64,000 nucleotides of DNA from Geothrix edaphica. GTDB taxonomy: Bacteria > Acidobacteriota > Holophagae > Holophagales > Holophagaceae. Shown here one piece after another: positions 1 through 64,000 of this stretch. Both the position numbers and the translations under genes were made by a program. The stretch lies in the NCBI RefSeq assembly GCF_030268045.1, contig NZ_BSDC01000001.1, positions 558,001-622,000 of the forward strand. The letters run 5' to 3'. Position 1 is the first letter of the stretch, and the number at the start of each line of letters is the position of its first letter. Below the pieces are notes generated by a model. That model saw only the letters and a list, made by a program, of their open reading frames with translations. It searched no databases and was not told where the DNA came from.

Positions 1-865
1 GGCGCAGGTTCTCGGCGGCCTTCTCCCGCGCCTCGAGCGCCGCAAGTTCGGGGCGCTGGGCGAGGCCCGCCTCGTAGGCCTGGTCGAAGCCGGCCGTGGG
101 GAGCGCGGGTGCGGTGAGGGTATCCGCCAGCTCGATGCGGGTGCCGGGCTTCAGGTCCAGCAGGCGGCCCAGGCCGGCCAGGGCCGTGAGGCGCTGGGTC
201 TGGGCCTGGATGAGGCGCTGGCGCTCGGTCTGCAGCTGCAGCTGCGAGCGCAGCGTGTCGAGCCTGGTGCCCACGCCCTGCTTCTGCTGGTTCTCCGCCA
301 GCTTGGCCAGGGCTTCGGCCAGCTCCACACGGGACTCGCCGGCCGTCACCGAGGCGCCGGCGCGGAGGGCGCGCAGGTACTGGCCCACCACCAGGGCGGC
401 GATCTCCTCGCGCACGGCGCGGCCCTGGGCGCGGGTGGCATCTTCGGCATGGCGTGAGGCCCGCCACTTCTTCCACAGGCTCAGGTCGAAGAGCGAGACC
501 TGGGCTTCCACGCCCACCTGACCCCAGTTGAAGGGGCCCACGACCTGGGGGCCGCCGGGGGTGGGGACTCCGATGAAGGCATCCAGGTTGTTCTTGGCCC
601 GCTGGCCGTAGGCCTGGGCACCCACCTGCGGCATGAGGGCCGCGGCGGCGGCCCGGCGGTCGTCGCCGCTCTCGGCGATGGCCAGCAGCGACTGCTGCAC
701 CCGGGGGTTCTGGTCGAGGGCGGTCCGCAGGGCCTGGGCGAGGGTGAGCTGCACGGTCGGGTACGGGCTGACCGACGGGGCAGGAAGGGCAGGAGGAGGA
801 ACCTGGGCCCAGGCGGCGCCGGTCCCCAGCAGGACGGACAGGACGCGGGAGCTGGTGCGGGACAT
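1..865 (-). CDS. TolC-family outer-membrane efflux channel, 3' end cut by window edge
   Basis: Outer-membrane channel component of a tripartite efflux pump. The frame opens at 865 (MSRTSSRVLS) with GGAGG five bases upstream, has a signal peptide ending near WAQVPPP, and stays open to base 1, so about 288 residues are visible. Seen: the TolC repeat start LTLAQALRTALDQNPRVQQS, long Ala/Gln/Leu-rich helices (for example LAKLAENQQKQGVGTRLDTLRSQ, cut here at a natural point) and the second-repeat motif AYEAGLAQRPELAALEAREK. It lies 38 bases after marR on the same strand, a common arrangement for MarR-controlled EmrAB- or RND-type pumps. The adaptor and pump would be beyond base 1 and cannot be seen. 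Substrate unknown. Confidence 0.9.
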   Translation of the reverse strand, partial: MSRTSSRVLSVLLGTGAAWAQVPPPALPAPSVSPYPTVQLTLAQALRTALDQNPRVQQSLLAIAESGDDRRAAAAALMPQVGAQAYGQRAKNNLDAFIGVPTPGGPQVVGPFNWGQVGVEAQVSLFDLSLWKKWRASRHAEDATRAQGRAVREEIAALVVGQYLRALRAGASVTAGESRVELAEALAKLAENQQKQGVGTRLDTLRSQLQLQTERQRLIQAQTQRLTALAGLGRLLDLKPGTRIELADTLTAPALPTAGFDQAYEAGLAQRPELAALEAREKAAENLR

Positions 866-903
866 GGGAGCCTCCATCCGTTCGGGGATTGATCTTGGGC
901 CGC

Positions 904-1386
904 TCATGCGGACGGCTCGCTGTTGGCCCGGATCCGGTTCAGGAAGCCCTTGAGCTGCTCCAGCTCCTCCCGCGTGAAGCCCTTCAGGTGGGCGTTCAGC
1001 ACCTTGATGGCGACCGGGGGCAGATGGGGCAGCAGCTCCTGGCCCGCGTCCGTGAGCTCCAGGTGGGTGACCCGGCGATCCTTGCTGCTGGGGACGCGCC
1101 GGATCAGGCCCTTCTCCTCCAGGCGGTCGAGCATGCGGGTCATGGAGCCGGTGTCGCAGTGGCCGAAGCGGCAGAGCTCGGCGGCCGTGGAGGCGCAGCC
1201 CCGGGCGATGCGCATGAGGATCACCCACTGGGCCCCGGTGATGCCCATGCCCTGGCTGGCCATCTCGTCATCGAACCCGGCCAGGATCCGCCGGGAGGCA
1301 TCGGCGATGAGGCGCCCGAGGCTCTCCTCGGGGCTGTAGTTCTCGGGGGTGTACAGCGGCTCGGCCGCCTTTGGATCAGTCTTCAT
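904..1386 (-). CDS. MarR-family transcriptional regulator
   Basis: DNA-binding repressor of about 160 residues. The winged-helix core is visible: GITGAQWVILMRIARGCASTAAELCR (recognition region), then the wing DRLEEKGLIRRVPSSKDRRV, where the Asp-Arg-Arg of the wing is the family hallmark, then LTDAGQELLPHL. I choose the start at 1386 (MKTDPKAAEP). An in-frame ATG at 1416 would add ten residues but falls on a palindrome that looks like an operator. Neither start has a clear Shine-Dalgarno. It precedes tolC by 38 bases, so it probably controls the pump and itself in response to a small lipophilic or phenolic ligand. The ligand is inference. Confidence 0.9.
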   Translation of the reverse strand: MKTDPKAAEPLYTPENYSPEESLGRLIADASRRILAGFDDEMASQGMGITGAQWVILMRIARGCASTAAELCRFGHCDTGSMTRMLDRLEEKGLIRRVPSSKDRRVTHLELTDAGQELLPHLPPVAIKVLNAHLKGFTREELEQLKGFLNRIRANSEPSA

Positions 1387-1404
1387 GGGAAGGGCCCCAA
1401 TTTG

Positions 1405-1416
1405 ATGCCTAAGCAT
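1405..1416. promoter_or_regulatory. candidate MarR operator, ATGCCTAAGCAT
   Basis: A 12-base near-palindrome (ATGC-CTAA-GCAT) lies just upstream of the preferred marR start, in the divergent region between marR and the esterase gene. A second perfect 8-base palindrome, CAATATTG, lies at 1432-1439. MarR proteins usually autoregulate through palindromes at this position. No binding data can be read from sequence. Confidence 0.3.
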
Positions 1417-1559
1417 TCACTGCCAGAGCAGCAATATTGAAGAGCTTTCCGCCCCCTGTCAACGGGGGGCTGCGAACTTCCCCTCCTCCCGGCCCATTGA
1501 AAGAAGGGGCCGGCCCTTCGTCTACCATGGACGGGGATCCCCGCGACCCCGGAGGCCTC

Positions 1560-2579
1560 ATGAACCCTGCCTGGCTATGTCTACCCATCACGGGCCTGGC
1601 GGCGTTCGCCCAGGTGGTCCCCGCGCCGGCACCAGCCCGGCCCCAGTCCGAACCAGGGCCCGGGCGCGAGCTGGCCTTCCCGGGCTTCAACGCCTTTCCG
1701 CTGAAGGGCAGCGTGAAGGCGGGCGGCGCCCATTCCTACTTCGCGGTGATGGTGGCCGGCTCCGGCCCCACGGACCGGGACTGGTCCAATCCCCTGATCC
1801 CGACGCCGAGTCACGGCGGGCGCGACTTCGCGGCCTGGCTGCAGGGCCAGGGCATCGGCTCCCTGCGCTACGACAAGCGGTTCATCGGGTCGAAGGATCC
1901 CAAGCTGGACATCTCCCTGGACGCCCAGGTGGGCGACATCCGGGCGGCAATGCAGGCGGCGCGGTCCCTGCCCGAAGCCCGGGGGAAGAAGCTGCTCCTG
2001 GTGGGCCATAGCGAGGGCGCGCTGCTGTCCTTGTTGGCCGCCGGGGAGGCGGATGCGGCCCTGCTGCTGGCCATGCCGGGCCTCAGCATGGGCCGCGTGA
2101 TCCTGGCCCAGGTGAAGGCCCAGCTGGATGCGGCCGGGGCCCCCGGCGAGGTGGCCACGGCCAACCTCGGCTACCTGGAGGCGGCCGAGGCCTCGATCCG
2201 CCAGGACAAGCCCCTGCCCGAGGCCGGCACCCAGGTGGCCCCTGGCGTGCTGCGGCTGGCGCGGGCGCTGGCCCAGGCCGAGAGCCGGGGCTTTGTCCGG
2301 GATACGCTCGACCTGGACCCCTGGGCCTTGGCCCAGCGCCTGCCGGTGCCCTGCGCCGTGGTCTGGGGCGACCGGGATGTGCAGACCTGGAAGCCGGATG
2401 CCGTGCCCCCGGGGTTCAAGGGCACGGTCATCCAGGTGCCCGAGGCAAACCACCTCCTGAAGCGGGAGACTCGCCCCCGGGCTTCGCTCGATGGCCGATC
2501 CGCCGCCACCGCCTATGGGGACGGCACGCCCCTGGCCGATCTGACCCCGCTCGCCCAGTGGCTGAAGGCGCTGAAATAG
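1560..2579 (+). CDS. secreted alpha/beta-hydrolase (EstD-like serine esterase)
   Basis: Exported serine hydrolase, 339 residues. The start at 1560 (MNPAWLCLPITGLAAFAQ) has GGAGG upstream and gives a signal peptide. The open frame extends further 5' but without a ribosome site. Seen: oxyanion-region motif VAGSGPTDRDWSNPL, typical of EstD-type esterases; nucleophile elbow GHSEG with Ser151; acid in WGDRDVQTW; and His in EANHLLKRE, completing a Ser-Asp-His triad. It is divergent from marR and followed 50 bases later by fabG. The natural substrate is unknown; short-chain esters or acylated metabolites are typical for the family. Confidence 0.85.
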   Translation: MNPAWLCLPITGLAAFAQVVPAPAPARPQSEPGPGRELAFPGFNAFPLKGSVKAGGAHSYFAVMVAGSGPTDRDWSNPLIPTPSHGGRDFAAWLQGQGIGSLRYDKRFIGSKDPKLDISLDAQVGDIRAAMQAARSLPEARGKKLLLVGHSEGALLSLLAAGEADAALLLAMPGLSMGRVILAQVKAQLDAAGAPGEVATANLGYLEAAEASIRQDKPLPEAGTQVAPGVLRLARALAQAESRGFVRDTLDLDPWALAQRLPVPCAVVWGDRDVQTWKPDAVPPGFKGTVIQVPEANHLLKRETRPRASLDGRSAATAYGDGTPLADLTPLAQWLKALK

Positions 2580-2629
2580 CGCGGACCGGACGCCTTGCTA
2601 GACTGGACCCTCGCATCTCTGGAGGTTCC

Positions 2630-3376
2630 ATGTTCCGCCTCGACGGCAAGATCGCCCTCGTCACCGGCGCCAGCCAGGGCATCGGCGAAGCCATCGCGAA
2701 GCGCCTCGCCGCCCAGGGGGCCACGGTGGTCTGCGCGGCGCGGACGCTGAGCAAGCTCCAGGCGGTGGCGGATGCCATCACCTCCGCCGGCGGCAAGGCC
2801 GACGTGCTCGCGGCCGACCTGTCGGACGGGGCCTCCGTGCGGGCCGCGGTCGCCACGACGGTGGAGCGCCATGGCGCCATCCACATCCTGGTGAACAACG
2901 CCGGCATCACCCGCGACAAGCTGCTCATCCAGATGAAGGAGGAGGACTGGGACGCGGTGATCGACACCAACCTCAAGGGCGCCTGGACGGCCATCCAGGC
3001 GGCCACCAAGCCCATGATGAAGCAGCGCTGGGGCCGCATCATCAACATCGCCTCCGTGGTGGGCCAGATGGGCAACGCGGGCCAGGCGAACTACGTGGCC
3101 GCCAAGGCGGGCCTCATCGGCCTCACCAAGTCCGTGGCGCGGGAGCTGGCCAGCCGCAACGTCACCGCCAATGCCGTGACGCCTGGCTACATCGAGACCG
3201 CCATGACCGCGGGCCTCTCCGACGAGGTGAAGGCGGAGTTCACCAAGCAGATCCCCCTGGGCCGCATGGGCACCGGCGATGACATCGCCGCCGCCGTGGC
3301 GTTCCTGGCCAGCGACGAGGCCGGCTACATCACGGGCCAGGTGCTGAGCGTCAACGGCGGGATGCTGATGGCCTGA
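2630..3376 (+). CDS. fabG: 3-oxoacyl-ACP reductase (FabG-type SDR)
   Basis: NADPH-dependent reduction of 3-oxoacyl-ACP in type II fatty-acid synthesis, cytosolic. 248 residues, the usual FabG length. The start at 2630 (MFRLDGKIALVTG) follows GGAGG by five bases. Seen: cofactor motif TGASQGIG at residues 12-19, NNAGITRDKLLIQM typical of true FabG, catalytic Ser142, Tyr155 and Lys159 (SVVGQMGNAGQANYVAAK), and C-terminal ITGQVLSVNGGM. The gene is not in a fab cluster here. It is followed after seven bases by a phosphatase gene, so it could be a second FabG or a related oxoacyl reductase rather than the housekeeping copy. Confidence 0.88.
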   Translation: MFRLDGKIALVTGASQGIGEAIAKRLAAQGATVVCAARTLSKLQAVADAITSAGGKADVLAADLSDGASVRAAVATTVERHGAIHILVNNAGITRDKLLIQMKEEDWDAVIDTNLKGAWTAIQAATKPMMKQRWGRIINIASVVGQMGNAGQANYVAAKAGLIGLTKSVARELASRNVTANAVTPGYIETAMTAGLSDEVKAEFTKQIPLGRMGTGDDIAAAVAFLASDEAGYITGQVLSVNGGMLMA

Positions 3377-3383
3377 GGCCCCC

Positions 3384-5315
3384 ATGCTCCAGCGCGCGAA
3401 GGACCTGATCCGCCGCGGCTGGGCCGCCTTCCGCTTCCGGCGCCACTGGCCGTGGGTGCTGGTGGTCCTCGGCCTGCCGCTGGCCCTCAAGCCCGTGGAT
3501 TCGGGCTGCGCGGCCTTCCTGGCCTGGGTGGGCGGCCTGGTGCTTGTCGGCCGGGCCCTGCGCTGGATCTGGGACCGGCTGCTGTTCCGGGTGTCGCGGC
3601 GCCTCTGGGTGATCCTCGCCCTCATGTCCGTGCTCCCCGTGGTGGCCCTGGGCCTGATGCTCCTGGCGCTGAGCTGGCTGGGGCTCGGCGCACAGGTGAG
3701 CCGCTCCACCCAGCAGACGCTGGCGGCCTGGGAGGAGGCCCTGAAGACGGCCAATGGGGAGGCCTCCGATGCCGCCGCCCTGCAGACCCTCCGCACCTAC
3801 GGCGGCGCCTGGGTGGACCATGCGCGCGCGCTTCCCGAGGGCGTGGGCGAGACCTTCGTGGGCATGGTCTGGGCCGACAGCCACGACGCGGAGGCGGCGG
3901 CCAGCCGCAAGGACACCTACCTCCGGGCCGTGCGGAAGGAGGCCGGCGGCTACCGGATCCTGTCGCTCAACCTCGGCGTGCTGGGCGACCGCGCCCAGGC
4001 GCTGGCCGGGGGCCAGGTGGTGTTCCAGCTCACCCCGCGGAAGGCAGGCCGCGAGGGCGGGGACACGCTGCAGATCAAGGCCGGCGACCGGCGCACGGAC
4101 AAGGAGGCGCCCATCCTCGTGGGCCAGCGGGAGGCTCTCGCGAGCTGGACCAAGGGCCAGCCGCTCCAGGGGGCGGGCCTGTTCGCGCCCTTCAACCTGC
4201 CGCCCCTGGCCTTCCCCATCCTCGACTGGTCCACGGGCCGGCCCATGGTGCTGACCGCCACGCCCGAGACCAACCTCTACGCCCTGTTCGCGGGCTTCCG
4301 CTCCGGCGAGCGCCAGGCGCTGGCCGCGGGCACGGTGAAGGCCATCGTCGTGGTCGCGCTGACGCTGATGGGCCTGTTCCTGGCCCAGGCGGTGGCGGCG
4401 GTCCTGGGGCTGGTCCTGGCCTGGTCCCTGGGCCGGGCGGTGAACGGCCTGCACGACGGCGTGAAGCGCCTCAGCCTCGGCGACTTCTCCGCCCGGATCT
4501 GGCCAAGGGGCCGGGACCAGGTGGCCCAGCTCTCCGCAGCCTTCAACGACATGGCCGCCCGCCTCCAGACCGCGGCCTCCGAGCGCGAGGAGCGCCTGCG
4601 CATGGAGGAGGAGCTCCGCGTGGCCCGGGAGGTCCAGATGCGGCTGCTGCCGGATCTGGAGGCCCTGCGGCTGCCGTCGGTGCGGGCCACCATCCTGCCG
4701 GCCCGCGAAGTGGCCGGCGACTACTACGACCTGTTCCCCCTGGCGGACGGGAGCCTGGCCTTCCTCATCCTGGACGTGAGCGGGAAGGGGACCAGCGCCG
4801 CCTTCTACGCTGCGGAGACGAAAGGCGTGCTGTCGGCCCTGGACAAGCAGGCCCTCAGCCCGGCGGAGGTGGCGGACCGGCTCAACGCGATCTGGTGCCA
4901 GGGCCATGACCGCCGCCTCTTCCTCACCCTGGCCTACGGCACCTTCCACCCGCGGACGGGCCGCTACCAGTTCGTGCGGGCAGGGCATCCCTCGGCCTTC
5001 CTGCGCCGCGCGGAGGGCGGCGTGGCGCGCCTCCACCCGCGCGGCCTGGGCGTGGGCCTCAGCGCCACCCGGTTCAAGGACACGCTGGAGCCCAGCGAAG
5101 GCATCCTGGAACCCGGTGACAGCCTGATCTTCTACACGGACGGGCTGTCCGAGGCCCAGGCGCCGGATGACACCTTCTATGGCGAAGACCGCCTGGAGGC
5201 GCTGCTCGCCGGCTCCTTCGAAGATATGCAGGCCGCCATCCTGGCCGATGTGGTGGCCTTCACCCAGGGCCGCCCGCTGGCGGACGACCTCACCCTGCTC
5301 ATCCTGAAACGCTAG
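3384..5315 (+). CDS. membrane SpoIIE/RsbU-type protein phosphatase with HAMP domain
   Basis: Ser/Thr phosphatase of the PP2C/SpoIIE class, 643 residues. Layout: two hydrophobic segments near residues 20-60 and 70-100, an extracytoplasmic region, a further membrane segment around 310-350 (IVVVALTLMGLFLAQAVAAV), a HAMP linker (LHDGVKRLSLGDFSARI), a short coiled coil (ERLRMEEELRVAREVQMRLLP), then the phosphatase core with metal-binding AGDYYDLF and LDVSGKGTSAAF and the C-terminal DDLTLLILKR. Such proteins read an external signal and dephosphorylate an anti-sigma antagonist or similar partner; no partner switch gene is in the window. It starts seven bases after fabG. The Ser/Thr kinase encoded convergently could be its functional opposite, which is inference. 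Confidence 0.88.
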   Translation: MLQRAKDLIRRGWAAFRFRRHWPWVLVVLGLPLALKPVDSGCAAFLAWVGGLVLVGRALRWIWDRLLFRVSRRLWVILALMSVLPVVALGLMLLALSWLGLGAQVSRSTQQTLAAWEEALKTANGEASDAAALQTLRTYGGAWVDHARALPEGVGETFVGMVWADSHDAEAAASRKDTYLRAVRKEAGGYRILSLNLGVLGDRAQALAGGQVVFQLTPRKAGREGGDTLQIKAGDRRTDKEAPILVGQREALASWTKGQPLQGAGLFAPFNLPPLAFPILDWSTGRPMVLTATPETNLYALFAGFRSGERQALAAGTVKAIVVVALTLMGLFLAQAVAAVLGLVLAWSLGRAVNGLHDGVKRLSLGDFSARIWPRGRDQVAQLSAAFNDMAARLQTAASEREERLRMEEELRVAREVQMRLLPDLEALRLPSVRATILPAREVAGDYYDLFPLADGSLAFLILDVSGKGTSAAFYAAETKGVLSALDKQALSPAEVADRLNAIWCQGHDRRLFLTLAYGTFHPRTGRYQFVRAGHPSAFLRRAEGGVARLHPRGLGVGLSATRFKDTLEPSEGILEPGDSLIFYTDGLSEAQAPDDTFYGEDRLEALLAGSFEDMQAAILADVVAFTQGRPLADDLTLLILKR

Positions 5316-5346
5316 CGCCGAATCCCTAGCGCCGAATCCCTAGCGC
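5313..5346. repeat. tandem 14-bp repeat TAGCGCCGAATCCC at two gene ends
   Basis: The 14-base unit occurs twice head to tail (5313-5326 and 5327-5340) and restarts for six bases at 5341. The first copy contains the stop codon of the phosphatase gene, and the last partial copy holds the stop of the convergent kinase gene on the other strand. The two stop codons are 24 bases apart. It looks like slippage duplication at a convergent gene junction. Confidence 0.8.
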
Positions 5347-8081
5347 TGGGCGTCCCGGAGCTCCCGCATGATCTCGGGGGCCTGGATGCGGGCTCCGCCG
5401 AGGGCCTTCGCGAAGAGCAGCTTCGCCTCGTCCAGCCGGCCTTCGCTGCGGGCCAGCCAGGCCTGGGCGCGGAGGATGTAGGGCGTCTCCTCGGTGGAGA
5501 GCGCGCGGCTGCGGTCGAGCAGGGCGCGGGCCATGCCGCGCCGGCCCTCCCGGGCCATGCACTCGGCCTCGGCCGCCACGCAGTGGGTCTCCATGAGCGT
5601 GTCCCGGAGCTCCTGGTGGAGGGCCAGGGACTGCCGGTAGAACATGCGGGCCGCCTCGTAGCGGCCGGCATCGCGGTTGATCTCCCCCAGGTTGTAGAGG
5701 GCGGTGGCCTCCATCGGCCGGAGCTGGGTCTTCCGGGCCTGCTCGAGGCACTGGCGCTCCAGGCCCTCGGCCCGGTCCAGGTCGCCCCGCGCCTGGGCCA
5801 CGCTGGCCAGGCCCATGAGGGAGTAGACCAGGCCGTTGCTGTCGCCGATGGCTTCGCGCAGGGCCTGGGCCTTGCGGAAGAAGGTCTCGGCCCGGTCCAG
5901 GCCGCCCTCCTGGGCCAGGGCCAGATCCCCCAGGTTGTTGGTGATGAAGGACTCGCCCCAGCGGTCGCCGTAGGCCTGCACGGTCTGGAGGGCGCTCTGG
6001 TAGCGGGCCTCCGCTTCCTTGAGGTGGCCGCGCTCCTTCTCGATCACCGCCAGGTTGTTGAGGGACCGGGTGGCGTTGAGCTTGTCGCCCAGGCGCTGGT
6101 ACATGGCCAGGGCCTGCTGGTACTCGGCTTCCGCCTCGGCGGGCTTGTGCTGGCGCTGGAAGTTCACGCCGAGGGTGGCGTGGATGCCGGCTTCGAAGGC
6201 GGTCTCGCCCAGGGACTTGGCCAGGTCCAGGGCCTCGCGGCCGAGGCGGTCCGAGGCCTCCCATTGGCCGCGGTCCCCGTGCCGCACGGACAGGTAGTGG
6301 AGGGCCTTCATCTCGCTCACCCGGTCCCCCTGGGCGCGGGCGGACCAGCGGGCCCACTGGAACACGGGCTCGGGAGGGACGTCGGCGAGACGGCTGAGGC
6401 AGCGGGCATAGCCGAGGACCGCCGGGGCGAACTCCGGAGCCTTCAGTGCCGCCGCCTGGAAGGCCGGGGCGGCCTCCTTGAAGTCGCCCCGGTCCATGAG
6501 GTCGGCGCCGCGGATGTAGGCCTCCAGGGCCTCCGGAGCCACGGGCAGCATGGCCTTGGGCTGGGAGGCCAGGGGATCCACGGCCTTGATGAGCTCCGCG
6601 GCCACCTTGCGGGCCAGGGGCAGGGACACCGCCGCGCGGTCGCTGGCCTCGCGGGCCTCGCCGACGTGGCGGACCTTGCCGGAAGCGTCCTGGAGCTCGT
6701 AGGCCAGCACCACGGAGCTGCCCGCACCCCGGGACAGCGTGCCCCGCAGCACCAGCTGGGCGCCCATGGCGGACACGAGGCGGGCCTGGTCATCCTGCGG
6801 GATCGGGCCCCGGGGCGGCAGGCGCAGGGCCGCCCGGCCGCGGGCCAGGCTGTCGGCATCCACGGGCGCGAGCTTGGCCTGGGCGCCCAGGGAGGTCTCC
6901 AGCATCTGCGGCAGCATCAGCTGCGCCAGGGAATCCAGGTGGGCGTCGCCGGTGGCGTTGGTGAAGGGCAGCACCGCCAGCCGCGCCGGCCGCTCGCGGG
7001 TCAGGTCCGCGATGATCCCCCGCGAGGTGAACCAGTTCGCGCCCGCGGCCAGGGCCAGGGCGGCCAGGGCGGAGGCGCCGGCCCAGCGCAGGGCGCTGCG
7101 GGGGCGGAGCAGATGGTCGAGGCGCCGGCCCACCTGGGCCGCGGTGGGCCGCTTGAAGGGATGGGCCTCCAGCATGGACAGCAGGAGCTCCGCGGCCCCC
7201 GAGGGCAGACCCCGGACCTTGAGGTCCCGGTGGCTGCCCTGCACGATGGCCACCATCCGCGCCCGTCCTTCACCGGGGAAGGGATGCTCGCCCGCGAGCA
7301 GCTCCCAGCCCAGGATGCCCAGGGAGAACACGTCGCTGGAGGAGCCTGCCGCCTGGCCTTGGATCTGCTCCGGGGACGCGTAGCTCGGGCTGCCCATGAA
7401 GGTCCCCGCCTGCGTGATGCGCTCCCAGGCCTGGTTGCCCGAGGCCTCCGGGCCGGTCTTTCCCCGCCCCTCCTCCTCCATGGCCTTGAGGGTCTCCAGG
7501 GTCGGCACCCCTGAGGGCGTGCTGCGGGTGTCGCCCGGGCCCGTGGGCTCCACCAGGCGCGCCAGCCCGAAGTCGAGGACCTTCACCTGCAGCTTCCGGG
7601 TCCCCGGTGCCTGGGCCACCATGATGTTGCCGGGCTTCAGATCGCGGTGGATCAGCCCCTTCGCGTGGGCGGCTTCCAGCGCATGCGCCACGGCGCTGAC
7701 CACCTGGAGCTTCTCGCGCACGGTGAGCTCGGGCCCCGCCTGGTCCAGGGTGCGTCCCTCGATGAGCTCCATGGCGATGTAGGTGCCGCTGGGGCTCTCC
7801 ATCCAGTCGTGCACCTGGCACACGTTCGGATGGTTGAGCTGGGCCAGGGCCAGGGCCTCCCGGCGGAACCGCTCCGGCGCCGTGGCTTCGCGATCCGCGC
7901 CCGCCCGCAGGACCTTGAGGGCCACGCTGCGTTCCAGGGTGGGATCCCAGGCCTGGTACACCTCGCCCATGCCGCCCGTGCCCAGCAGGGCCTCCACCCG
8001 GAAGCGCCCCACCTGCGTGCCGGCTTCCAGAATCCGCCTCCGGTGGGAGGGCACGGACTCGGCATCGGTTTCATTGGACAT
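5340..8081 (-). CDS. transmembrane Ser/Thr protein kinase with C-terminal TPR repeats
   Basis: Hanks-type kinase, 913 residues. Seen: glycine loop LGTGGMGEVYQAWD, VALKVL with the ATP-anchoring Lys, catalytic loop HRDLKPGNIMV, DFGLARL, and APE-like SPSYASPEQIQG, all within residues 25-300. One membrane helix follows (WAGASALAALALAAGANW), then an extracytoplasmic sensor-like segment and at least six TPR units (for example SLNNLAVIEKERGHLKEAEARYQSAL). I take the start at 8081 (MSNETDAESV). A GTG at 8144, overlapping the xseA stop in GTGA, would add 21 residues and would couple translation to xseA. This architecture is common in Acidobacteriota. Targets unknown. Confidence 0.88.
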   Translation of the reverse strand: MSNETDAESVPSHRRRILEAGTQVGRFRVEALLGTGGMGEVYQAWDPTLERSVALKVLRAGADREATAPERFRREALALAQLNHPNVCQVHDWMESPSGTYIAMELIEGRTLDQAGPELTVREKLQVVSAVAHALEAAHAKGLIHRDLKPGNIMVAQAPGTRKLQVKVLDFGLARLVEPTGPGDTRSTPSGVPTLETLKAMEEEGRGKTGPEASGNQAWERITQAGTFMGSPSYASPEQIQGQAAGSSSDVFSLGILGWELLAGEHPFPGEGRARMVAIVQGSHRDLKVRGLPSGAAELLLSMLEAHPFKRPTAAQVGRRLDHLLRPRSALRWAGASALAALALAAGANWFTSRGIIADLTRERPARLAVLPFTNATGDAHLDSLAQLMLPQMLETSLGAQAKLAPVDADSLARGRAALRLPPRGPIPQDDQARLVSAMGAQLVLRGTLSRGAGSSVVLAYELQDASGKVRHVGEAREASDRAAVSLPLARKVAAELIKAVDPLASQPKAMLPVAPEALEAYIRGADLMDRGDFKEAAPAFQAAALKAPEFAPAVLGYARCLSRLADVPPEPVFQWARWSARAQGDRVSEMKALHYLSVRHGDRGQWEASDRLGREALDLAKSLGETAFEAGIHATLGVNFQRQHKPAEAEAEYQQALAMYQRLGDKLNATRSLNNLAVIEKERGHLKEAEARYQSALQTVQAYGDRWGESFITNNLGDLALAQEGGLDRAETFFRKAQALREAIGDSNGLVYSLMGLASVAQARGDLDRAEGLERQCLEQARKTQLRPMEATALYNLGEINRDAGRYEAARMFYRQSLALHQELRDTLMETHCVAAEAECMAREGRRGMARALLDRSRALSTEETPYILRAQAWLARSEGRLDEAKLLFAKALGGARIQAPEIMRELRDAQR

Positions 8082-8140
8082 TTGGGCACCGGCGATTTTT
8101 TTTACCTTATCACACGGTGGGATTCCCGATGGCTGTCCGT

Positions 8141-9457
8141 TCACTCCAGTCGGGCCTTCCGCTCGCCATCCCGCCAGCGCAGGCGCAGGGCCGCCCCGGC
8201 GGGCTGGGCCTGCGCCGCGGTCACGGGGTGTCCCTCGGCATCCAGGGCCAGCACGAAGCCTCGCTGGAGCGGGCCGGTGGGATCCAGGCCCCGCAGCCGT
8301 TCCCCCAGCACGGCCAGGCGCTGGCCCCGCTGCTGGAGGCCCCGCAGCACCGCCGGCGCCAGGGCGCGCTGGGCCGCATGCACCCGCGGCAGGTCCAGGT
8401 CCCCGGCGGCGCGCCCGGCGGCTTGGCCCAGGCGCTGGCGCAGCAGGGCGAGCCGCCCGCCGGCGGCATCCAGGCCGCGGCTGGGGTGGGCCAGGGCCAG
8501 GCGCTGGCCCAGGGCGGCCAGGCGCGTTTCAACCACCGCCAGGGGATCCGCCCGCTGGAGGCCGTGGTCCGTGAGCAGGTTGAGCGTCGTTTCCAGGCCC
8601 CGCAGACGCCAGGCGGTCTTGGCCGTCAGGGCTTCCACCCGCCGCCGCAGCTCCGCGCCCAGGGCCGCGCGGTCCGGCGTGGCCAGCTCCGCGGCCTGGC
8701 TGGGCGTGGCGGCGCGGCGGTCCGCCGCCAGGTCCACCAGCGTCGTGTCGATCTCATGCCCCACGCCGGTGATGACGGGGATGCGGCAGTCCACCACGGC
8801 GCGCACCAGCTCCGGATCGTTGAAGGCCCAGAGGTCCTCCAGGCTGCCGCCGCCCCGCACCAGCAGCAGGGCCTCGCAGCCCCAGTAGGGATCCTGGAGC
8901 TCCTGGATGGCCAGCAGCGTCTCCGGCACGCAGCGCTCGCCCTGGGCCGCCGCGGGGGCGATGAGCAGGTCGATGCCCGGCGCGCGGCGAGCCGTCACCT
9001 CCAGCACGTCGCGCAGGGCCGCGCCGCCGATGGCTGCCACGATGCCGAGCTTCTTCGGGAAGCGGGGCAGGGGGCGCTTGGGCCGGTCGAAGAGGCCCTG
9101 GGCGCGCAGGTCGGCCTCCAGCGCCCGCAGCCGCGCCTGCAGGTCGCCCACGCCCGCGGGCTCGCAGTGCGTGACCGCCAGCGTGATCGTCCCGCCCGCC
9201 ACATAGAGGTTGAGGCTGCCCTTCAGCACCACCCGCTGCCCATCCGCCGGCCTGTGCTGGAGGAACCGCTGCTGCCCCGCCCACACCGCGCAGGACAGCG
9301 CCGCGCCCTCCTCTTTCAGCGTGAAGTACCAGTGCTTCCCCGAGCCCCGGAAATTCGACACCTCCCCCACCACGCACACCGCCGCGAACGGCGGCTCCAG
9401 CTTGGTCTTTACCTGCTCCAGCAGGCGCTTGACGGAGAGAGGCGCCGAGTCACTCAT
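8141..9457 (-). CDS. xseA: exodeoxyribonuclease VII large subunit
   Basis: Large subunit of exonuclease VII, which degrades single-stranded DNA to oligonucleotides in repair. 438 residues, normal length. Seen: N-terminal OB fold (VGEVSNFRGSGKHWYFTLK), then the family core LGIVAAIGGAALRDVL, LLVRGGGSLEDLWAFND, and the catalytic-region signature GHEIDTTLVDLAADRRAATPSQAAELATP (written here only as a location, about residues 246-274), followed by a long coiled coil. Its ATG overlaps the stop codon of the upstream barrel gene (ATGA at 9454-9457), implying translational coupling. The small subunit xseB is not in the window. Confidence 0.95.
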   Translation of the reverse strand: MSDSAPLSVKRLLEQVKTKLEPPFAAVCVVGEVSNFRGSGKHWYFTLKEEGAALSCAVWAGQQRFLQHRPADGQRVVLKGSLNLYVAGGTITLAVTHCEPAGVGDLQARLRALEADLRAQGLFDRPKRPLPRFPKKLGIVAAIGGAALRDVLEVTARRAPGIDLLIAPAAAQGERCVPETLLAIQELQDPYWGCEALLLVRGGGSLEDLWAFNDPELVRAVVDCRIPVITGVGHEIDTTLVDLAADRRAATPSQAAELATPDRAALGAELRRRVEALTAKTAWRLRGLETTLNLLTDHGLQRADPLAVVETRLAALGQRLALAHPSRGLDAAGGRLALLRQRLGQAAGRAAGDLDLPRVHAAQRALAPAVLRGLQQRGQRLAVLGERLRGLDPTGPLQRGFVLALDAEGHPVTAAQAQPAGAALRLRWRDGERKARLE

Positions 9458-10245
9458 GGCTTGCGGAAGCGTCCCAGGCCCACCGTGAGCCCCGCGAAGA
9501 CGGTGTATCGGGGCGCTCCTTGAGTCAGTCCCACATCCACGCCCGCATCCAGCACCAGCCGCTTCGACGCCTTGTAGGCTACGGCCCAGAGGTTGGAGGC
9601 GATGCGCGCATTCACCGGGGTGGCCTGGAGGGCGTAAAGTTCACCGGTGAGGGACCAGGCGTCGTTCAGGTTGCGGGTGATGGAAACGGTGCCCGCGGTC
9701 TGAGTGGCGCGGCCCCCTCCCGCATCGGGAGTGAGGCCGATCCAGGACTCCAGCAGGTTCACATCGATGTGGTAGGGCCCCGCATCCCGGCTGAACAGGA
9801 GGGTGAGAATGTCGATCGGGGCGCCGTTGCCGAGGCCCTGCGCCGACGAGGCCGTGGGGAAGGTGTGGGCCACCTGGATGGCCTGATCCATGCCGAACAG
9901 GCCATCGTGGAGGTAGCACCACTGCACGGCCAGATTGAAGTCACCCAACCCCGAGACTGCAGGCGCGCCCGCGGGTTCCAGGCGCAGGTAGCCCGGGCAT
10001 GAGAGGCGAAGCTCCAGATCCTTCGCCAGACCCAATTTCAGGAGGGTGGGCGTTCCAAAGCTGGGGCCGTCGTCGCGGAGGGTGCTCCGCTGGAGACCCC
10101 ATTCCAGCTCTGCGACGCCCGGCTGTGTGGTGAGGGCCGGATTGGCAAAGGTCGGCCGGTTGGGGTTCACCTCGATGGGTGGTTCCTCCGCCCGCAGAAA
10201 GCCGGAGAACATGAGGCAGAAGGCCAATGGGATGCGCATGGCCAT
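9454..10245 (-). CDS. outer-membrane beta-barrel protein (MetA-pathway/transporter-like family)
   Basis: Exported protein of about 263 residues with a signal peptide (MRIPLAFCLMFSGFLRAEE). Alternating beta-strand patterns run throughout and it ends in FAGLTVGLGRFRKP. The N-terminal PNRPTFANPALTTQPGVAELEWG and the GDFNLAVQW and AHTFPTAS segments match the family annotated as putative outer-membrane transporter of the phenol MetA pathway, whose function is poorly known. Translation may begin at 10245 or at the second Met at 10239. It overlaps xseA by four bases. The paralogue at 36065-36928 has the same general form. Confidence 0.7.
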   Translation of the reverse strand: MAMRIPLAFCLMFSGFLRAEEPPIEVNPNRPTFANPALTTQPGVAELEWGLQRSTLRDDGPSFGTPTLLKLGLAKDLELRLSCPGYLRLEPAGAPAVSGLGDFNLAVQWCYLHDGLFGMDQAIQVAHTFPTASSAQGLGNGAPIDILTLLFSRDAGPYHIDVNLLESWIGLTPDAGGGRATQTAGTVSITRNLNDAWSLTGELYALQATPVNARIASNLWAVAYKASKRLVLDAGVDVGLTQGAPRYTVFAGLTVGLGRFRKP

Positions 10246-10365
10246 TCAGGCTAGCGGATCTGGGTCCGGCCGGGGCCATGGGCCCGGGGGTTTTTGATGG
10301 CCTCGGTTGATCTACCTCGTAATACAATGGCGAACCATTCCATCCTTCCCATCGAGGTGGTTCCC

Positions 10366-13300
10366 ATGCCTGGACGCGCCCTTCTCCTCCGCTGCCTGGT
10401 CCTCGCGTACGCCTGCACTGGCGTGGCGCAGGCCCAGACGAAACTGCTGCGCTTCCCGGACATCCACGGGGACAAGGTGGTCTTCACCTACGGGGGCGAC
10501 CTGTGGACCGCCGCCAGCACGGGCGGTTCGGCCACGCGGCTGACGGCCCATCCGGGCCTGGAGCTGTTTGCGAAGTTCAGCCCCGACGGCAAGTGGATCG
10601 CCTTCACGGGCCAGTACGATGGTGATGAGCAGGTCTACGTGATGCCCAGCGAAGGCGGCATCCCCCGCCAGCTCACCTTTGATCCCGCCGCGGGCCCCAT
10701 GCCGCCCCGGGGCGGTTACGACCACCAGGTGGTGGGCTGGACGCCGGATGGCTCCAGCGTGCTGTTCCGCGCCGGCAGCGACGCCGACGGCGTGCTGAGC
10801 CGCACGGCCCTCTACACCGTGAGCCTGAAGGGCGGCCTGCCGGCGAAGCTGCCCATGCCCACCGCGGGGCCCGGCACCTTCTCGCCCGACGGCAAGCGCA
10901 TCGCCTACGCGCCCATGTTCCGCGACTTCCGCCACTGGAAGCGCTACCAGGGCGGCTGGGCGCAGGATCTCTACGTCTTCGACCTGGCCACGAAGGCGCA
11001 GAAGAAGATCGCCGCCAGCCCGCGCACCGAGCGCGATCCCATGTGGATCGGCGACAAGGTGTACTTCGCCTCGGACCGCGACGGCAAGCTGAACCTCTAC
11101 GCCGTGGATCCCGCCACGGACGCCGTGCAGCAGCTCACCTTCCAGAAGACCTGGGACGTGCGCTGGCCCTCCAGCGACCACCAGTCGCGCATCGTCTACG
11201 AGCTGAACGGCGAGCTGCGGGTGATGAACACCCAGGACGGCAGCGACAAGGGCCTTGCCATCACGGTGCCCACGGATGGCGGCGCCTCGCGGCCCGCGCG
11301 CATCAGCGTGGAGCGCAACATCGAGGGCTTCGCCCTGTCGCCCAAGGGCGAGCGCGCCCTCTTCGTGGCCCGCGGCGACGTGTTCACCGTGCCCATCGAG
11401 AAGGGCCCCGTGCGCAACCTCACGAACAGCTCCGGCGCCCACGACCGGCAGGCCCGCTGGTCGCCGGACGGGAAGAAGGTGGCCTTCATCTCCGACCTGA
11501 GCGGCGAGGATCAGGTCTACCTCGTGGCGCAGGACGGCAAGGGAAAGTCCGAAGCGCTGACCTCCGGGCTGACGGCCCAGCTGAACGCCCTGCTCTGGGC
11601 GCCGGACGGGAAGCACCTGGCCTTCACGGACAAGGACGGCATCGTCTACGTCCTCGGCGTGGCCGACCGCAAGCTCACCAAGGCGGCGAAGGATCCCTTC
11701 GCGCGGGTGGGGGACCTGGCCTGGTCGCCGGACGGCCAGTTCCTGGCCTTCTCCCTGGCCAACCTGAACGGCACGCGCAGCCTCCAGGTCTGGGGCCTGG
11801 CGGACCAGCAGCTCCACCGCCTCACGGGCGAGCTGTTCCCCGTCACCGACCCCGCCTGGGATCCCGAGGGCAAGTACCTCTACGCCCTCAGCCGCCGGGA
11901 CTACGCCCCGCAGATCAGCACCCTGGAGTTCGACTACGCGGGCAGCCGCAACCTGGACGTGGTGGCCTACGCCCTGCGGAAGGACGTGCCCCATCCCTTC
12001 CCGCCGGAGAGCGACGAGGTGGGTGTGACGCCTGAGAAGAAGGAGGACGGCCCGAAGAAGGAGGAGGGCGGGAAGAAGCCGGAGACCGCCAAGGCCCCGG
12101 CGGCGGCTGTGCGCATCGACTTCGACGGCTTCGAGCAGCGCGGCGTGCGCGTGCCCGTGCCCGCGGACAACCTGGCCGGCCTGGAGGCCGTGAAGGGCTT
12201 CCTCCTCTACAGCAAGCAGGAGCCCTTCGTGTACGGCGAGGCCAACGGCCGCCGGCCCGGCGGCGGCGGTCTCTGGATCTTCGACCTGAAGAAGCGCCAG
12301 GAGAGCGAGCTGCTGGCGGGCGCGCAGGGCTGGGTGCTGAGCCAGGACGGGAACAAGATCCTGGCCCGGGCCGGCCAGGGCCCCGCGGCCTCGTTCCAGC
12401 TCATCGACGCCAAGCCCAAGGCCACGGAGAAGAAGACCGTCTCCACGAAGGAGCTCTACGTGGACCGCATCCCCGCCGAGGAGTGGCGCGAGGTCTACGA
12501 CGAGACCTGGCGGCGCTTCCGCGACTTCTTCTACGTGAAGAACATGCACGGCTACGACTGGAAGGCCCTGCGCGAGCAGTACCGCCCCTGGCTGCAGCAC
12601 GTCACGCACCGCTCGGACCTGACCTACGTGCTGACGGAGCTCATCTCCGAGCTGAACATCGGCCACACCTACACCGAGGGCGGCGACCAGTTCCTGCCCG
12701 AGCGCGCCCGGGTGGGCCTGCCCGGCGCCCGCATCGAGCTGGATGCCGCCGCGGGCCGCTACCGCCTGGCCCAGATCTACCGCGGCCACAACGAAGAGCC
12801 CAAGTACCGCAGCCCGCTGACGGAGCCGGGCGTGGACGCCCGCGAGGGCGACTACATCCTCGCCATTGACGGCGTGGAGCTGAAGGCCGACACCAGCCCC
12901 TACCAGCTGCTGCGGAACAAGACCTTCTCGGTGACGCTGACGCTGAACGCCAAGCCCAGCCTCGAGGGGGCCCGGCAGGTCACCTACCAGCCCATCCAGA
13001 GCGAGGCCAGCCTGCGCTACCTGGACTTCGTGCTGCGCTCGAAGGAGACCGTGGACAAGCTCAGCGGCGGGAAGGTGGGCTACCTCCACATCCCCGACAT
13101 GGGCGGCCCCGGCCTGTACGAGTTCATCAAGTGGTACTACCCGCAGATCCGCAAGGAGGGCCTGCTGGTGGACGTGCGCGCCAATGGCGGGGGCAACATC
13201 AGCCAGATGATCCTGGGCCGGCTCGGGAAGAAGCTGCTGGGCACGCGCTTCGGCTACGCGGGAGACATCCCCAGCACCTACCCCTCCACCGTGTTCCACG

Positions 13301-13674
13301 GCCCCATGGCGGCCCTCATCAGCGAGACCAGCGCCAGCGACGGCGACATCTTTCCCTACCACTTCCGCTTCGCGGGCCTCGGCCCCCTCATCGGCAAGCG
13401 CACCTGGGGCGGCGTTGTGGGCGGCGGCAACTCGCCCCTCATCGACGGCGGCAGCGTCTTCGTCCCGCAGTCCGGCACCAATGCGCCCACGGGCGAATGG
13501 ATCATCGAGGGCGAGGGCGTGACCCCCGACATCGAGGTGGAGAACGATCCCGCGTCGATGCTGGCGGGCCACGACCGCCAGCTGGAGCGGGGCGTGCAGG
13601 AGGTGCTGAAGCGCATGGCCGAGAAGCCCATGCACCTGCCCAAGCGGCCGGCGGACCCCGTGAAAACGAAATAG
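10366..13674 (+). CDS. secreted tricorn-like S41 protease
   Basis: Periplasmic homologue of archaeal tricorn protease, 1102 residues. The start at 10366 ([23 protein letters not shown]) has GAGGTGG upstream and gives a clean signal peptide. Layout: beta-propeller repeats to about residue 550 (recurring [35 protein letters not shown]), a Lys/Glu-rich linker ([15 protein letters not shown]), a helical C1 region, a PDZ domain ([12 protein letters not shown]), and the S41 catalytic part with the catalytic Ser region [16 protein letters not shown] and [10 protein letters not shown]. His of GHTYTEGG is the likely catalytic His. It trims oligopeptides, fitting the peptidase-rich content of the window. 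Confidence 0.93.
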
Positions 13675-13679
13675 GTCTG

Positions 13680-13692
13680 GTGGTCATACCAC
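13680..13692. promoter_or_regulatory. GntR/LldR-type operator 1, GTGGTCATACCAC
   Basis: A 13-base palindrome, GTGGT-nnn-ACCAC, six bases after the tricorn stop codon. The TGGT-nnn-ACCA core is the binding pattern known for FadR-subfamily GntR regulators such as LldR and PdhR. A second copy lies 112 bases downstream (centre to centre) before the permease gene; paired sites of this kind suit repression by looping. No GntR gene is present in the window. Confidence 0.55.
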
Positions 13693-13731
13693 TGCGATTC
13701 GTGCCGGAAATATCCTGAGCAATAGATGTAA

Positions 13732-13770
13732 CCACAAGGGCTGGAATCTCCCCGATTCCGGCCCTTGTGG
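13732..13770. terminator. 17-bp hairpin after the tricorn gene
   Basis: CCACAAGGGCTGGAATC pairs with GATTCCGGCCCTTGTGG around a five-base loop, with one G-U pair. There is no T-run after it on the plus strand, so it may be an imperfect terminator or a structured leader element between the two operators. Confidence 0.5.
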
Positions 13771-13787
13771 CGAATAAACGCTTTTGG

Positions 13788-13806
13788 CTTGGTGGTCAGA
13801 CCAAGG
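13788..13806. promoter_or_regulatory. GntR/LldR-type operator 2, TTGGTGGTCAGACCAAGG
   Basis: Nested palindromes: CTTGGT...ACCAAG outside and TGGT-CAG-ACCA (13793-13803) inside. The inner core matches operator 1 except at the spacer. It lies 40 bases before the permease start, where a repressor would block transcription. Confidence 0.55.
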
Positions 13807-13842
13807 TTCGCTACTGTTCTGCAACTGATCCGGAGGTAGACA

Positions 13843-15468
13843 ATGTTTCTCAGTGTCCTCGCAGCCACGCTGCCACTAATCGTTCTGCTCATCGGCATCC
13901 CGCTGCTGATGAAGCCCGCCGCGAAGGTGGCACCCATCGCCCTGCTGGTGACGGTGCTCGCGGCGATCCTCGTGTTCCACTTCCCGGCCAAGATCACGGT
14001 GCTGGCCGCCCTCCAGGGCGGGCTCACGGGCATCTTCCCCATCATGTACATCCCCTTCGGCGCGCTGGTGGTCTACAACGTGCTGAAGGCCACGGGCTGG
14101 ATGGACAAGATGCAGGGCGCCATGGCGAACCTGACGGTGGACCGCCGCGCGCAGGCCCTGCTCATCGCCTTCGGCTTCGGCGCCTTCCTTGAGGGCATCT
14201 GCGGCTTCGGCGCCCCCGTGGCCATTCCCGCCAGCATCCTCATCGGCCTGGGCTACAACCCCATGATGGCCGCCCTGGTGTGCCTGGTGGCCAACACGGG
14301 CCCCGTGCCCTTCGGCTCCCTCGCTATCCCCACGGTGACGCTCGCCAAGACCACGGGCCTGGACGTGATGAAGCTCTCCCAGATGACGGGCCGCTTCATG
14401 GCGCCCCTGGCGCTCATCATGGCCTTCGCCACTGTGTACGCCATGTCCAAGTCCAAGGGCATGAAGGGCGCCCTGGGCACCATCCTGGTGTCGGGCCTCA
14501 GCTTCGCCATCACCGAGTTCCTCGTCTCCAACTTCATCGGCGCGGACCTCACCTCCGTGCTGGCGGGCCTGGTCTGCCTCGTGGCCACCGCCATCTACCT
14601 GAACTTCCAGAAGGGCGCCCAGCCCTGGCTCTTCGAGGGTGAGGCCCCGGCCACCGAGCAGCGGCGCGAGTTCCACGCGAAGGAGCTGTTCCTCTCCTGG
14701 CTGCCCTACCTGCTGCTGGCCGTGCTCGTCATCGCCGTGAACCTGCCCAGCACCAAGCCCCTCTTCAACGGCAGCGCCCCCGGCTGGAAGTGGGTGCTCC
14801 TCAAGGCCCAGATCTACAACCCCGGCAAGCTCTATGCGTTCACCTGGCTCCAGAGCCCCGGCACCATCATGCTCATCGCCGGCCTCATCGCCTTCCCCTT
14901 CATGGGCATCAGCTACGGCGTGATGGGCGAGCAGTTCGGCAAGACCTTCAAGCAGATGATCCCCTCCTTCATCGCGGTGGCCAGCATCCTCGCCATCGCC
15001 GAGGTGATGAACCTGGCCCTGCCCATCATCGACCCCAAGACCAAGCTGGCCGTGGTCGGCGACCTCGCCACCAAGCAGATCTCCATGGTGGCCACCATGG
15101 CCAACGGCATCGTCGCCCTGGTGAGCAAGCACGTGTATCCGTTCCTGAGCCCGCTCTTCGGCACCCTGGGCGTGTTCCTCACGGGCAGCAACACCTCGGC
15201 CAACGCCCTCTTCGGCAACCTGCAGAAGCTCACCGCCCAGGGCATGGGCCTGTCCGACATCCTCATGGCCTCGGCCGGCAGCGCGGGCGCCTCCGCGGGC
15301 AAGATGATCTCGCCCCAGAGCATCGTCATCGCCGCCACCGCCGTGGGCCTGGCCGGGAAGGAAGGCCTGATCATGCGCCAGACCATCAAGTACACGATCC
15401 CCTACGTGATCCTGCTGGGCCTCATGGTCTTCGGCTTCGCGTTCCTGTTCCCGGGGCTCGTCCCCTGA
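13843..15468 (+). CDS. lldP: L-lactate (or glycolate) permease, LctP family
   Basis: Inner-membrane proton symporter for lactate and often glycolate, 541 residues with about twelve or more hydrophobic helices. GGAGGTA precedes the ATG. Seen: the family's signature region AFGFGAFLEGICGFGAPVAIPASIL and ANTGPVPFGSLAIP, and a C-terminal stretch GSNTSANALFGNLQ, all strongly conserved in LldP/GlcA. Two TGGT-nnn-ACCA palindromes upstream suggest control by a lactate- or glycolate-sensing GntR protein. The next genes (glycerate kinase, malate synthase) both deal with products of glyoxylate, so glycolate import is a reasonable alternative to lactate. A strong terminator follows. Confidence 0.93.
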   Translation: MFLSVLAATLPLIVLLIGIPLLMKPAAKVAPIALLVTVLAAILVFHFPAKITVLAALQGGLTGIFPIMYIPFGALVVYNVLKATGWMDKMQGAMANLTVDRRAQALLIAFGFGAFLEGICGFGAPVAIPASILIGLGYNPMMAALVCLVANTGPVPFGSLAIPTVTLAKTTGLDVMKLSQMTGRFMAPLALIMAFATVYAMSKSKGMKGALGTILVSGLSFAITEFLVSNFIGADLTSVLAGLVCLVATAIYLNFQKGAQPWLFEGEAPATEQRREFHAKELFLSWLPYLLLAVLVIAVNLPSTKPLFNGSAPGWKWVLLKAQIYNPGKLYAFTWLQSPGTIMLIAGLIAFPFMGISYGVMGEQFGKTFKQMIPSFIAVASILAIAEVMNLALPIIDPKTKLAVVGDLATKQISMVATMANGIVALVSKHVYPFLSPLFGTLGVFLTGSNTSANALFGNLQKLTAQGMGLSDILMASAGSAGASAGKMISPQSIVIAATAVGLAGKEGLIMRQTIKYTIPYVILLGLMVFGFAFLFPGLVP

Positions 15469-15482
15469 CCTGCTGATCGACA

Positions 15483-15518
15483 ACCGCCAAGACGCGAGAG
15501 CGTCTTGGCGGTCTTTTT
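15483..15518 (+). terminator. intrinsic terminator after the permease gene
   Basis: Perfect 13-bp stem, ACCGCCAAGACGC / GCGTCTTGGCGGT, with GAGA tetraloop, followed by CTTTTT. It lies 15 bases after the permease stop and 38 bases before the glycerate kinase start, so glycerate kinase depends on read-through or on a promoter in 15519-15545. Confidence 0.92.
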
Positions 15519-15555
15519 AATCTTTGAATGCAACATGTGTATGTGAGGTGGGCCT

Positions 15556-16701
15556 ATGCGCATCATCGTGGCTCCGGATTCCTTCAAGGGCAGCGTGTCG
15601 GCCCTCGGCGTGGCCGAGGCCATGGAGCGGGGCATCCATGTCGTGTTCCCGGCCGCGGAAGTGCTCAAGGTGCCCATCGCCGATGGTGGCGAGGGCACGG
15701 TCGAGGCCCTGGTGGCCGCCACGGGCGGGCGCCTCCTGTACGCGGGCGTGCGGGGGCCCCTGGGCGAGCCCGTGCGAGCCCACTGGGGCATCTCCGGCGA
15801 CGGCACCACCGCGTTCATCGAGATGGCCTCGGCCTCGGGTCTGCCCCTGGTGCCGAAGGAACGCCGCGATCCCCGCAGCACCAGCACCTTCGGCACGGGC
15901 GAGCTGATGAAGGCGGCCCTGGACGCCGGCCTGCGCAAGCTCGTCATCGGCATCGGCGGCAGCGCCACCAATGACGGCGGCACGGGCATGGCCCGGGCCC
16001 TGGGTGTGCGCTTCCTGGATGCCGAGGGTCGCGAGCTGCTCGAAGGCGGTGCCGCCCTGGCGCGCCTGGCCCGCATCGATCTGTCGGGCCTGGACCCCCG
16101 CCTCGCCGAAGCCAGCGTCCTGGTCGCCTGCGACGTGGACAACCCCCTCTGCGGCCCGCGGGGCGCCTCGGCGGTCTACGGCCCCCAGAAGGGCGCCACG
16201 CCGGAGATGGTGCAGGAGCTGGATGCCGCCCTGGGCGTCTTCGCAGGGGTGGCCCAGGCCGCCACGGGCCGCGACATCGCGCTGCTGCCCGGCGCCGGGG
16301 CCGCCGGCGGCCTGGGCGCGGGCCTGCTCTTCTTCACGCCGGCCAGCCTGCGGCCCGGCGTGGCCATCGTGCTGGAAACCACGGGCTTCGACGCCCTGGT
16401 CCAGGGCGCGGATCTGGTCATCACCGGCGAAGGGCGCACGGATTTCCAGACGGCCATGGGCAAGGCGCCCGTGGGTGTGGCGGCGGTGGCCAAGCGCCAC
16501 GGCGTGCCCGTGATCTGCATCGCCGGGGGCCTCGGCGACGGGGCGGACGACGTGCTGGCCCACGGCATCGACGCCCTCGCCACCGCCGTGCCCCAGCCCA
16601 TGACCCTGGAGGCCTGCATGGGCCAGGGCGCCGTCCTCGTGGAGGCCGCCGCGGCCCGGGCCTGCCGCCTGGTGAAGGTGGGCATGGCCCTGCGTGGTTG
16701 A
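15556..16701 (+). CDS. glycerate kinase (GarK/GlxK family)
   Basis: Phosphorylates D-glycerate to 2- or 3-phosphoglycerate with ATP, cytosolic. 381 residues, the normal size. AGGTGGG lies before the ATG. Seen: N-terminal IIVAPDSFKGSVSA and IADGGEGTVEAL, then IGIGGSATNDGGTGMARALG and the C-terminal ITGEGRTDFQTAMGKAP, all hallmarks of this family. With the upstream permease and downstream malate synthase it would let the cell draw glycolate- or glyoxylate-derived carbon into glycolysis (through tartronate semialdehyde) or the TCA cycle. The linking enzymes are not in the window, so the pathway is inference. Confidence 0.93.
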   Translation: MRIIVAPDSFKGSVSALGVAEAMERGIHVVFPAAEVLKVPIADGGEGTVEALVAATGGRLLYAGVRGPLGEPVRAHWGISGDGTTAFIEMASASGLPLVPKERRDPRSTSTFGTGELMKAALDAGLRKLVIGIGGSATNDGGTGMARALGVRFLDAEGRELLEGGAALARLARIDLSGLDPRLAEASVLVACDVDNPLCGPRGASAVYGPQKGATPEMVQELDAALGVFAGVAQAATGRDIALLPGAGAAGGLGAGLLFFTPASLRPGVAIVLETTGFDALVQGADLVITGEGRTDFQTAMGKAPVGVAAVAKRHGVPVICIAGGLGDGADDVLAHGIDALATAVPQPMTLEACMGQGAVLVEAAAARACRLVKVGMALRG

Positions 16702-16772
16702 CGCCCGGTAGCCTCGCCCCCTCGGCCAGAATCAATGTCATTGTCCCTACAGCCCACTGAGTGGAGATCCCC

Positions 16773-18647
16773 ATGACGACGACCCTCGAGTTCCGTGACG
16801 CCGTTCGGTCCGCCTACCCGGATGTCTACACGCCGGAGGTGCTTCGTGCCCTCGACGTGCTGGCGCCCCTGGATGAGCGCCGCCGGGCGCGCATGGCGGC
16901 CCGGACCGCGCGGCGGAAGCAGCGGGCGGAGGCGCGCGAGCGCATCGCCTTCCTCGATCCGGAAGCGCTGATTCCGGGCACCCGGATCAAGGTGGCCGAT
17001 GCCCGCGCCGGGAACTTCGATGGCGCCGTGATCCCGCCCGATCTCACCCGCCAGTGGATCCAGGGCACGGGGCCCGCCACCAAGCCGCGCTCCGATGTGC
17101 GCTCCGGCCTCCGCAACGTGGCCTATGCGCTGCTTTCCGGCGCGGACGGCTGGATGTTCGACGGCGAGGATGCGCTGGGCCAGGTGGACACCATGTCGCT
17201 GGACAACCACCGCAACCTAAAGCTCGCCATCGCCCGGGATCCCCTCTTCCTGGAAGTGGCCGAGGAGGTGGCCGGGGAGATGAACCGCTGGGCGGACGGC
17301 TTCTTCGGCCGCCCCATCATCGCCGACTGGCGCCAGCAGCTGGACTTCACCACGATCCTGTACCGCTGCCGGGGCCTCCACTTGGAGGACCGCCACATCC
17401 GCCGCGACGGGCACGGGTTCTCCGCCTCCATCGCCGACCTGGTGCTCTACGTGGTGAACAACCACGAGCGGCTGCGGGCCGCGGGCCGCAGCATCGTCCT
17501 CTACCTGCCCAAGACCCAGACCGCCGAGGATGCCGCCCTCTGGAACGACATGCTGCTGGCCCTGGAGGGCCACCTGGGCCTGCCCGTGGGCACCATCAAG
17601 TGCTACGTGCTGGTGGAGCAGCTGGAGCAGTGCTTCCAGCTCATGGAGATCCGCGCGGCGCTGTCACCGCACTTCGTGGGCTTCAACACCGGCCGTTGGG
17701 ACTACATCAACAGCGTGTCGGACGCCCTGGCCTGGGACCGCGAGTTCGTGAATCCCAACATCCAGGCCATCACCATGACCTACGGCTACATGCGGACCTA
17801 CGAGGACCGCGTGCGCCGGGCCATGAACACGCCGGACCGGAACGGGCGCTTCGCGCTCTGGCAGGGCGGCATGGAACCCAACATCCCCGTGGGCAGCGAG
17901 GAGGGCGTGGCGGCCAGCATGAAGCGCGCCGTGGCCGGCGCCGAGCGCGAGCAGCGCGAGGGCGCCTCCGGCAAGTGGGTGGCCCACTGGAAGATGGTGC
18001 ACATCGTGCGGCCCGTGTGGGAGCGCGTGGGCGAAGCCAACCAGATGGGCCGCGCCTTCCCGGCGCTGACCTACGGCCCCGCGGACGCGGCGGGCCTGAT
18101 GCAGCTGGAGGAGGCGCCCCGCACCATCGCCGGCGCCCGCGACCTGCTCTCCGTGGCCCTCCAGTACGGCAACGCCTTCCTGCGCGGCTTCCAGGCGGCT
18201 GCGCTGAAACCGGCGGACTTCTTCGGCAACGACGATGTGCTCTACCTCATGGAGGACATGGCCACGGGCGAGATCCGGGTCTCCATCCTGTGGGAGTGGC
18301 TGCACAAGGGCGCGGTCTTCACCGAGGCCGACGCCGCCACCGGCACCGCCGCCGGGGACGCCTTCACGCCGGCCCTCTTCGCCCGGCTGCTGGAGGAGGA
18401 GTACGCCAAGCTCCGCCAGGCCGGCAACCGCGATGTCCACGACGACTCCAAGAACACCACCCTCCCCATCGCCCGCGCCATCGTCCAGACCTATGTCCAG
18501 AGCAAGGTCAAGGCTCCCTGGTACGTGGACCTGCTCAACCTGAATCTGGGCCTGGAGGACCTGGCCGTGGCCGAACAGCGCATCGCCCGGTTCTTCGAGA
18601 CCTTCAAGCAGGACGGCACCCGGATCACGGAGAACCTGGATTTCTGA
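16773..18647 (+). CDS. malate synthase (A-like, enlarged)
   Basis: Condenses glyoxylate with acetyl-CoA to malate. 624 residues, longer than typical malate synthase A (about 530) and shorter than G (about 720). The start at 16773 (MTTTLEFRDA) follows GGAG; an in-frame ATG twelve bases earlier lacks a site. Seen: FDGEDALGQVDTMSLDN (catalytic-barrel acidic patch), IADWRQQLDF, YLPKTQTAEDAALWND, and GFNTGRWDYINSVSDAL with the malate-synthase-A hallmark GRWDYI; the C-terminal helical plug carries DVHDDSKNTTLPIA. Isocitrate lyase is not nearby, so the glyoxylate source may be glycolate rather than isocitrate. It stands 71 bases after glycerate kinase, probably as the same unit. Confidence 0.9.
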   Translation: MTTTLEFRDAVRSAYPDVYTPEVLRALDVLAPLDERRRARMAARTARRKQRAEARERIAFLDPEALIPGTRIKVADARAGNFDGAVIPPDLTRQWIQGTGPATKPRSDVRSGLRNVAYALLSGADGWMFDGEDALGQVDTMSLDNHRNLKLAIARDPLFLEVAEEVAGEMNRWADGFFGRPIIADWRQQLDFTTILYRCRGLHLEDRHIRRDGHGFSASIADLVLYVVNNHERLRAAGRSIVLYLPKTQTAEDAALWNDMLLALEGHLGLPVGTIKCYVLVEQLEQCFQLMEIRAALSPHFVGFNTGRWDYINSVSDALAWDREFVNPNIQAITMTYGYMRTYEDRVRRAMNTPDRNGRFALWQGGMEPNIPVGSEEGVAASMKRAVAGAEREQREGASGKWVAHWKMVHIVRPVWERVGEANQMGRAFPALTYGPADAAGLMQLEEAPRTIAGARDLLSVALQYGNAFLRGFQAAALKPADFFGNDDVLYLMEDMATGEIRVSILWEWLHKGAVFTEADAATGTAAGDAFTPALFARLLEEEYAKLRQAGNRDVHDDSKNTTLPIARAIVQTYVQSKVKAPWYVDLLNLNLGLEDLAVAEQRIARFFETFKQDGTRITENLDF

Positions 18648-18663
18648 AGGGAATGCGGCGAGA

Positions 18664-18699
18664 GGATTAACAGGATGAATGGCAGGATGAACAGGATTC
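18664..18699. repeat. short direct repeats, AACAGGATGAAC type
   Basis: The region just after malate synthase repeats the unit (A)CAGGAT(G/T)AA three to four times. Repeats of this AACAGGATTAACAGGAT type are known from intergenic regions of many unrelated bacteria. No gene overlaps it. Confidence 0.6.
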
Positions 18700-18712
18700 A
18701 AGCCTGTCGCTG

Positions 18713-18964
18713 TCAGGCTGGCTGACCCGGTTCTTCATGCCGATGCTCCTGGGCCTGTCTGCCGGGGAAGTGGGTTGTCGCGCAGTCTGGGCACAGGCCG
18801 TGGGTGAGGGCCGTGCCCGCCACTTCCAGGCAACGCGGCTCCCCGGGAAGCCAGGCCCCGGCCTGGTCGCGGACCTTCCCGCACCAGCCGCAGACAGGGA
18901 CCAGCGCACCCGGGGCGCGGCGGCCCGCGCAGGCAGCAGCCGGCTGACTCGAGACATGACTCAT
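18713..18964 (-). CDS. small CxxC/CPxC putative zinc-binding protein
   Basis: 83-residue protein. The start at 18964 has GGAG nine bases upstream. Residues 22-61 carry VPVCGWCGKVRD...W...THGLCPDC, with Cys25, Cys28, Cys58 and Cys61. This pattern (CxxCKxIRDxxGxW ... SHGxCPxC) is the familiar tail of many PAS-domain kinases, cyclases and response regulators, presumably a zinc knuckle. Here it stands alone with no sensor domain upstream in frame. It may be a remnant of a longer signalling protein or a genuine mini-protein. Function unknown; the call rests on motif recognition only. Confidence 0.45.
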   Translation of the reverse strand: MSHVSSQPAAACAGRRAPGALVPVCGWCGKVRDQAGAWLPGEPRCLEVAGTALTHGLCPDCATTHFPGRQAQEHRHEEPGQPA

Positions 18965-19460
18965 CGGGAAGGCTCCGGGGCTTCCGGAAGGTCGCCAGAC
19001 CTTCATCCTGAAACCCATCCATGATGGTGGCGGCACAAGGATGTTTTGACAGTGATCTACGGCACGAGCCGTGAGCCTACCTGCGGTCAGGCTCTCAACG
19101 GGGCCGCGAAGGTCCGCGGGGTGGGGTGGTCGTCCTCGCTGCCGGGAAGCTGCTGACAGCCATCATCGAAGTGATGAGAGCCGGCTTCATTTTGATCGGG
19201 CAGGCCCAGCCACCGAGTCGGATGATGTTTTATAAAATATTTTAAAATAATTACTTATAGAACGGTTTGGTTTATGCACATGCCCCGGCACATCGGGGGC
19301 GGACATCAAACACGAGAGCCTGAATCGACCTGGCCGAAGCCCACCCTCGGGAGGGCTTGGCGTCGGTCGAATTCCGAAGGCTCAACCCTTCCATCCGTGT
19401 TTCAAAGCCTCGTTCATCCAGCAACCGGCATTCCTGCCCTCACCCCAAAAAGGACCGAAC
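18965..19460. other. 496-bp intergenic region with an AT-rich promoter-like patch
   Basis: I see no convincing gene. Around 19221-19262 the composition drops sharply to AT-rich (TTTTATAAAATATTTTAAAA and TTATAGAAC), in contrast to the GC-rich surroundings, and this is the likely promoter area for the metal-binding operon that begins at 19461. A small CGGC-ACGA-GCCG hairpin lies near 19062. Confidence 0.45.
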
Positions 19461-19892
19461 ATGACCATCAAGCTGAACAAGAACCTTGCGATCCCCACGG
19501 GCCTTGCGTTGGCCATGGGCTTGGCCGCCTGGTCACCGTCCCTGGCGCAATCCACCGAGCCTGCGAAGGCGAAGAAAATGACGATGGAGCACTCCAAGAC
19601 AGAGCACTCCAGGAAGATGATGGACCGTTGCCACGACATGATGGCCACCATGAAGGCCCAGGATGCTGAGCTGGCGGCTCTGGTTGCCAGCATGAACAGC
19701 GCGCCGAAGGACTCCAGGGTGGATCTGATGGCCGACATCATCACCAAGCTGGCAGATCAGCGGGCTGCCATGCACGCCCGGATGGCGGAAATGCATATGG
19801 AGATGATGAAGCACATGCAGATGGGCGAAGGCGCCACGCCGCACCATTCCATGAAGAAGGAGATGGAGAAGAAGACCGGGGAGCGGCCATGA
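19461..19892 (+). CDS. exported Met/His-rich protein, probable metal binder
   Basis: 143 residues with AAGGA before the ATG and a signal peptide (LAIPTGLALAMGLAAWSPSLAQ). The mature part is helical, charged and unusually rich in Met and His (KKMTMEHSKTEHSRKMMDRCHDMM; AEMHMEMMKHMQMGEG), the composition of periplasmic copper or silver scavengers. No named family recognised. Its stop overlaps the start of a YHS protein (ATGA at 19889-19892), so the two are translationally coupled and probably act together in metal handling. Confidence 0.75.
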   Translation: MTIKLNKNLAIPTGLALAMGLAAWSPSLAQSTEPAKAKKMTMEHSKTEHSRKMMDRCHDMMATMKAQDAELAALVASMNSAPKDSRVDLMADIITKLADQRAAMHARMAEMHMEMMKHMQMGEGATPHHSMKKEMEKKTGERP

Positions 19893-20059
19893 GCGAATCG
19901 AAGACCTTCTCCAAAGACCCCACGTGCGGGATGAGTGTCGATGAAGCCACCGCGCTTCATTCAGAACGGGACGGGAAGACCTACTATTTCTGCAGCGAAA
20001 TGTGCCAGGAAAGGTTCCAGTCCCTGTCCGCCGGTACCACCGAAACCTGCAACGGCTGA
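19889..20059 (+). CDS. 56-residue YHS-domain protein
   Basis: Very short gene overlapping the previous stop codon by four bases. It is almost entirely one YHS (TRASH-like) metal-binding domain: DPTCGMSVDEATALHSERDG, then TYYFCSEMCQERF. Cysteines at DPTCGM and FCSEMC are the expected ligands. YHS domains occur at the N-termini of copper ATPases and beside heavy-metal exporters. Coupling to the Met/His-rich protein supports a copper- or silver-binding pair. The next gene downstream is convergent. Confidence 0.85.
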   Translation: MSESKTFSKDPTCGMSVDEATALHSERDGKTYYFCSEMCQERFQSLSAGTTETCNG

Positions 20060-20110
20060 CGTCCGCACCCTGGCGGGACTGCAAAATTCGATTTCAGGCT
20101 TTCTTTGGAT

Positions 20111-22921
20111 TCACGCCTTTTGCAGTTCCGCCGCGAAGGCCTGCAGGGCGCGGTAGTAGGGATCGATGCTCGGGATGTAGTGGCGCTCTCCGGCGGCGTG
20201 GGGGCCGATGCCGGACTGGCCCCAGACCACGCCCTGGCCCTTGGGGGCAAAGCGGGCGGAGGTGCCGGCGCCCTTGCGGCCCAGGCGGATCTCGCCGCCG
20301 GCGGCTTCGATGCCCGCCAGCAGGGCCTTGAGGTAGGGGTTCTCGGGATCGCAGGCCACGCCGGGCTCCCAGGCGGAGGGCACGAACTCCAGGTCTCGCT
20401 TCTCCGCCAGGGCCACGATGTCGGCGCGCAGCCCTGAGATGTCGTCCTGGGGGATGGGGCGGATCTCCACACCCAGGGCGCCGCGATCCGGCGTGATGTT
20501 GAAGATGCCGGGCGTGCCCACCTGGATGTAGGCGAAGCGGGCCAGGGACTGCCAGCCGTCCGAGGCCTTCAGGGTGAGGCGCTTGCCGAACAGCTCGCGC
20601 AGGGCCTCCCGCGCACCCAGGAGGCGCTCCGTGAGGTCGCTGCCCCCCGCCAGGCCGCTGTGGCCGCGGGTGCCATGGGCCACGAACTCGAACCGCAGCA
20701 CGCCGCGGTTCTGGGTGCAGACTTCGCCCCACAACTCGGTGCCCTTCTCGCCCGTGCGCTCGCCGGCCACGAAGAAGGACGGCTCATAGCCCCACTCCTC
20801 CTTCAGCTGCTGCAGCACATGGGGGGTGCCCATGGGCTCCAGCTCGCCGTTCTCCTCGTTGCCCACCAGGAGCAGGTTCACGGGCGGGTAGGGGGCGCCC
20901 TTCTTGAGGGTGTCCTTCATCCAGACGAGGTAGGTGGAGAGCACGGTCTTCATGTCCGCGGCGCCGCGGCCCCAGAGGTAGTCGCCCTCGATCTTCGGCT
21001 CGAACTGGCTGTCGTCGGGTTCCGGCTCCACCACGTCGAAGTGGCCGCAGAGCATGGCCGGGGCCTTCTCGCCGCCGGGGAAGTGGGCCAGCACCGCGGG
21101 GAAGGTGGCCTGGTCGAAGTAGCGCACGGGCACGCCGTGGTTGCGGAGGTAGTCGTAGATGAAGGTGGCCGCCCGGTGGATCTCGGGCATGCGCTCCTCG
21201 GGGCAGGCGGTGACGCTGGGGATGCGGATCAGGCGCTGGGACACGGACAGCACCTCTGCGGTCTTGTCCGCGAAGCCGGATTCCACCAGGGTTTCGGGCC
21301 GGGGCCGGAAGCGCACGGGGGCCCGGGGATCGAGGTGCACTTCATCGCGGGCGTGCTCCACGAAGTCCTGGAGTTTGTTCTGCTCCGCGCCGAGGTCGGC
21401 CAGGTGGGCGGTGACGGTCTCCACCTCGTCGCGGACCTGGACCTTCCGCGCCTCGGCCAGTTCGACGAGCAGGGCCGGCGGCACGATGTCCGAGGTGCCG
21501 AGCTTCGCCTGCAGGCGCTGGCGGATCTTCTCGGCGGTGCTGGGCGCGCCTTCAACCATGTCGCGCAACGGCTGGAGGTCCTCCCAGAAGCCCAGGGCCT
21601 CGGCCATGGGCCGCAGCTGGTTGAGGGTCCAGGCCAGGAATGGGCGCATGGCCACGGGCTTGGCGGTGAGGGGATCCTCGATGACGGCGTTCAGGCCCTC
21701 CCTGGCGGCCAGCTCCTCGTTGCGGCGGGCCCGGGTGATGTCCTCGGCGTCGTAGCGGAAGCCGCGGGCGAAGTCGGGATCGGCGTAGAAGCGGAGCAGC
21801 AGCAGGTGCTTGAGGGTGAGGTTCGCCACGTCGAGGGCCAGCTCGTGGCCGGGGTCGTCCGTGCGCACTTCCACGCGGGCCATGGGCAGGTCGATGCGCG
21901 CGAAGAGGTTCTGCCGCTCGATCTGCGCGGCCATGTCCTCCACGTTGCGCGTCTCGCCGGCGGCGAAGAGGCCCCGGGCGTAGATGTCGTGCAGCTGGTC
22001 GCTGGTGACCTGGATGAGGCGCTCCACGGGCTCGGCCTGGGAGCGGGCGCGCACGGGGATCCAGTTGTTGTTGCCGAAGCGGACGCCGCGCCGCACCAGG
22101 TCGTAGGACAGGCGCAGGTAGTCGGCGTGGCTGCGGTTCAGGTCCGGCATGTCCAGGGCCGGCGGGTTGGGGAAGGTGAGGTTCCGCACCGATTCGTAGG
22201 GCGTGAGCCGCACCACGGGCCTGCCGTCCTCCTCCGAGGCCTGGAGGGGCGTGCTGGCGCTGGTGGCGATGAAGAGCGCCGCGAAGGCCCGCATGAGCCG
22301 CGTGCCCGTGATGTAGACCTGGTTCTTGTAGTCGTCCAGGTGCCGGTCGCCGCGCTCGGAGGCGGGCAGGTGCATGAAGTCCCAGGCCAGCATGGGCTCG
22401 GGCAGGCTGAGGTTCGAGTGGGTGCCCGCGGTGGCCAGCTCGGTGCCGTACAGCTCGACGCAGCGCTGGAGGTAGCGCCGCTTGGCCAGGTGCCAGGACA
22501 TGGGCACGCAGTCGGGCCCGATCTCCGGCAGCACGAGCAGGTTCCCGTGCCAGTAGTGCAGGGGTTCCCCGAAGGCGCGGCCCGCCTTGTAGAGGGCGTT
22601 GATGAGGGCGGCCTCAAGCAGGCGGCCTTCGTACACCGCGCCCCGGGGGGTGTGGTAGGGCCGCGTGACCCACTCGATCATCCAGTGGAAGACCTCCAAC
22701 TGGTGGTACTCCTCGGTCCAGGGCGCCAGCACCTTGGTCCGCAGGTGATCGACGAAGGACATGCGGTCCGGCCCCGTGCCCACGGTGAGCAGGGGGCGGA
22801 ACTGCGGATCCACCAGGTTCCACTCCAACTCCAGCCCGCAGAGGCCGCCCGAGGGACGGGTCTCCAGCGCCGTCTGGCGCGCCAGCTGGAACTTCTCGAC
22901 GAAGGCGTTCAGGTCGAACAC
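20111..22921 (-). CDS. fusion of glutamate-cysteine-ligase-like domain and M20 peptidase
   Basis: 936 residues in two parts. Residues 1 to about 520 resemble glutamate-cysteine ligases: GLCGLELEWNLVD near the N-terminus, EEYHQLEVFHWMIEW, HYWHGNLLVLPEIGPD and THSNLSLPEPML. Residues from about 545 are an M20/ArgE-DapE metallopeptidase: GHFDVVEPEP (metal His and Asp), LWGRGAADMK (bridging Asp), NEENGE (catalytic Glu), and GTRGHSGLAGGSD in the lid. The start is GTG at 22921, sharing one base with the TAG stop of the aminotransferase (TAGTG), so translation is coupled. A domain that joins a gamma-glutamyl group to an amine and one that cleaves amide bonds in one chain suggests a transient gamma-glutamyl intermediate. 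Substrates unknown. Confidence 0.82.
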   Translation of the reverse strand: MFDLNAFVEKFQLARQTALETRPSGGLCGLELEWNLVDPQFRPLLTVGTGPDRMSFVDHLRTKVLAPWTEEYHQLEVFHWMIEWVTRPYHTPRGAVYEGRLLEAALINALYKAGRAFGEPLHYWHGNLLVLPEIGPDCVPMSWHLAKRRYLQRCVELYGTELATAGTHSNLSLPEPMLAWDFMHLPASERGDRHLDDYKNQVYITGTRLMRAFAALFIATSASTPLQASEEDGRPVVRLTPYESVRNLTFPNPPALDMPDLNRSHADYLRLSYDLVRRGVRFGNNNWIPVRARSQAEPVERLIQVTSDQLHDIYARGLFAAGETRNVEDMAAQIERQNLFARIDLPMARVEVRTDDPGHELALDVANLTLKHLLLLRFYADPDFARGFRYDAEDITRARRNEELAAREGLNAVIEDPLTAKPVAMRPFLAWTLNQLRPMAEALGFWEDLQPLRDMVEGAPSTAEKIRQRLQAKLGTSDIVPPALLVELAEARKVQVRDEVETVTAHLADLGAEQNKLQDFVEHARDEVHLDPRAPVRFRPRPETLVESGFADKTAEVLSVSQRLIRIPSVTACPEERMPEIHRAATFIYDYLRNHGVPVRYFDQATFPAVLAHFPGGEKAPAMLCGHFDVVEPEPDDSQFEPKIEGDYLWGRGAADMKTVLSTYLVWMKDTLKKGAPYPPVNLLLVGNEENGELEPMGTPHVLQQLKEEWGYEPSFFVAGERTGEKGTELWGEVCTQNRGVLRFEFVAHGTRGHSGLAGGSDLTERLLGAREALRELFGKRLTLKASDGWQSLARFAYIQVGTPGIFNITPDRGALGVEIRPIPQDDISGLRADIVALAEKRDLEFVPSAWEPGVACDPENPYLKALLAGIEAAGGEIRLGRKGAGTSARFAPKGQGVVWGQSGIGPHAAGERHYIPSIDPYYRALQAFAAELQKA

Positions 22922-24231
22922 TAGCCCTCCAGACTCTTCAGCGCCGCCACGAGCCGCTCGGCGGCACCCCGGGTGCGCTCGACGGGGGTGGCGTAGGAGA
23001 AGCGGATCCACTCGGCGCCGTAGGGGCTGAAGAAGGCGCCGGGAACGACGGCCACGCCGTGCTCCTCGGCCAGGTACTGGCCCATGGGCTCGGAGTCGGC
23101 CCAGCCTTTGGCCGCGAAGGCATCCGCCACCTTGATGAAGGCGTAGTAGCCCTGCCCGATGATGTGGGTGAGCTGCTGCTCCTTGAGGAAGCCGCGCAGC
23201 CAGGCGCGGCTGGCGCGGGTGGGCTCGGCGATGGGCGCGGAGGCGGCGGCGAAGCCCTTCTCGTAGGCGGCCATGGCCACGGCCAGGCTGAAGAAGGAGG
23301 GGATCACGGTGTGCGAGGCCTGGGCCACGATGACCTTGACCACCTCCGCGTCCGCCAGCAGGTGGCAGTTGCGGATGTTGGAGGCGCCGAGGCTCTTGGT
23401 GAGGCCGTCGAGCACCATCAGGCGCTTGCGCATCGCGGGCTCGAAGGCGCGCAGGAGGACGTTCACGTCGTAGGGCTCGCCATCCCCCACCGCGTGGTAC
23501 ATCCAGTCGAAGAGGACGTAGGCCACGCCGGCTTCCAGCGCAGTGCGGGCCAGGGCGATCTGGCGCTCCAGCGTGAGCGTCTGGCCCGTGGGGTTGTCGG
23601 GGCTGGTGATGACGAGGCCCGCCACCTTGCGGCTCGACTTCGCGGCTTCGGTGACGCAGGCGCGGATGCCGTCCTCGGAATAGGCCCAGCCTTCCTCCGC
23701 CCGGCCCGGGGCCCACATCACATTGGCGCCGATGCCGTACGGCCCCCAGTTGTAGCTGATCCAGGGCACGCGGCTGACCACGATCACGTCGCCCTGGCGG
23801 CCGTGGCCCAGGGCCAGCATGGCCTGGTAGGCCTTCTGCAGGCCGTCGCGGCCGCCCTGGGTGCCGATGACATTGGCCGTGCCCCAGCCGGTGTCCGGCG
23901 CGAGCTTCCAGTACTGCTCGGCCACGGCCTTGCGGTAGGCCTCGGTGCCGAAGGGCATGTCGTAGGCGGTGCCGTGCTGCTTCTGCAGCTCGAAGGCGCG
24001 GTCCAGCAGCGCCCCGGGCACGCCGGGGAGCGAGGCCCCGCCGTCGCCCTGGCTGGCGTCGAAGACCGGCGCGCCGGGCTGCTTCTCCTGGAAGACCTTC
24101 AGCGACTTGTTGATGAGGAACATGCGGGAGGCGGGAATCGGCGCCAGCTGTTTCAGGTGATCGCTCACCGGGACGAGATTGGCCTCAGGCACGGCGAAGG
24201 CGGGCGTTTCAGGGGAGAGCAGGGCAGCCAT
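22921..24231 (-). CDS. class I/II PLP-dependent aminotransferase
   Basis: 436 residues. The start at 24231 (MAALLSPETPAF) follows GGGAGGATCC; an upstream in-frame ATG at 24312 lies inside the terminator-like leader and is not favoured. Seen: SPDNPTGQTL (substrate and cofactor contact), DWMYHA, and DGLTKSLGASNIRNC with the probable PLP Lys of LTKS; the C-terminal GAFFSPYGAEWIRFSYATP carries the carboxylate-binding Arg. Fold type I. It is directly coupled to the ligase-M20 fusion downstream and follows proBA, so an amino acid with a gamma-glutamyl or proline-like relation could be its substrate, which is inference. Substrate specificity is not readable. Confidence 0.88.
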   Translation of the reverse strand: MAALLSPETPAFAVPEANLVPVSDHLKQLAPIPASRMFLINKSLKVFQEKQPGAPVFDASQGDGGASLPGVPGALLDRAFELQKQHGTAYDMPFGTEAYRKAVAEQYWKLAPDTGWGTANVIGTQGGRDGLQKAYQAMLALGHGRQGDVIVVSRVPWISYNWGPYGIGANVMWAPGRAEEGWAYSEDGIRACVTEAAKSSRKVAGLVITSPDNPTGQTLTLERQIALARTALEAGVAYVLFDWMYHAVGDGEPYDVNVLLRAFEPAMRKRLMVLDGLTKSLGASNIRNCHLLADAEVVKVIVAQASHTVIPSFFSLAVAMAAYEKGFAAASAPIAEPTRASRAWLRGFLKEQQLTHIIGQGYYAFIKVADAFAAKGWADSEPMGQYLAEEHGVAVVPGAFFSPYGAEWIRFSYATPVERTRGAAERLVAALKSLEG

Positions 24232-24247
24232 GGATCCTCCCGATACG

Positions 24248-24280
24248 AAAAAGTCGCCCCTGCGGCAACCCGGGGGCGAC
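24248..24280 (-). terminator. terminator-like hairpin in the aminotransferase leader
   Basis: On the minus strand GTCGCCCC pairs with GGGGCGAC around a 12-base loop, followed at once by TTTTT. The T-run ends only 16 bases before the aminotransferase ATG and its ribosome site. Transcripts from proBA or from an AT-rich promoter-like patch at 24315-24345 must pass it, so it should act as an attenuator as well as, or instead of, the proA terminator. An alternative CCCGG/CCGGG pairing between 24300-24306 and the hairpin loop is possible. Confidence 0.7.
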
Positions 24281-24352
24281 AAGCATTGGTTAAGATTACC
24301 AGTCCGGGCCATGGGCTCAAGTTATAGAACGTTATATATCAATAAATGATGG

Positions 24353-25669
24353 TTATGGTTCGCTGGTGAAATCCAGGTGCCGGAACGGCCGGCCCGAGGG
24401 CCCTGTGTAGTCCTCCACGCACTGCCCATGCCCCAGGAGGAGGTACCGGTAGCTGAGCAGGCCTTCGAGCCCCACGGGCCCGCGGGCATGGATGCGCCCG
24501 GTGCTGATGCCCACCTCGGCGCCGAAGCCGTACCGGTAGCCGTCGGCGAAGCGTGTGGAGGCGTTGTGGAAGACGCCCGCCGCATCGACCTCGGCCAGGA
24601 AGCGGGCCGCGGCCCGGGGATCTCTCGTCACGATGGCCTCCGTGTGGCCGCTGCCGTGGGCGCGGATGTGGGCCAGGGCCGCATCGAGATCCGCCACCAC
24701 CTTCAGGGCCAGGATGGGGGCGCCGTACTCCGCATCCCAGTCGGCTTCCGTGGCCGGGCCGAGGGTGGGCACCAGCTCCAGGCAGGCGGGGCAGCCCCGC
24801 AGCTCCACGCCCCGGGGGGCGAGGTCCGCCGCCAGGGCCGGCAGCAGACGGGCCGCGGCCCGGCGGTGGATCAGCACCGTCTCCACCGCGTTGCAGGCCG
24901 CCGGGTACTGCAGCTTCGCGTCCCGCACCAGGGCCACGGCCATGGCCGTCTCCGCGGCCTCGTCGAGGTACATGTGGCAGATGCCGTCGGCGTGCCCCAG
25001 CACGGGGATCCGGGTGGCGGCCTGGAGGCTCTGCACCAGCTCCCGGGAGCCGCGGGGGATCACGAGGTCCACCAGGTCGGGACGCTGCAGCAGGACTGCC
25101 ACGGCCTCGCGGTCCGGCAGGCCCTGGACCGCGGCGTCCGGCAAGCCGGCTTCCGCCAGGGCCTGCTGGATCACGGCCAGGAGCGCGGCGTTGGAGCGGC
25201 GGGCCTCGCGGCCGCCCTTGAGCAGGACCGCATTGCCGCTCTTGAGGGCCAGGGCGCTGATCTGGACCAGGGCGTCGGGCCTCGCTTCGAACACGACGCA
25301 GAGCACGCCCAGAGGGCAGCTCACGCGGGTGAGCTCGAGGCCGTCATCCAGCAGCCGGCGCAGCTGGACCCGGTGCAGGGGATCGGGCAGGGCGGCCACG
25401 GCGCGCACGCCCTGGGCCATGGCGGCCAGCTTGGGGGCATCCAGGTGGAGCCGCTGGAGGGTGGCGGCGGGGAGGGTGTCCCCGGCGGCGCGGACATCCT
25501 CTTCATTCGCCGCGAGGAGGACGTGGGCCTGGCGCTCCAGCAGGTCGGCCAGCCGCAGGAGTGCCGTCGATCGGAGCCCGGAGGAGGTGGTCGCCAGGCG
25601 CCGCGATGCCTCGCGGGCGGCCTGGGCCATGGCCTGGATCTGGAGGGGGCTGAGGGCTGCTTCGCTCAT
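24353..25669 (-). CDS. proA: glutamate-5-semialdehyde dehydrogenase (gamma-glutamyl phosphate reductase)
   Basis: NADPH-dependent reduction of gamma-glutamyl phosphate, second step of proline synthesis. 438 residues, usual length. The start at 25669 ([16 protein letters not shown]) overlaps the proB stop as ATGA. Seen: [46 protein letters not shown], catalytic Cys in [14 protein letters not shown], and C-terminal [17 protein letters not shown], all diagnostic of ProA. It lies with proB behind the proline-rich leader peptide and terminator at 26531-26660. Confidence 0.96.
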
Positions 25670-26514
25670 GGCTGGACTCCCCTGGGGGCGGCGAGGAAGA
25701 GGGTGCCGACGGGCTCGCCTGCCAGGATCTGGTCGAGGATCCCGACGGCGAGGCCCGAGGCCAGCACCACGGGCACGCCGGCCTTCGCCGCGGCCCGGGC
25801 CGCCGCCACCTTGCTGACCATGCCGCCCCGCCCGCGGCCCGAGGTGCCGTCGAGCCTGGCCTGGGGATCGGCCCCGAAGGGGATCTCGGTCAGGGGCCTC
25901 GCGTCCGCATGCAGCCCGGGGTTCCGGGTGTGGAGGGCAGTGACGTCCGAGAGGAGGATCAGCAGATCGGCCTCGAGATGCGCGGCGACGAGGGCCGACA
26001 GATGGTCGTTGTCGCTGAAGATCGGCCGCCGGCCGGGGGAGGGGCGCTCCAGCTCCAGGGTGGACACGGTGTCGTTCTCGTTGAGCACGGGGATCGCCCC
26101 CAGTTCCAGCAGGGTCTCGAGGGTGCGCCGAAGGTTGGCGTGGCGGAGGGGATCGGCGAAGTCGTCTTCCGTGAGCAGCACCTGGGCGGCGCACAGGCCC
26201 ATGCGGGCGAAGCCCTCCTGGTAGATGGACATGAGCTGGCCCTGGCCGGCCGCGGCGCAGGCCTGCTTCTGCGACAGGCCCTCGGGCTGGATGCCGAGCT
26301 GCCGGGCGCCGAGCCCCACGGCGCCAGAGGATACCAGCACGGGCTGGGCGCCCTGCCGGCGCAGGGTCGCCACGGTTTCCATCAGTCCGTACAGGCGGCT
26401 CAGGGCCGGCCGGCCTTCGTTGTCCAGCACCACCTGCGTGCCGAGCTTCAGCACGATCCGCCTGGCCTTGGAAAGGTCCGTCCGGGCGGCGGAGGCTTCG
26501 AGTCTGTGGATCAT
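25666..26514 (-). CDS. proB: glutamate 5-kinase without PUA domain
   Basis: ATP-dependent phosphorylation of glutamate, the first and normally proline-inhibited step of proline synthesis. 282 residues: the amino-acid-kinase domain only, lacking the C-terminal PUA domain of the 367-residue E. coli enzyme. The start at 26514 (MIHRLEASAARTD) has GGCAGGT upstream. Seen: RIVLKLGTQVV, VSSGAVGLGARQLG, GQGQLMSIYQEGF, VLNENDTVS, FSDNDHLSALVA and GTSGRGRGGMVSKV. ATGA overlap with proA. The transcript leader encodes a proline-rich peptide followed by a terminator hairpin, suggesting attenuation in addition to feedback inhibition. Confidence 0.96.
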   Translation of the reverse strand: MIHRLEASAARTDLSKARRIVLKLGTQVVLDNEGRPALSRLYGLMETVATLRRQGAQPVLVSSGAVGLGARQLGIQPEGLSQKQACAAAGQGQLMSIYQEGFARMGLCAAQVLLTEDDFADPLRHANLRRTLETLLELGAIPVLNENDTVSTLELERPSPGRRPIFSDNDHLSALVAAHLEADLLILLSDVTALHTRNPGLHADARPLTEIPFGADPQARLDGTSGRGRGGMVSKVAAARAAAKAGVPVVLASGLAVGILDQILAGEPVGTLFLAAPRGVQP

Positions 26515-26530
26515 GGGACCTGCCGAAAGC

Positions 26531-26559
26531 AAAACCCCCGGGCTGGTGGGCACCGGGGG
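26531..26559 (-). terminator. attenuator-type terminator before proB
   Basis: On the minus strand CCCCCGG pairs with CCGGGGG around an 11-base loop and is followed by TTTTGCTTTC. It begins 29 bases after the stop codon of the proline-rich leader frame and ends 16 bases before the proB ATG. The loop contains CCCACC (complement of 26545-26550), which can pair with GGTGGG inside the leader frame (26599-26604), giving a competing antiterminator. Confidence 0.75.
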
Positions 26560-26588
26560 CGGGTGAGCGGATCGTATGGACGACGGAC

Positions 26589-26660
26589 TCAGACCCCTCC
26601 CACCGGAATGCCGGGGATGGGCTGGCTGGGGATCGGGTTGAGGGTCGCGACAGGAATCAT
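26589..26660 (-). CDS. proline-rich leader peptide of the proBA operon
   Basis: A 23-codon frame with six proline codons, including the run NPIPSQPIPGIPVGG, ending in TGA 29 bases before a terminator hairpin and 74 bases before proB. It starts with ATG at 26660; no clear Shine-Dalgarno is seen, and the message could start very near the ATG. In classical attenuators the ribosome stalls at scarce-amino-acid codons and frees downstream RNA to form an antiterminator. Here CCGG/CCGG within the Pro16-Pro19 codons, GGTGGG just after them, and CCCACC in the terminator loop provide the needed alternative pairings. Function is inferred from architecture. Confidence 0.65.
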   Translation of the reverse strand: MIPVATLNPIPSQPIPGIPVGGV

Positions 26661-26712
26661 GGTGTGCCAAGTGTGCCGAAGCGGGGCGGCAGGCGCAATG
26701 GAGAATGGCGGA

Positions 26713-28122
26713 TCAGTTCGCGGCCAGCTGCAGAGCCTCCCACACCGCCTCGACGTGGCGCCGCTCGGTGGCCTCCGCCCCGATGCTCACGCGGAGCATC
26801 TGCCGCCCCTTGAGTAGCGCGGGCGTGAGGTAGGCCTTGCCGCCCTCGTTGATGCGCCGGGCGATCTCCAGGTTGTGGGCGGTGAGGGAGGCCTCGTCCA
26901 GGCCGGGCTTGAGATGGCGGAGGCAGACGGTCTGGAGGGGCACCGGGGCCAGGCGCTCCCAGTCCGGGGCGGCGTCCACCTGGTCCTTGAGCCACTGGGC
27001 ATTGTCCAGGTCGCGCCGGATGCGGGCCTGGAGGCCCTCCACGCCGACATCCATGAGGTAGAACCAGAGCTTGAGCGCCCGGAAGCGGCGGCCCAGCTGG
27101 ATGTGCCAGTCGCGGAAGTTGCTCACCTGGCCGTCCTGGGCCGTACGCAGGTAGCTGGGGTTGGTGCTCATCACGCGGATGAGGTGCTGGGGATCGCGCA
27201 CGTAGTAGGCGCTGAGGTCGAAGCCCACGCCCATCCACTTGTGGGGGTTGAAGACCAGGCTGTCGGCCCGCTCGATGCCCTCCCACATCCAGCGGCACTC
27301 GGGCAGCACCATGGCCGTGCCCGCGAGGGCCGCGTCCACGTGGAGCCACATCCCGTGCCGTTCCGCCAGGTCCGCCAGGGCCGGCAGGGGGTCCAGGGCC
27401 GTGGTGCCCGTGGTGCCGATGGCCGCGACCAGAGCGCAGGGGCGCAGGCCGATCTCGATGTCCTTCCCGATGGCGGCCTGGAGCAGGTCGAGCCGGACGG
27501 CGTGATTCTCATCCGTGGGGATGAGGCGGAGGAAGCTGCGGCCGAAGCCCGCCAGCAGCGCGGCCTTCTCGATGGAGCTGTGGCCCTGGTCCGTGGCGTA
27601 GACCACCAGGGGCGCCTCGCCGCTCTGGAGGCCTTCGGTGTTCTGGGCGTAGTCCGAGACCTTCTCCCGGGCGCAGAGCAGGGCCGTGAACGTGGCGGTG
27701 CTGGCGGTGTCGTGGATGACGCCGGTGAAGGCCGTGCTCAGGCCCACCATCTGGCGCAGCCAGTCCATGACCACTTCCTCGACTTCCGTGGCGGCGGGGC
27801 TGGTCTGCCAGCTCATGCCCTGGGCACCCAGGCCCGAGGCGGCCAGGTCGCCGAGGATCGAGCTGTAACTGGTGTTGCTGGGGAAGTAGGCGAAAAAGGA
27901 TGGATGGTTCCAGTGGGTGATGCCGGGCATCACGTCCCGCTCCAGGGCCGCCAGGGCCTGGGCCACGCGGCCCCCGTGGAGGGGCGGGTGGTCCGGGAAG
28001 GCCGCCCGGATCTCGCCGGGCTTCACCTGGCTCATGACGGGCAGGCGCTCGAGGCCTTCGCGGTAGTCTGCGATCCAATCCACGAGCTGGTAACCGAGGC
28101 GGCGGAATTCTTGGGCGTCCAT
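26713..28122 (-). CDS. PLP-dependent aromatic-amino-acid-type decarboxylase
   Basis: Group II decarboxylase related to DOPA/tyrosine/tryptophan decarboxylases, 469 residues. The start at 28122 (MDAQEFRRLGYQLVDWIADY) follows AGGGA. Seen: the DDC-type N-terminus ending in NHPSFFAYFPSNTSYSSILGD, TASTATFTALL, WLHVDAALAGTAMVLPE, and the PLP lysine motif VFNPHKWMGVGFD. It would release CO2 from an L-amino acid to give an amine. Substrate cannot be fixed from sequence; aromatic residues are usual. It lies 52 bases before the proBA leader on the same strand. Confidence 0.9.
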   Translation of the reverse strand: MDAQEFRRLGYQLVDWIADYREGLERLPVMSQVKPGEIRAAFPDHPPLHGGRVAQALAALERDVMPGITHWNHPSFFAYFPSNTSYSSILGDLAASGLGAQGMSWQTSPAATEVEEVVMDWLRQMVGLSTAFTGVIHDTASTATFTALLCAREKVSDYAQNTEGLQSGEAPLVVYATDQGHSSIEKAALLAGFGRSFLRLIPTDENHAVRLDLLQAAIGKDIEIGLRPCALVAAIGTTGTTALDPLPALADLAERHGMWLHVDAALAGTAMVLPECRWMWEGIERADSLVFNPHKWMGVGFDLSAYYVRDPQHLIRVMSTNPSYLRTAQDGQVSNFRDWHIQLGRRFRALKLWFYLMDVGVEGLQARIRRDLDNAQWLKDQVDAAPDWERLAPVPLQTVCLRHLKPGLDEASLTAHNLEIARRINEGGKAYLTPALLKGRQMLRVSIGAEATERRHVEAVWEALQLAAN

Positions 28123-28190
28123 GGTCCCTAGTTTCGCCGCATCCCGGCCGCGGCGCGACCTGGATGTGGGAAGGGGCAATCGGCTGCGGG

Positions 28191-28931
28191 TCAGCTCAGG
28201 TGGAGGATGACGGTGGTTTTCGACTGGCCGCGTTCGCCCCCGCCGGAACCGCTGCTTTCCCTGGCATGGCGCACCACCACCAGGCGGTTCCCGACCTTCA
28301 TGAACTGGAAGGATTCCTTCTGCTGCTGCTCGAAACTGATGACGAGCAGGGCCCGCCCCTTCATCCGGGTATGGGTCTCGGCGGCCAGGGGCAGGCCGTC
28401 GGTTCCGACCCAGACGCTGGCCGTGGCATCGAAATCCTTCACGTATTTCTGGTCCTGCTTGGACAGCCTGGGCGCGAGCTTCAACAGGAAGCGCCTGGCC
28501 GGTTTCCCCTGCCAGGCCTCGGCCTTCTCCTCCAGCAGCTGCCCCTGTTCCAGCATGCGGAGCAGTTCCTCGGCCCCATTGAGGTAATCGCTCACCTCGA
28601 CGGGCTTCAGACCCTCGATGGCCCGCCGCGTGGTGGCCCTCTTTTCGGGGTCCATTGCCTGGACCCTGGCCTCCTGGGCAGCGGTCTGGATGAGGGCCCG
28701 GTTCCAGGACATCCTCAACCCCTGGGGACCATCCTCCACGAAGGTGGTGGCCTTGCCTTCGGTGATGACCGGGGCCTTGTCATCCCCCTGCCGGCTCCAG
28801 AACTGGTAGTCCACGCTGGCCTTCACGGGGTCCTGGCCGGTCATCCGGGCGAGCGTGGCCTTGAGGTCCGACAGTCCATCGGCCTGGAGGAGTCCACCGG
28901 CGAGGAGCAGGGCAACGAGTTGAAGGCGCAT
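28191..28931 (-). CDS. exported protein of unknown function
   Basis: 246 residues with a signal peptide (MRLQLVALLLAGGLLQADG). No family recognised. The mature chain has alternating strands (KASVDYQFWSRQGDDK; KATTFVEDGPQGLRMSW; TASVWVGTDGLPLAAETHT; NRLVVVRHARESSGSGGG) that recall the lipoprotein-carrier-like beta sandwiches found in many periplasmic proteins, and ends in a Gly/Ser-rich turn. Monocistronic; the decarboxylase follows 68 bases downstream on the same strand. Confidence 0.7.
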   Translation of the reverse strand: MRLQLVALLLAGGLLQADGLSDLKATLARMTGQDPVKASVDYQFWSRQGDDKAPVITEGKATTFVEDGPQGLRMSWNRALIQTAAQEARVQAMDPEKRATTRRAIEGLKPVEVSDYLNGAEELLRMLEQGQLLEEKAEAWQGKPARRFLLKLAPRLSKQDQKYVKDFDATASVWVGTDGLPLAAETHTRMKGRALLVISFEQQQKESFQFMKVGNRLVVVRHARESSGSGGGERGQSKTTVILHLS

Positions 28932-29083
28932 GGCGGCTCCCGGGAATCGAACTGGATCAGCTTACGGGAATGGATCCGGTTCGTATCGCAGCAGGTCTCC
29001 CGGCTGGCAGTCCAGCGCGCGGAAGCCGAAGTGAGCGGCGATCTCCCGCGGTGCAGCCGGGGCGATTTCCCTTCAAGGAATCG

Positions 29084-29111
29084 TTGAATAGTCCTGTTTG
29101 GTTATTATAGA
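29084..29111 (+). promoter_or_regulatory. candidate sigma-70-type promoter of the OsmC gene
   Basis: TTGAAT (29084-29089) and TATAGA (29106-29111) with a 16-base spacer, in an AT-rich patch. An inverted repeat AGAACC-GTGAA-GGTTCT (29119-29135) follows near the expected start of transcription and may be an operator or leader hairpin. Confidence 0.4.
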
Positions 29112-29152
29112 ATATTGTAGAACCGTGAAGGTTCTGGAGCAAGGAGCCGAGC

Positions 29153-29551
29153 ATGGACATGACCATCGACTTCCCGGGCGGCGCGCGGGTCGACGCGCAC
29201 TTCGGGCCTTACACCGTCATGACGGACCAGCCTGTCCAGGGTGGCGGTGAAGGGTCCGCGCCCAGCCCCTTTGCCCTCTTCCAGGCGTCCCTCGCCACCT
29301 GCGCCGGCATCTACGTGCTGAACTTCTGCCGCCAGCGGGAGCTCCCGACCGAGGGCATCCGCCTGGTCCAGCGGACCGTCCCCGATCCCGCCACGGGGAT
29401 GGTGGGGCGCGTGGAGCTGGAGATCGTGGTGCCGTCGACGTTCCCCGAGAAGTACCACGAGGCCCTCGTGCGCACCGCCAGTCAATGCACGGTGAAGAAG
29501 CATATCGAGCATCCGCCGGCGTTCAGCGTGAAGACCCTGGTCGAGGGCTGA
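29153..29551 (+). CDS. OsmC-family protein
   Basis: 132-residue OsmC/Ohr-type protein, normally a thiol peroxidase or stress protein in the cytosol. AAGGAG precedes the ATG. Seen: SPFALFQASLATCAGIYVLNFC with one reactive-type Cys in ATCAG and the second conserved Cys in ASQCTVKKHIEHPPAF. The arrangement resembles the OsmC-like subgroup (YhfA type) more than Ohr. The gene stands alone and converges on the exporter operon. Confidence 0.88.
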   Translation: MDMTIDFPGGARVDAHFGPYTVMTDQPVQGGGEGSAPSPFALFQASLATCAGIYVLNFCRQRELPTEGIRLVQRTVPDPATGMVGRVELEIVVPSTFPEKYHEALVRTASQCTVKKHIEHPPAFSVKTLVEG

Positions 29552-29571
29552 GGTCCGTCCCGGAGAAGGGC

Positions 29572-29625
29572 CTACTCGTACCGGAGGGCCTCGATCGGAT
29601 CCTGCTTCGCGGCCTTCAGCGCGGG
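29572..29625 (-). pseudogene. remnant of a third MacB-type permease (last 17 codons)
   Basis: Translation on the minus strand gives PALKAAKQDPIEALRYE followed by a stop, identical to the C-terminal end of the intact permease at 29759-31045, with only silent base differences. Nothing upstream of this fragment matches the permease. It is either the scar of a deleted tandem permease or a partial duplication. Confidence 0.75.
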
Positions 29626-29662
29626 CCGCGGGACCCGCTCCGCGAGCCGAAGGCGAGTGGGA

Positions 29663-29683
29663 GGACGCGCCAGTGGCGCGTCC
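29663..29683. repeat. perfect 9-bp hairpin GGACGCGCC-AGT-GGCGCGTCC
   Basis: Perfect inverted repeat with a three-base loop in the 130-bp gap between the permease remnant and the intact permease gene. No T-run follows. It could be a terminator-like structure or a REP-type element. Confidence 0.55.
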
Positions 29684-29758
29684 GTTCGTGGGGGAGCAGG
29701 CGCCGTGCGCGAGGCGAAGCCGAGCGCCCAGGCGCTGGCCCACGGGCGATGAGGTGAT

Positions 29759-31045
<1,287 letters not shown>

Positions 31046-31047
31046 GA

Positions 31048-32274
31048 TCACTCCGCCCGGATCGCGTCGATGACGACGAGGTTGGAGGCCCGGAAGGCAG
31101 GCAGGAAGCCCGCGGCCAGGCCCACAAGGGTGCTGAGGAGGATGCCCGTGAGGACGATGCCGGGCGTGATCTGCGCCGGGAAGTCCGCCAGGGCCCGGAT
31201 GGTGAAGGCGCCCGCCGAGCCCACCAGCACGCCCACCACGCCCCCGGCGGCGGAAAGCAGGGCGGCCTCCAGCAGAAACTGGCGGCGGATGTCGCGCTTG
31301 CGGGCGCCCAGGGCCATGCGGACGCCGATCTCCTGGGTGCGCTCGACCACGCTCACCAGCATGATGTTCATGATCACGATGCCGCCCACGCCGAGGCTCA
31401 CGCTGGAGATGAGCATGAGCAGCAGGAACGCCGCGCTGCTGATGGTCTTCCAGAGCTGCTGCAGGCTCTCCTGGGTGATGATGCCGAAGGGGTCGGGGTT
31501 GCGGAAGCTGGTGTGCCGCATGGCGCGGAACATGGCGCGGACCTCGTCCATGGAGGCGTCGAGCCCCTCCACGCCGCCCCGGGCCTTGATGTGGAGCTCG
31601 AGGCTGTCGTTGGCGGCCATGAAGTTCTTCCGGTAGACCTGGAGGGGGATGTAGATGCGGCCGTCCTGGTTGAAGCCGATGGTGCGCCCCTGCTTGGGCA
31701 TGACGCCGATGATGCGGAAGGGCAGGCCCCGGATCAGCAGGATGCGGCCCACGGGATCCAGGTGCGGGAACAGCTCCTCCCGGGTGTTGGCGCCGATGAC
31801 CGCTACGGCCTGGGCGGCCTGGTTCTCGTTCTCGCCGAAGTACCGGCCAGCTTCCATCTCGAGGTTGAAGAGGCCGCCGAAGTTCGCGGTGGTGCCGATG
31901 ACGATGATGTCCGGGAGGCGCTTGTCGCCATAGTTCACGGGCATGGCGTTGCCGGCGGCGGCCGAGATCTGGGTGGCCTCCTTGAGCATGCCGCTGGAGA
32001 GGCGCTCGTATTCGGACCAGGTGATGGGCGGCCGCTTGAGGGCGTCCAGGAACTCCTTGCGGCTCCGGATGATGCCGAACTTCTGGACGATGAAGACGTC
32101 CGGGGCCAGGACGATGATCTTCTCCTTCACGTAGGTGTTCAGGCCCGAGATCACGCCCACCACGGCGACGATGGTGGCCACGCCGATGATGACGCCCAGC
32201 AGCGTGAGGAAGCTGCGCAGGGTGTGCGCCCGGATCGCCCTCAGAGAGGCGCGGAGGAGTTCAGTGGGATTCAT
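31048..32274 (-). CDS. MacB-type ABC transporter permease (first of two)
   Basis: 408 residues. N-terminal helix (FLTLLGVIIGVATIVAVVGV), periplasmic domain, and the C-terminal FtsX helices with GGIVIMNIMLVSVVERTQEIGVRMALGA. It lies nine bases after the adaptor gene and overlaps the next permease start region. Two different permeases with one adaptor imply a heterodimeric exporter. The ATPase partner is not encoded in this operon and must come from elsewhere. Confidence 0.9.
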   Translation of the reverse strand: MNPTELLRASLRAIRAHTLRSFLTLLGVIIGVATIVAVVGVISGLNTYVKEKIIVLAPDVFIVQKFGIIRSRKEFLDALKRPPITWSEYERLSSGMLKEATQISAAAGNAMPVNYGDKRLPDIIVIGTTANFGGLFNLEMEAGRYFGENENQAAQAVAVIGANTREELFPHLDPVGRILLIRGLPFRIIGVMPKQGRTIGFNQDGRIYIPLQVYRKNFMAANDSLELHIKARGGVEGLDASMDEVRAMFRAMRHTSFRNPDPFGIITQESLQQLWKTISSAAFLLLMLISSVSLGVGGIVIMNIMLVSVVERTQEIGVRMALGARKRDIRRQFLLEAALLSAAGGVVGVLVGSAGAFTIRALADFPAQITPGIVLTGILLSTLVGLAAGFLPAFRASNLVVIDAIRAE

Positions 32275-32283
32275 GGCCGGGCC

Positions 32284-33510
32284 TCAGGGCTTGCCTTCGT
32301 CCTTGTCCTTCTTCTTCGCCTTCTCCACCCGCACCGCCTCCCCGCCCTTGAGGTCGCGCAGCGCCCGGTTGGGGCCGGTGATGAGCGTCTCGCCGCCCTT
32401 GAGCCCGGAGAGCACCTCCACGGAGAGGTCGCCCATGAGCCCGGTCTTCACGGCCACAAACTTGGCCTTGCCGCCCTCCTGGAGGAACACGCCCTCCTCC
32501 TCGCGCGGGGCGCCGGGCTTGCGGGCCTCCCCGGGCTTCAGCTTGATCTCGCGCATGACGAGGGACTGGAAGGGGATGGCCAGGGCCTGGTCGCGGCTGC
32601 CCGTGAAGATGTCCGCCTGGACCGAGAGGCCGGGCTTGATGGTGAGGGGCGGATCCTTGATCCAGACCTTCACCTTGAACTTGGTGGCTTCGTTGGCGCT
32701 GAGCTTGAGGATGGGGCTGCCGCCCACTTCGGTGACCTGTCCCTGGAAGGTCTGGTTGGGGTAGGCGTCCACGCGCACCTGGGCCTCCTGGCCCAGCTTC
32801 ACGCTGGGGATGGAGGCTTCGTCCACTTCCATCTCCGCCTCGACCTTGCTCATGTCGGAGACGGTGAGCAGCACGGTGCCGGCCTGGTTCTGGATCCCGG
32901 GCACGGCGGTCTCGCCCAGCTCGATGCGGCGGGCGGTCACGACGCCGTCCATGGGCGCGGAGATGGTGGAGAAGCCGAGGCCCACGTGGGACTGGCTCAC
33001 GTTGGCCTTCGCCTGGTCCGTCCGGCGGCGGGCGGTCTCCTGGGCGGCCTGGGCCGTCTCGAAGGCCGTCCTCGCCCGCTCGAAGTCCGCCGCGGAGATG
33101 ATGCCCGCGGTGCGGTTCGCCTTGGCCCGGTCGAAGTCGGAGCGGGCCTGGGCGAGGTTGGCCGAGGCGGAGATCAGGTCGGACTGGGCCGCGTGCAGGT
33201 TGGCCTGCATGGCGTCCGCGTTGGCGCGGGCGCTGCGGGGGTCGATCTCCATGAGGAACTGGCCCTTGTGGACCCGGTCGCCTTCCTTGACGGCCAGGCG
33301 CGTCACCTGCCCCATGATGCTGGCCGAGATGTCGGCTTTGGTCACCGCCTGGATCTTGCCGTTGGCGCTCACCTTCGCCTGGAGGTTCTCGCGGCCCACG
33401 GTGGCCACCTGGACGGCGATGCCCTTGTCCCGCATGCCGGCGAGGCTCAACCCGCCGATCACAATGACCGCCAGTCCTCCGCCGAGGATCCACATCTGCT
33501 TCCGCTTCAT
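32284..33510 (-). CDS. periplasmic adaptor of the MacAB/HlyD type
   Basis: 408-residue membrane-fusion protein. GGGGAGG precedes the ATG. Layout: N-terminal anchor (MWILGGGLAVIVIGGLSLAG), split lipoyl domain (SASIMGQVTRLAVKEGDRVHKGQ ... STISAPMDGVVTARRIELGE), a coiled-coil hairpin between (NLHAAQSDLISASANLAQARSDFDRAKA, shown by location about residues 100-170), then beta-barrel and membrane-proximal domains. A Lys-rich tail (EKAKKKDKDEGKP) ends it. First gene of the exporter operon, divergent from the TonB receptor. Confidence 0.9.
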   Translation of the reverse strand: MKRKQMWILGGGLAVIVIGGLSLAGMRDKGIAVQVATVGRENLQAKVSANGKIQAVTKADISASIMGQVTRLAVKEGDRVHKGQFLMEIDPRSARANADAMQANLHAAQSDLISASANLAQARSDFDRAKANRTAGIISAADFERARTAFETAQAAQETARRRTDQAKANVSQSHVGLGFSTISAPMDGVVTARRIELGETAVPGIQNQAGTVLLTVSDMSKVEAEMEVDEASIPSVKLGQEAQVRVDAYPNQTFQGQVTEVGGSPILKLSANEATKFKVKVWIKDPPLTIKPGLSVQADIFTGSRDQALAIPFQSLVMREIKLKPGEARKPGAPREEEGVFLQEGGKAKFVAVKTGLMGDLSVEVLSGLKGGETLITGPNRALRDLKGGEAVRVEKAKKKDKDEGKP

Positions 33511-33594
33511 GTCAAAGGCCTCCCCAACGGGCTGAACGTATCTCTATCTTCGCGCAGACAGCCAAGGGGTTTAGTGGCCTTGGGCATCGTTAAT

Positions 33595-33640
33595 GGAATT
33601 TGTTTTCATTGACTCCGAAGGCCAATTGGAAAATAATTCC
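33595..33640. promoter_or_regulatory. long imperfect inverted repeat before the TonB receptor gene
   Basis: GGAATTTGTTTTCATTG (33595-33611) and CAATTGGAAAATAATTCC (33623-33640) are mirror complements with few mismatches, separated by 11 bases, in an AT-rich patch inside the divergent region. It may be an operator (it is AT-rich like Fur-type sites, though no consensus is met) or a 5' leader hairpin that ends just before the ribosome site. Confidence 0.45.
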
Positions 33641-33657
33641 ATCTGGAGGATCCACAC

Positions 33658-36051
33658 TTGGCCCAGCGCACCTTCGGTCCCGCCATCCTCGCCCTTCTCG
33701 CGGCCGGCCCGGTCTTCGCCGCAGCGGCCGGCAGCGGCACGCTCGCGGGCCGGGTGCTGGACGACCAGGGCCGGCCGGTGGCGGGGGCGACCCTCAGCCT
33801 GGCCAACCCCGTGTCGGGCTACCGGCAGCAGGTGCGGAGCGATGCCAAGGGGGCCTTCGCCTTCCTGAACGTGCCGTTCAATGTCTACCACCTGGACACC
33901 CGGGCGCCGGGCCTGCTGCCGGGGCACGTGGACGTGGATGTCCACAGCCAGCTGCCCCAGCAGGTCACCGTGCCCCTCAAGCCCGAGGGCGCCACCGTGG
34001 TGGTGGAGGAGAACCTGCAGCTGGTGGAGGACCACCCCAGCACCCACATCGACATCGACAAGACCACCATCGAGCGCACCCCGGCGGCGGTGCAGAGCCG
34101 CGCCATGGAGAGCATCCTGCTCACCACGCCCGGCTTCATCGCCGACGAGAATGGCCGCTTCCACTTCCGGGGCAGCCACGGGCAGATGACCTACGTGGTG
34201 GACGGCATCCCGGTGTCCGACCAGATGCACGCCACCTTCAGCAACAGCCTGGATCCCTCCCAGGTGGAGAGCATGGAGGTCATCACCGGCGGCATCTCGG
34301 CGGAGTACGGCGGCAAGCCCGTGGTGGTGGTGAACCTCACGACCAAGTCGGGCCTGGGCACGCCGGACGGCTTCGAGGGCGAAGCCTCCTTCGGCGGCTC
34401 CCGGTTCCGCACCGCCGAGGCCGGCTTCAACGCCCGGGGGGGGAAGGAGGCCTTCGGCTGGTTCGTGAGCGCCGCCGCCAGCGAAAGCGACCGCTTCCTC
34501 GATCCGGTGAACTTCGGGAACCTGCACAACCACGGGAAGACGGGCCGTCTCTACTCCCGCTTCGACTGGATCCTGGGCAGCCAGGACACCCTGCGCTTCT
34601 CCGTGTCCGGCGGGCGCACCGACCGCGAGGTGGCCAACCTGGCCTCGCAGCAGGTCCGGGGGCAGGATCAGCGCGCCACCACGTCCGACGCGAACCTGAG
34701 CCTGGCCTGGACGCACCTGTTCAACGACCGCCGCAGCCTCGACGCGTCGCTGTTCTACCGTGGCTCCCAGGCGGAACTGAAGCCCAGCGAAGATCTGGCG
34801 GAGGGCTTCACGGGCGCCGGGATGCGGGACTTCCCCTACTGGGTGAAGCAGGACCGCAGCCTGGACAACCTGGGTGTCCAGGCCTCCCTCACCCAGCGCT
34901 GGGGCCAGGAGAACCTGCTGAAGGTCGGCGTCTCGCGGATTGCCTTCCCCATCCACGAGGCTTTCCGCTTCGCCATCCCCGATGACTCCCAGGCGGCCGG
35001 TCCCGGCGATCCCCTCTATCCCTACACCCCCGCCGGCGGCGGCCACATCTTCCAGTTCGACGCCCGCATCCAGCCCACCCTCACCTCGGCCTTCGTCCAG
35101 AACGACATCCACCTCGGCGCCTTCTTCCTGGCCCTGGGCCTGCGCCACGACACCTACCGGGTGGAGGACATCTCCGACAGCCTGCTCCAGCCCCGGCTGG
35201 GCCTGAGCTACCGGATCAAGGCCACGGGGACCGTGTTCCGGGCTTCGTACGACCGCCTGCTGATCCTCCGGGAGCACGAGAACCTGGCCCTGTCCCTGTC
35301 CCAGCAGGCCTGGGACCTGGGGCCCTACGCCGGCACGCCCCGGCAGCCCCTGCGGCCCGAGCGCCAGCAATCCTGCAGCTACGGCGTGGAGCAGCAACTG
35401 GGCAAGGCCGGGCGGATCATGGTCGAGTACTGGGAGAAGCGCAGCCGCAATGCCGGCGACAACGCCCAGTTCCTGAACACCGGCGTGCTGTTTCCCGTGG
35501 GGGCCGACAAGGGTCTGTTCCGCGGCATGAACCTGCGCCTGGACCTGGTGCCCGTGAAGGGGTGGTCCGGCTACCTGAGCCTGGGCCGGACCCGGGCCAT
35601 CTTCCAGGCGCCCCTGGTGGGCGGCCTCCAGCTGGAGGCGCCCGAGGCGGCTCCGGGCGAGCGGTTCCTCATCGACCACGACCAGAAGCTCAGCGCCCAG
35701 GCGGGGGTAGTCTACGAGCACGGGGGCTTCACCGCCCAGGTGTCCGGCCGCTACGACTCGGGGCTCGTGGCCGGTGATCCCGCCGCGGTGGACGGGAATC
35801 CCGACTACGATTTCGGCGCCCAGTACGTCCGCCGCGATTCCGAGGGCACCTGGCGCATCCAGCCCCGCACCACCTGGAACCTGGGCCTGGCCCAGGCCTG
35901 GAAGCTGGCGGGGAAGCGCCGCCTGACGCTGGGGCTGGACCTCCTGAACGCCACGGACGAGCGCGGCCTCTACAACTTCCTCAGCACCTTCGGCGGCACC
36001 CACGTCATCCCGCCCCGCACGCTGGCGGGGAGGGTGAAGTGGGCGTTCTGA
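33658..36051 (+). CDS. TonB-dependent outer-membrane receptor
   Basis: 797 residues. The start codon is TTG at 33658, supported by CTGGAGG upstream and by the immediate signal peptide (FGPAILALLAAGPVFAAA). Layout: carboxypeptidase-regulatory-like domain (GTLAGRVLDDQGRPVAGATL, the CarboxypepD_reg type), plug (RAMESILLTTPGF, YVVDGIPVSDQM, SAEYGGKPVVVVNLTTKSG), then a 22-strand-like barrel ending in the expected aromatic, VKWAF. No TonB box is obvious. These receptors import siderophores, vitamins or oligomers; here peptides or a metal chelate are possible. It may depend on the upstream inverted repeat. Confidence 0.92.
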   Translation: MAQRTFGPAILALLAAGPVFAAAAGSGTLAGRVLDDQGRPVAGATLSLANPVSGYRQQVRSDAKGAFAFLNVPFNVYHLDTRAPGLLPGHVDVDVHSQLPQQVTVPLKPEGATVVVEENLQLVEDHPSTHIDIDKTTIERTPAAVQSRAMESILLTTPGFIADENGRFHFRGSHGQMTYVVDGIPVSDQMHATFSNSLDPSQVESMEVITGGISAEYGGKPVVVVNLTTKSGLGTPDGFEGEASFGGSRFRTAEAGFNARGGKEAFGWFVSAAASESDRFLDPVNFGNLHNHGKTGRLYSRFDWILGSQDTLRFSVSGGRTDREVANLASQQVRGQDQRATTSDANLSLAWTHLFNDRRSLDASLFYRGSQAELKPSEDLAEGFTGAGMRDFPYWVKQDRSLDNLGVQASLTQRWGQENLLKVGVSRIAFPIHEAFRFAIPDDSQAAGPGDPLYPYTPAGGGHIFQFDARIQPTLTSAFVQNDIHLGAFFLALGLRHDTYRVEDISDSLLQPRLGLSYRIKATGTVFRASYDRLLILREHENLALSLSQQAWDLGPYAGTPRQPLRPERQQSCSYGVEQQLGKAGRIMVEYWEKRSRNAGDNAQFLNTGVLFPVGADKGLFRGMNLRLDLVPVKGWSGYLSLGRTRAIFQAPLVGGLQLEAPEAAPGERFLIDHDQKLSAQAGVVYEHGGFTAQVSGRYDSGLVAGDPAAVDGNPDYDFGAQYVRRDSEGTWRIQPRTTWNLGLAQAWKLAGKRRLTLGLDLLNATDERGLYNFLSTFGGTHVIPPRTLAGRVKWAF

Positions 36052-36064
36052 GGCGCCTGGACGC

Positions 36065-36928
36065 CTAGAAGGGGTGCTCGAAGCTCAGGTAGAGGAAGAC
36101 GGCCTTTTCGCCGCGGCTGGCGCCCACGCCGATGGGCACCGCGATGCCGGGCACGATCTGGAGGCCGCTGGGGAAGTTGTAGGCCCAGCGGATGCCGGGT
36201 GAGATGAACGAGGAACTCTGGCGCTGGGTCTGGCCGGGGCCGGTGATGGCCTCGGTGTTGGCGTAGACGTACTCCAGCATCACGTTGAACCGCGGGTTCG
36301 CCAGCCAGATGAAGCTCTGGCCCAGCGAGTAGTCCCGGGTGGTGGCGCGGTCGCCATCCGTGTTGCGGGCCCTTGGGGTGAGGGTGCCACCGGCGTTGAA
36401 GTGGCCCACGAAGGCTTCGCCCATGGTGAAGCTGACGGGGAAGTTCACCTGGTATCCGGTGGCGCCCTTCCCGTAGCCGGTCTTCTCGTCGCCGGTCGGC
36501 AGGAGCACCGACAGGCGGGGTGCGATGGCCACGGGGGCGTCGCCATCCCCCAGCAGCTGATAGCGGTAGTTCAGGGCCACGTCGCCGAAGGCCTGCTTCC
36601 GGCCGGGAGAGGCGTCCAGCCGCTGCCAGGGCAGGGTGAAGCTGAACTGGTGCTTCTGGCTGAAGACCGGCCATTCCTGGGTGAAGGTGTAGATCCAGTC
36701 CTTGGACTCCTGGTACCGGGTGAAGGTGCTGATGTGCTGCACCACGCCCTTTTCCTGGTTGTAGGCCTCCTCTACGAGGAAGGAGTTGTCCTGGATGGGG
36801 CCTTCCTTCTTCTCCTGGGCCGTGAGGGAGGCCGCGAGGAGGAGGACGGGAAGGAGACGGGGGAGGCGGAGGGGGGAGGTGGGTGTCGTCATGTCGATGA
36901 TATTGAGTCTCAGAAATAAATGATTCAA
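36065..36928 (-). CDS. outer-membrane beta-barrel protein (transporter-like family)
   Basis: About 287 residues. The start at 36928 (MNHLFLRLN) has CGAGG seven bases upstream; a second Met at 36892 (MTTPTSPLRL) would give a more standard signal peptide but has no ribosome site. The leader is LPRLLPVLLLAASLTAQ. Seen: GDVALNYRYQLLGDG, VAIAPRLSVLLPTGDEKTGYG, GHFNAGGTLTP and closing VFLYLSFEHPF with terminal Phe, typical of the MetA-pathway/transporter outer-membrane family. Related in style to the protein at 9454-10245. It is convergent with the TonB receptor gene, 13 bases apart. Confidence 0.72.
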   Translation of the reverse strand: MNHLFLRLNIIDMTTPTSPLRLPRLLPVLLLAASLTAQEKKEGPIQDNSFLVEEAYNQEKGVVQHISTFTRYQESKDWIYTFTQEWPVFSQKHQFSFTLPWQRLDASPGRKQAFGDVALNYRYQLLGDGDAPVAIAPRLSVLLPTGDEKTGYGKGATGYQVNFPVSFTMGEAFVGHFNAGGTLTPRARNTDGDRATTRDYSLGQSFIWLANPRFNVMLEYVYANTEAITGPGQTQRQSSSFISPGIRWAYNFPSGLQIVPGIAVPIGVGASRGEKAVFLYLSFEHPF

Positions 36929-37070
36929 GACCTCGGGGTTGAGAAGTGATTCCCGTCACCAGGAGGGGCCCTTGAGGATGCCCCGGTCTAATCGGTGCGG
37001 GCAGGGAAGCCGGGCCCCGGGCCGGATACGTAGTGATACGATGGTCATTCCGACCCTATGTGGAGAATCC

Positions 37071-39158
37071 ATGCCGTTCCAAGCCAGACGCCTCATGCTC
37101 CCCCTGCTCGCCTTCACCCTGGCTTCGGCCTCGCTGCGGGCCGAGGAGGGCATGTGGACCTTCGACAACCTGCCGACGAAGAAGCTTCAGACGACCTACG
37201 GCTGGGCCCCTGATCAGGCCTGGCTGGATCATGTGCGCCTCTCCGTGCTGCGCTTCCCCGGCGGTTCCGGCTCCTTCGTGAGCAAGGACGGGCTGGTGCT
37301 CACCAACGAGCACGTGGGCCGCGGCTGGATCCAGCGGGTGAGCAGCAAGGAGGCCGACTATGTGAAGAACGGCTTCGCGGCCGCCACCCGGGAGCAGGAG
37401 ATCAAGGTGCCGGGTCTCGAGCTCATGACGCTCATGACCATGGACAACATCACGGACCGCCTGGCCAAGGCCGTGAAGGCCGGCACCTCCGAGAAGGAGG
37501 CCCACAAGGCCCGCCATGCGGAAATTGAGAAGATCAAGAAAGAGATGCAGGAGAAGAGCGGCCTCACCTGCGAGCACGTGACGCTGTACCAGGGTGGCGA
37601 GCACTGGATCTATTCGTACCGGAAGCATACGGACGTGCGCCTGGTCTTCGCGCCCGAGCTGCAGATCGCCCTGTTCGGCGGGGACTACGACAACTTCACG
37701 TACCCGCGGCACAACCTGGATTTCACCTTGTTCCGCGTCTACGAGAACGGCAAACCCTACACCCCCCCCGACTTCCTGAAGTGGACCCGCACGGGCCTGA
37801 AGGCCGGCGACCTCACCTTCGTGGTCGGCCACCCCGGCAGCACCAAGCGGCAGGACACCTTCGCCCAGATGATCTATTCCCGGGACTTCGCCATCCCCAT
37901 GCGGCTCAAGGGCCTGGAGAGCCAGAAAGAGGCCCTGGTGCAGTACGGCAAGACCTCGCCCGAGGCGGCCCGGCAGGCCGGGACCCAGATCCTCCGGATC
38001 GAGAACAGCCTCAAGGCCCTCCGGGGGTACTGGTCCGGGCTGAAGAACAAGGAGGCCATGGCCCGCATCGAGGCCGACGAGAAGGCCTTCCGGGCCAAGG
38101 TGGCGAAGGAGCCCCGGCTCCAGGGCGAGGCCGGGCCCAGCTGGGGCAGGATCGAGGCCGCCCTGAAGGTGGCCCGGAGCCAGGCCAAGGACAACGCCTA
38201 CGTCGGCACCGCCCACTCCACGCTGCTGGGGTACGCCCTGTCGCTGGTGCGGATCGCGGACGAGGAGCAGCTTCCCAGCGAGAAGCGCCTGTCCGAGTAC
38301 AGCGACACCAACCTGAAGACCGCCAAGGCCCGGCTGGGGGTGCCCACCCCCTACTACCCGGAGCAGGAGATCTTCGTGTTCACCCGCGGGCTCGAAGAGG
38401 CCGCCCGGGAGCTGGGCCCGAAGCATGCCTTCGTGAAAGCCATGCTCGGCGGGAAGTCCCCCGCGGAGGTCGCCAAGGCCGCGGTGACCGGGTCGAAGCT
38501 CGGCGATCCCGAGGCCCGCAAGGCCCTCCTGGCCGGCGGCCGGAAGGCCATCGCCGGCAGCCAGGATCCGATGATCCTCCTCGCGAAAAAGCTGGACCCC
38601 CTGGGCCGGGCCCTCCGCAAGCGGCAGGAAGACCTGGTCCAGAGCGTCCTCACCGAGCACGCCGGGCGCATCGCCAAGGCCCGCTTCGCGGTGTTCGGCA
38701 AGAACACCTACCCGGACGCCACCTTCACCATGCGCCTCACCTACGGCCCCGTGGCCGAGTTCCCGGCCAACGGTACGCTGATCCAGCCCTTCACCACCTT
38801 CGGCGGCCTCTTCGACCGCTACGACGGTTGGGGCGGCAACGCGGCGGCGGCCCACGACGGCGCCTGGCGCCTGCCCCAGCGCTGGCTCGACAAGCGCGGC
38901 GCGCTGGACCCGTCCATGCCCTTCAACTTCGCCCACAAGGTGGACATCATCGGCGGCAACTCCGGTTCCCCCGTGGTGGACCGCAAGGGCGACCTGGTGG
39001 GCCTCATCTTCGACGGCAACATCGACATGCTGCCCGGCAACTACTTCTACGACGAAACCGCCAACCGCGGCGTCTCCGTGGACGCCCGGGCCATCATCCA
39101 CGCCCTGGAGAAGGTCTACGGGGCCAGCGCCCTGGCCGCCGAGCTCACCGGGAAATAA
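37071..39158 (+). CDS. S46 dipeptidyl-peptidase, copy 1
   Basis: Periplasmic serine exopeptidase that releases dipeptides from peptide N-termini. 695 residues. The start at 37071 (MPFQARRLMLPLLAFTL) has TGGAGAA upstream and a signal peptide ending LRAEEG. Catalytic triad by family: His81 in LTNEHVGRG, Asp217 in YPRHNLDF, Ser631 in GGNSGSPVV. The usual TNHH is TNEH here, but the catalytic His is kept. The residue 18 after Ser, which in DPP7 versus DPP11 sets P1 preference, is Gly649, suggesting hydrophobic P1. First of three tandem paralogues. Confidence 0.93.
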   Translation: MPFQARRLMLPLLAFTLASASLRAEEGMWTFDNLPTKKLQTTYGWAPDQAWLDHVRLSVLRFPGGSGSFVSKDGLVLTNEHVGRGWIQRVSSKEADYVKNGFAAATREQEIKVPGLELMTLMTMDNITDRLAKAVKAGTSEKEAHKARHAEIEKIKKEMQEKSGLTCEHVTLYQGGEHWIYSYRKHTDVRLVFAPELQIALFGGDYDNFTYPRHNLDFTLFRVYENGKPYTPPDFLKWTRTGLKAGDLTFVVGHPGSTKRQDTFAQMIYSRDFAIPMRLKGLESQKEALVQYGKTSPEAARQAGTQILRIENSLKALRGYWSGLKNKEAMARIEADEKAFRAKVAKEPRLQGEAGPSWGRIEAALKVARSQAKDNAYVGTAHSTLLGYALSLVRIADEEQLPSEKRLSEYSDTNLKTAKARLGVPTPYYPEQEIFVFTRGLEEAARELGPKHAFVKAMLGGKSPAEVAKAAVTGSKLGDPEARKALLAGGRKAIAGSQDPMILLAKKLDPLGRALRKRQEDLVQSVLTEHAGRIAKARFAVFGKNTYPDATFTMRLTYGPVAEFPANGTLIQPFTTFGGLFDRYDGWGGNAAAAHDGAWRLPQRWLDKRGALDPSMPFNFAHKVDIIGGNSGSPVVDRKGDLVGLIFDGNIDMLPGNYFYDETANRGVSVDARAIIHALEKVYGASALAAELTGK

Positions 39159-39176
39159 TTGTCTTCTGGAGTCACC

Positions 39177-41276
39177 ATGAACCGCCTCTCCGCGCTCGCG
39201 CTGTCTCTCGTATCGGTGCTCGCCCTGCCTGCATTGCGCGCCGAAGACGGCATGTGGACCTTCGACAACCTGCCCCTGAAGCAGCTGAAGGAGAAGTACG
39301 CCTTCGAGCCGGGGAAGGAGTGGATCGACCACGTGCGCCTCTCCACCCTCACCCTGGGCGGCTGCACGGGCTCCTTCGTGAGCGCCGATGGCCTGGTGAT
39401 CACCAACCACCACTGCACCCGGGGCTCCATCCAGCGCCTGTCCACCAAGGACCGCGACCTGGTGAAGAACGGCTTCGTGGCCATGAGCCGCGACCAGGAG
39501 ATCAAGATCCCCGGCCTCACCTACCGCACGCTCATGGCCATGGAGAACGTGACGGAGCGCGTGGCCAAGGCCGTCAAGCCGGGGCTGGGCGAGAAGGCCG
39601 CGGCCGCGGCGCGGGCGAAGGAGCTGGACGCCATCAAGGCCGAGTTGGAGAAGGCCAGCGGGCTCACCTATGACGTGGTGAACCTCTACCAGGGCGGCGA
39701 GACCTGGATGTACGGCTTCAAGGTCTTCAAGGACATCCGCCTGGTGGCCGCCCCCGAGATCGCCGTGGCGGCCTTCGGCGGCGACTACGACAACTTCACC
39801 TACCCCCGCCACGACCTGGACTTCTCCATGGTCCGCGTCTACGAGAACGACCAGCCCTACCATCCCGCGCACCACCTGACGTGGAGCACCGAGGGGCTGA
39901 AGACCGGCGACCTCACCTTCGTGGTGGGCCACCCCGGCCGCACCAGCCGCCTCCAGACCTTCGCCCAGATGAAGTACGACCGGGACTTCGGCATCCCCAC
40001 CTACCTGAAGGGCGCGGACCGCACCCGGGCCCTCCTCGAGGAGTACGGCAAGCAGGATGCCGAGCACGCCCGCCAGGTCCAGACCCTGATCCTGGGCGTG
40101 AACAACGGCGCCAAGGCCAACGAGGGCTCCCTGATGGGCCTGAAGGATGCCGAGGCCATGAAGCGCATCGAGGCCGCGGAGAAGGCCCTGAAGGCCGCAG
40201 TTGCCAAGGATCCCAAGCTGGCGGCCACCACCGGCCAGAGCTGGGCGCGCGTCGAGCAGGCGATCCAGCTCCAGAAGGGGTACCTCAAGGAAGCCCAGTA
40301 CGTCGGCGCGGCCCGCTCCGCGACCCTGGGCCAGGCCCAGGCCCTGGTGCGCCTGGCCGAGCAGCAGGAGCTGCCCGTGGAGAAGCGCCTGACGGAGTAC
40401 CGCTCCGAAGGCGGCCTCAAGACTCTGAAGACCCGCCTCTCGGGCCCCGCCATGGGCATGATGGGCCAGGCCGCCAACCCCGAGCTGGAGACCCTCCTCT
40501 TCACCCGCGGCCTGGAAGACGCAGCCCGCGAGCTGGGCCCGCAGGATCCCTTCGTCCTCGCGATCCTGGGCGGCAGGAAGCCCGCGGAAGTGGCCAAGGC
40601 CGCCGTGGAGGGCACGAAGCTGAACGATCCCGCCGTCCGCAAGGCCCTGGTCGAAGGCGGCAAGAAGGCCGTGGCCGAGAGCACCGATCCCATGATCGTG
40701 CTGGCCCGCAAGCTCGAGCCCATCCTGCTCCGCCTCCGCAAGAAGCAGGACGACGTGAAGGCCATCCTGGAAGAGCACGGCGCCCGCATCGCCAAGGCCC
40801 GCTTCGCGGTCTACGGCAAGACCCTGCCGCCGGACGCCACGGGCACGCTGCGCATCACCTACGGCGCCGTGGCCACCTATCCCGCCAACGGCACCCTCCA
40901 GCAGCCCTTCACCACCTGGGCCGGCCTCTACGACCGCCACTTCGGCTGGGGCGGCAACGAGGCCCACGCCTATGGCGGCGAGTGGACCCTGCCCCAGCGC
41001 TGGCTGGACCGCATGGGCAAGCTGGACCTCCGGACGCCCCTCAACTTCTCCCACGCCGTGGACACCACCGGCGGCAACTCCGGCAGCCCCGTGGTGAACC
41101 GCAAGGGCGAGCTGGTGGGCCTCCTCTTCGACGGGAACATCGAAGGCAACGCCGGCCGCTACTACTACGACGAGAAGGTGAACCGCAGCGTCTCCGTGGA
41201 CGCCCGCGCCATCCTCGAAGCGCTCGTGAAGGTCTACGACGCGCCGCACCTCGCCGCCGAGCTGACCGGCAAGTAG
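39177..41276 (+). CDS. S46 dipeptidyl-peptidase, copy 2
   Basis: 699 residues, 18 bases after copy 1. The start at 39177 (MNRLSALALSLVSVLALPALRAEDG) has TGGAG upstream. Triad: His79 in ITNHHCTRG (the canonical TNHHC), the Asp in YPRHDLDF, and Ser635 in GGNSGSPVV. The specificity position is Gly653 as in DPP7. Shares near-constant blocks with its neighbours (GMWTFDNLP; LYQGGETWMYG; TFAQMKYDRDFGIP). It may cover a related but different set of peptides. Confidence 0.93.
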   Translation: MNRLSALALSLVSVLALPALRAEDGMWTFDNLPLKQLKEKYAFEPGKEWIDHVRLSTLTLGGCTGSFVSADGLVITNHHCTRGSIQRLSTKDRDLVKNGFVAMSRDQEIKIPGLTYRTLMAMENVTERVAKAVKPGLGEKAAAAARAKELDAIKAELEKASGLTYDVVNLYQGGETWMYGFKVFKDIRLVAAPEIAVAAFGGDYDNFTYPRHDLDFSMVRVYENDQPYHPAHHLTWSTEGLKTGDLTFVVGHPGRTSRLQTFAQMKYDRDFGIPTYLKGADRTRALLEEYGKQDAEHARQVQTLILGVNNGAKANEGSLMGLKDAEAMKRIEAAEKALKAAVAKDPKLAATTGQSWARVEQAIQLQKGYLKEAQYVGAARSATLGQAQALVRLAEQQELPVEKRLTEYRSEGGLKTLKTRLSGPAMGMMGQAANPELETLLFTRGLEDAARELGPQDPFVLAILGGRKPAEVAKAAVEGTKLNDPAVRKALVEGGKKAVAESTDPMIVLARKLEPILLRLRKKQDDVKAILEEHGARIAKARFAVYGKTLPPDATGTLRITYGAVATYPANGTLQQPFTTWAGLYDRHFGWGGNEAHAYGGEWTLPQRWLDRMGKLDLRTPLNFSHAVDTTGGNSGSPVVNRKGELVGLLFDGNIEGNAGRYYYDEKVNRSVSVDARAILEALVKVYDAPHLAAELTGK

Positions 41277-41296
41277 TCCCGTTTCGCTGAATGCCA

Positions 41297-41320
41297 GGGG
41301 CCCCGTCCGGGGCCCCTTTT
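41297..41320 (+). terminator. terminator-like hairpin between S46 copies 2 and 3
   Basis: Perfect GGGGCCCC-GTCC-GGGGCCCC hairpin followed by TTTT, starting 20 bases after the copy 2 stop and ending 10 bases before the copy 3 start codon. It should reduce expression of copy 3 and the genes after it relative to copies 1 and 2. Confidence 0.8.
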
Positions 41321-41330
41321 CGGAGCCCCC

Positions 41331-43430
41331 ATGCGCCTCTCCGCCCTCGCCCTGTCCCTGGTCACGGTGCTCGCCCTGCCCGCGCTGCGCGCGGACGAGG
41401 GCATGTGGACCTTCGACAACATTCCGGTGAAGCAGATCAAGGCCAAGTACGGCGTGGATCTGGACACCGCCTGGCTGAAGAACCTGCAGTTGGCTACGGT
41501 GCGCTTCCCCGGCGGCACGGGGGCCTTCGTGAGCCGCGACGGCCTGGTGGTGACGAACCACCATGTGGGCCGGGGCGCCATCGCCCAGGTGTCCAGCGCC
41601 CAGGCCGATCTCGTGAAGAACGGCTTCACCGCGGCCCGCCGGAGCCAGGAGATCAAGGTGCCTGGCCTCGAACTGATGATGCTCGTCTCCATGAAGGACG
41701 TGACGGCGCGGGTGATCGGTGCCGTGAAGCCCGGCCTGTCGGACCAGGAGGCCATGGCGGCGCGGCTCAATGCCCTGGCGGATCTCCGCCGGACCGAGGA
41801 GGCCAAGACCGGCCTCACCTGCGAGCCAGTGACGCTCTACCAGGGCGGCGAGTACTGGCTCTACCGCTACAGGAAGTTCAGCGACGTGCGGCTGGTGGCG
41901 GCCCCGGAGCTCCAGGTGGCGGCCTTCGGCGGCGACCCGGACAACTACACCTACCCCCGCCACAACCTGGACTTCTCGCTGTTCCGCGTCTACGAGGACG
42001 GGAAGCCCTACCAGCCCGAGGCCATCCTGCCCTTCAGCGCGAAGGGCGTGGCCATGGGCGAGCTGACCTTCATCTCCGGGCATCCCTTCAGCACATTCCG
42101 CCAGCAGACGCATGCCCAGATGGCCTACGCCCGGGACTTCGGCATCCCCTTCCAGCTCCGCACCCTGGAGCGCCAGAAGCAGGCGCTGCAGGCGCTCTCG
42201 GCCACCTCGCCCGAATCGCGCCGCCTGGCGGCCGAGGCCATCTACGGCATCGAGAACGGCCACAAGCGGCTCAGCGGCCAGCTGCTGGGCCTGGCCAAGG
42301 CGGAGAACCTGAAGAAGGTGGAGACCGCCGAGGCCGCCTTGAAGGCCGCCGTGGCGAAGGATCCCGCCCTGCAGGCCCGCGTGGGCGAGAGCTGGAATCG
42401 CGTGGCCGAGGCCGTGGAACGCCAGAAGGCCCTGCTGAAGGAAGCCACCTACATCGACTCCGGGCGTGGAACCCTGGTCGGGCGCGTGGCCTCCCTCCGC
42501 CACGCCCTCACCCTGGTGCGGCTCGCGGACGAGACGGCCAGGCCCTCGGCCGAGCGGCTCACTGAGTTCAGCGAAGGCAACCTCAAGGCCACCCGGGCGC
42601 AGCTCCTGTCCCCGCGGCCCGTGCAGAAGCCCATCGACACCGCCCTGCTGGCGGCGGGCCTGCAGGAGGCCAAGGACGAGCTGGGCGCGGACCATCCCTT
42701 TGTGAAGGCCCTGCTGGGGGACCAGTCGCCGGAAGCCGTGGCCAAGGCCGCGGTGGAAGGCACGAAGCTGGACGATCCCGCCGTGCGGAAGCAGCTGGCG
42801 GAGGGAGGCAAGGCCGCCCTCGAGGCCAGCACGGACCCGATGATCCTCCTGGCGAAGAAGATCGATCCCTTCGGCCGCGCCGTCCACAAGCGGGTGGAGG
42901 CCGAGGTCACCGGCGTCTTCAATGAGCACGGCGGCCGCATCGCCGAGGCCCGCTTCAAGGCCTTCGGCCGGGCCGTCTATCCGGACGCCACCTTCACGCT
43001 GCGGCTGGGCTACGGCCCGGTGGCCACCTACGCCAACGGCACGGGCACCCTGGCCCAGCCCTTCACCACCTTCATGGGCATGTACGACCGGCACCTGGGC
43101 TGGGGTGGCAACGCCGCCGCCGCGGAGCATGGGGCCTGGACCCTGCCCGAGCGCTGGCTCAAGCGGCAGGCGAAGCTGGACCTGGCCACCCCCTTCAACT
43201 TCATCTACGCCTGCGACACCGTGGGCGGGAACAGCGGCAGTCCCGTGGTGAACGTGCAGGGCGAGTTCGTGGGCATCAACTTCGACAGCGTGTTCGAAGG
43301 GCAGGGCGGCTACTACGTCTACGACGCGGACACCAAGCGCGCCGTGGCCACCGATGCCCGCGCCATCCTCGAGGCCCTGCGCAAGGTCATGGACGCCAGG
43401 CACCTCGTGGCCGAGCTGACCGGGAAGTAG
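41331..43430 (+). CDS. S46 dipeptidyl-peptidase, copy 3 with altered specificity residue
   Basis: 699 residues. The start at 41331 (MRLSALALSLVTVLALPALRADEG) follows CGGAG. Triad: His78 in VTNHHVGRG, Asp in YPRHNLDF, Ser635 in GGNSGSPVV. The position 18 residues after the nucleophile is Ser653 (NFDSVFEG), unlike Gly in copies 1 and 2 and unlike Arg of acidic-specific DPP11, so its P1 preference may differ. It sits behind a terminator-like hairpin and is followed two bases later by the DNPH1-like gene. Confidence 0.93.
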   Translation: MRLSALALSLVTVLALPALRADEGMWTFDNIPVKQIKAKYGVDLDTAWLKNLQLATVRFPGGTGAFVSRDGLVVTNHHVGRGAIAQVSSAQADLVKNGFTAARRSQEIKVPGLELMMLVSMKDVTARVIGAVKPGLSDQEAMAARLNALADLRRTEEAKTGLTCEPVTLYQGGEYWLYRYRKFSDVRLVAAPELQVAAFGGDPDNYTYPRHNLDFSLFRVYEDGKPYQPEAILPFSAKGVAMGELTFISGHPFSTFRQQTHAQMAYARDFGIPFQLRTLERQKQALQALSATSPESRRLAAEAIYGIENGHKRLSGQLLGLAKAENLKKVETAEAALKAAVAKDPALQARVGESWNRVAEAVERQKALLKEATYIDSGRGTLVGRVASLRHALTLVRLADETARPSAERLTEFSEGNLKATRAQLLSPRPVQKPIDTALLAAGLQEAKDELGADHPFVKALLGDQSPEAVAKAAVEGTKLDDPAVRKQLAEGGKAALEASTDPMILLAKKIDPFGRAVHKRVEAEVTGVFNEHGGRIAEARFKAFGRAVYPDATFTLRLGYGPVATYANGTGTLAQPFTTFMGMYDRHLGWGGNAAAAEHGAWTLPERWLKRQAKLDLATPFNFIYACDTVGGNSGSPVVNVQGEFVGINFDSVFEGQGGYYVYDADTKRAVATDARAILEALRKVMDARHLVAELTGK

Positions 43431-43432
43431 GC

Positions 43433-43846
43433 ATGGACCTCTACTTCTCCTGCTCCCTCACAGGCGGACGCGGGGACCAGCCCGTGGTCGCCGCGCTGAT
43501 CTCCCGCCTCCAGGCCCTCGGCCACTGCGTGCTGACGGCGCACTTGGCCGATGCCTCCGCCATGGCGGCGGACGGCGGCCTGTCGCCGGAGGCGGTGTAC
43601 GAGCGGGACACGGCCTGGCTCCGCGCCAGCGACGCGGTCATCGCGGAGGTGAGCACCCCCTCCCACGGCGTGGGCTTCGAGCTCGCCTACGCCCTGGAGC
43701 GCGGCAAGCCCGTGCTGTGCCTGGCGCGGGAGGGCGTCCGCGTCAGCAAGATGCTCACGGGCATCCGCCAGCCCGGCTTCCAGGTGCGGACCTACCGCAC
43801 GGTGGAGGAAGCGCTCGCGCACCAGGAGGCCTTCCTGGGGCGATAA
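43433..43846 (+). CDS. 2'-deoxynucleoside 5'-phosphate N-hydrolase-like protein (DNPH1/Rcl)
   Basis: 137 residues. It resembles DNPH1, which splits deoxynucleoside monophosphates (notably 5-hydroxymethyl-dUMP) into base and sugar phosphate: N-terminal LYFSCSLTGGRGD (phosphate loop), ERDTAWLRASDAVIAEVSTPS, and GVGFELAYALERGKP with catalytic-type Glu83. Nucleoside 2-deoxyribosyltransferases share the fold, but the GGRGD loop and length favour DNPH1. It starts two bases after S46 copy 3, so it is co-transcribed with peptidases although its role is nucleotide clean-up. Confidence 0.8.
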   Translation: MDLYFSCSLTGGRGDQPVVAALISRLQALGHCVLTAHLADASAMAADGGLSPEAVYERDTAWLRASDAVIAEVSTPSHGVGFELAYALERGKPVLCLAREGVRVSKMLTGIRQPGFQVRTYRTVEEALAHQEAFLGR

Positions 43847-43880
43847 TGATGACGAGATCCTGAATCCCACGGAGGACGCC

Positions 43881-44951
43881 ATGTCCGAGCAGGGAACCAC
43901 CCGACGCGACCTCTTCAAGCTCGGCGCCGCCGCCACGGCGGGACTGATCGCCACGCGGCTGGGGGCTGTGGACACGGAGCCCGCCGCGCTGCACCCCGCC
44001 CCGAAGGCGCCCTTCAACCCGGCCACCGCCGCGGCCATGCCCACCCGCAACCTGGGGCGCGCGGGGCATCACGTGGGGATCTTCAGCCTGGGGGGCCAGG
44101 CCGCCATCGAGAAGGCGAACAACGAGAAGGTGGCCATCCCGCTCATCGAGCGGGCCCTCGATCTCGGCGTGAACTACCTGGACACCTCGGCACGGTACGG
44201 CGGCGACGCCCGCTGGAGCGAGCAGTACTTCGGCCAGGTGATGAAGCGCCGCCGCCGCGAGGCCTTCCTGGCCACCAAGACCCACGACCGCACGGCGGAC
44301 GGCTCCCTGCGCATTCTCGAGACCTCGCTGAAGCTGCTCCAGACCGACCACGTGGACCTCTGGCAGCTGCACGCCATGAGCACCATGGACGATGTGGAGC
44401 GCGTCTGCGCCAAGGGCGGCGCCCTGGAGGCCTTCCAGAGGGCGCGCGACCAGAAGCTGGTGCGCTTCCTGGGCCTCAGCGGCCACACGGATCCCGACGT
44501 GCTGGCCGAGGCCATCCGCCGCTTCCCCTTCGACACGGTGCTCATGGCCTTCAACGCCGCCGACACCTGGCACCTGCCCTTCAAGAAGACCCTGCTGCCC
44601 CTGGCCGTGGAGAAGGAGATGGGCATCATCGGCATGAAGATCCCCGCCCGGGGCCGCATCCTCGAAGGCGTCCCGCCGCCGCCCCCCGACAAGCAGCGCG
44701 GCACCGCGAAGCACGACCGCCCCGGCACCCTCACCATGAAGGAGGCCATGCGCTACACCCTGAGCCACCCCGTGAGCACCGTCATCATCGGCGTGGACAA
44801 CGTGGCCCAGCTCGAAGAGAACATCCGCATCGCGGGAGAGTTCCTGCCCCTGAACGCGGCCCAGCTGGAGGCGCTGGAACAGAAGGTGAAGCCCGTGTAT
44901 GGGCAGGCGTCGTGGTACAAGCGGGATGCGCCGGCGAATCCGTCGAAGTGA
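43881..44951 (+). CDS. Tat-exported aldo/keto reductase
   Basis: 356 residues. GGAGG precedes the ATG. A twin-arginine leader, TRRDLFKLGAAATAGLIA, sends the folded protein out. The AKR barrel follows: LDTSARYGG (Asp and Tyr), ATKTHDR (Lys), LWQLHAM (His) form the catalytic tetrad; the C-terminal TVIIGVDNVAQLEENI is the usual NADP-binding edge. Periplasmic AKRs of this type are common in Acidobacteriota and Bacteroidota but their substrates are unclear. The gene ends shortly before the repeat and integron-cassette region. Confidence 0.88.
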   Translation: MSEQGTTRRDLFKLGAAATAGLIATRLGAVDTEPAALHPAPKAPFNPATAAAMPTRNLGRAGHHVGIFSLGGQAAIEKANNEKVAIPLIERALDLGVNYLDTSARYGGDARWSEQYFGQVMKRRRREAFLATKTHDRTADGSLRILETSLKLLQTDHVDLWQLHAMSTMDDVERVCAKGGALEAFQRARDQKLVRFLGLSGHTDPDVLAEAIRRFPFDTVLMAFNAADTWHLPFKKTLLPLAVEKEMGIIGMKIPARGRILEGVPPPPPDKQRGTAKHDRPGTLTMKEAMRYTLSHPVSTVIIGVDNVAQLEENIRIAGEFLPLNAAQLEALEQKVKPVYGQASWYKRDAPANPSK

Positions 44952-44955
44952 AGGC

Positions 44956-45000
44956 AATTAGCCACGGATAAACACGGATGCACACGGATGCACACGGATG
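44956..45000. repeat. ACACGGATG repeat array, left copy
   Basis: AATTAGCCACGGATAAACACGG leads into repeated CACACGGATG units. This belongs to the widely distributed CACGGATAAACACGGAT intergenic repeat type. An inverted partner lies at 45421-45456, so the cassette and its flanks sit between two oppositely oriented copies. Confidence 0.75.
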
Positions 45001-45074
45001 AAGCGGGCGGGTGCGAAGGTGGTAGCCTGGGTTAAATCTCGCTACCTCGTCTAATAGAAAGTTAGGCCTCTCGA

Positions 45075-45293
45075 ATGGCGAAGATACTCCTCCTGTTGAT
45101 CGTCTCCGTTCTCTGCCTCGGATATTGGTACCTGTGCGTTTTCAAGAAGGACAAGGTTCTCTGGGTTGTTAGCAATCCAGTAAACGGGAACACCTACTCT
45201 GACCTGCTTCCAATCCATTCATGGATTTCTGGCTTGATTGGTATCGCGGCTTTGGTTGCCCTTATTGCGAAACTCTTACCGCGATCGCCCTAA
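45075..45293 (+). CDS. cassette-borne 72-residue membrane protein
   Basis: Two hydrophobic helices: residues 3-22 (KILLLLIVSVLCLGYWYLCV) and about 49-68 (WISGLIGIAALVALIAKLLP), joined by a short polar loop. No family recognised. Codon use (GTT, TCT, CCA, ATT) and GC content are unlike neighbouring genes, a sign of transfer. Its TAA stop lies inside the R'' box CCCTAAC of the attC, a typical cassette arrangement. It starts eight bases after GTTAGGC, with no obvious Shine-Dalgarno, also usual for cassettes. Confidence 0.65.
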   Translation: MAKILLLLIVSVLCLGYWYLCVFKKDKVLWVVSNPVNGNTYSDLLPIHSWISGLIGIAALVALIAKLLPRSP

Positions 45294-45403
45294 CCTTCCG
45301 CTCAACTCGGACCCCGCCTGCATTGCCTTCAGCTCTCTCATCATTTCGCTATCTCGGCTCCGCTCGGCGCTTTGGTGTAGGTGCGGCCGGTTAGCTTCAT
45401 TCG
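45287..45403. other. attC recombination site of the cassette
   Basis: R'' CCCTAAC at 45288-45294; L'' CGCTCAACTCGGACC following; L' GGCCGGTTAGCTTCATTCG at 45385-45403; R' completed as GTTAGGC when circular. Opposing arms pair GCT-AAC-CGG-CC with three unpaired extra bases in L'', the extrahelical-base pattern integron integrases recognise. Central variable region about 80 bases. Confidence 0.7.
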
Positions 45404-45420
45404 TAGTCCCCAAATTGGCG

Positions 45421-45456
45421 TTTATCAGCCTTTATCCGTGTTCATCTGTGGCTGAT
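45421..45456. repeat. ACACGGAT-type repeat, right inverted copy
   Basis: TTTATCCGTGTTCATCTGTGG and flanking bases are the reverse complement of the repeat type at 44956-45000. The copy runs into the 3' end of the amidase gene and supplies its last codons (KSKISHR) and stop. Confidence 0.75.
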
Positions 45457-46254
45457 TTTGCTTTTTAGTGCTGAATAAATCTCTGGCCTCCGGTCCTTGA
45501 GCGCCGGGAACCGCTCGCGCCAGGCCCTCAGCGCTGTCAGGTCGATGTCCCCGATCACCAGCCCCTCGGTGGCATCTCCCTTCACGATCACTTCTCCGAA
45601 GGCGTCGTGCAGAGCCGAAGCGCCGGGGTAGTCGAGGCCGGCGCCGTCGCGGCCCACGCGGTTGACCCCGCAGACGGCCATCTGGTTCTCGATGGCGCGG
45701 GCGGCGAGGAGGGTGGACCAGGCGGCGATGCGGCGCAGGGGCCAGTTGGCGGGGATGAAGACCACCTCGGCGCCCTTCGCAGCAAGGGCGCGGAAGGGCT
45801 CGGGGAAGCGCAGGTCGTAGCAGATCTGCAGGCCGCAGGGGATCCCGTCCAACGCGAACAGGGGGCAGTCCTCGCCGCCGCTGTAGTGTTCGTGTTCCTC
45901 GCCGTAGGAGAAGGGATGGATCTTCCGGTAGGCGGCAATCAGCGAGCCGTCGGGCGCCGTGACGAAGGCCGCGTTGCGCGGATGAGGCACGTGGGCCTCC
46001 ACGACCGAGCCCACCAGGTAGAGCCCGAACTCGCGGGAGAGCGCAGCCACGGCCTCCGTGGTGGGGCCGGGCAGGGGCTCGGCGAAGGGCTCGGGGGCCA
46101 TGGTGAAGCCCAGGGTGAACAGCTCCGGGAACACCGCCACCCGCGCGCCCGCCCGGGCCGCCGCCTCCACGAACCCGCGGGCCCGGGCCAGGTTCGCCGC
46201 CGGGTCCTGCCAGACCGTGTCCTGCTGGATGAGGGCGACGCGCAGCGTGGTCAT
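45442..46254 (-). CDS. carbon-nitrogen hydrolase, omega-amidase-like
   Basis: Nitrilase-superfamily amidase, 270 residues, cytosolic. The start at 46254 (MTTLRVALIQQDTVW) has AGGGATCG upstream. Catalytic residues by family: Glu44 in VFPELFTLGF, Lys111 in AAYRKIHPF, Cys145 in LQICYDLRFPE. The YDLRFPEPFR and GEEHEHYSGG motifs favour the YafV/omega-amidase group, which hydrolyses 2-oxoglutaramate or 2-oxosuccinamate left by glutamine or asparagine transamination. The C-terminal KSKISHR is encoded by an intergenic repeat, so the native tail was probably replaced. Confidence 0.88.
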   Translation of the reverse strand: MTTLRVALIQQDTVWQDPAANLARARGFVEAAARAGARVAVFPELFTLGFTMAPEPFAEPLPGPTTEAVAALSREFGLYLVGSVVEAHVPHPRNAAFVTAPDGSLIAAYRKIHPFSYGEEHEHYSGGEDCPLFALDGIPCGLQICYDLRFPEPFRALAAKGAEVVFIPANWPLRRIAAWSTLLAARAIENQMAVCGVNRVGRDGAGLDYPGASALHDAFGEVIVKGDATEGLVIGDIDLTALRAWRERFPALKDRRPEIYSALKSKISHR

Positions 46255-46296
46255 GGATCGATCCCTGGAGATGAGGAGTCGAGAAAGAAAAAGCAA

Positions 46297-46375
46297 ACCA
46301 CCAAGGCACCAAGACACCAAGAGCTGCAAAAGAAACTGGTCTTTGTCTTTCTTGGTGCCTTGGTGTCTTGGTGAT
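46297..46375. repeat. CACCAAGGCACCAAGAC inverted repeat pair
   Basis: Left arm 46297-46323 (ACCACCAAGGCACCAAGA...) and right arm 46351-46375 (CTTGGTGCCTTGGTGTC...) are reverse-complement arrays of the CACCAAG unit, able to form a long hairpin between the amidase and oxidoreductase genes. Arrays of this CACCAAGACACCAAGG type are known from many bacterial genomes. Confidence 0.7.
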
Positions 46376-46393
46376 GATCCTTGTTCTTGTTCG

Positions 46394-47461
46394 TCAGTCC
46401 TTGAACCTGGCGGGATCCAGCGGCCCGGCGGTGGTCTTCCGCAGGTAGCAGCCGGCGGCGAGCGCTCCCACGGCGAGGCCGCTGGTCATGCCGTGGCCGC
46501 CGAGGCCCGCGGACCAGAAGAGGCGGGGGTTCCAGGGATCCCAGCCGAGGACGAAGCGGCGGTCCGGGGCGAAGGTGCGCAGGCCGGTCCAGTAGCGGGT
46601 GATGGGGCGCTCTGCCAGGTCCGGCGCCAGCTCGCGCAGGCTGGCGAAGAGGCCCTCGAGCACCGCGGGATCGGTGTCCGGCTGCCGCCCGCGCGGGGGC
46701 AGGGGCACGGCCACCTCCTCGCAGGGGCACATGAGCAGGCCGCCGCTCTCCGGGCGCAGGTAGAAGGGGCGGTCCACCCACCAGGCCCAGGGCTCCTGCT
46801 GGGGATGGGCGGCGCCGCTCCACACCAGGGAGCGCCGCAGGGGGGTGAAGGGGATCTGCGATCCGGCCAGGCGGCCCAGCTCGCCCGCCCAGGCCCCCGC
46901 GGCGATGGCCAGCGTCTTCGCACGCAGCGGCCCGCGGTCCGTGTCCAGGTCGAAGCCTGCCTCCGTGGCCCGCAGGCCCGTGACCGCGCACCCGAAGCGC
47001 AGGTCCGCGCCTCCGGCCCGGGCGCCCTCGGCGCAGGCGCGCAGCAGGCCCGCGATGTCGATGACGCCGTCCCCGGGAATGGCGAGGTGCTCCGCCGCCT
47101 TCAGTCCGGGGAGGGGGATGCCTTCGCCGCGCTGGACGGCCACGCCATGGCGGGCCGCTTCGGCCTCGAAGGCGTCCAGGGGACCGCGTTCCATGCTCAC
47201 CAGGAGCCCCCCGCCCGCGGTCAGCAGGCCTGCCTCCGCCAGGCGCCGGCAGCCTTCCACCGTGAGGGCCGTGTGTTCGTCGCGGCCCGTGAGGGAGCGG
47301 GCCACGGCGGCGTTGTGGCCGCTGGCGTAGGTGCCGGGCTGATCCTCCCGCTCCAGGACGACGATGCCGCCCTGGCCGGCCTGGGCGAGGTGGAAGGCCA
47401 GGCTCAGTCCGGCGATGCCGCCGCCGATGATCACCACCTCTGCCGTCTCAACCGTGCCCAT
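46394..47461 (-). CDS. FAD-dependent oxidoreductase (DAO/DadA-type)
   Basis: 355 residues. The start at 47461 (MGTVETAEVVIIGGG) has only a weak ribosome site. Dinucleotide fold VIIGGGIAGLSLAFHLAQAG at residues 10-29, then ASGHNAAVARSLTGRDEH, an FAD-contact GVIDIAGLLRACAEGAR, and C-terminal LFWSAGLGGHGMTSGLAVG, the DAO-family signature. It would oxidise an amino or imino acid (glycine, sarcosine or a D-amino acid). Same strand as the omega-amidase gene, 139 bases upstream, with the CACCAAG repeat between. Confidence 0.85.
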   Translation of the reverse strand: MGTVETAEVVIIGGGIAGLSLAFHLAQAGQGGIVVLEREDQPGTYASGHNAAVARSLTGRDEHTALTVEGCRRLAEAGLLTAGGGLLVSMERGPLDAFEAEAARHGVAVQRGEGIPLPGLKAAEHLAIPGDGVIDIAGLLRACAEGARAGGADLRFGCAVTGLRATEAGFDLDTDRGPLRAKTLAIAAGAWAGELGRLAGSQIPFTPLRRSLVWSGAAHPQQEPWAWWVDRPFYLRPESGGLLMCPCEEVAVPLPPRGRQPDTDPAVLEGLFASLRELAPDLAERPITRYWTGLRTFAPDRRFVLGWDPWNPRLFWSAGLGGHGMTSGLAVGALAAGCYLRKTTAGPLDPARFKD

Positions 47462-47598
47462 ATCCCATCGTAGCGCCGATGCCCACCAGACCTGCGTCCG
47501 CCCTGGCGCGGGGCCCCTGCCGCTGTGACCGGCGTCAAGCTTTCCGTGTTGCCACATGGGTGGAAGGCCTATGATGGGAAGCATCCGGAGGTTTCTCC

Positions 47599-47988
47599 GT
47601 GCGGACGATCCTGCGCGCCATCCTGGCCGTCGCGCTGCTCCTGGGCGGCTGGGGCGGGGACTGGGTGCTGGCCGGCAGCCGGGCGGCCCAGTCCCACGAC
47701 TGCTGCTGCGGGACCATGCCCAGCGGCATGGAGGATCCCTGCCCCTGCCCGAAGCCCGAAGGGAACCGCACACCGCTGCGGGGCGCCTGCACCGAGCGCC
47801 AGGCGGTGGCCGCCCAGGCCGTGCGCCGGAGCGAACAGGGCGAGCGCCGGACCGAGCCCCGGCCCGAGCCCAGCGGCTGGGCCCGCTCGACTTCGGACGT
47901 TGCCGAAAACCTGCCCATCCCCACCCAAGGTGGCCGTGACCCGGATCTGGGACGGCACCTCGCACGACTGAATACCCTCCGGATCTGA
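47599..47988 (+). CDS. small Cys-rich exported protein at head of the metal-efflux operon
   Basis: 129 residues starting with GTG at 47599 after CCGGAGG. Signal peptide MRTILRAILAVALLLGGWGG, then a short cysteine cluster SHDCCCGTMPSGMEDPCPCPKPE and a polar, low-complexity tail. No family recognised. Cysteine clusters such as this, placed before Cus/Czc genes, plausibly bind or sense the exported metal. 70 bases separate it from the channel gene. Confidence 0.65.
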   Translation: MRTILRAILAVALLLGGWGGDWVLAGSRAAQSHDCCCGTMPSGMEDPCPCPKPEGNRTPLRGACTERQAVAAQAVRRSEQGERRTEPRPEPSGWARSTSDVAENLPIPTQGGRDPDLGRHLARLNTLRI

Positions 47989-48058
47989 TCGGAAATGGTG
48001 CGAAGCTCTGCCTGCTTTCGAGCGGGTCAATGCCTCTTTCCCTTTCTCGGAGATCCCC

Positions 48059-49456
48059 ATGCGCACGCTGCTGCGCCTGGCCCCGGCCCTGGTGCTCGCC
48101 GCACCGGCCCTGGCCCAGGCCCCCCATCACGACCACCCAGCCACTCCCCCTCAAGAGGCCGATCCGGTCCTGGCCTCCCTGCTGGCCGAAGCCCTCGGGA
48201 AGCATCCTGATGTCCAGAAGGCCGACGCGGCGGTGCGCATGGACCAGGAGCGCATCCCCCAGGCGGGCGTGCTGCCGGATCCCTCGCTGTCGCTGGGCAT
48301 CCAGAACGATGGCTTCAAGGAGCTCCAGATCGGCAAGATGGAGACCAGCTACTACAGCGTCGCCTTCACCCAGCCGTTCCCCTGGCCCGGTAAGCGGGGC
48401 CTGCGGAGAGAGGTGGCGGCGGCGGGAGTGGATCTGTCCGAGGCCACCCGCTCCCGGGTGCTTCTGGGCCTGGAGGCCGACGTGCGGCGCGGCTATGCGG
48501 CCCTGCTGCTGATCCGCGGCCAGAAGGAGCTGCTGGCGCAGCAGGCCGTGTTCCTGGAGCAGTCCGAACGTTTGGCCCGCACCCGCTACGAAGTGGGGCA
48601 GGGCAGCCAGGGCGATCTGCTGCGGGCCCAGCTGGAACTCACGCGCCTGAAGCAGGCGGCCTGGTCCCTGGAGGCCGAGGAACGGTCGACCCTCGCGGGC
48701 CTGAACCGCCTCCGCCAGCACGATCCGGCGGATCCCATCGCCACCACGGCGGCCCTGGCGGACCTTCCGGAGCCCGGCCTCCTCACTGCGGACCAGGTGG
48801 AGGCCCGCAGTCCCGAATTGGCTGGCGCGCGGGCGAGCGTGCGCCAGACCGAGAAGCTGCTGGACCTGGCGAAGCTGGACCGGCGCCCGGACTTCGCCGT
48901 CACCGCGGGCATCATGCCCCGGGGCAGCCTGGATCCCATGTGGCAGGTGGGCGTGAGCATCTCCCTGCCCATCTACGGCCGGCACAAGCAGCAGCGCGCC
49001 GTGGCCGAGCATGAGCACCACCGCCGCGGCCAGGGCGCCGAGGTGGAATCCGTCCGCACCCTGCTCCGCCAGCGCACGGAGGAGCGCACCATCCAGATCG
49101 AGACGCTGCGCCGCACCCGGGACCTCTACCGCGAGGGCCTCCTGGTGCAGAGCGAGGCGAACTTCAAGGCTTCCCTGGCCCAGTACGAGGCGGGCCGCGC
49201 ACCCTTCCTCGGCGCCCTCGAAGCCCTCAACGGCTGGGTGGGCGACCAGGGCGCCTACCTGCAGACCCTGGCCCAGCTCCAGGCCCAGCACATCGCCCTG
49301 AGCGAAGCGGCCCTCGGGGCCACACCCCCCGTCAACGGCGGGTCCCTGGCCTCGGCGAGCCTGGCCTCCGGTGCCGCCGCCCCCGCAAAGTCCGCCTCCT
49401 CCGCCAAAGCCCCGGGCCAAGCCCAGGACAGCGGCCCCGCCATGTCCAAGATGTAG
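48059..49456 (+). CDS. TolC-family channel of a Cus/Czc-type metal exporter
   Basis: 465 residues. CGGAG precedes the ATG; signal peptide LRLAPALVLAAPALAQ. Just after it comes HHDHPAT, a His-rich metal-like patch. TolC repeats: LASLLAEALGKHPDVQKADA and SPELAGARASVRQTEKLLD. The AFTQPFPWPGKR motif is typical of CusC/CzcC channels. A low-complexity Ala/Ser tail (SLASGAAAPAKSASSAKAPG) ends the protein. Followed 10 bases later by the adaptor gene. Confidence 0.9.
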   Translation: MRTLLRLAPALVLAAPALAQAPHHDHPATPPQEADPVLASLLAEALGKHPDVQKADAAVRMDQERIPQAGVLPDPSLSLGIQNDGFKELQIGKMETSYYSVAFTQPFPWPGKRGLRREVAAAGVDLSEATRSRVLLGLEADVRRGYAALLLIRGQKELLAQQAVFLEQSERLARTRYEVGQGSQGDLLRAQLELTRLKQAAWSLEAEERSTLAGLNRLRQHDPADPIATTAALADLPEPGLLTADQVEARSPELAGARASVRQTEKLLDLAKLDRRPDFAVTAGIMPRGSLDPMWQVGVSISLPIYGRHKQQRAVAEHEHHRRGQGAEVESVRTLLRQRTEERTIQIETLRRTRDLYREGLLVQSEANFKASLAQYEAGRAPFLGALEALNGWVGDQGAYLQTLAQLQAQHIALSEAALGATPPVNGGSLASASLASGAAAPAKSASSAKAPGQAQDSGPAMSKM

Positions 49457-49466
49457 GAGATCCCCC

Positions 49467-50828
49467 ATGAGCCACGAACAACCCACCTTCGATCACCCGG
49501 CCCCCGCCCGCGCCTCCCGCTTCCGCACCCTCGGCCTGGTGGCCCTGGGGCTGGCCGCCGGGGCCGGCGGCACGCTGCTGCTGCGCCCCGCCCCCAAGGA
49601 TGATCACGACCACGGGGCCGCCAGCGCGACGGCGCCGAAGAAGCAGATGTACCAGTGCCCCATGCACCCGCAGATCATCCAGGACCACGCGGGCACCTGC
49701 CCCATCTGCGGCATGGACCTCGTGCCCATGGACGGCCAGGGGACCGCGGCCACGAGCCTGGAGAGCCATGCGGCCGTCACCATCGACCACGAGCGCCAGC
49801 AGCTCATCGGCCTCCGCACCGAGCCGGTGGCCGAGGAGACCGTCAGCGGCGAGCTGCGCGCCCTGGGCCGCGTGGCCGTGGACGAGACCCGCGTCCGCAA
49901 GGTGAACGTGAAGGTGGAGGGCTTCGTGGAGAAGCTCTTCGTGGACTTCGTGGGCAAGCCCGTGGCCAAGGGCCAGCCCCTGTTCAGCCTCTACAGTCCG
50001 GAATTCGTCAGCGCCCAGCGGGAGTACCTGCTGGCACTCAAGACCCAGAAGGCCCTGTCGGGCGGCTCGCTGCAGAGCAGCGGCGGGGACCTGCTGGAGT
50101 CGGCGCGGCGCCGGCTCATGCTGTGGGACGTGCCGGCAGCGGCCATCGACAACCTGGAGAAGACCGGCGAGGTCCTGAAGTCGCTCACGCTGCGCAGCCC
50201 CATCTCGGGCGTCGTGACGGCGAAGAACGTGGTGGAGGGCGCCCGCATCACGCCGGCGGACATCCCCTTCGAAATCACCGATCTCAGCCGCGTGTGGGTG
50301 CTGGTGGACATCTACGAGGCGGAGCTGGGCCGCGCGAAGGTGGGCATGCCCGCCGAACTGACAGTCCAGGCCTCGCCCGGGAAGACCCTGAAGGGGCGGA
50401 TCGCCTTCGTGGATGCCGTGATGGATCCCAAGACCCGCACCGCCAAGGCCCGCCTGGAGTTCCCGAACCCGGGAGGGCTCCTGAAGCCCGAGATGTTCGG
50501 GGACGTGGTGCTCCGGGGGCAGGGGCGCAAGGGCCTCGTCGTCCCGCTGGATGCAGTGCTGGACGCCGGCACCACCAAGGTCGCCTTCGTGGCGCTGGGG
50601 GACGGCAAGTTCGAGCCGAGGGAGGTCACCACGGGCATCACCATCGGCGAGAAGGTGGAGATCCGCTCCGGGCTGGCGGTGGGCGAGGCGGTCGTCGTCC
50701 GTGCCAACTTCCTCGTGGATTCCGAGTCCCGGCTGAAGGCGGCCCTGGCCCACATGAGCCAGAAGGCCGCCGGTGCCGAGGGCCAGAAAACCCCTGTTCC
50801 GCCGGCGCCGTCCGGCCACCAGCACTGA
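49467..50828 (+). CDS. cusB: CusB-type periplasmic adaptor with N-terminal heavy-metal-binding domain
   Basis: 453 residues. The start at 49467 (MSHEQPTFDHPAPARASRFR) has TAGGAGA upstream. Membrane anchor (TLGLVALGLAAGAGGTLLL), a His patch DDHDHGAAS, then the heavy-metal-binding motif YQCPMHPQIIQDHAGTCPIC / GMDLVPM found in copper/silver proteins. Lipoyl and barrel parts follow (VKVEGFVEKLFVDFVGKPVAKGQ; LRSPISGVVTAKNVVEGARI). It passes periplasmic metal to the CusA pump. Part of the efflux operon 47599-54159. Confidence 0.92.
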   Translation: MSHEQPTFDHPAPARASRFRTLGLVALGLAAGAGGTLLLRPAPKDDHDHGAASATAPKKQMYQCPMHPQIIQDHAGTCPICGMDLVPMDGQGTAATSLESHAAVTIDHERQQLIGLRTEPVAEETVSGELRALGRVAVDETRVRKVNVKVEGFVEKLFVDFVGKPVAKGQPLFSLYSPEFVSAQREYLLALKTQKALSGGSLQSSGGDLLESARRRLMLWDVPAAAIDNLEKTGEVLKSLTLRSPISGVVTAKNVVEGARITPADIPFEITDLSRVWVLVDIYEAELGRAKVGMPAELTVQASPGKTLKGRIAFVDAVMDPKTRTAKARLEFPNPGGLLKPEMFGDVVLRGQGRKGLVVPLDAVLDAGTTKVAFVALGDGKFEPREVTTGITIGEKVEIRSGLAVGEAVVVRANFLVDSESRLKAALAHMSQKAAGAEGQKTPVPPAPSGHQH

Positions 50829-50838
50829 GGGGGCCGGG

Positions 50839-53800
50839 ATGAGCGCACATGTGGGTTACGACCCCGAACACCCGACCTTCCTCCAGCGGATCATCCGCTT
50901 CTCGGCGGAGAACCGCTGGCTGGTGATCGCCGCCTCGGCGGTCCTGCTGGCCATGTCCTTCTGGACCATGCGGAACATCCCGCTGGACGCCCTGCCGGAC
51001 CTCAGCGACACGCAGGTCATCGTCTACAGCAAGTGGGACCGGAGCCCCGACATCGTCGAGGACCAGGTGACCTATCCCATCGTCACGGCGCTGCTCGGCG
51101 CCCCGAAGGTGAAGGCCGTGCGGGCCCTGTCGGATTTCGGCTTCTCCTATGTCTACGTGATCTACGAGGACGGCACGGACATCTACTGGGCCCGGTCGCG
51201 GACCTTGGAGTACCTGAGCAAGATCACCTCCAGCCTGCCGCCGGGGGTGACGCCCGTCATCGGGCCCGACGCCACCTCCGTGGGCTGGATCTACCAGTAC
51301 GCCCTGGTGGACCGGAGCGGCAAGCACAGCTCGGACGAGCTGCGCTCCATGCAGGACTGGTTCCTGCGCTACGGCATCCAGAGCACGCCCGGCGTGGCCG
51401 AGGTGGCCACCGTGGGCGGCCAGGCCCGGCAGTTCCAGGTGCAGGTCGACCCCAACAAGCTGGCGGCCTACCGCATCCCCATCGAGTCCGTCATCGGTGC
51501 CGTCAAGTCGGCCAATTCGGAAGTCGGCGGGCGCCTGGTGGAGTACAGCGGCCGGGAGTACATGGTCCGGGGCCGGGGCTACGTGAAGACCACCAAGGAT
51601 CTGGAGCAGGCGGTGCTCAAGGCCGAGAACGGCACGCCCGTGCGCCTGGGCGATGTGGCCACCGTGACCCTCGGACCCGAGATGCGCCGCGGCCTCGCGG
51701 ACCTGGACGGCCAGGGCGATGTGGTGGGCGGCATCGTGGTCATGCGCCAGGGTGAGAACGCCCTCAACGTCATCGAGCGCGTGAAGACGAAGATCAGCGA
51801 GCTGAAGCAGGGGCTGCCCGAAGGCGTGGACGTGATCACGGTCTACGACCGCTCGGAGCTGATCCACAACGCCATCCGGACCGTGAAGCACAAGCTCATC
51901 GAGGAGATGATCGTCGTCTCGATCATCATCCTCATCTTCCTGTGGCACGTGCCCTCGGCCCTGGTGCCCATCATCACCATCCCCGTGAGCGTGGCCCTGG
52001 CCTTCATCCCGATGTACGGCATCGGCCAGAACGCCAACCTCATGAGCCTGGCCGGCATCGCCATCTCCATCGGCGTGCTGGTGGATGGCGCCATCGTCGA
52101 GGTGGAGAACGCCTACAAGAAGATCGAGAAGTGGATCGAGGCCGGGAAACCGGGAAGCTTCTACCAGGTGCGCCTTGAGGCCCTGATGGAGGTCGGCCCC
52201 AGCGTCTTCTTCTCCCTGCTGGTGGTGGCGGTGAGCTTCATGCCCATCTTCACCCTGGTGGACCAGGAAGGGCGGCTGTTCAAGCCCCTGGCCTACTCCA
52301 AGAACCTGGCCATGGCCATCGCCGCCATCCTGGCGCTGACCCTGGACCCGGCCATGCGCATGCTCTTCGCGCGGGTGGAACCCTTCCAGTTCAAGCCGAA
52401 GTGGCTGGCCTGGACCTTCACACAGCTCGCCGTGGGCAAGTACTACGCGGAGGAGAAGCATCCCATCAGCGTCTTCCTCCACCGGATCTACGAGCCGCCC
52501 TGCCGCTTCGTGCTGAAGCACGCCAAGGCCACCATCGCCGTGGCGGTGCTGATGGTGGTGGCAACCATCCCGGCCTTCATGAGCCTGGGCAGCGAGTTCA
52601 TGCCACCGCTGAACGAAGGCACGCTGCTCTACATGCCCTCCACCTTGCCGGGCCTCAGCCAGACCGAGGCCCAGCGCATCCTCCAGGTGCAGGACCGCCT
52701 CATCCGAACCGTGCCCGAGGTCGAGCGCGTGTTTGGCAAGGCGGGGCGGGCCGATACGGCGACCGACCCGGCGCCCTATTCCATGATGGAGACGGTGATC
52801 ATCCTCAAGTCCGAGGACCAGTGGCGCGAAAAGCCCCGCTGGTTCAGCGCCTGGGCGCCGGACTTCCTGAAGGCCGTCCTCCGCCCCGTCTGGCGCGACC
52901 GGATCACCCAGGAGGAGATCGTCGCCGACCTGGACCGCGTGGTGCGGCTCCCGGCCATCCCCAACGCCTGGACCATGCCCATCAAGGCGCGGCAGGACAT
53001 GCTGTCCACCGGCATCCGCACCCCCGTGGGCCTCAAGATCAACGGTGCGGATCTGGCGACCATCGAGAAGGTGGCCGTGGAGGCCGAGCGCATCCTGTCC
53101 GGCGTGCCGGGCACCCGCAGCGCCTTCGCCGAGCGCACGGCCCAGGGCTACTTCCTGGACTTTGTGCTGAAGCGGGAGCAGCTGGCCCGCTACGGCCTCA
53201 GCGTCGAGCAGGCCAACATGCTGGTGATGACCGCCGTCGGCGGCGACAACCAGAGCACGGTCTTCGACGGCCGGGCGCGCTACCCCGTGAACGTCCGCTA
53301 CGCCAGGGACTACCGCGAGAGCCCCGACGCCCTGAAGCGCGTGCTCATCCCCACGCCGACGGGCGCCCTGGTGCCCATGGAGGAGATCGCCGACCTGAAG
53401 TGGACCAACGGCCCCGCCATGATCCGCGACGAGAACGGCCAGATGAACGGGTACGTGCTGGTGGACTTCGACACCTCGAAGCTGGACGTGGGCACCTATG
53501 TCCAGCACGCCAAGGCCGCGGTGGAGAAGGAGCTCAAGCTGCCGGCCGGCTACAGCCTCACCTGGTCAGGCCAGTACGAGAACATGATCCGGGTGAAGGA
53601 GCGGCTGAAGATCATCCTGCCCATCACCCTGGTGCTCATCTTCGGCCTGCTCTACGCCAACACCAAGAGCGCCTTCAAGGCCTCCGTGGTGATGCTGGCC
53701 GTGCCCTTCAGCGCCATCGGCGCCTTCTGGCTCCTCTGGCTGCTCGGCTACAACATGAGCATCGCCGTGTGGGTGGGCCTCATCGCCCTCATGGGACTCG

Positions 53801-54159
53801 ACGCGGAGACCGGCGTCTTCATGCTGCTCTTCCTGGACCTCAGCCATGACGAGGCCCGGCGGGAAGGCCGCCTGAAGACCGACGGCGACCTCATCGAGGC
53901 CGTCATCCACGGCGCCGTGAAGCGCGTGCGGCCCAAGGCCATGACCGTCTTCGCGGCCTTCATGGGCCTGCTCCCCATCATGTGGAGCACCGGCACCGGC
54001 GCCGACGTCATGAAGCGCATCGCGGCGCCCATGGTGGGCGGCCTGGCCACCAGCTTCCTGCTGGAGCTGCTGGTCTACCCCGCCATCTACTACCTCTGGA
54101 AGCGCAAGGAGGTGGTGGCGGGTCCGGTCACACCCGAGCCCGTGCCGCAGGCGGTCTGA
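50839..54159 (+). CDS. cusA: CusA-type heavy-metal RND efflux pump
   Basis: 1106-residue inner-membrane proton antiporter. The start at 50839 (MSAHVGYDPEHPTFLQRI) follows GAGGGGG. Heavy-metal RND signatures: DALPDLSDTQVIVYSKWDRS, GAPKVKAVRALSDFGFSYVY, relay-helix GVLVDGAIVEVENAYKKIE, and SEFMPPLNEGTLLYMPSTLPG; QDMLSTGIRTPVG, with the Met of DMLSTG, matches copper/silver pumps such as CusA. Twelve helices in two repeats; VRPKAMTVFAAFMGLLPIMW near the end is conserved. Cu(I)/Ag(I) is the likely substrate; other divalent metals cannot be excluded. Confidence 0.93.
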   Translation: MSAHVGYDPEHPTFLQRIIRFSAENRWLVIAASAVLLAMSFWTMRNIPLDALPDLSDTQVIVYSKWDRSPDIVEDQVTYPIVTALLGAPKVKAVRALSDFGFSYVYVIYEDGTDIYWARSRTLEYLSKITSSLPPGVTPVIGPDATSVGWIYQYALVDRSGKHSSDELRSMQDWFLRYGIQSTPGVAEVATVGGQARQFQVQVDPNKLAAYRIPIESVIGAVKSANSEVGGRLVEYSGREYMVRGRGYVKTTKDLEQAVLKAENGTPVRLGDVATVTLGPEMRRGLADLDGQGDVVGGIVVMRQGENALNVIERVKTKISELKQGLPEGVDVITVYDRSELIHNAIRTVKHKLIEEMIVVSIIILIFLWHVPSALVPIITIPVSVALAFIPMYGIGQNANLMSLAGIAISIGVLVDGAIVEVENAYKKIEKWIEAGKPGSFYQVRLEALMEVGPSVFFSLLVVAVSFMPIFTLVDQEGRLFKPLAYSKNLAMAIAAILALTLDPAMRMLFARVEPFQFKPKWLAWTFTQLAVGKYYAEEKHPISVFLHRIYEPPCRFVLKHAKATIAVAVLMVVATIPAFMSLGSEFMPPLNEGTLLYMPSTLPGLSQTEAQRILQVQDRLIRTVPEVERVFGKAGRADTATDPAPYSMMETVIILKSEDQWREKPRWFSAWAPDFLKAVLRPVWRDRITQEEIVADLDRVVRLPAIPNAWTMPIKARQDMLSTGIRTPVGLKINGADLATIEKVAVEAERILSGVPGTRSAFAERTAQGYFLDFVLKREQLARYGLSVEQANMLVMTAVGGDNQSTVFDGRARYPVNVRYARDYRESPDALKRVLIPTPTGALVPMEEIADLKWTNGPAMIRDENGQMNGYVLVDFDTSKLDVGTYVQHAKAAVEKELKLPAGYSLTWSGQYENMIRVKERLKIILPITLVLIFGLLYANTKSAFKASVVMLAVPFSAIGAFWLLWLLGYNMSIAVWVGLIALMGLDAETGVFMLLFLDLSHDEARREGRLKTDGDLIEAVIHGAVKRVRPKAMTVFAAFMGLLPIMWSTGTGADVMKRIAAPMVGGLATSFLLELLVYPAIYYLWKRKEVVAGPVTPEPVPQAV

Positions 54160-54454
54160 ACCCATGGAGCAAGTTCCCGTCCTCATTCCGACTCCCCTTC
54201 CTGCCCGGGATCCCGGCGCCGAGCTCCCGGCGCCAGCCCCGGGCCGGAGGGGATGGCGTCCCCCGGGACGCCATCGGCGCCGGCGATGCCCCGTTCTGGA
54301 GGGTTCAGGGCTCCGCCGGCGCCGGCCTTGGGGAGGCAGCTCCTCCATCTCCTCTCATCCACTCCATCCCCTCCAGCTCCTCCCCCGGCGGCCCCGCGTA
54401 CGGCCCAGGCTCCGCCGGTCATGAACGGGCCGTCATCCGAACAAGGACAACCCC
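54160..54454. other. 295-bp gap between cusA and the YHS genes, with hairpins
   Basis: No convincing gene. It contains a perfect 9-bp hairpin, GATGGCGTC-CCCCGG-GACGCCATC (54252-54275), and an imperfect CCGGCGCC-type palindrome near 54211-54240. Open frames here are low-complexity Pro/Arg translations of GC-rich DNA. It could end the cus transcript or shape a processed intercistronic region. Confidence 0.5.
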
Positions 54455-54682
54455 ATGCTCAACCTCCTGCTGACCCTGGCCATGACCGCCACTCCCCAGG
54501 CCAAGCCCGCCACCAACGCCAAGTGCCCCGTCCTGGGCGGCAAGGTCACCGAGAAATCCAAGACCGTGGCCGTCCGGGGCCAGGAGTACCGCCTCTGCTG
54601 CGCCGGCTGCGACACCACGCTGCTGAAGAACCCGGACAAGTACCTGGAGAAGGACGGCACGCCGAAGAACGCGAAGAAGTAG
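54455..54682 (+). CDS. exported YHS-like protein 1
   Basis: 75 residues. AAGGA precedes the ATG; hydrophobic leader MLNLLLTLAMTATPQA. One YHS-type domain: AKCPVLGGKV, then VAVRGQEYRLCCAGCDTTLLKNPDKYL, with Cys pairs CPV and CCAGC as likely ligands. Paralogue of the next gene; the two share AKPATN, VAVRG-EYR-C and NPDKYLEKDG segments. Placed after the Cus pump, it probably buffers or senses copper in the periplasm. Confidence 0.82.
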   Translation: MLNLLLTLAMTATPQAKPATNAKCPVLGGKVTEKSKTVAVRGQEYRLCCAGCDTTLLKNPDKYLEKDGTPKNAKK

Positions 54683-54713
54683 CGAGTAGACTGGAACGGC
54701 TCCCGGAGGACCC

Positions 54714-54959
54714 ATGCTCCACACCGCCCTGCTCACCCTCGCCGTCCTGGCCGCGCCCGCGGCCGAGAAGGCCAAGCCCGCCACCAACACCAAGGATCCT
54801 GTCTGCAAGATGACGGTGGATGCCAAGTCCGCCTCCGTCGCAGTGCGGGGCCGGGAATACCGCGTGTGCAGCAAGCACTGCGGCGAGGCCCTCCAGAAGG
54901 ATCCCGACAAGTACCTGGAGAAGGACGGCTCCGTGAAGGCTGAGAAGAAGAAGGGCTGA
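54714..54959 (+). CDS. exported YHS-domain protein 2
   Basis: 81 residues. CGGAGGA precedes the ATG; leader MLHTALLTLAVLAAPAA. Full YHS domain: TKDPVCKMTVDAKSASVAVR, GREYRVCSKHCGEALQKDP, ending KYLEKDG and a Lys-rich tail. Unlike its neighbour it keeps the canonical DPVCKM motif. The pair arose by tandem duplication followed by divergence of the cysteine pattern. Confidence 0.86.
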   Translation: MLHTALLTLAVLAAPAAEKAKPATNTKDPVCKMTVDAKSASVAVRGREYRVCSKHCGEALQKDPDKYLEKDGSVKAEKKKG

Positions 54960-54974
54960 TCCACCGCCTTTCCA

Positions 54975-55018
54975 AGGCCCCGGCGCGGCGGAAGCAGGTC
55001 TCCGCCGCACCGGGGCCT
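54975..55018. terminator. 17-bp hairpin after the second YHS gene
   Basis: AGGCCCCGGCGCGGCGG pairs with CCGCCGCACCGGGGCCT with a single mismatch and a 10-base loop. No T-run follows. It probably marks the end of the metal-efflux operon or stabilises its 3' end. Confidence 0.6.
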
Positions 55019-55176
55019 CGCCATGCCGATTCGCCCGGATCACAACCTTCATGGCTGGAGGATTTATTCAAAAATATGAACATTGGTCGAAAAATTAATA
55101 TCTCTTAACAGCCGGTAGTAGGATCGTGACCCCAGGACCGGGATGGACACCCCGATCCCATCTCTCTGGAGGTCCC

Positions 55177-56826
55177 GTGCGCCATCTGGTCCCCTTCCTC
55201 CTTCCCGCCTTCCTGCTGGCCGCTCCCCCGGACCAGGCCAGGACCGATGCCCTCGCCCGGGACGCCAAGGCCCATCTGGCCGCCCGCGCCTTCCAGATGG
55301 GTCTCGACCAGCACCTGGGCCTCACCTTCAAGAACCTCGTCGCCGACGCCTCCGGCGAGGACCATGTGCGGCTCGACCAGACCTACAAGGGCGTTCCCGT
55401 GCTGGAGGGCGAGGCCATCGTCCACTTCCGGAACGGCCGGGTGCGGGCCGTCACCGACGACCTGGTGCGCGGCGTGGCCCTGAACGTGGAACCCAGCCTC
55501 GGGCGGGGTGAGGCCCTGGGCGCCGCCCACGCGGCCCTGGCCCCCCGCGGGAGCTACGCCTACGAGCCGACGGCGACCCTGGTCGTGGCCAGCCTCGACT
55601 CCGACAGCCCCGGCCGCGCCAACCGGTACGTGCTGGCCTACCACGTCCACACCGAGCTGGAGAATGGCGCCCAGGAGACGAAGCACACGGATTTCCTGGT
55701 GGATGCCCACACGGGCAAGGTCCTGGAGTCCTGGGACACCCTCCATACCACCGGCGCGAGCGGAACAGGCGCCTCCCAGTGGTACGGGACGGTGGCCCTC
55801 AGCACCAACAGCACGGCCACGGGCTATGAGCTGCGGGACACCACCCGGGGCAGCGGCGGCACCTTCGGCAACAACGTCACCACGAACCTCCTGAACGGCA
55901 CCTCGGGCACCGGCACGATCTTCACCGATGCCGACAATGCCTGGGGCAACGGGCAGCAATACAGCGGTACCGCGGGCATGAGCGCCAATGCCCAGACTGC
56001 CGGCGTGGACGGCCATCGGGGCATGCAGGCCACCTGGGACTTCTACCAGAACGTGTTCGGCCGGAACGGCATCGACAACGCCGGCAAGGCCACCTTCAGC
56101 CGCATGCACTACAGCAGCCAGTACGACAACGCCTTCTGGTCCGACAGCTGCTTCTGCATGACCTACGGGGATGGCCAGGTGGGCGGCTCCGTGGGCGAGG
56201 CGGACCTCGACACCGCGGGCCATGAGATGACCCACGGTGTCTGCGCGGCCACGGCGAAGCTGGTCTACCGGAAGGAGCCGGGCGGCCTCAACGAAGCCAA
56301 CTCCGACATCTTCGGGACCCTGGTGGAGTTCTACACCCTGAACGGCGGTACCGGCAGCTTCATCCCCAGCACGGCCGGCCCGGGCCCCATCACCGCCAAC
56401 TACAAGCTGTTCGAGAACAGCTGGGGCCACGCCTATCCGAACGAGGCCCTGCGCTGGATGTACAAGCCCAGCCGCGACGGCCGCAGCCCCGACTTCTACA
56501 GCAGCAGCCTCGGCCGGCTGGACGTGCACTACAGCTCCGGCGTGGCGAACCACTTCTTCTTCCTGCTGGCCCACGGCAGCACGGTGGACAGCTTCAGCGA
56601 CAACCTGGGCTCGCCCATGACCAACGGCGTCACCAGCATCACGGGCATCGGCAACGACAAGGCCGGCCGCATCTGGTACCGGGCCCTTACCGCCTACATG
56701 ACGAAGAGCACCAACTATGCAGGCGCTCGGGCGGCCACGCTGAACGCCGCGGCGGATCTCTATGGGGCCAATTCCACGGAGTACACCACCGTGAACACGG
56801 CCTGGCTGGCGGTGAACGTCAAGTAG
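55177..56826 (+). CDS. secreted M4 (thermolysin-like) metalloprotease
   Basis: 549 residues. The start is GTG at 55177 with TGGAGGTCCC upstream; the leader is VRHLVPFLLPAFLLAAPP. An FTP/PepSY-type propeptide runs to about residue 190 (TYKGVPVLEGEAIVHF; HTDFLVDAHTGKVLESWD). Zinc site: His349, Glu350 and His353 in HEMTHG, and Glu373 in GGLNEANSD, 24 residues later exactly as in thermolysin; active-site His lies in LDVHYSSGVANHFFFLL. An AT-rich promoter patch lies at 55050-55115. It faces the gene for a likely inhibitor (56919-57221). Confidence 0.93.
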   Translation: MRHLVPFLLPAFLLAAPPDQARTDALARDAKAHLAARAFQMGLDQHLGLTFKNLVADASGEDHVRLDQTYKGVPVLEGEAIVHFRNGRVRAVTDDLVRGVALNVEPSLGRGEALGAAHAALAPRGSYAYEPTATLVVASLDSDSPGRANRYVLAYHVHTELENGAQETKHTDFLVDAHTGKVLESWDTLHTTGASGTGASQWYGTVALSTNSTATGYELRDTTRGSGGTFGNNVTTNLLNGTSGTGTIFTDADNAWGNGQQYSGTAGMSANAQTAGVDGHRGMQATWDFYQNVFGRNGIDNAGKATFSRMHYSSQYDNAFWSDSCFCMTYGDGQVGGSVGEADLDTAGHEMTHGVCAATAKLVYRKEPGGLNEANSDIFGTLVEFYTLNGGTGSFIPSTAGPGPITANYKLFENSWGHAYPNEALRWMYKPSRDGRSPDFYSSSLGRLDVHYSSGVANHFFFLLAHGSTVDSFSDNLGSPMTNGVTSITGIGNDKAGRIWYRALTAYMTKSTNYAGARAATLNAAADLYGANSTEYTTVNTAWLAVNVK

Positions 56827-56844
56827 GGTGGAGCCACGGGAACA

Positions 56845-56878
56845 CGCCACGCGGCGGCCGTCGGGCCACCGCGTGGCG
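56845..56878. terminator. hairpin between M4 protease and its inhibitor gene
   Basis: CGCCACGCGG pairs with CCGCGTGGCG around a 14-base loop, in the convergent gap. No T-run on either side. It could serve both transcripts. Confidence 0.5.
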
Positions 56879-56918
56879 CGCGCCGCACCGACACAGGGCG
56901 GGGCAGGCCACCGCCGGC

Positions 56919-57221
56919 TCAGGGCGGGGGCAGACCGAGGGTCCGCAGCAGGGCGGTCAGAGCCTTGAAGGCAGGGTGGTCCGGATCGCCCTCGTCATCC
57001 ACGGCCAGAAGGTTGCGGGCCTTGCCGGGTCCCTGGACGTCGATCTCATACCGGTAACCATCGGTGTCGGTGGGCTCGTGGCTGCTGGTCAGGTCGGTCA
57101 GGTCCTCCAGCTGGAGGGCGAGGATCCTGTGGGACTCCGCGTCCAGCCGGGTGGCATCCACGGTGCCAAGCAGCTCTTCGATGCCCGCGGGTCCGCCGGT
57201 CTTGACGATGGTGAGGATCAT
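56919..57221 (-). CDS. emfourin-type (protealysin inhibitor) protein
   Basis: 100 residues. GAGGAG precedes the ATG. Pattern MILTIVKTGGPAGIEELLGT, DATRLDAESHRILALQLEDL, YRYEIDVQGPG and ALTALLRTLG follow the layout of emfourin, the inhibitor of M4 proteases first described with protealysin, whose gene usually neighbours an M4 protease gene. No signal peptide, so it would guard the cytosol or act after release. Here the two genes converge rather than form an operon. Call rests on recall of the family pattern plus context. Confidence 0.7.
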   Translation of the reverse strand: MILTIVKTGGPAGIEELLGTVDATRLDAESHRILALQLEDLTDLTSSHEPTDTDGYRYEIDVQGPGKARNLLAVDDEGDPDHPAFKALTALLRTLGLPPP

Positions 57222-57349
57222 GGCTCCTCCTCGTCGCTCACGAGGGGTCCTGGCCGGGGCCGCGTGGGTGGGCCGGAAATGTAGGGTCGCCCGCGAAGGG
57301 TGTCAATCGACCCGGGTATCGGGTTCCACGCCCGGGTGCCACCCGCGCG

Positions 57350-57988
57350 TCATCTCGGGCCCAGGGTGGGGTCGGCGCAGTCCTTCAGCACGTCCAGCCA
57401 CGCCTTCAGCACGAAGGCGGTCGCCCCCCAGAGCGGGGCCTGGGGCAGCTCAAGGCGCGGGACATCCAGGGCCAGGCCATGGCGCTCCAGCCGCTCGATG
57501 GTCCAGGGGGCTTCCATCAGCGGCGCCAGGGGCAGCATGAGGACCTGCTCCAGCTCATGGTCCAGGCGGAACCGGGGCTCGGGTTCCTCCCAGCGGAAGA
57601 AGACCGGGGTGAAGCGCACCCGGGCCTTGGCCACGCCATCGGGGAAGCAGCCCAGCTCCCAGAGGCCCTCGGACACCCCGATCTCCTCGCGCACCTCCCG
57701 GCGGGCCGTGGTGGGCAGGTCGCGATCCCTGGGCTCCACCATGCCCCCGGGGAAGGCGATCTCCCCGGCGTGGTGGGGCGCGCCATAGCCGCGCTGGGCC
57801 AGCACCAGCTTCCGGGCGCCCGCGGCATCGCCCCAGAGGATCACGCCCACGGCCGCCCGGCGGGGATCCTCGGGGATGCGGGCGCTGATCTTGTGCGGAT
57901 GGGGTCCGAGCTGGGGCCGCCGCAGGCTCTCCCCGATGCAGGGCCAGGGGATCGGGGGCGCCTCGTCGGGGGGGCGCCAGGCGCTCAT
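57350..57988 (-). CDS. NUDIX hydrolase, CoA pyrophosphatase type
   Basis: 212 residues. The NUDIX box runs GGMVEPRDRDLPTTARREVREEIG, preceded by the CoA-pyrophosphatase marker RGYGAPHHAGEIAFPGG (compare LLTxRSxxLRxHxGxxxFPGG). It would cleave CoA or acyl-CoA to phosphopantetheine and adenosine 3',5'-bisphosphate. The start ATG overlaps the stop of rel (ATGA at 57985-57988), so expression is coupled with the stringent-response enzyme. Confidence 0.88.
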   Translation of the reverse strand: MSAWRPPDEAPPIPWPCIGESLRRPQLGPHPHKISARIPEDPRRAAVGVILWGDAAGARKLVLAQRGYGAPHHAGEIAFPGGMVEPRDRDLPTTARREVREEIGVSEGLWELGCFPDGVAKARVRFTPVFFRWEEPEPRFRLDHELEQVLMLPLAPLMEAPWTIERLERHGLALDVPRLELPQAPLWGATAFVLKAWLDVLKDCADPTLGPR

Positions 57989-60210
57989 TTCACCTTCCCG
58001 AACACGGATCCCTTCACCCGCTCCACGGTGTAGACGCCCCGGATGCGGCGCAGACCGGCCATGAGTTCCACGAGGTGGGCGCGGTCGCGCACCCGCAGGG
58101 CGATGTGGAACAGCCCGGCGCCTTCCTCCGTGGCCGAGCCGTGGAAGCGCTGCACGTTGATGCCCACGCGCTGGATGCCCTCGGAGATGGCGGCCACCAT
58201 GCCAGGCCGGTCCTCGGTGGTGAGGGCGATCTCCGTGTCGTAGAGCTCCGTCCCGTGCTTGCCCCAGGCCACGTTCACGCGGCGCTCGGGATGCAGGGTG
58301 GCGGTGTTGAGCTGGGGGCAGTCGGCCCGGTGGATGGCGGTGCCGCGGGTGCGGGTGATGTAGCCCACCACCTCATCGCCCCAGATGGGCTTGCAGCAGG
58401 CGGCCAGGGCGTAGAGGATGCCCGCGGTGTCGCCCACCACCACCGAGTCCATGAGGTTCGAGGTGTTCTCCTTGGGCCGGGCCCGCTCGGGTTCGGGCAC
58501 CAGGGGCTCGATGAGCTTGTGGACGCTGAGCCGGCCGAAGCCCAGGGCCGCATGCGCCGCGTCCCAGTTCGCCAGCTTCAGCTCCACCAGCCGCGCGTCG
58601 AGCTTGGCCTGGGACTCGGCATCGTCCAGGCGCACGCCCATGGCGCGGGCCTCGCGCTCCAGCCGCTCGCGGCCCAGGGTGATGGCGTGGGCGCGCTCCT
58701 CCTCGCGGATGAAGGCCTGGATGCGGCTCTTGGCGCCGGCGGACTTGACGAAGCCCAGCCAGTCCCGGCTGGGCTTGTGGTCGGGCCGGGTGAGGATCTC
58801 CACGCGGTCGCCGTTCTGGAGGATGTGCTTGAGCGGCACCATGCGCCCGTTGACCTTGGCGCCCACGCAGCGGTGGCCCACCTGGGTGTGGATGGCGTAG
58901 GCGAAGTCCACGGGCGTGCTGCCTTCCACGAGGCTGCGGAGATCGCCCTTGGGTGTGAAGACCTGGATGCGGTTGAAGGTCAGCTCGCCGCGCAGGTTGG
59001 CCACCAGGTCGCGGCTGTCCTGGGCGTCCTGGTGCAGCTCCACCATGCGGCGCAGGAAGGCCACCTGGTTGATCTCCAGGCGGTTGGCGATGCGGCCGTC
59101 CTTGTAGGTCCAGTGGCTGGCGATGCCGGCCTCGGCATGGGTATGCATCTCCTCCGTGCGGATCTGCACCTCGAAGATGTCGCCGGAGCTCATCAGCACC
59201 GTGGTGTGGATGCTCTGGTAGCCGTTCTCCTTGGGCAGGCTGATGTAGTCCTTGAACTTGCCGGGCACGGGCCGGTAGAGGCCGTGCACGAGGCCCAGGG
59301 CCGTGTAGCAGCTCGCGCGGTCCGGGCAGATGATGCGGTAGGCCAGCCAGTCGTGGATGTCGTCGAAGCCCTTGGCCTGGGCGCCCATCTTCTTCCAGAT
59401 GCCGTACAGGTGCTTGATGCGGCCGGTGACGTGGGCGTTGATGCCCTGCTGGCGGAGGATGGCCTGGAGGGAGCCGTGGATCTCCTGGATGGTGCCGGCG
59501 AGCTTGGCGCGCTTGGCCTCCACCGCATTCCGCAGCTCCGCGTACTGCTCCGGCTCCAGCTGGCGGAAGGCCAGGTCCTCCAGCTCCAGGCGGACGAGGC
59601 CCATGCCCAGGCGGTTGGCCAGGGGCGCGTAGAGCTCCAGGGTCTCGCGGGAGATGCGGCGGCGCTTCTCCTCCTCCATGACGCCCAGGGTCTTCATGTT
59701 GTGCAGGCGGTCCGCCAGCTTCACCAGCAGCACGCGCACGTCCTTGCCCATGGCCACCAGCAGCTTGCGGACGTTCTCCGCGTTGAGCAGGTGCTTGTCC
59801 GTGAAGGCCAGCTTGCTCATCTTCGTGAGGCCGTCCACGATCTCGCCGATCTCGTCCCCGAACTGCGCCTTCACCTGGGGCAGGGTCATCAGGGTGTCTT
59901 CCACCACGTCGTGCAGCAGGCCGCAGGCCACGCTCGCGGCGTCCAGGCGCCAGTCGGCCAGGCTCTGGGCCACGGCCAGGGGATGGAAGAAATACGGCTC
60001 GCCGCTCTTCCGCAGCTGGGTGGCATGCATGTCCCGGCCCACGGTGAAGGCCCGGCGCAGCAGGACCACGTCCCCCTTGGGGTGGTGCTGCAGGAAGGCC
60101 GCCTTCACCCGGTCGAAGGCCCCGTCCAGGGTGAGGCAGGCGTCCCCTTCGCAGGCCGAGCCTTCCCCCTCGCGGAGGATGGGCTCCAGGGCTTTCCCGG
60201 GCACGGCCAT
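57985..60210 (-). CDS. rel: bifunctional (p)ppGpp synthetase/hydrolase (Rel/SpoT)
   Basis: 741 residues, cytosolic stringent-response regulator. Hydrolase HD domain: GEPYFFHPLAVA, GLLHDVVEDT, LVKLADRLHNM. Synthetase domain: DWLAYRIICP and GYQSIHTTVL, with KFKDYI where bifunctional enzymes have RxKD and RelA has ExDD; the positive charge fits a bifunctional enzyme. Then TGS (IQVFTPKGDLRSLVEGSTPV), zinc-finger-like CCKPIWGDEVVGYITRTRG with ADCPQL, and ACT (ALTTEDRPGMVAAISEGIQ). The only Rel gene in the window. Coupled to the NUDIX gene downstream. The ribosome site at 60210 is weak. Confidence 0.95.
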   Translation of the reverse strand: MAVPGKALEPILREGEGSACEGDACLTLDGAFDRVKAAFLQHHPKGDVVLLRRAFTVGRDMHATQLRKSGEPYFFHPLAVAQSLADWRLDAASVACGLLHDVVEDTLMTLPQVKAQFGDEIGEIVDGLTKMSKLAFTDKHLLNAENVRKLLVAMGKDVRVLLVKLADRLHNMKTLGVMEEEKRRRISRETLELYAPLANRLGMGLVRLELEDLAFRQLEPEQYAELRNAVEAKRAKLAGTIQEIHGSLQAILRQQGINAHVTGRIKHLYGIWKKMGAQAKGFDDIHDWLAYRIICPDRASCYTALGLVHGLYRPVPGKFKDYISLPKENGYQSIHTTVLMSSGDIFEVQIRTEEMHTHAEAGIASHWTYKDGRIANRLEINQVAFLRRMVELHQDAQDSRDLVANLRGELTFNRIQVFTPKGDLRSLVEGSTPVDFAYAIHTQVGHRCVGAKVNGRMVPLKHILQNGDRVEILTRPDHKPSRDWLGFVKSAGAKSRIQAFIREEERAHAITLGRERLEREARAMGVRLDDAESQAKLDARLVELKLANWDAAHAALGFGRLSVHKLIEPLVPEPERARPKENTSNLMDSVVVGDTAGILYALAACCKPIWGDEVVGYITRTRGTAIHRADCPQLNTATLHPERRVNVAWGKHGTELYDTEIALTTEDRPGMVAAISEGIQRVGINVQRFHGSATEEGAGLFHIALRVRDRAHLVELMAGLRRIRGVYTVERVKGSVFGKVK

Positions 60211-60296
60211 GTTTGAGTGTCGCGCAGGGGCTGTCCAGACGCCAGACCGGAAGTGCGGGAAACAGGGGGGAAGCCTCGATCTGCCACACTTGTCGG

Positions 60297-61157
60297 ATGC
60301 CGCGCCGCTCTGCCTCCGACGATTCCCCCGCCTACAAGGGCTGGACGCGCCCGGGGCCGGTGCCGCCGGGCGGAGTGGAGCTGGAGCCGGGCGAGACCCT
60401 CGACGGCCTGTGCGGCCACTGGCGGATCTTCCAGCTGGAGAAGGGCAACCGCTTCAGCACGGACGACCTGGTGACCGCCTGGTACGGGACCACCTGGTGC
60501 CCCAGCCCCGGGCGCATCGCCGACCTGGGCTCGGGCATCGGCAGCGTGGCCCTCATGGCGGCGTGGCGCTGTCCCGGCGCCACGGTGCACACGGTGGAGG
60601 CCCAGGAGCAGAGCCTGCGCCTGGCCCGGAAGAGCATCCGTCACAACGGCCAGGAGGGGCGGATCTTCCCGCGCCTGGGCGACCTCCGCGACCCCGCCCT
60701 GTTCGCGGGCGAGGCCCCCTTCGACCTGGTGACGGGCACGCCGCCCTACTGGCCCGAGGGCCACCGGCTGCCCGCCGCCCATCCCCAGTCCGTGCCCGCC
60801 CGTCTGGAGGTGCGTGGCAGCATCGCGGACTACGCCCAGGCCGCCGCCCGGCTCCTGGCCCCTGGCGGGATCTTCGCCTGCGTCTTCCCCAACGACCAGC
60901 GGGACCGCGCCCTGGCCGCCCTGGGCGAGGCCGGGCTGCTCTGCCTCCATCGCCGCGAGATCGTCTTCAAGGCCGGCGAGCCCTACGGCCTGGACGTCTT
61001 CGCCGCCGGGCGCCGCCAGGACTATCCGGACGATTTCGAAGCCAGGGCGCAGTGCCCGGAGGTGGAGCCGCCCGTCCTCATCCGCCGCGCCGATGGCAGC
61101 GTGGACCCCGCCATCGCCCGAGTGAGGCTCGCCGTGGGGTTCCCGCCGGGGCTGTGA
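60297..61157 (+). CDS. SAM-dependent methyltransferase, TrmN6-like
   Basis: 286 residues. The start at 60297 (MPRRSASDDSPAYKGWTRP). Motifs: SAM site IADLGSGIGSVALMAAWRCP, acidic loop VHTVEAQ, and (N/T)PPY-type catalytic motif TGTPPYWPEG, as in N6-adenine methyltransferases such as TrmN6 (tRNA1-Val A37). The substrate could also be a protein glutamine or another nucleic acid. Divergent from rel with 86 bases between. Confidence 0.75.
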   Translation: MPRRSASDDSPAYKGWTRPGPVPPGGVELEPGETLDGLCGHWRIFQLEKGNRFSTDDLVTAWYGTTWCPSPGRIADLGSGIGSVALMAAWRCPGATVHTVEAQEQSLRLARKSIRHNGQEGRIFPRLGDLRDPALFAGEAPFDLVTGTPPYWPEGHRLPAAHPQSVPARLEVRGSIADYAQAAARLLAPGGIFACVFPNDQRDRALAALGEAGLLCLHRREIVFKAGEPYGLDVFAAGRRQDYPDDFEARAQCPEVEPPVLIRRADGSVDPAIARVRLAVGFPPGL

Positions 61158-61184
61158 CCCCACTCGGATCCCGTATCCTGGGTC

Positions 61185-61964
61185 ATGCGCCTTCGCCGCC
61201 TGCTCTGCCTTCCCGCCGCCCTCCTGCTCCAGGGGGCGCCACCGGACATCGCCGTGCCGCCCGCGGAGGCCGTCCGCACCCCCAGCGGCCTGGCGTACCG
61301 CGTGATCCGCCCGGGGCAGGGCGGCCGGCGGCCCACCACCGGGGACTTCGCCCGGGTCCACTTCACGGGCTGGGGGCCGGATGGTGCCGTCTTCACGAAC
61401 ACGAGGGTCCAGGATGAGGCGCCCTTCGTCAGCCTGGAGCGGCTGATGCCGGGGATGCGGGAGAGCCTGCTGGCCATGACCGTGGGCGAGCAGCGGCGCG
61501 TCTGGATCCCCGAGGCCCTCGCCTTCGCGGGGGCCAAGGGCCGGCCCGCCGGGACCGTGGCGATGGACCTGGAGCTGCTGGACGTGGTGCCCGATCCCCA
61601 CCAGGCGCCGGCGGATGTGGCCGCTCCGCCGCCGGACGCGGCGGTCCTCCGCTCGGGCCTGGCCTTCAGCGTGCTCAAGCCGGGCACGGGGAAGGTCCAC
61701 CCGACCCGGTCCAGCTGGGTGATCGTCCACTACACGGGCTGGACCACCGACGGGAGGATGTTCGACAGCTCGCTCCCGAAAGGCAATGCGGTCCCGCTCC
61801 ACCTGAAGGGCACCATCGCAGGCTGGATCGAGGGCCTCCAGCTCATGGTGGAGGGGGAGCGGCGGCGCTTCTGGGTGCCAGAAAAGCTGGCCTACCAGGG
61901 TGCCAGCGGGATGCCCAGGGGCATGCTGGTCTTTGATGTGGAGCTGGTGGGGATCGGCCAGTAG
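61185..61964 (+). CDS. exported tandem-domain FKBP peptidyl-prolyl isomerase
   Basis: 259 residues with signal peptide MRLRRLLCLPAALLLQGAP. Two FKBP domains in series: residues about 33-135 (TPSGLAYRVIRPGQG; FARVHFTGWGPDGAVF; VGEQRRVWIPEALAF) and about 152-258 (RSGLAFSVLKPGTGK; VIVHYTGWTTDGRMFDSS; GERRRFWVPEKLAY). The second keeps more of the active-site residues (YTGW, FDSS); the first has lost some (FTNT). Periplasmic folding helper. Confidence 0.9.
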   Translation: MRLRRLLCLPAALLLQGAPPDIAVPPAEAVRTPSGLAYRVIRPGQGGRRPTTGDFARVHFTGWGPDGAVFTNTRVQDEAPFVSLERLMPGMRESLLAMTVGEQRRVWIPEALAFAGAKGRPAGTVAMDLELLDVVPDPHQAPADVAAPPPDAAVLRSGLAFSVLKPGTGKVHPTRSSWVIVHYTGWTTDGRMFDSSLPKGNAVPLHLKGTIAGWIEGLQLMVEGERRRFWVPEKLAYQGASGMPRGMLVFDVELVGIGQ

Positions 61965-61973
61965 CTCCAGCTC

Positions 61974-63335
61974 CTAGTTGAAGCGAACCTCCGACTGGGC
62001 CAGGGCATAGGCGAAGCTGGCCAGCGCGGCGGCGTTGAAGGCGAGGTCCTCCTTCTCCACCTTGTCGAAGGTGTCGGCGTGGGTGTGGTGGATGTCGAAG
62101 TAGTGGGTGGCGGCGTGGCCCACGCCGATGCCGGGCACGCCCTCGGCCACCATGGGGCCCACGTCCGCGCCGGATCCGCCGAGGCGCAGGTCGATGGCCC
62201 CGAACGGGGCAAGGCTGGCTCCCAGGCCCTTCAAGGAGGCCAGAGCCGCGGCTTTGGCCTCCGGCGTGGCCTTGCGGAGATCGAGGCCGAAGGACTTGAT
62301 GCGCTCACTGCCGGAATCGGATTCGAAGGCGGCCACGATGTCCCTGAACTCGGCGCGATGGGCGTCGCGATAGGCGAGGCCGCCGCGCAGGCCGTTCTCC
62401 TCGTTGGTCCAGAGCACCACGCGGACAGTGCGGCGGGGCTTGAGTCCCAGGGCCTGGATGAGCCGCGCGGCCTCCAGGGCGGTGACGGTGCCGGCGCCGT
62501 CGTCCTGGGCGCCCTGGCCCACATCCCAGCTGTCCAGATGGCCACTGAGGATGACGACTTCGCCGGGCCGCTCCGTGCCCCGGATCTCGCCCACCACGTT
62601 GGCGGAGGGGACATCCGGCAGCGTCTGGGCGCCCATCTCGAGGTGGACCCGGATCGGCTCGCCGCGCTGCTGCATGCGCCGCATCTGCGTGGCGGCCTCC
62701 AGGGTCACCGAGGCGGTGGGGATCTTGGGGAAGGCGGGATCGTAGTCCATGACGCCGGTGTGGGGGGTATCGAGGCTCACGGGCCCCACGGAGCGCACGA
62801 GGGCAGCCACCGCGCCGTGCTTCGCCGCCTTCGCGGCCCCGTCGTGCCGGTAGACCACCGTATGGCCGTAGCCCTTGTAGGGCACGTCGAAGAGGACGAT
62901 CTTCCCCTTCACGGCCGCCGCGCCCAGCTGATCCAGCTCGTCGAAGGAGCCCACCACCACCACGTCGGCGGTGAGGCCGCCCGGAGGCGTGCCCACGCTG
63001 CCGCCCAGGCCCAGGATGTTCAGGCGGTGCGGGGCGGGCAGGAGCAGCTCGGCGGATTCCCGGCCGCGCACCCAGTGGGGCACCATGGCCGCTTCGGTGT
63101 GGACGTTGACGAGGCCCGCGGCCTTCATGCGCTCCTGGGCCCAGGCGATGGCCTGGTCCAGCTGGGGGGATCCGCTGAGACGGGGGCCGATGCGGTCGCA
63201 GAGCCAGGCCAGATCCGCATAGGCGCCGTGGGTGCGGAAGGCTTCGGCCCGCAGGCGCTCGGAGGGTGTCTTCGGCGTCTGCGCGCCGAGGAGCAGGGGG
63301 GCGAGGAGGAACGGGAGGCAGCGGGATGGGGTCAT
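61974..63335 (-). CDS. secreted M28 metallopeptidase with PA domain (carboxypeptidase Q-like)
   Basis: 453 residues with signal peptide MTPSRCLPFLLAPLLLGAQ. PA domain about residues 125-230 (VVVVGSFDELDQLG; GKIVLFDVPYKGYG). Di-zinc site: SGHLDSWDVGQGAQDDGAG (His, Asp), TNEENGLRGG (catalytic and bridging Glu), FESDSG (Asp), and FDIHHTHADTFDKV (His). The pattern follows human carboxypeptidase Q. It would release amino acids from dipeptides, completing the work of the S46 and S41 enzymes. Convergent with the FKBP gene, nine bases apart. Confidence 0.92.
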   Translation of the reverse strand: MTPSRCLPFLLAPLLLGAQTPKTPSERLRAEAFRTHGAYADLAWLCDRIGPRLSGSPQLDQAIAWAQERMKAAGLVNVHTEAAMVPHWVRGRESAELLLPAPHRLNILGLGGSVGTPPGGLTADVVVVGSFDELDQLGAAAVKGKIVLFDVPYKGYGHTVVYRHDGAAKAAKHGAVAALVRSVGPVSLDTPHTGVMDYDPAFPKIPTASVTLEAATQMRRMQQRGEPIRVHLEMGAQTLPDVPSANVVGEIRGTERPGEVVILSGHLDSWDVGQGAQDDGAGTVTALEAARLIQALGLKPRRTVRVVLWTNEENGLRGGLAYRDAHRAEFRDIVAAFESDSGSERIKSFGLDLRKATPEAKAAALASLKGLGASLAPFGAIDLRLGGSGADVGPMVAEGVPGIGVGHAATHYFDIHHTHADTFDKVEKEDLAFNAAALASFAYALAQSEVRFN

Positions 63336-63364
63336 GCCTCATCTTAATTGGTAATTCCGGCGGT

Positions 63365-63832
63365 TCACGGCTTTTTTGCCAGGGCCTCGATCTGGGCCGT
63401 CACGGCCTTCGTCAGCGCGTTGGGGATCGGGATGCTCAGGCTGTACTGCTCGATCAGCCAGCGGTCCCCTTTCCGCGTCAGCACGCCGGTGCCCCGGGCG
63501 GGGCCCAGGTTCGGGGTGGCGAGGTCCTCATCGAACCAGGCGGTGCGGCCATCTCCCGACAGGGTGATCGCCCGGCGCGTGGCCCTGAAGTTCCAGGCCT
63601 TTCCACGCTGGAAGATGGGGTGGGCCCAGGCCTGGAAGGCGGCCCTCGTCCAGCGCTCGGCGGGATCGGTGCCCAGGAACACGGCGCCTTCGGCGAAGTG
63701 GCCGAAGTAGCGGCCCTCATCGGCCTGCGCCGCCGCCAGGTGCCAGTCGTCCAGCACGGCGGCGACGGCCTGCTCGGCCGGGGATTGGGCGGCGAGCGAG
63801 AGGGTGGCGCAGAGGATCAGGGCGGGGCGCAT
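63365..63832 (-). CDS. exported SnoaL/DUF4440-like protein
   Basis: 155 residues with signal peptide MRPALILCATLSLAAQ. The fold pattern (AVLDDWHLAAAQADEGRYFGHFAEGAVFLGTD, shown by location near residues 26-57; then WTRAAFQAWAHPIFQRG; GRTAWFDEDL; GVLTRKGDRWLIEQYSLS) is that of SnoaL-like polyketide-cyclase/NTF2 proteins, which often lack enzyme activity. Function unknown. Same strand as the M28 gene, 29 bases before it. Confidence 0.78.
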   Translation of the reverse strand: MRPALILCATLSLAAQSPAEQAVAAVLDDWHLAAAQADEGRYFGHFAEGAVFLGTDPAERWTRAAFQAWAHPIFQRGKAWNFRATRRAITLSGDGRTAWFDEDLATPNLGPARGTGVLTRKGDRWLIEQYSLSIPIPNALTKAVTAQIEALAKKP

Positions 63833-63856
63833 GGGGGCTCCTGGCGTAGGCCGGTG

Positions 63857-64000
63857 TCAGCGGCGAAGGCTCACCCGGACCCGCATGCGGCCGCTGGCGT
63901 CGGTCTCCAGCACCTGCCAGGACAGCGGTCCGGCCCTGCCCTTGGGGTTCTCGCCGGGGCCCAGGTTGAAGGCGGCGTCGTCCAGCTCCCAGCGCCGGCA
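63857..64000 (-). CDS. C-terminal end of a gene cut by the window
   Basis: A frame open to base 64000 and ending in TGA at 63857 gives 47 residues, ending DASGRMRVRVSLRR. The peptide includes WELDDAAFNLGPGENPKGRAG. No family recognised from this fragment. It is the upstream neighbour, 24 bases away, of the SnoaL-like gene. Confidence 0.55.
   Translation of the reverse strand, partial: CRRWELDDAAFNLGPGENPKGRAGPLSWQVLETDASGRMRVRVSLRR

Follow-up and report, generated by a model that had tools for sequence, protein, structure and literature searches.

Which function can be assigned to a short proline-rich reading frame and a terminator-like hairpin that stand in front of the proline biosynthesis genes proBA of Geothrix edaphica, a member of Geothrix (Holophagaceae, Acidobacteriota)? 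The locus lies on the minus strand of a 64,000-nucleotide stretch of the genome, referred to here as the window. The controls considered so far for proline synthesis are feedback inhibition and, in Bacillus, T-boxes. The initial annotation of the window had proposed a proline-codon attenuator for proBA, a proposal that gained support from comparison with related genomes and from leaders of the same architecture carrying Phe, Asn, Ile or His codons. Judged from these sequences, the region is in all likelihood a ribosome-mediated attenuator of proBA that responds to proline by way of tRNA-Pro charging.

The leader region of proBA in the window

The features of the region are collected in Table 1. 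As the initial annotation had described, an ATG frame of 23 codons, six of them for proline, lies between a gene for a PLP-dependent decarboxylase (stop at 26713) and proB. It opens with the ATG at 26660 and closes with TGA at 26591-26589, and it is followed by a CCCCCGG/CCGGGGG hairpin that begins 29 nt past the stop, by TTTT and by the proB ribosome site. The hairpin has a folding energy of -17.4 kcal/mol. No Shine-Dalgarno sequence precedes the leader start, and the -10-like element CACACT stands 17 nt from the -35-like element and exactly 9 nt from the leader ATG. This spacing predicts a transcription start about 0-5 nt before the ATG, which would make the RNA nearly leaderless; with the predicted promoter, transcription would begin ahead of the leader and not after 26589.

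Table 1. Features of the proBA leader region and the genes behind it (window coordinates)
Feature	Position	Strand	Basis
-35-like element TTGCGC	26693..26698	-	Sequence; conserved column block in 22-genome alignment, TTG kept in most relatives
-10-like element CACACT	26670..26675	-	CA[C/G]A[C/A]T with identical spacing to the ATG in 26/26 Geothrix leaders
Leader peptide frame MIPVATLNPIPSQPIPGIPVGGV, 23 codons	26589..26660	-	Start, stop, frame and Pro9/Pro11 conserved in relatives
Predicted antiterminator	26549..26612	-	Alternative folds; native strand pairing better than cross-species pairing
Intrinsic terminator hairpin CCCCCGG..CCGGGGG, CCCCCGGTGCCCACCAGCCCGGGGG	26535..26559	-	Sequence; helix conserved
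Terminator U-tract TTTT, then GCTTT	26531..26534	-	Sequence
proB, glutamate 5-kinase, 282 aa	25666..26514	-	NCBIfam TIGR01027 over cut-off; Pfam AA_kinase only
proA, glutamate-5-semialdehyde dehydrogenase, overlaps proB stop	24353..25669	-	NCBIfam NF001221/TIGR00407 over cut-off

Folding of the whole window region as a single sequence was unexceptional (z = -1.4), and a search with 4227 Rfam families on both strands at a permissive threshold found no leader family, T-box or riboswitch there, so the case rests on conservation across relatives and not on the window alone. A T-box covariance model gave no match in 26400-26900 up to E = 10, and eight related loci gave no Rfam match at the gathering score. 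Scans with strict patterns missed the window terminator (generic terminator scan) and reported no promoter in 24000-29000 (sigma-70 scan). Unlike ProB of the E. coli type, the window ProB has no PUA domain at its C-terminus.

Conservation in Geothrix and in other genera

A search for ProB found it in 27 of 47 Geothrix genomes, and one of the 27 loci is cut at a contig end, leaving 26 with upstream sequence; the named relatives are G. campi, G. fuzhouensis, G. terrae, G. paludis, G. limicola and G. fermentans. The cassette, composed of the promoter-like motif, the Pro leader and the terminator, is present upstream of proB in all 26. None of them lacks the Pro codons or the hairpin, a loss that the initial annotation had named as evidence against its proposal. 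The -10-like element reads CACACT, except for CAGACT twice and CACAAT twice, and lies exactly 9 nt from the start codon in every case. The frame has 22 or 23 codons, three to six of them for proline, with the core N-P-R-P-S-H-P in most. Among the 22 leaders of 23 codons, proline occupies codon 11 in all, codon 9 in 21 and codon 14 in 17, and in the alignment of relatives the length differences inside the leader are multiples of three. Between leader stop and hairpin there are 26-31 nt throughout, and the terminator is always a CCCCCG/CGGGGG hairpin followed by T; over 29 sequences, 96.9% of the pair cells of its helix are retained, with one pair alternating between A-U and G-C.

The position of the hairpin between the decarboxylase gene and proB would also suit a 3' terminator of the decarboxylase gene, in which case the Pro-rich frame would be a chance product of C-rich DNA, which readily yields Pro codons. 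However, the region 45-220 nt upstream of the leader sorts into many unrelated sequence groups, whereas the cassette stays similar and remains with proB or proC; the cassette is therefore linked to the proline gene and does not belong to the end of any single upstream gene. A conserved promoter-like motif and a conserved frame also stand between the decarboxylase gene and the hairpin, and we regard this explanation as extremely improbable.

A further possibility is that leader and hairpin gate the proB ribosome site and not transcription termination, for hairpin and U-tract end just 17 nt before the proB ATG. Against such translational control, the hairpin does not include the ribosome site GGCAGGT (26524-26518), and the G5 arm followed by the U-tract is kept in nearly all relatives, which points to termination. 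We consider translational control very unlikely, and transcription attenuation remains the preferred reading.

The association with proline genes extends to other gene arrangements. In some Geothrix, fused proBA genes likewise carry the leader. Fused ProB-ProA proteins of 726-728 aa with AA_kinase and Aldedh domains are encoded at L025 (1447-3633) and L027 (184-2364), and the fusion resembles the P5C synthetase arrangement of plants and animals. No ProB match was obtained in 20 of the 47 Geothrix genomes (e.g., G001, G002, G018, G032 and G070), several of which are 96-100% complete; the ProB-less genomes examined still have proC with a Pro leader (L081-L086).

The proline operon of genera g17 and g23, which belong to the same family, opens with proC followed by proB, and a Pro-rich leader and a terminator precede proC (proC-proB operons L042, L043, L045 and L046). 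A Pro-rich frame also stands before proB in L044 and L041, both of g23, the latter without a visible terminator. The distance from the -10-like element to the ATG in other genera is mostly 6-7 nt, with 12 nt in L041. In G092 the Pro-rich frame was present and a terminator was not seen, and in G075 and G082 no part of the cassette was seen upstream of proB; proB loci of other families in the class (L030-L034) showed no terminator near proB. The sequence CGCCCTAG (Arg-Pro-Ser) is conserved at the nucleotide level in Pro leaders of several genera, more than Pro codons need (L010-L013, L015, L023-L026, L028, L029, L044, L045 and the proC leaders).

Leaders with codons for other amino acids

The covariance model R1 was built from proB leaders and two proC-operon leaders, that is, from Pro leaders only. 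Of the 93 genomes of the class, 58 had a match to it at E <= 0.001, every one within Holophagaceae, and the 16 genomes from other families had zero. The R1 hits include an additional proB leader (L093) and, upstream of proC in the genome of the window, a second Pro leader, MILIPAIHPRPSTLRAGGVA (L078); Pro codons and hairpin are thus kept before proC in this genome as well as in other genera. The same genome also contains a Phe-rich leader with terminator, MTLSRAFFFSFRTPGARVGGV, before pheA (L079, G000:C2:201273-201411) and an Asn-rich leader with terminator, MTNPSLRSNRNINRLPRANRAWAGEGLT, before asnB (L080, G000:C1:1220832-1220941). The upstream region of its ilvB was scanned and gave no candidate leader.

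Nearly all of the 60 further R1 stretches examined lie before proC, pheA or asparagine synthetase genes. The non-Pro leaders include 27 Phe-rich ones before pheA and eight Asn-rich ones before asnB or asnA-like genes, with codons that are always cognate, and there is one case each of an Ile-rich leader before ilvA (MTPSARLIPAAIAIISREGA) and a His-rich leader before hisG (MTTFTFHHHHAHPPPPG). The mean number of cognate codons per leader is 4.7 Pro for proB, 3.7 Pro for proC, 4.3 Phe for pheA and 4.4 Asn for the asn genes. The codon follows the product of the gene, as codon-specific stalling predicts, and neither base composition nor an unrelated function would yield such a match; the Phe, Asn, Ile and His codons before pheA, asnB, ilvA and hisG, respectively, speak in the same way against a chance frame from C-rich DNA. 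Nothing supports the predicted codon-specific stalling of the ribosome more strongly than this agreement between codon and gene. In another genus, an Asn-rich leader stands before an asparagine synthetase A-like gene that is non-homologous to asnB (L087), a leader type that thus occurs with two different enzymes for one product; the asnA-like gene matches NCBIfam models below their cut-off.

The leaders also bear on whether the nascent peptide itself could be the signal. An arrest peptide or an EF-P-dependent stall would work the same terminator through the Pro-rich nascent chain and not through uncharged tRNA-Pro, and such a mechanism could draw on the conserved non-Pro residues (N-P-R-P-S-H) and on a PPP motif in the leaders of one subgroup. 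Proline sensing offers no explanation for the conservation of Arg, Ser and His next to the Pro codons. The window leader, however, is without consecutive prolines and has Ile in place of Arg10 and Gln in place of His13, and leaders of the same architecture for other amino acids carry cognate codons that arrest does not need. Peptide arrest is hence hardly probable, and sensing of tRNA-Pro charging is preferred.

The choice among Pro codons is also uneven. CCT makes up 46 of 142 Pro codons (32%) in the leaders, compared with 4 of 107 (3.7%) in six window genes, a small sample, and 16 of the 22 leaders of 23 codons have CCT as codon 11. The search for tRNA-Pro genes yielded one with anticodon GGG and one with TGG, and may have overlooked one with CGG. 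We consider it quite probable that Holophagaceae possess a regulon of nearly leaderless attenuators on one plan, in which the codons are swapped per gene (Pro for proB/proC, Phe for pheA, Asn for asnB/asnA-like, Ile for ilvA and His for hisG) and the rare CCU is favoured as sensor; its Pro and Asn specificities would be ones not previously described for biosynthetic genes.

Alternative folds, predicted mechanism and known attenuators

In the folding test, a ribosome was placed with codon 10 in its A site and the RNA that it leaves uncovered was folded as far as the 3' arm of the terminator; an antiterminator of -21 to -35 kcal/mol was available in 31 of 31 sequences. In these computed folds, the G-rich last leader codons join the pre-terminator stretch and the 5' arm of the terminator. 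With the ribosome at the stop codon, the antiterminator dropped to 0 to -8 kcal/mol and terminators of -7 to -24 kcal/mol were left free. The proC, pheA, asnB and asnA-like leaders behaved alike.

In the window, one strand of the predicted antiterminator consists of codons 17-23 and the stop region, the other of the 20 nt ahead of the terminator plus the terminator's 5' arm; the pairing includes CCGG at 26606-26603 with CCGG at 26556-26553. Both strands of the CCGG/CCGG helix that the initial annotation had derived from Pro codons are present as claimed. Its GGTGGG:CCCACC pairing also has both strands in the window, CCCACC being in the terminator loop, but is confined to the closest relatives; the exact antiterminator first suggested is thus only partly general, and it is the pairing of codons 17-23 and the stop region that is more widely supported as the alternative.

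Compared with shuffled sequence, the single-genome z of the antiterminator is modest (mean about -1.1 to -1.2), and in L022, L024, L028 and L029 the antiterminator was no better than shuffled. RNAalifold gave no single consensus antiterminator for both Geothrix subgroups because the strands differ between them, and a permutation test was used instead. Native strand pairing was stronger than cross-species pairing (-27.9 vs. -25.7 kcal/mol, 18 representatives, p = 0.0006, ignoring phylogeny), and with all 31 sequences 0 of 20000 strand permutations were as good, phylogeny again being ignored. At equilibrium the terminator, in many cases accompanied by a Pro-codon hairpin, is the preferred fold of the complete RNA, and the switch must therefore be kinetic; known attenuators likewise decide kinetically.

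On the basis of these folds and of the conserved promoter, we propose a plausible model. Transcription would begin at, or a few bases ahead of, the leader ATG, and a ribosome would load on the nearly leaderless RNA and translate the 23-codon leader. When charged tRNA-Pro is ample, the ribosome would reach the stop codon and mask the G-rich codons 17-23, allowing the C5G/CG5 hairpin to form and transcription to end before proB. When charged tRNA-Pro is scarce, the ribosome would stall at the Pro codons, of which Pro9 and Pro11 are the most conserved, leaving codons 17-23 free to pair with the pre-terminator stretch and the 5' arm of the terminator; the terminator could then not form, and proBA would be transcribed. 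The sequence features expected of an attenuator were found at this locus: a leader frame with several codons for the pathway product, an intrinsic terminator between this frame and the first structural gene, conservation of the frame together with its tie to pathway genes (proB, proC or fused proBA), and, by computed folds, a mutually exclusive antiterminator available only on an early stall, which is weak by single-sequence z. From its sequence and conservation, the cassette is a genuine, conserved element and very probably acts as a classical-type proline attenuator with a new specificity.

The classical attenuators of Proteobacteria (trp, his, phe, leu, thr and ilv) share with it a short frame rich in codons for the pathway product and mutually exclusive antiterminator and intrinsic terminator structures just upstream of the first biosynthetic gene. 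The Geothrix leader differs from them in its Pro (and Asn) specificity, its nearly leaderless start, the location of the antiterminator 5' strand inside the leader frame, and the host phylum, Acidobacteriota. In Salmonella, the leader frames mgtP (mgtCBR) and mgtL (mgtA) detect tRNA-Pro charging through their Pro codons and influence transcription attenuation (PMC3641672). Both systems thus share proline codons in a leader frame and transcription attenuation, but mgtP and mgtL serve Mg2+ transport and virulence genes and not proline synthesis, their sequence is unrelated, and mgtP has a Shine-Dalgarno sequence, unlike the Geothrix leader. Bacillus proBA and proI are governed by proline T-boxes, whose leader-RNA terminator switch, with the specifier CCU, induces these genes on proline starvation (PMC3858371). 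These act on the same steps (proBA and the P5C reductase gene), and their CCU specifier parallels the CCT enriched in the leaders; however, T-boxes bind tRNA directly and need no translation, and the window has no T-box match. The transcript of S. meliloti trpL starts at the leader ATG (PMC7298713), a precedent for a leader frame at the 5' end of the transcript and for the predicted leaderless start, although with Trp codons, other genes and another phylum.

A survey from 2010 left almost all predicted Acidobacteriota attenuators without an assigned function (PMC2965389), and no proline leader is among those listed in attenuator surveys (PMC2965389, PMC1262725). The open-access literature searched yielded no attenuator with a proline or asparagine leader in front of biosynthetic genes, and none for proBA, as the initial annotation had also remarked, an absence that is suggestive only. 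In that literature such control is undescribed for Acidobacteriota, and the specificity of the Asn leader seems to be new.

The cassette is present in Geothrix fermentans DSM 14018 and further named isolates, which makes the model testable at the bench. The Pro, Phe and Asn versions of one plan in one genome form a natural codon-swap series, with which it can be asked how leader codons are chosen, including the enrichment of the rare CCU. If the proposed mechanism is true, leader-peptide attenuation would join the known controls of proline synthesis, on both the proBA and the P5C reductase steps, and a function would be assigned to attenuators of Acidobacteriota.
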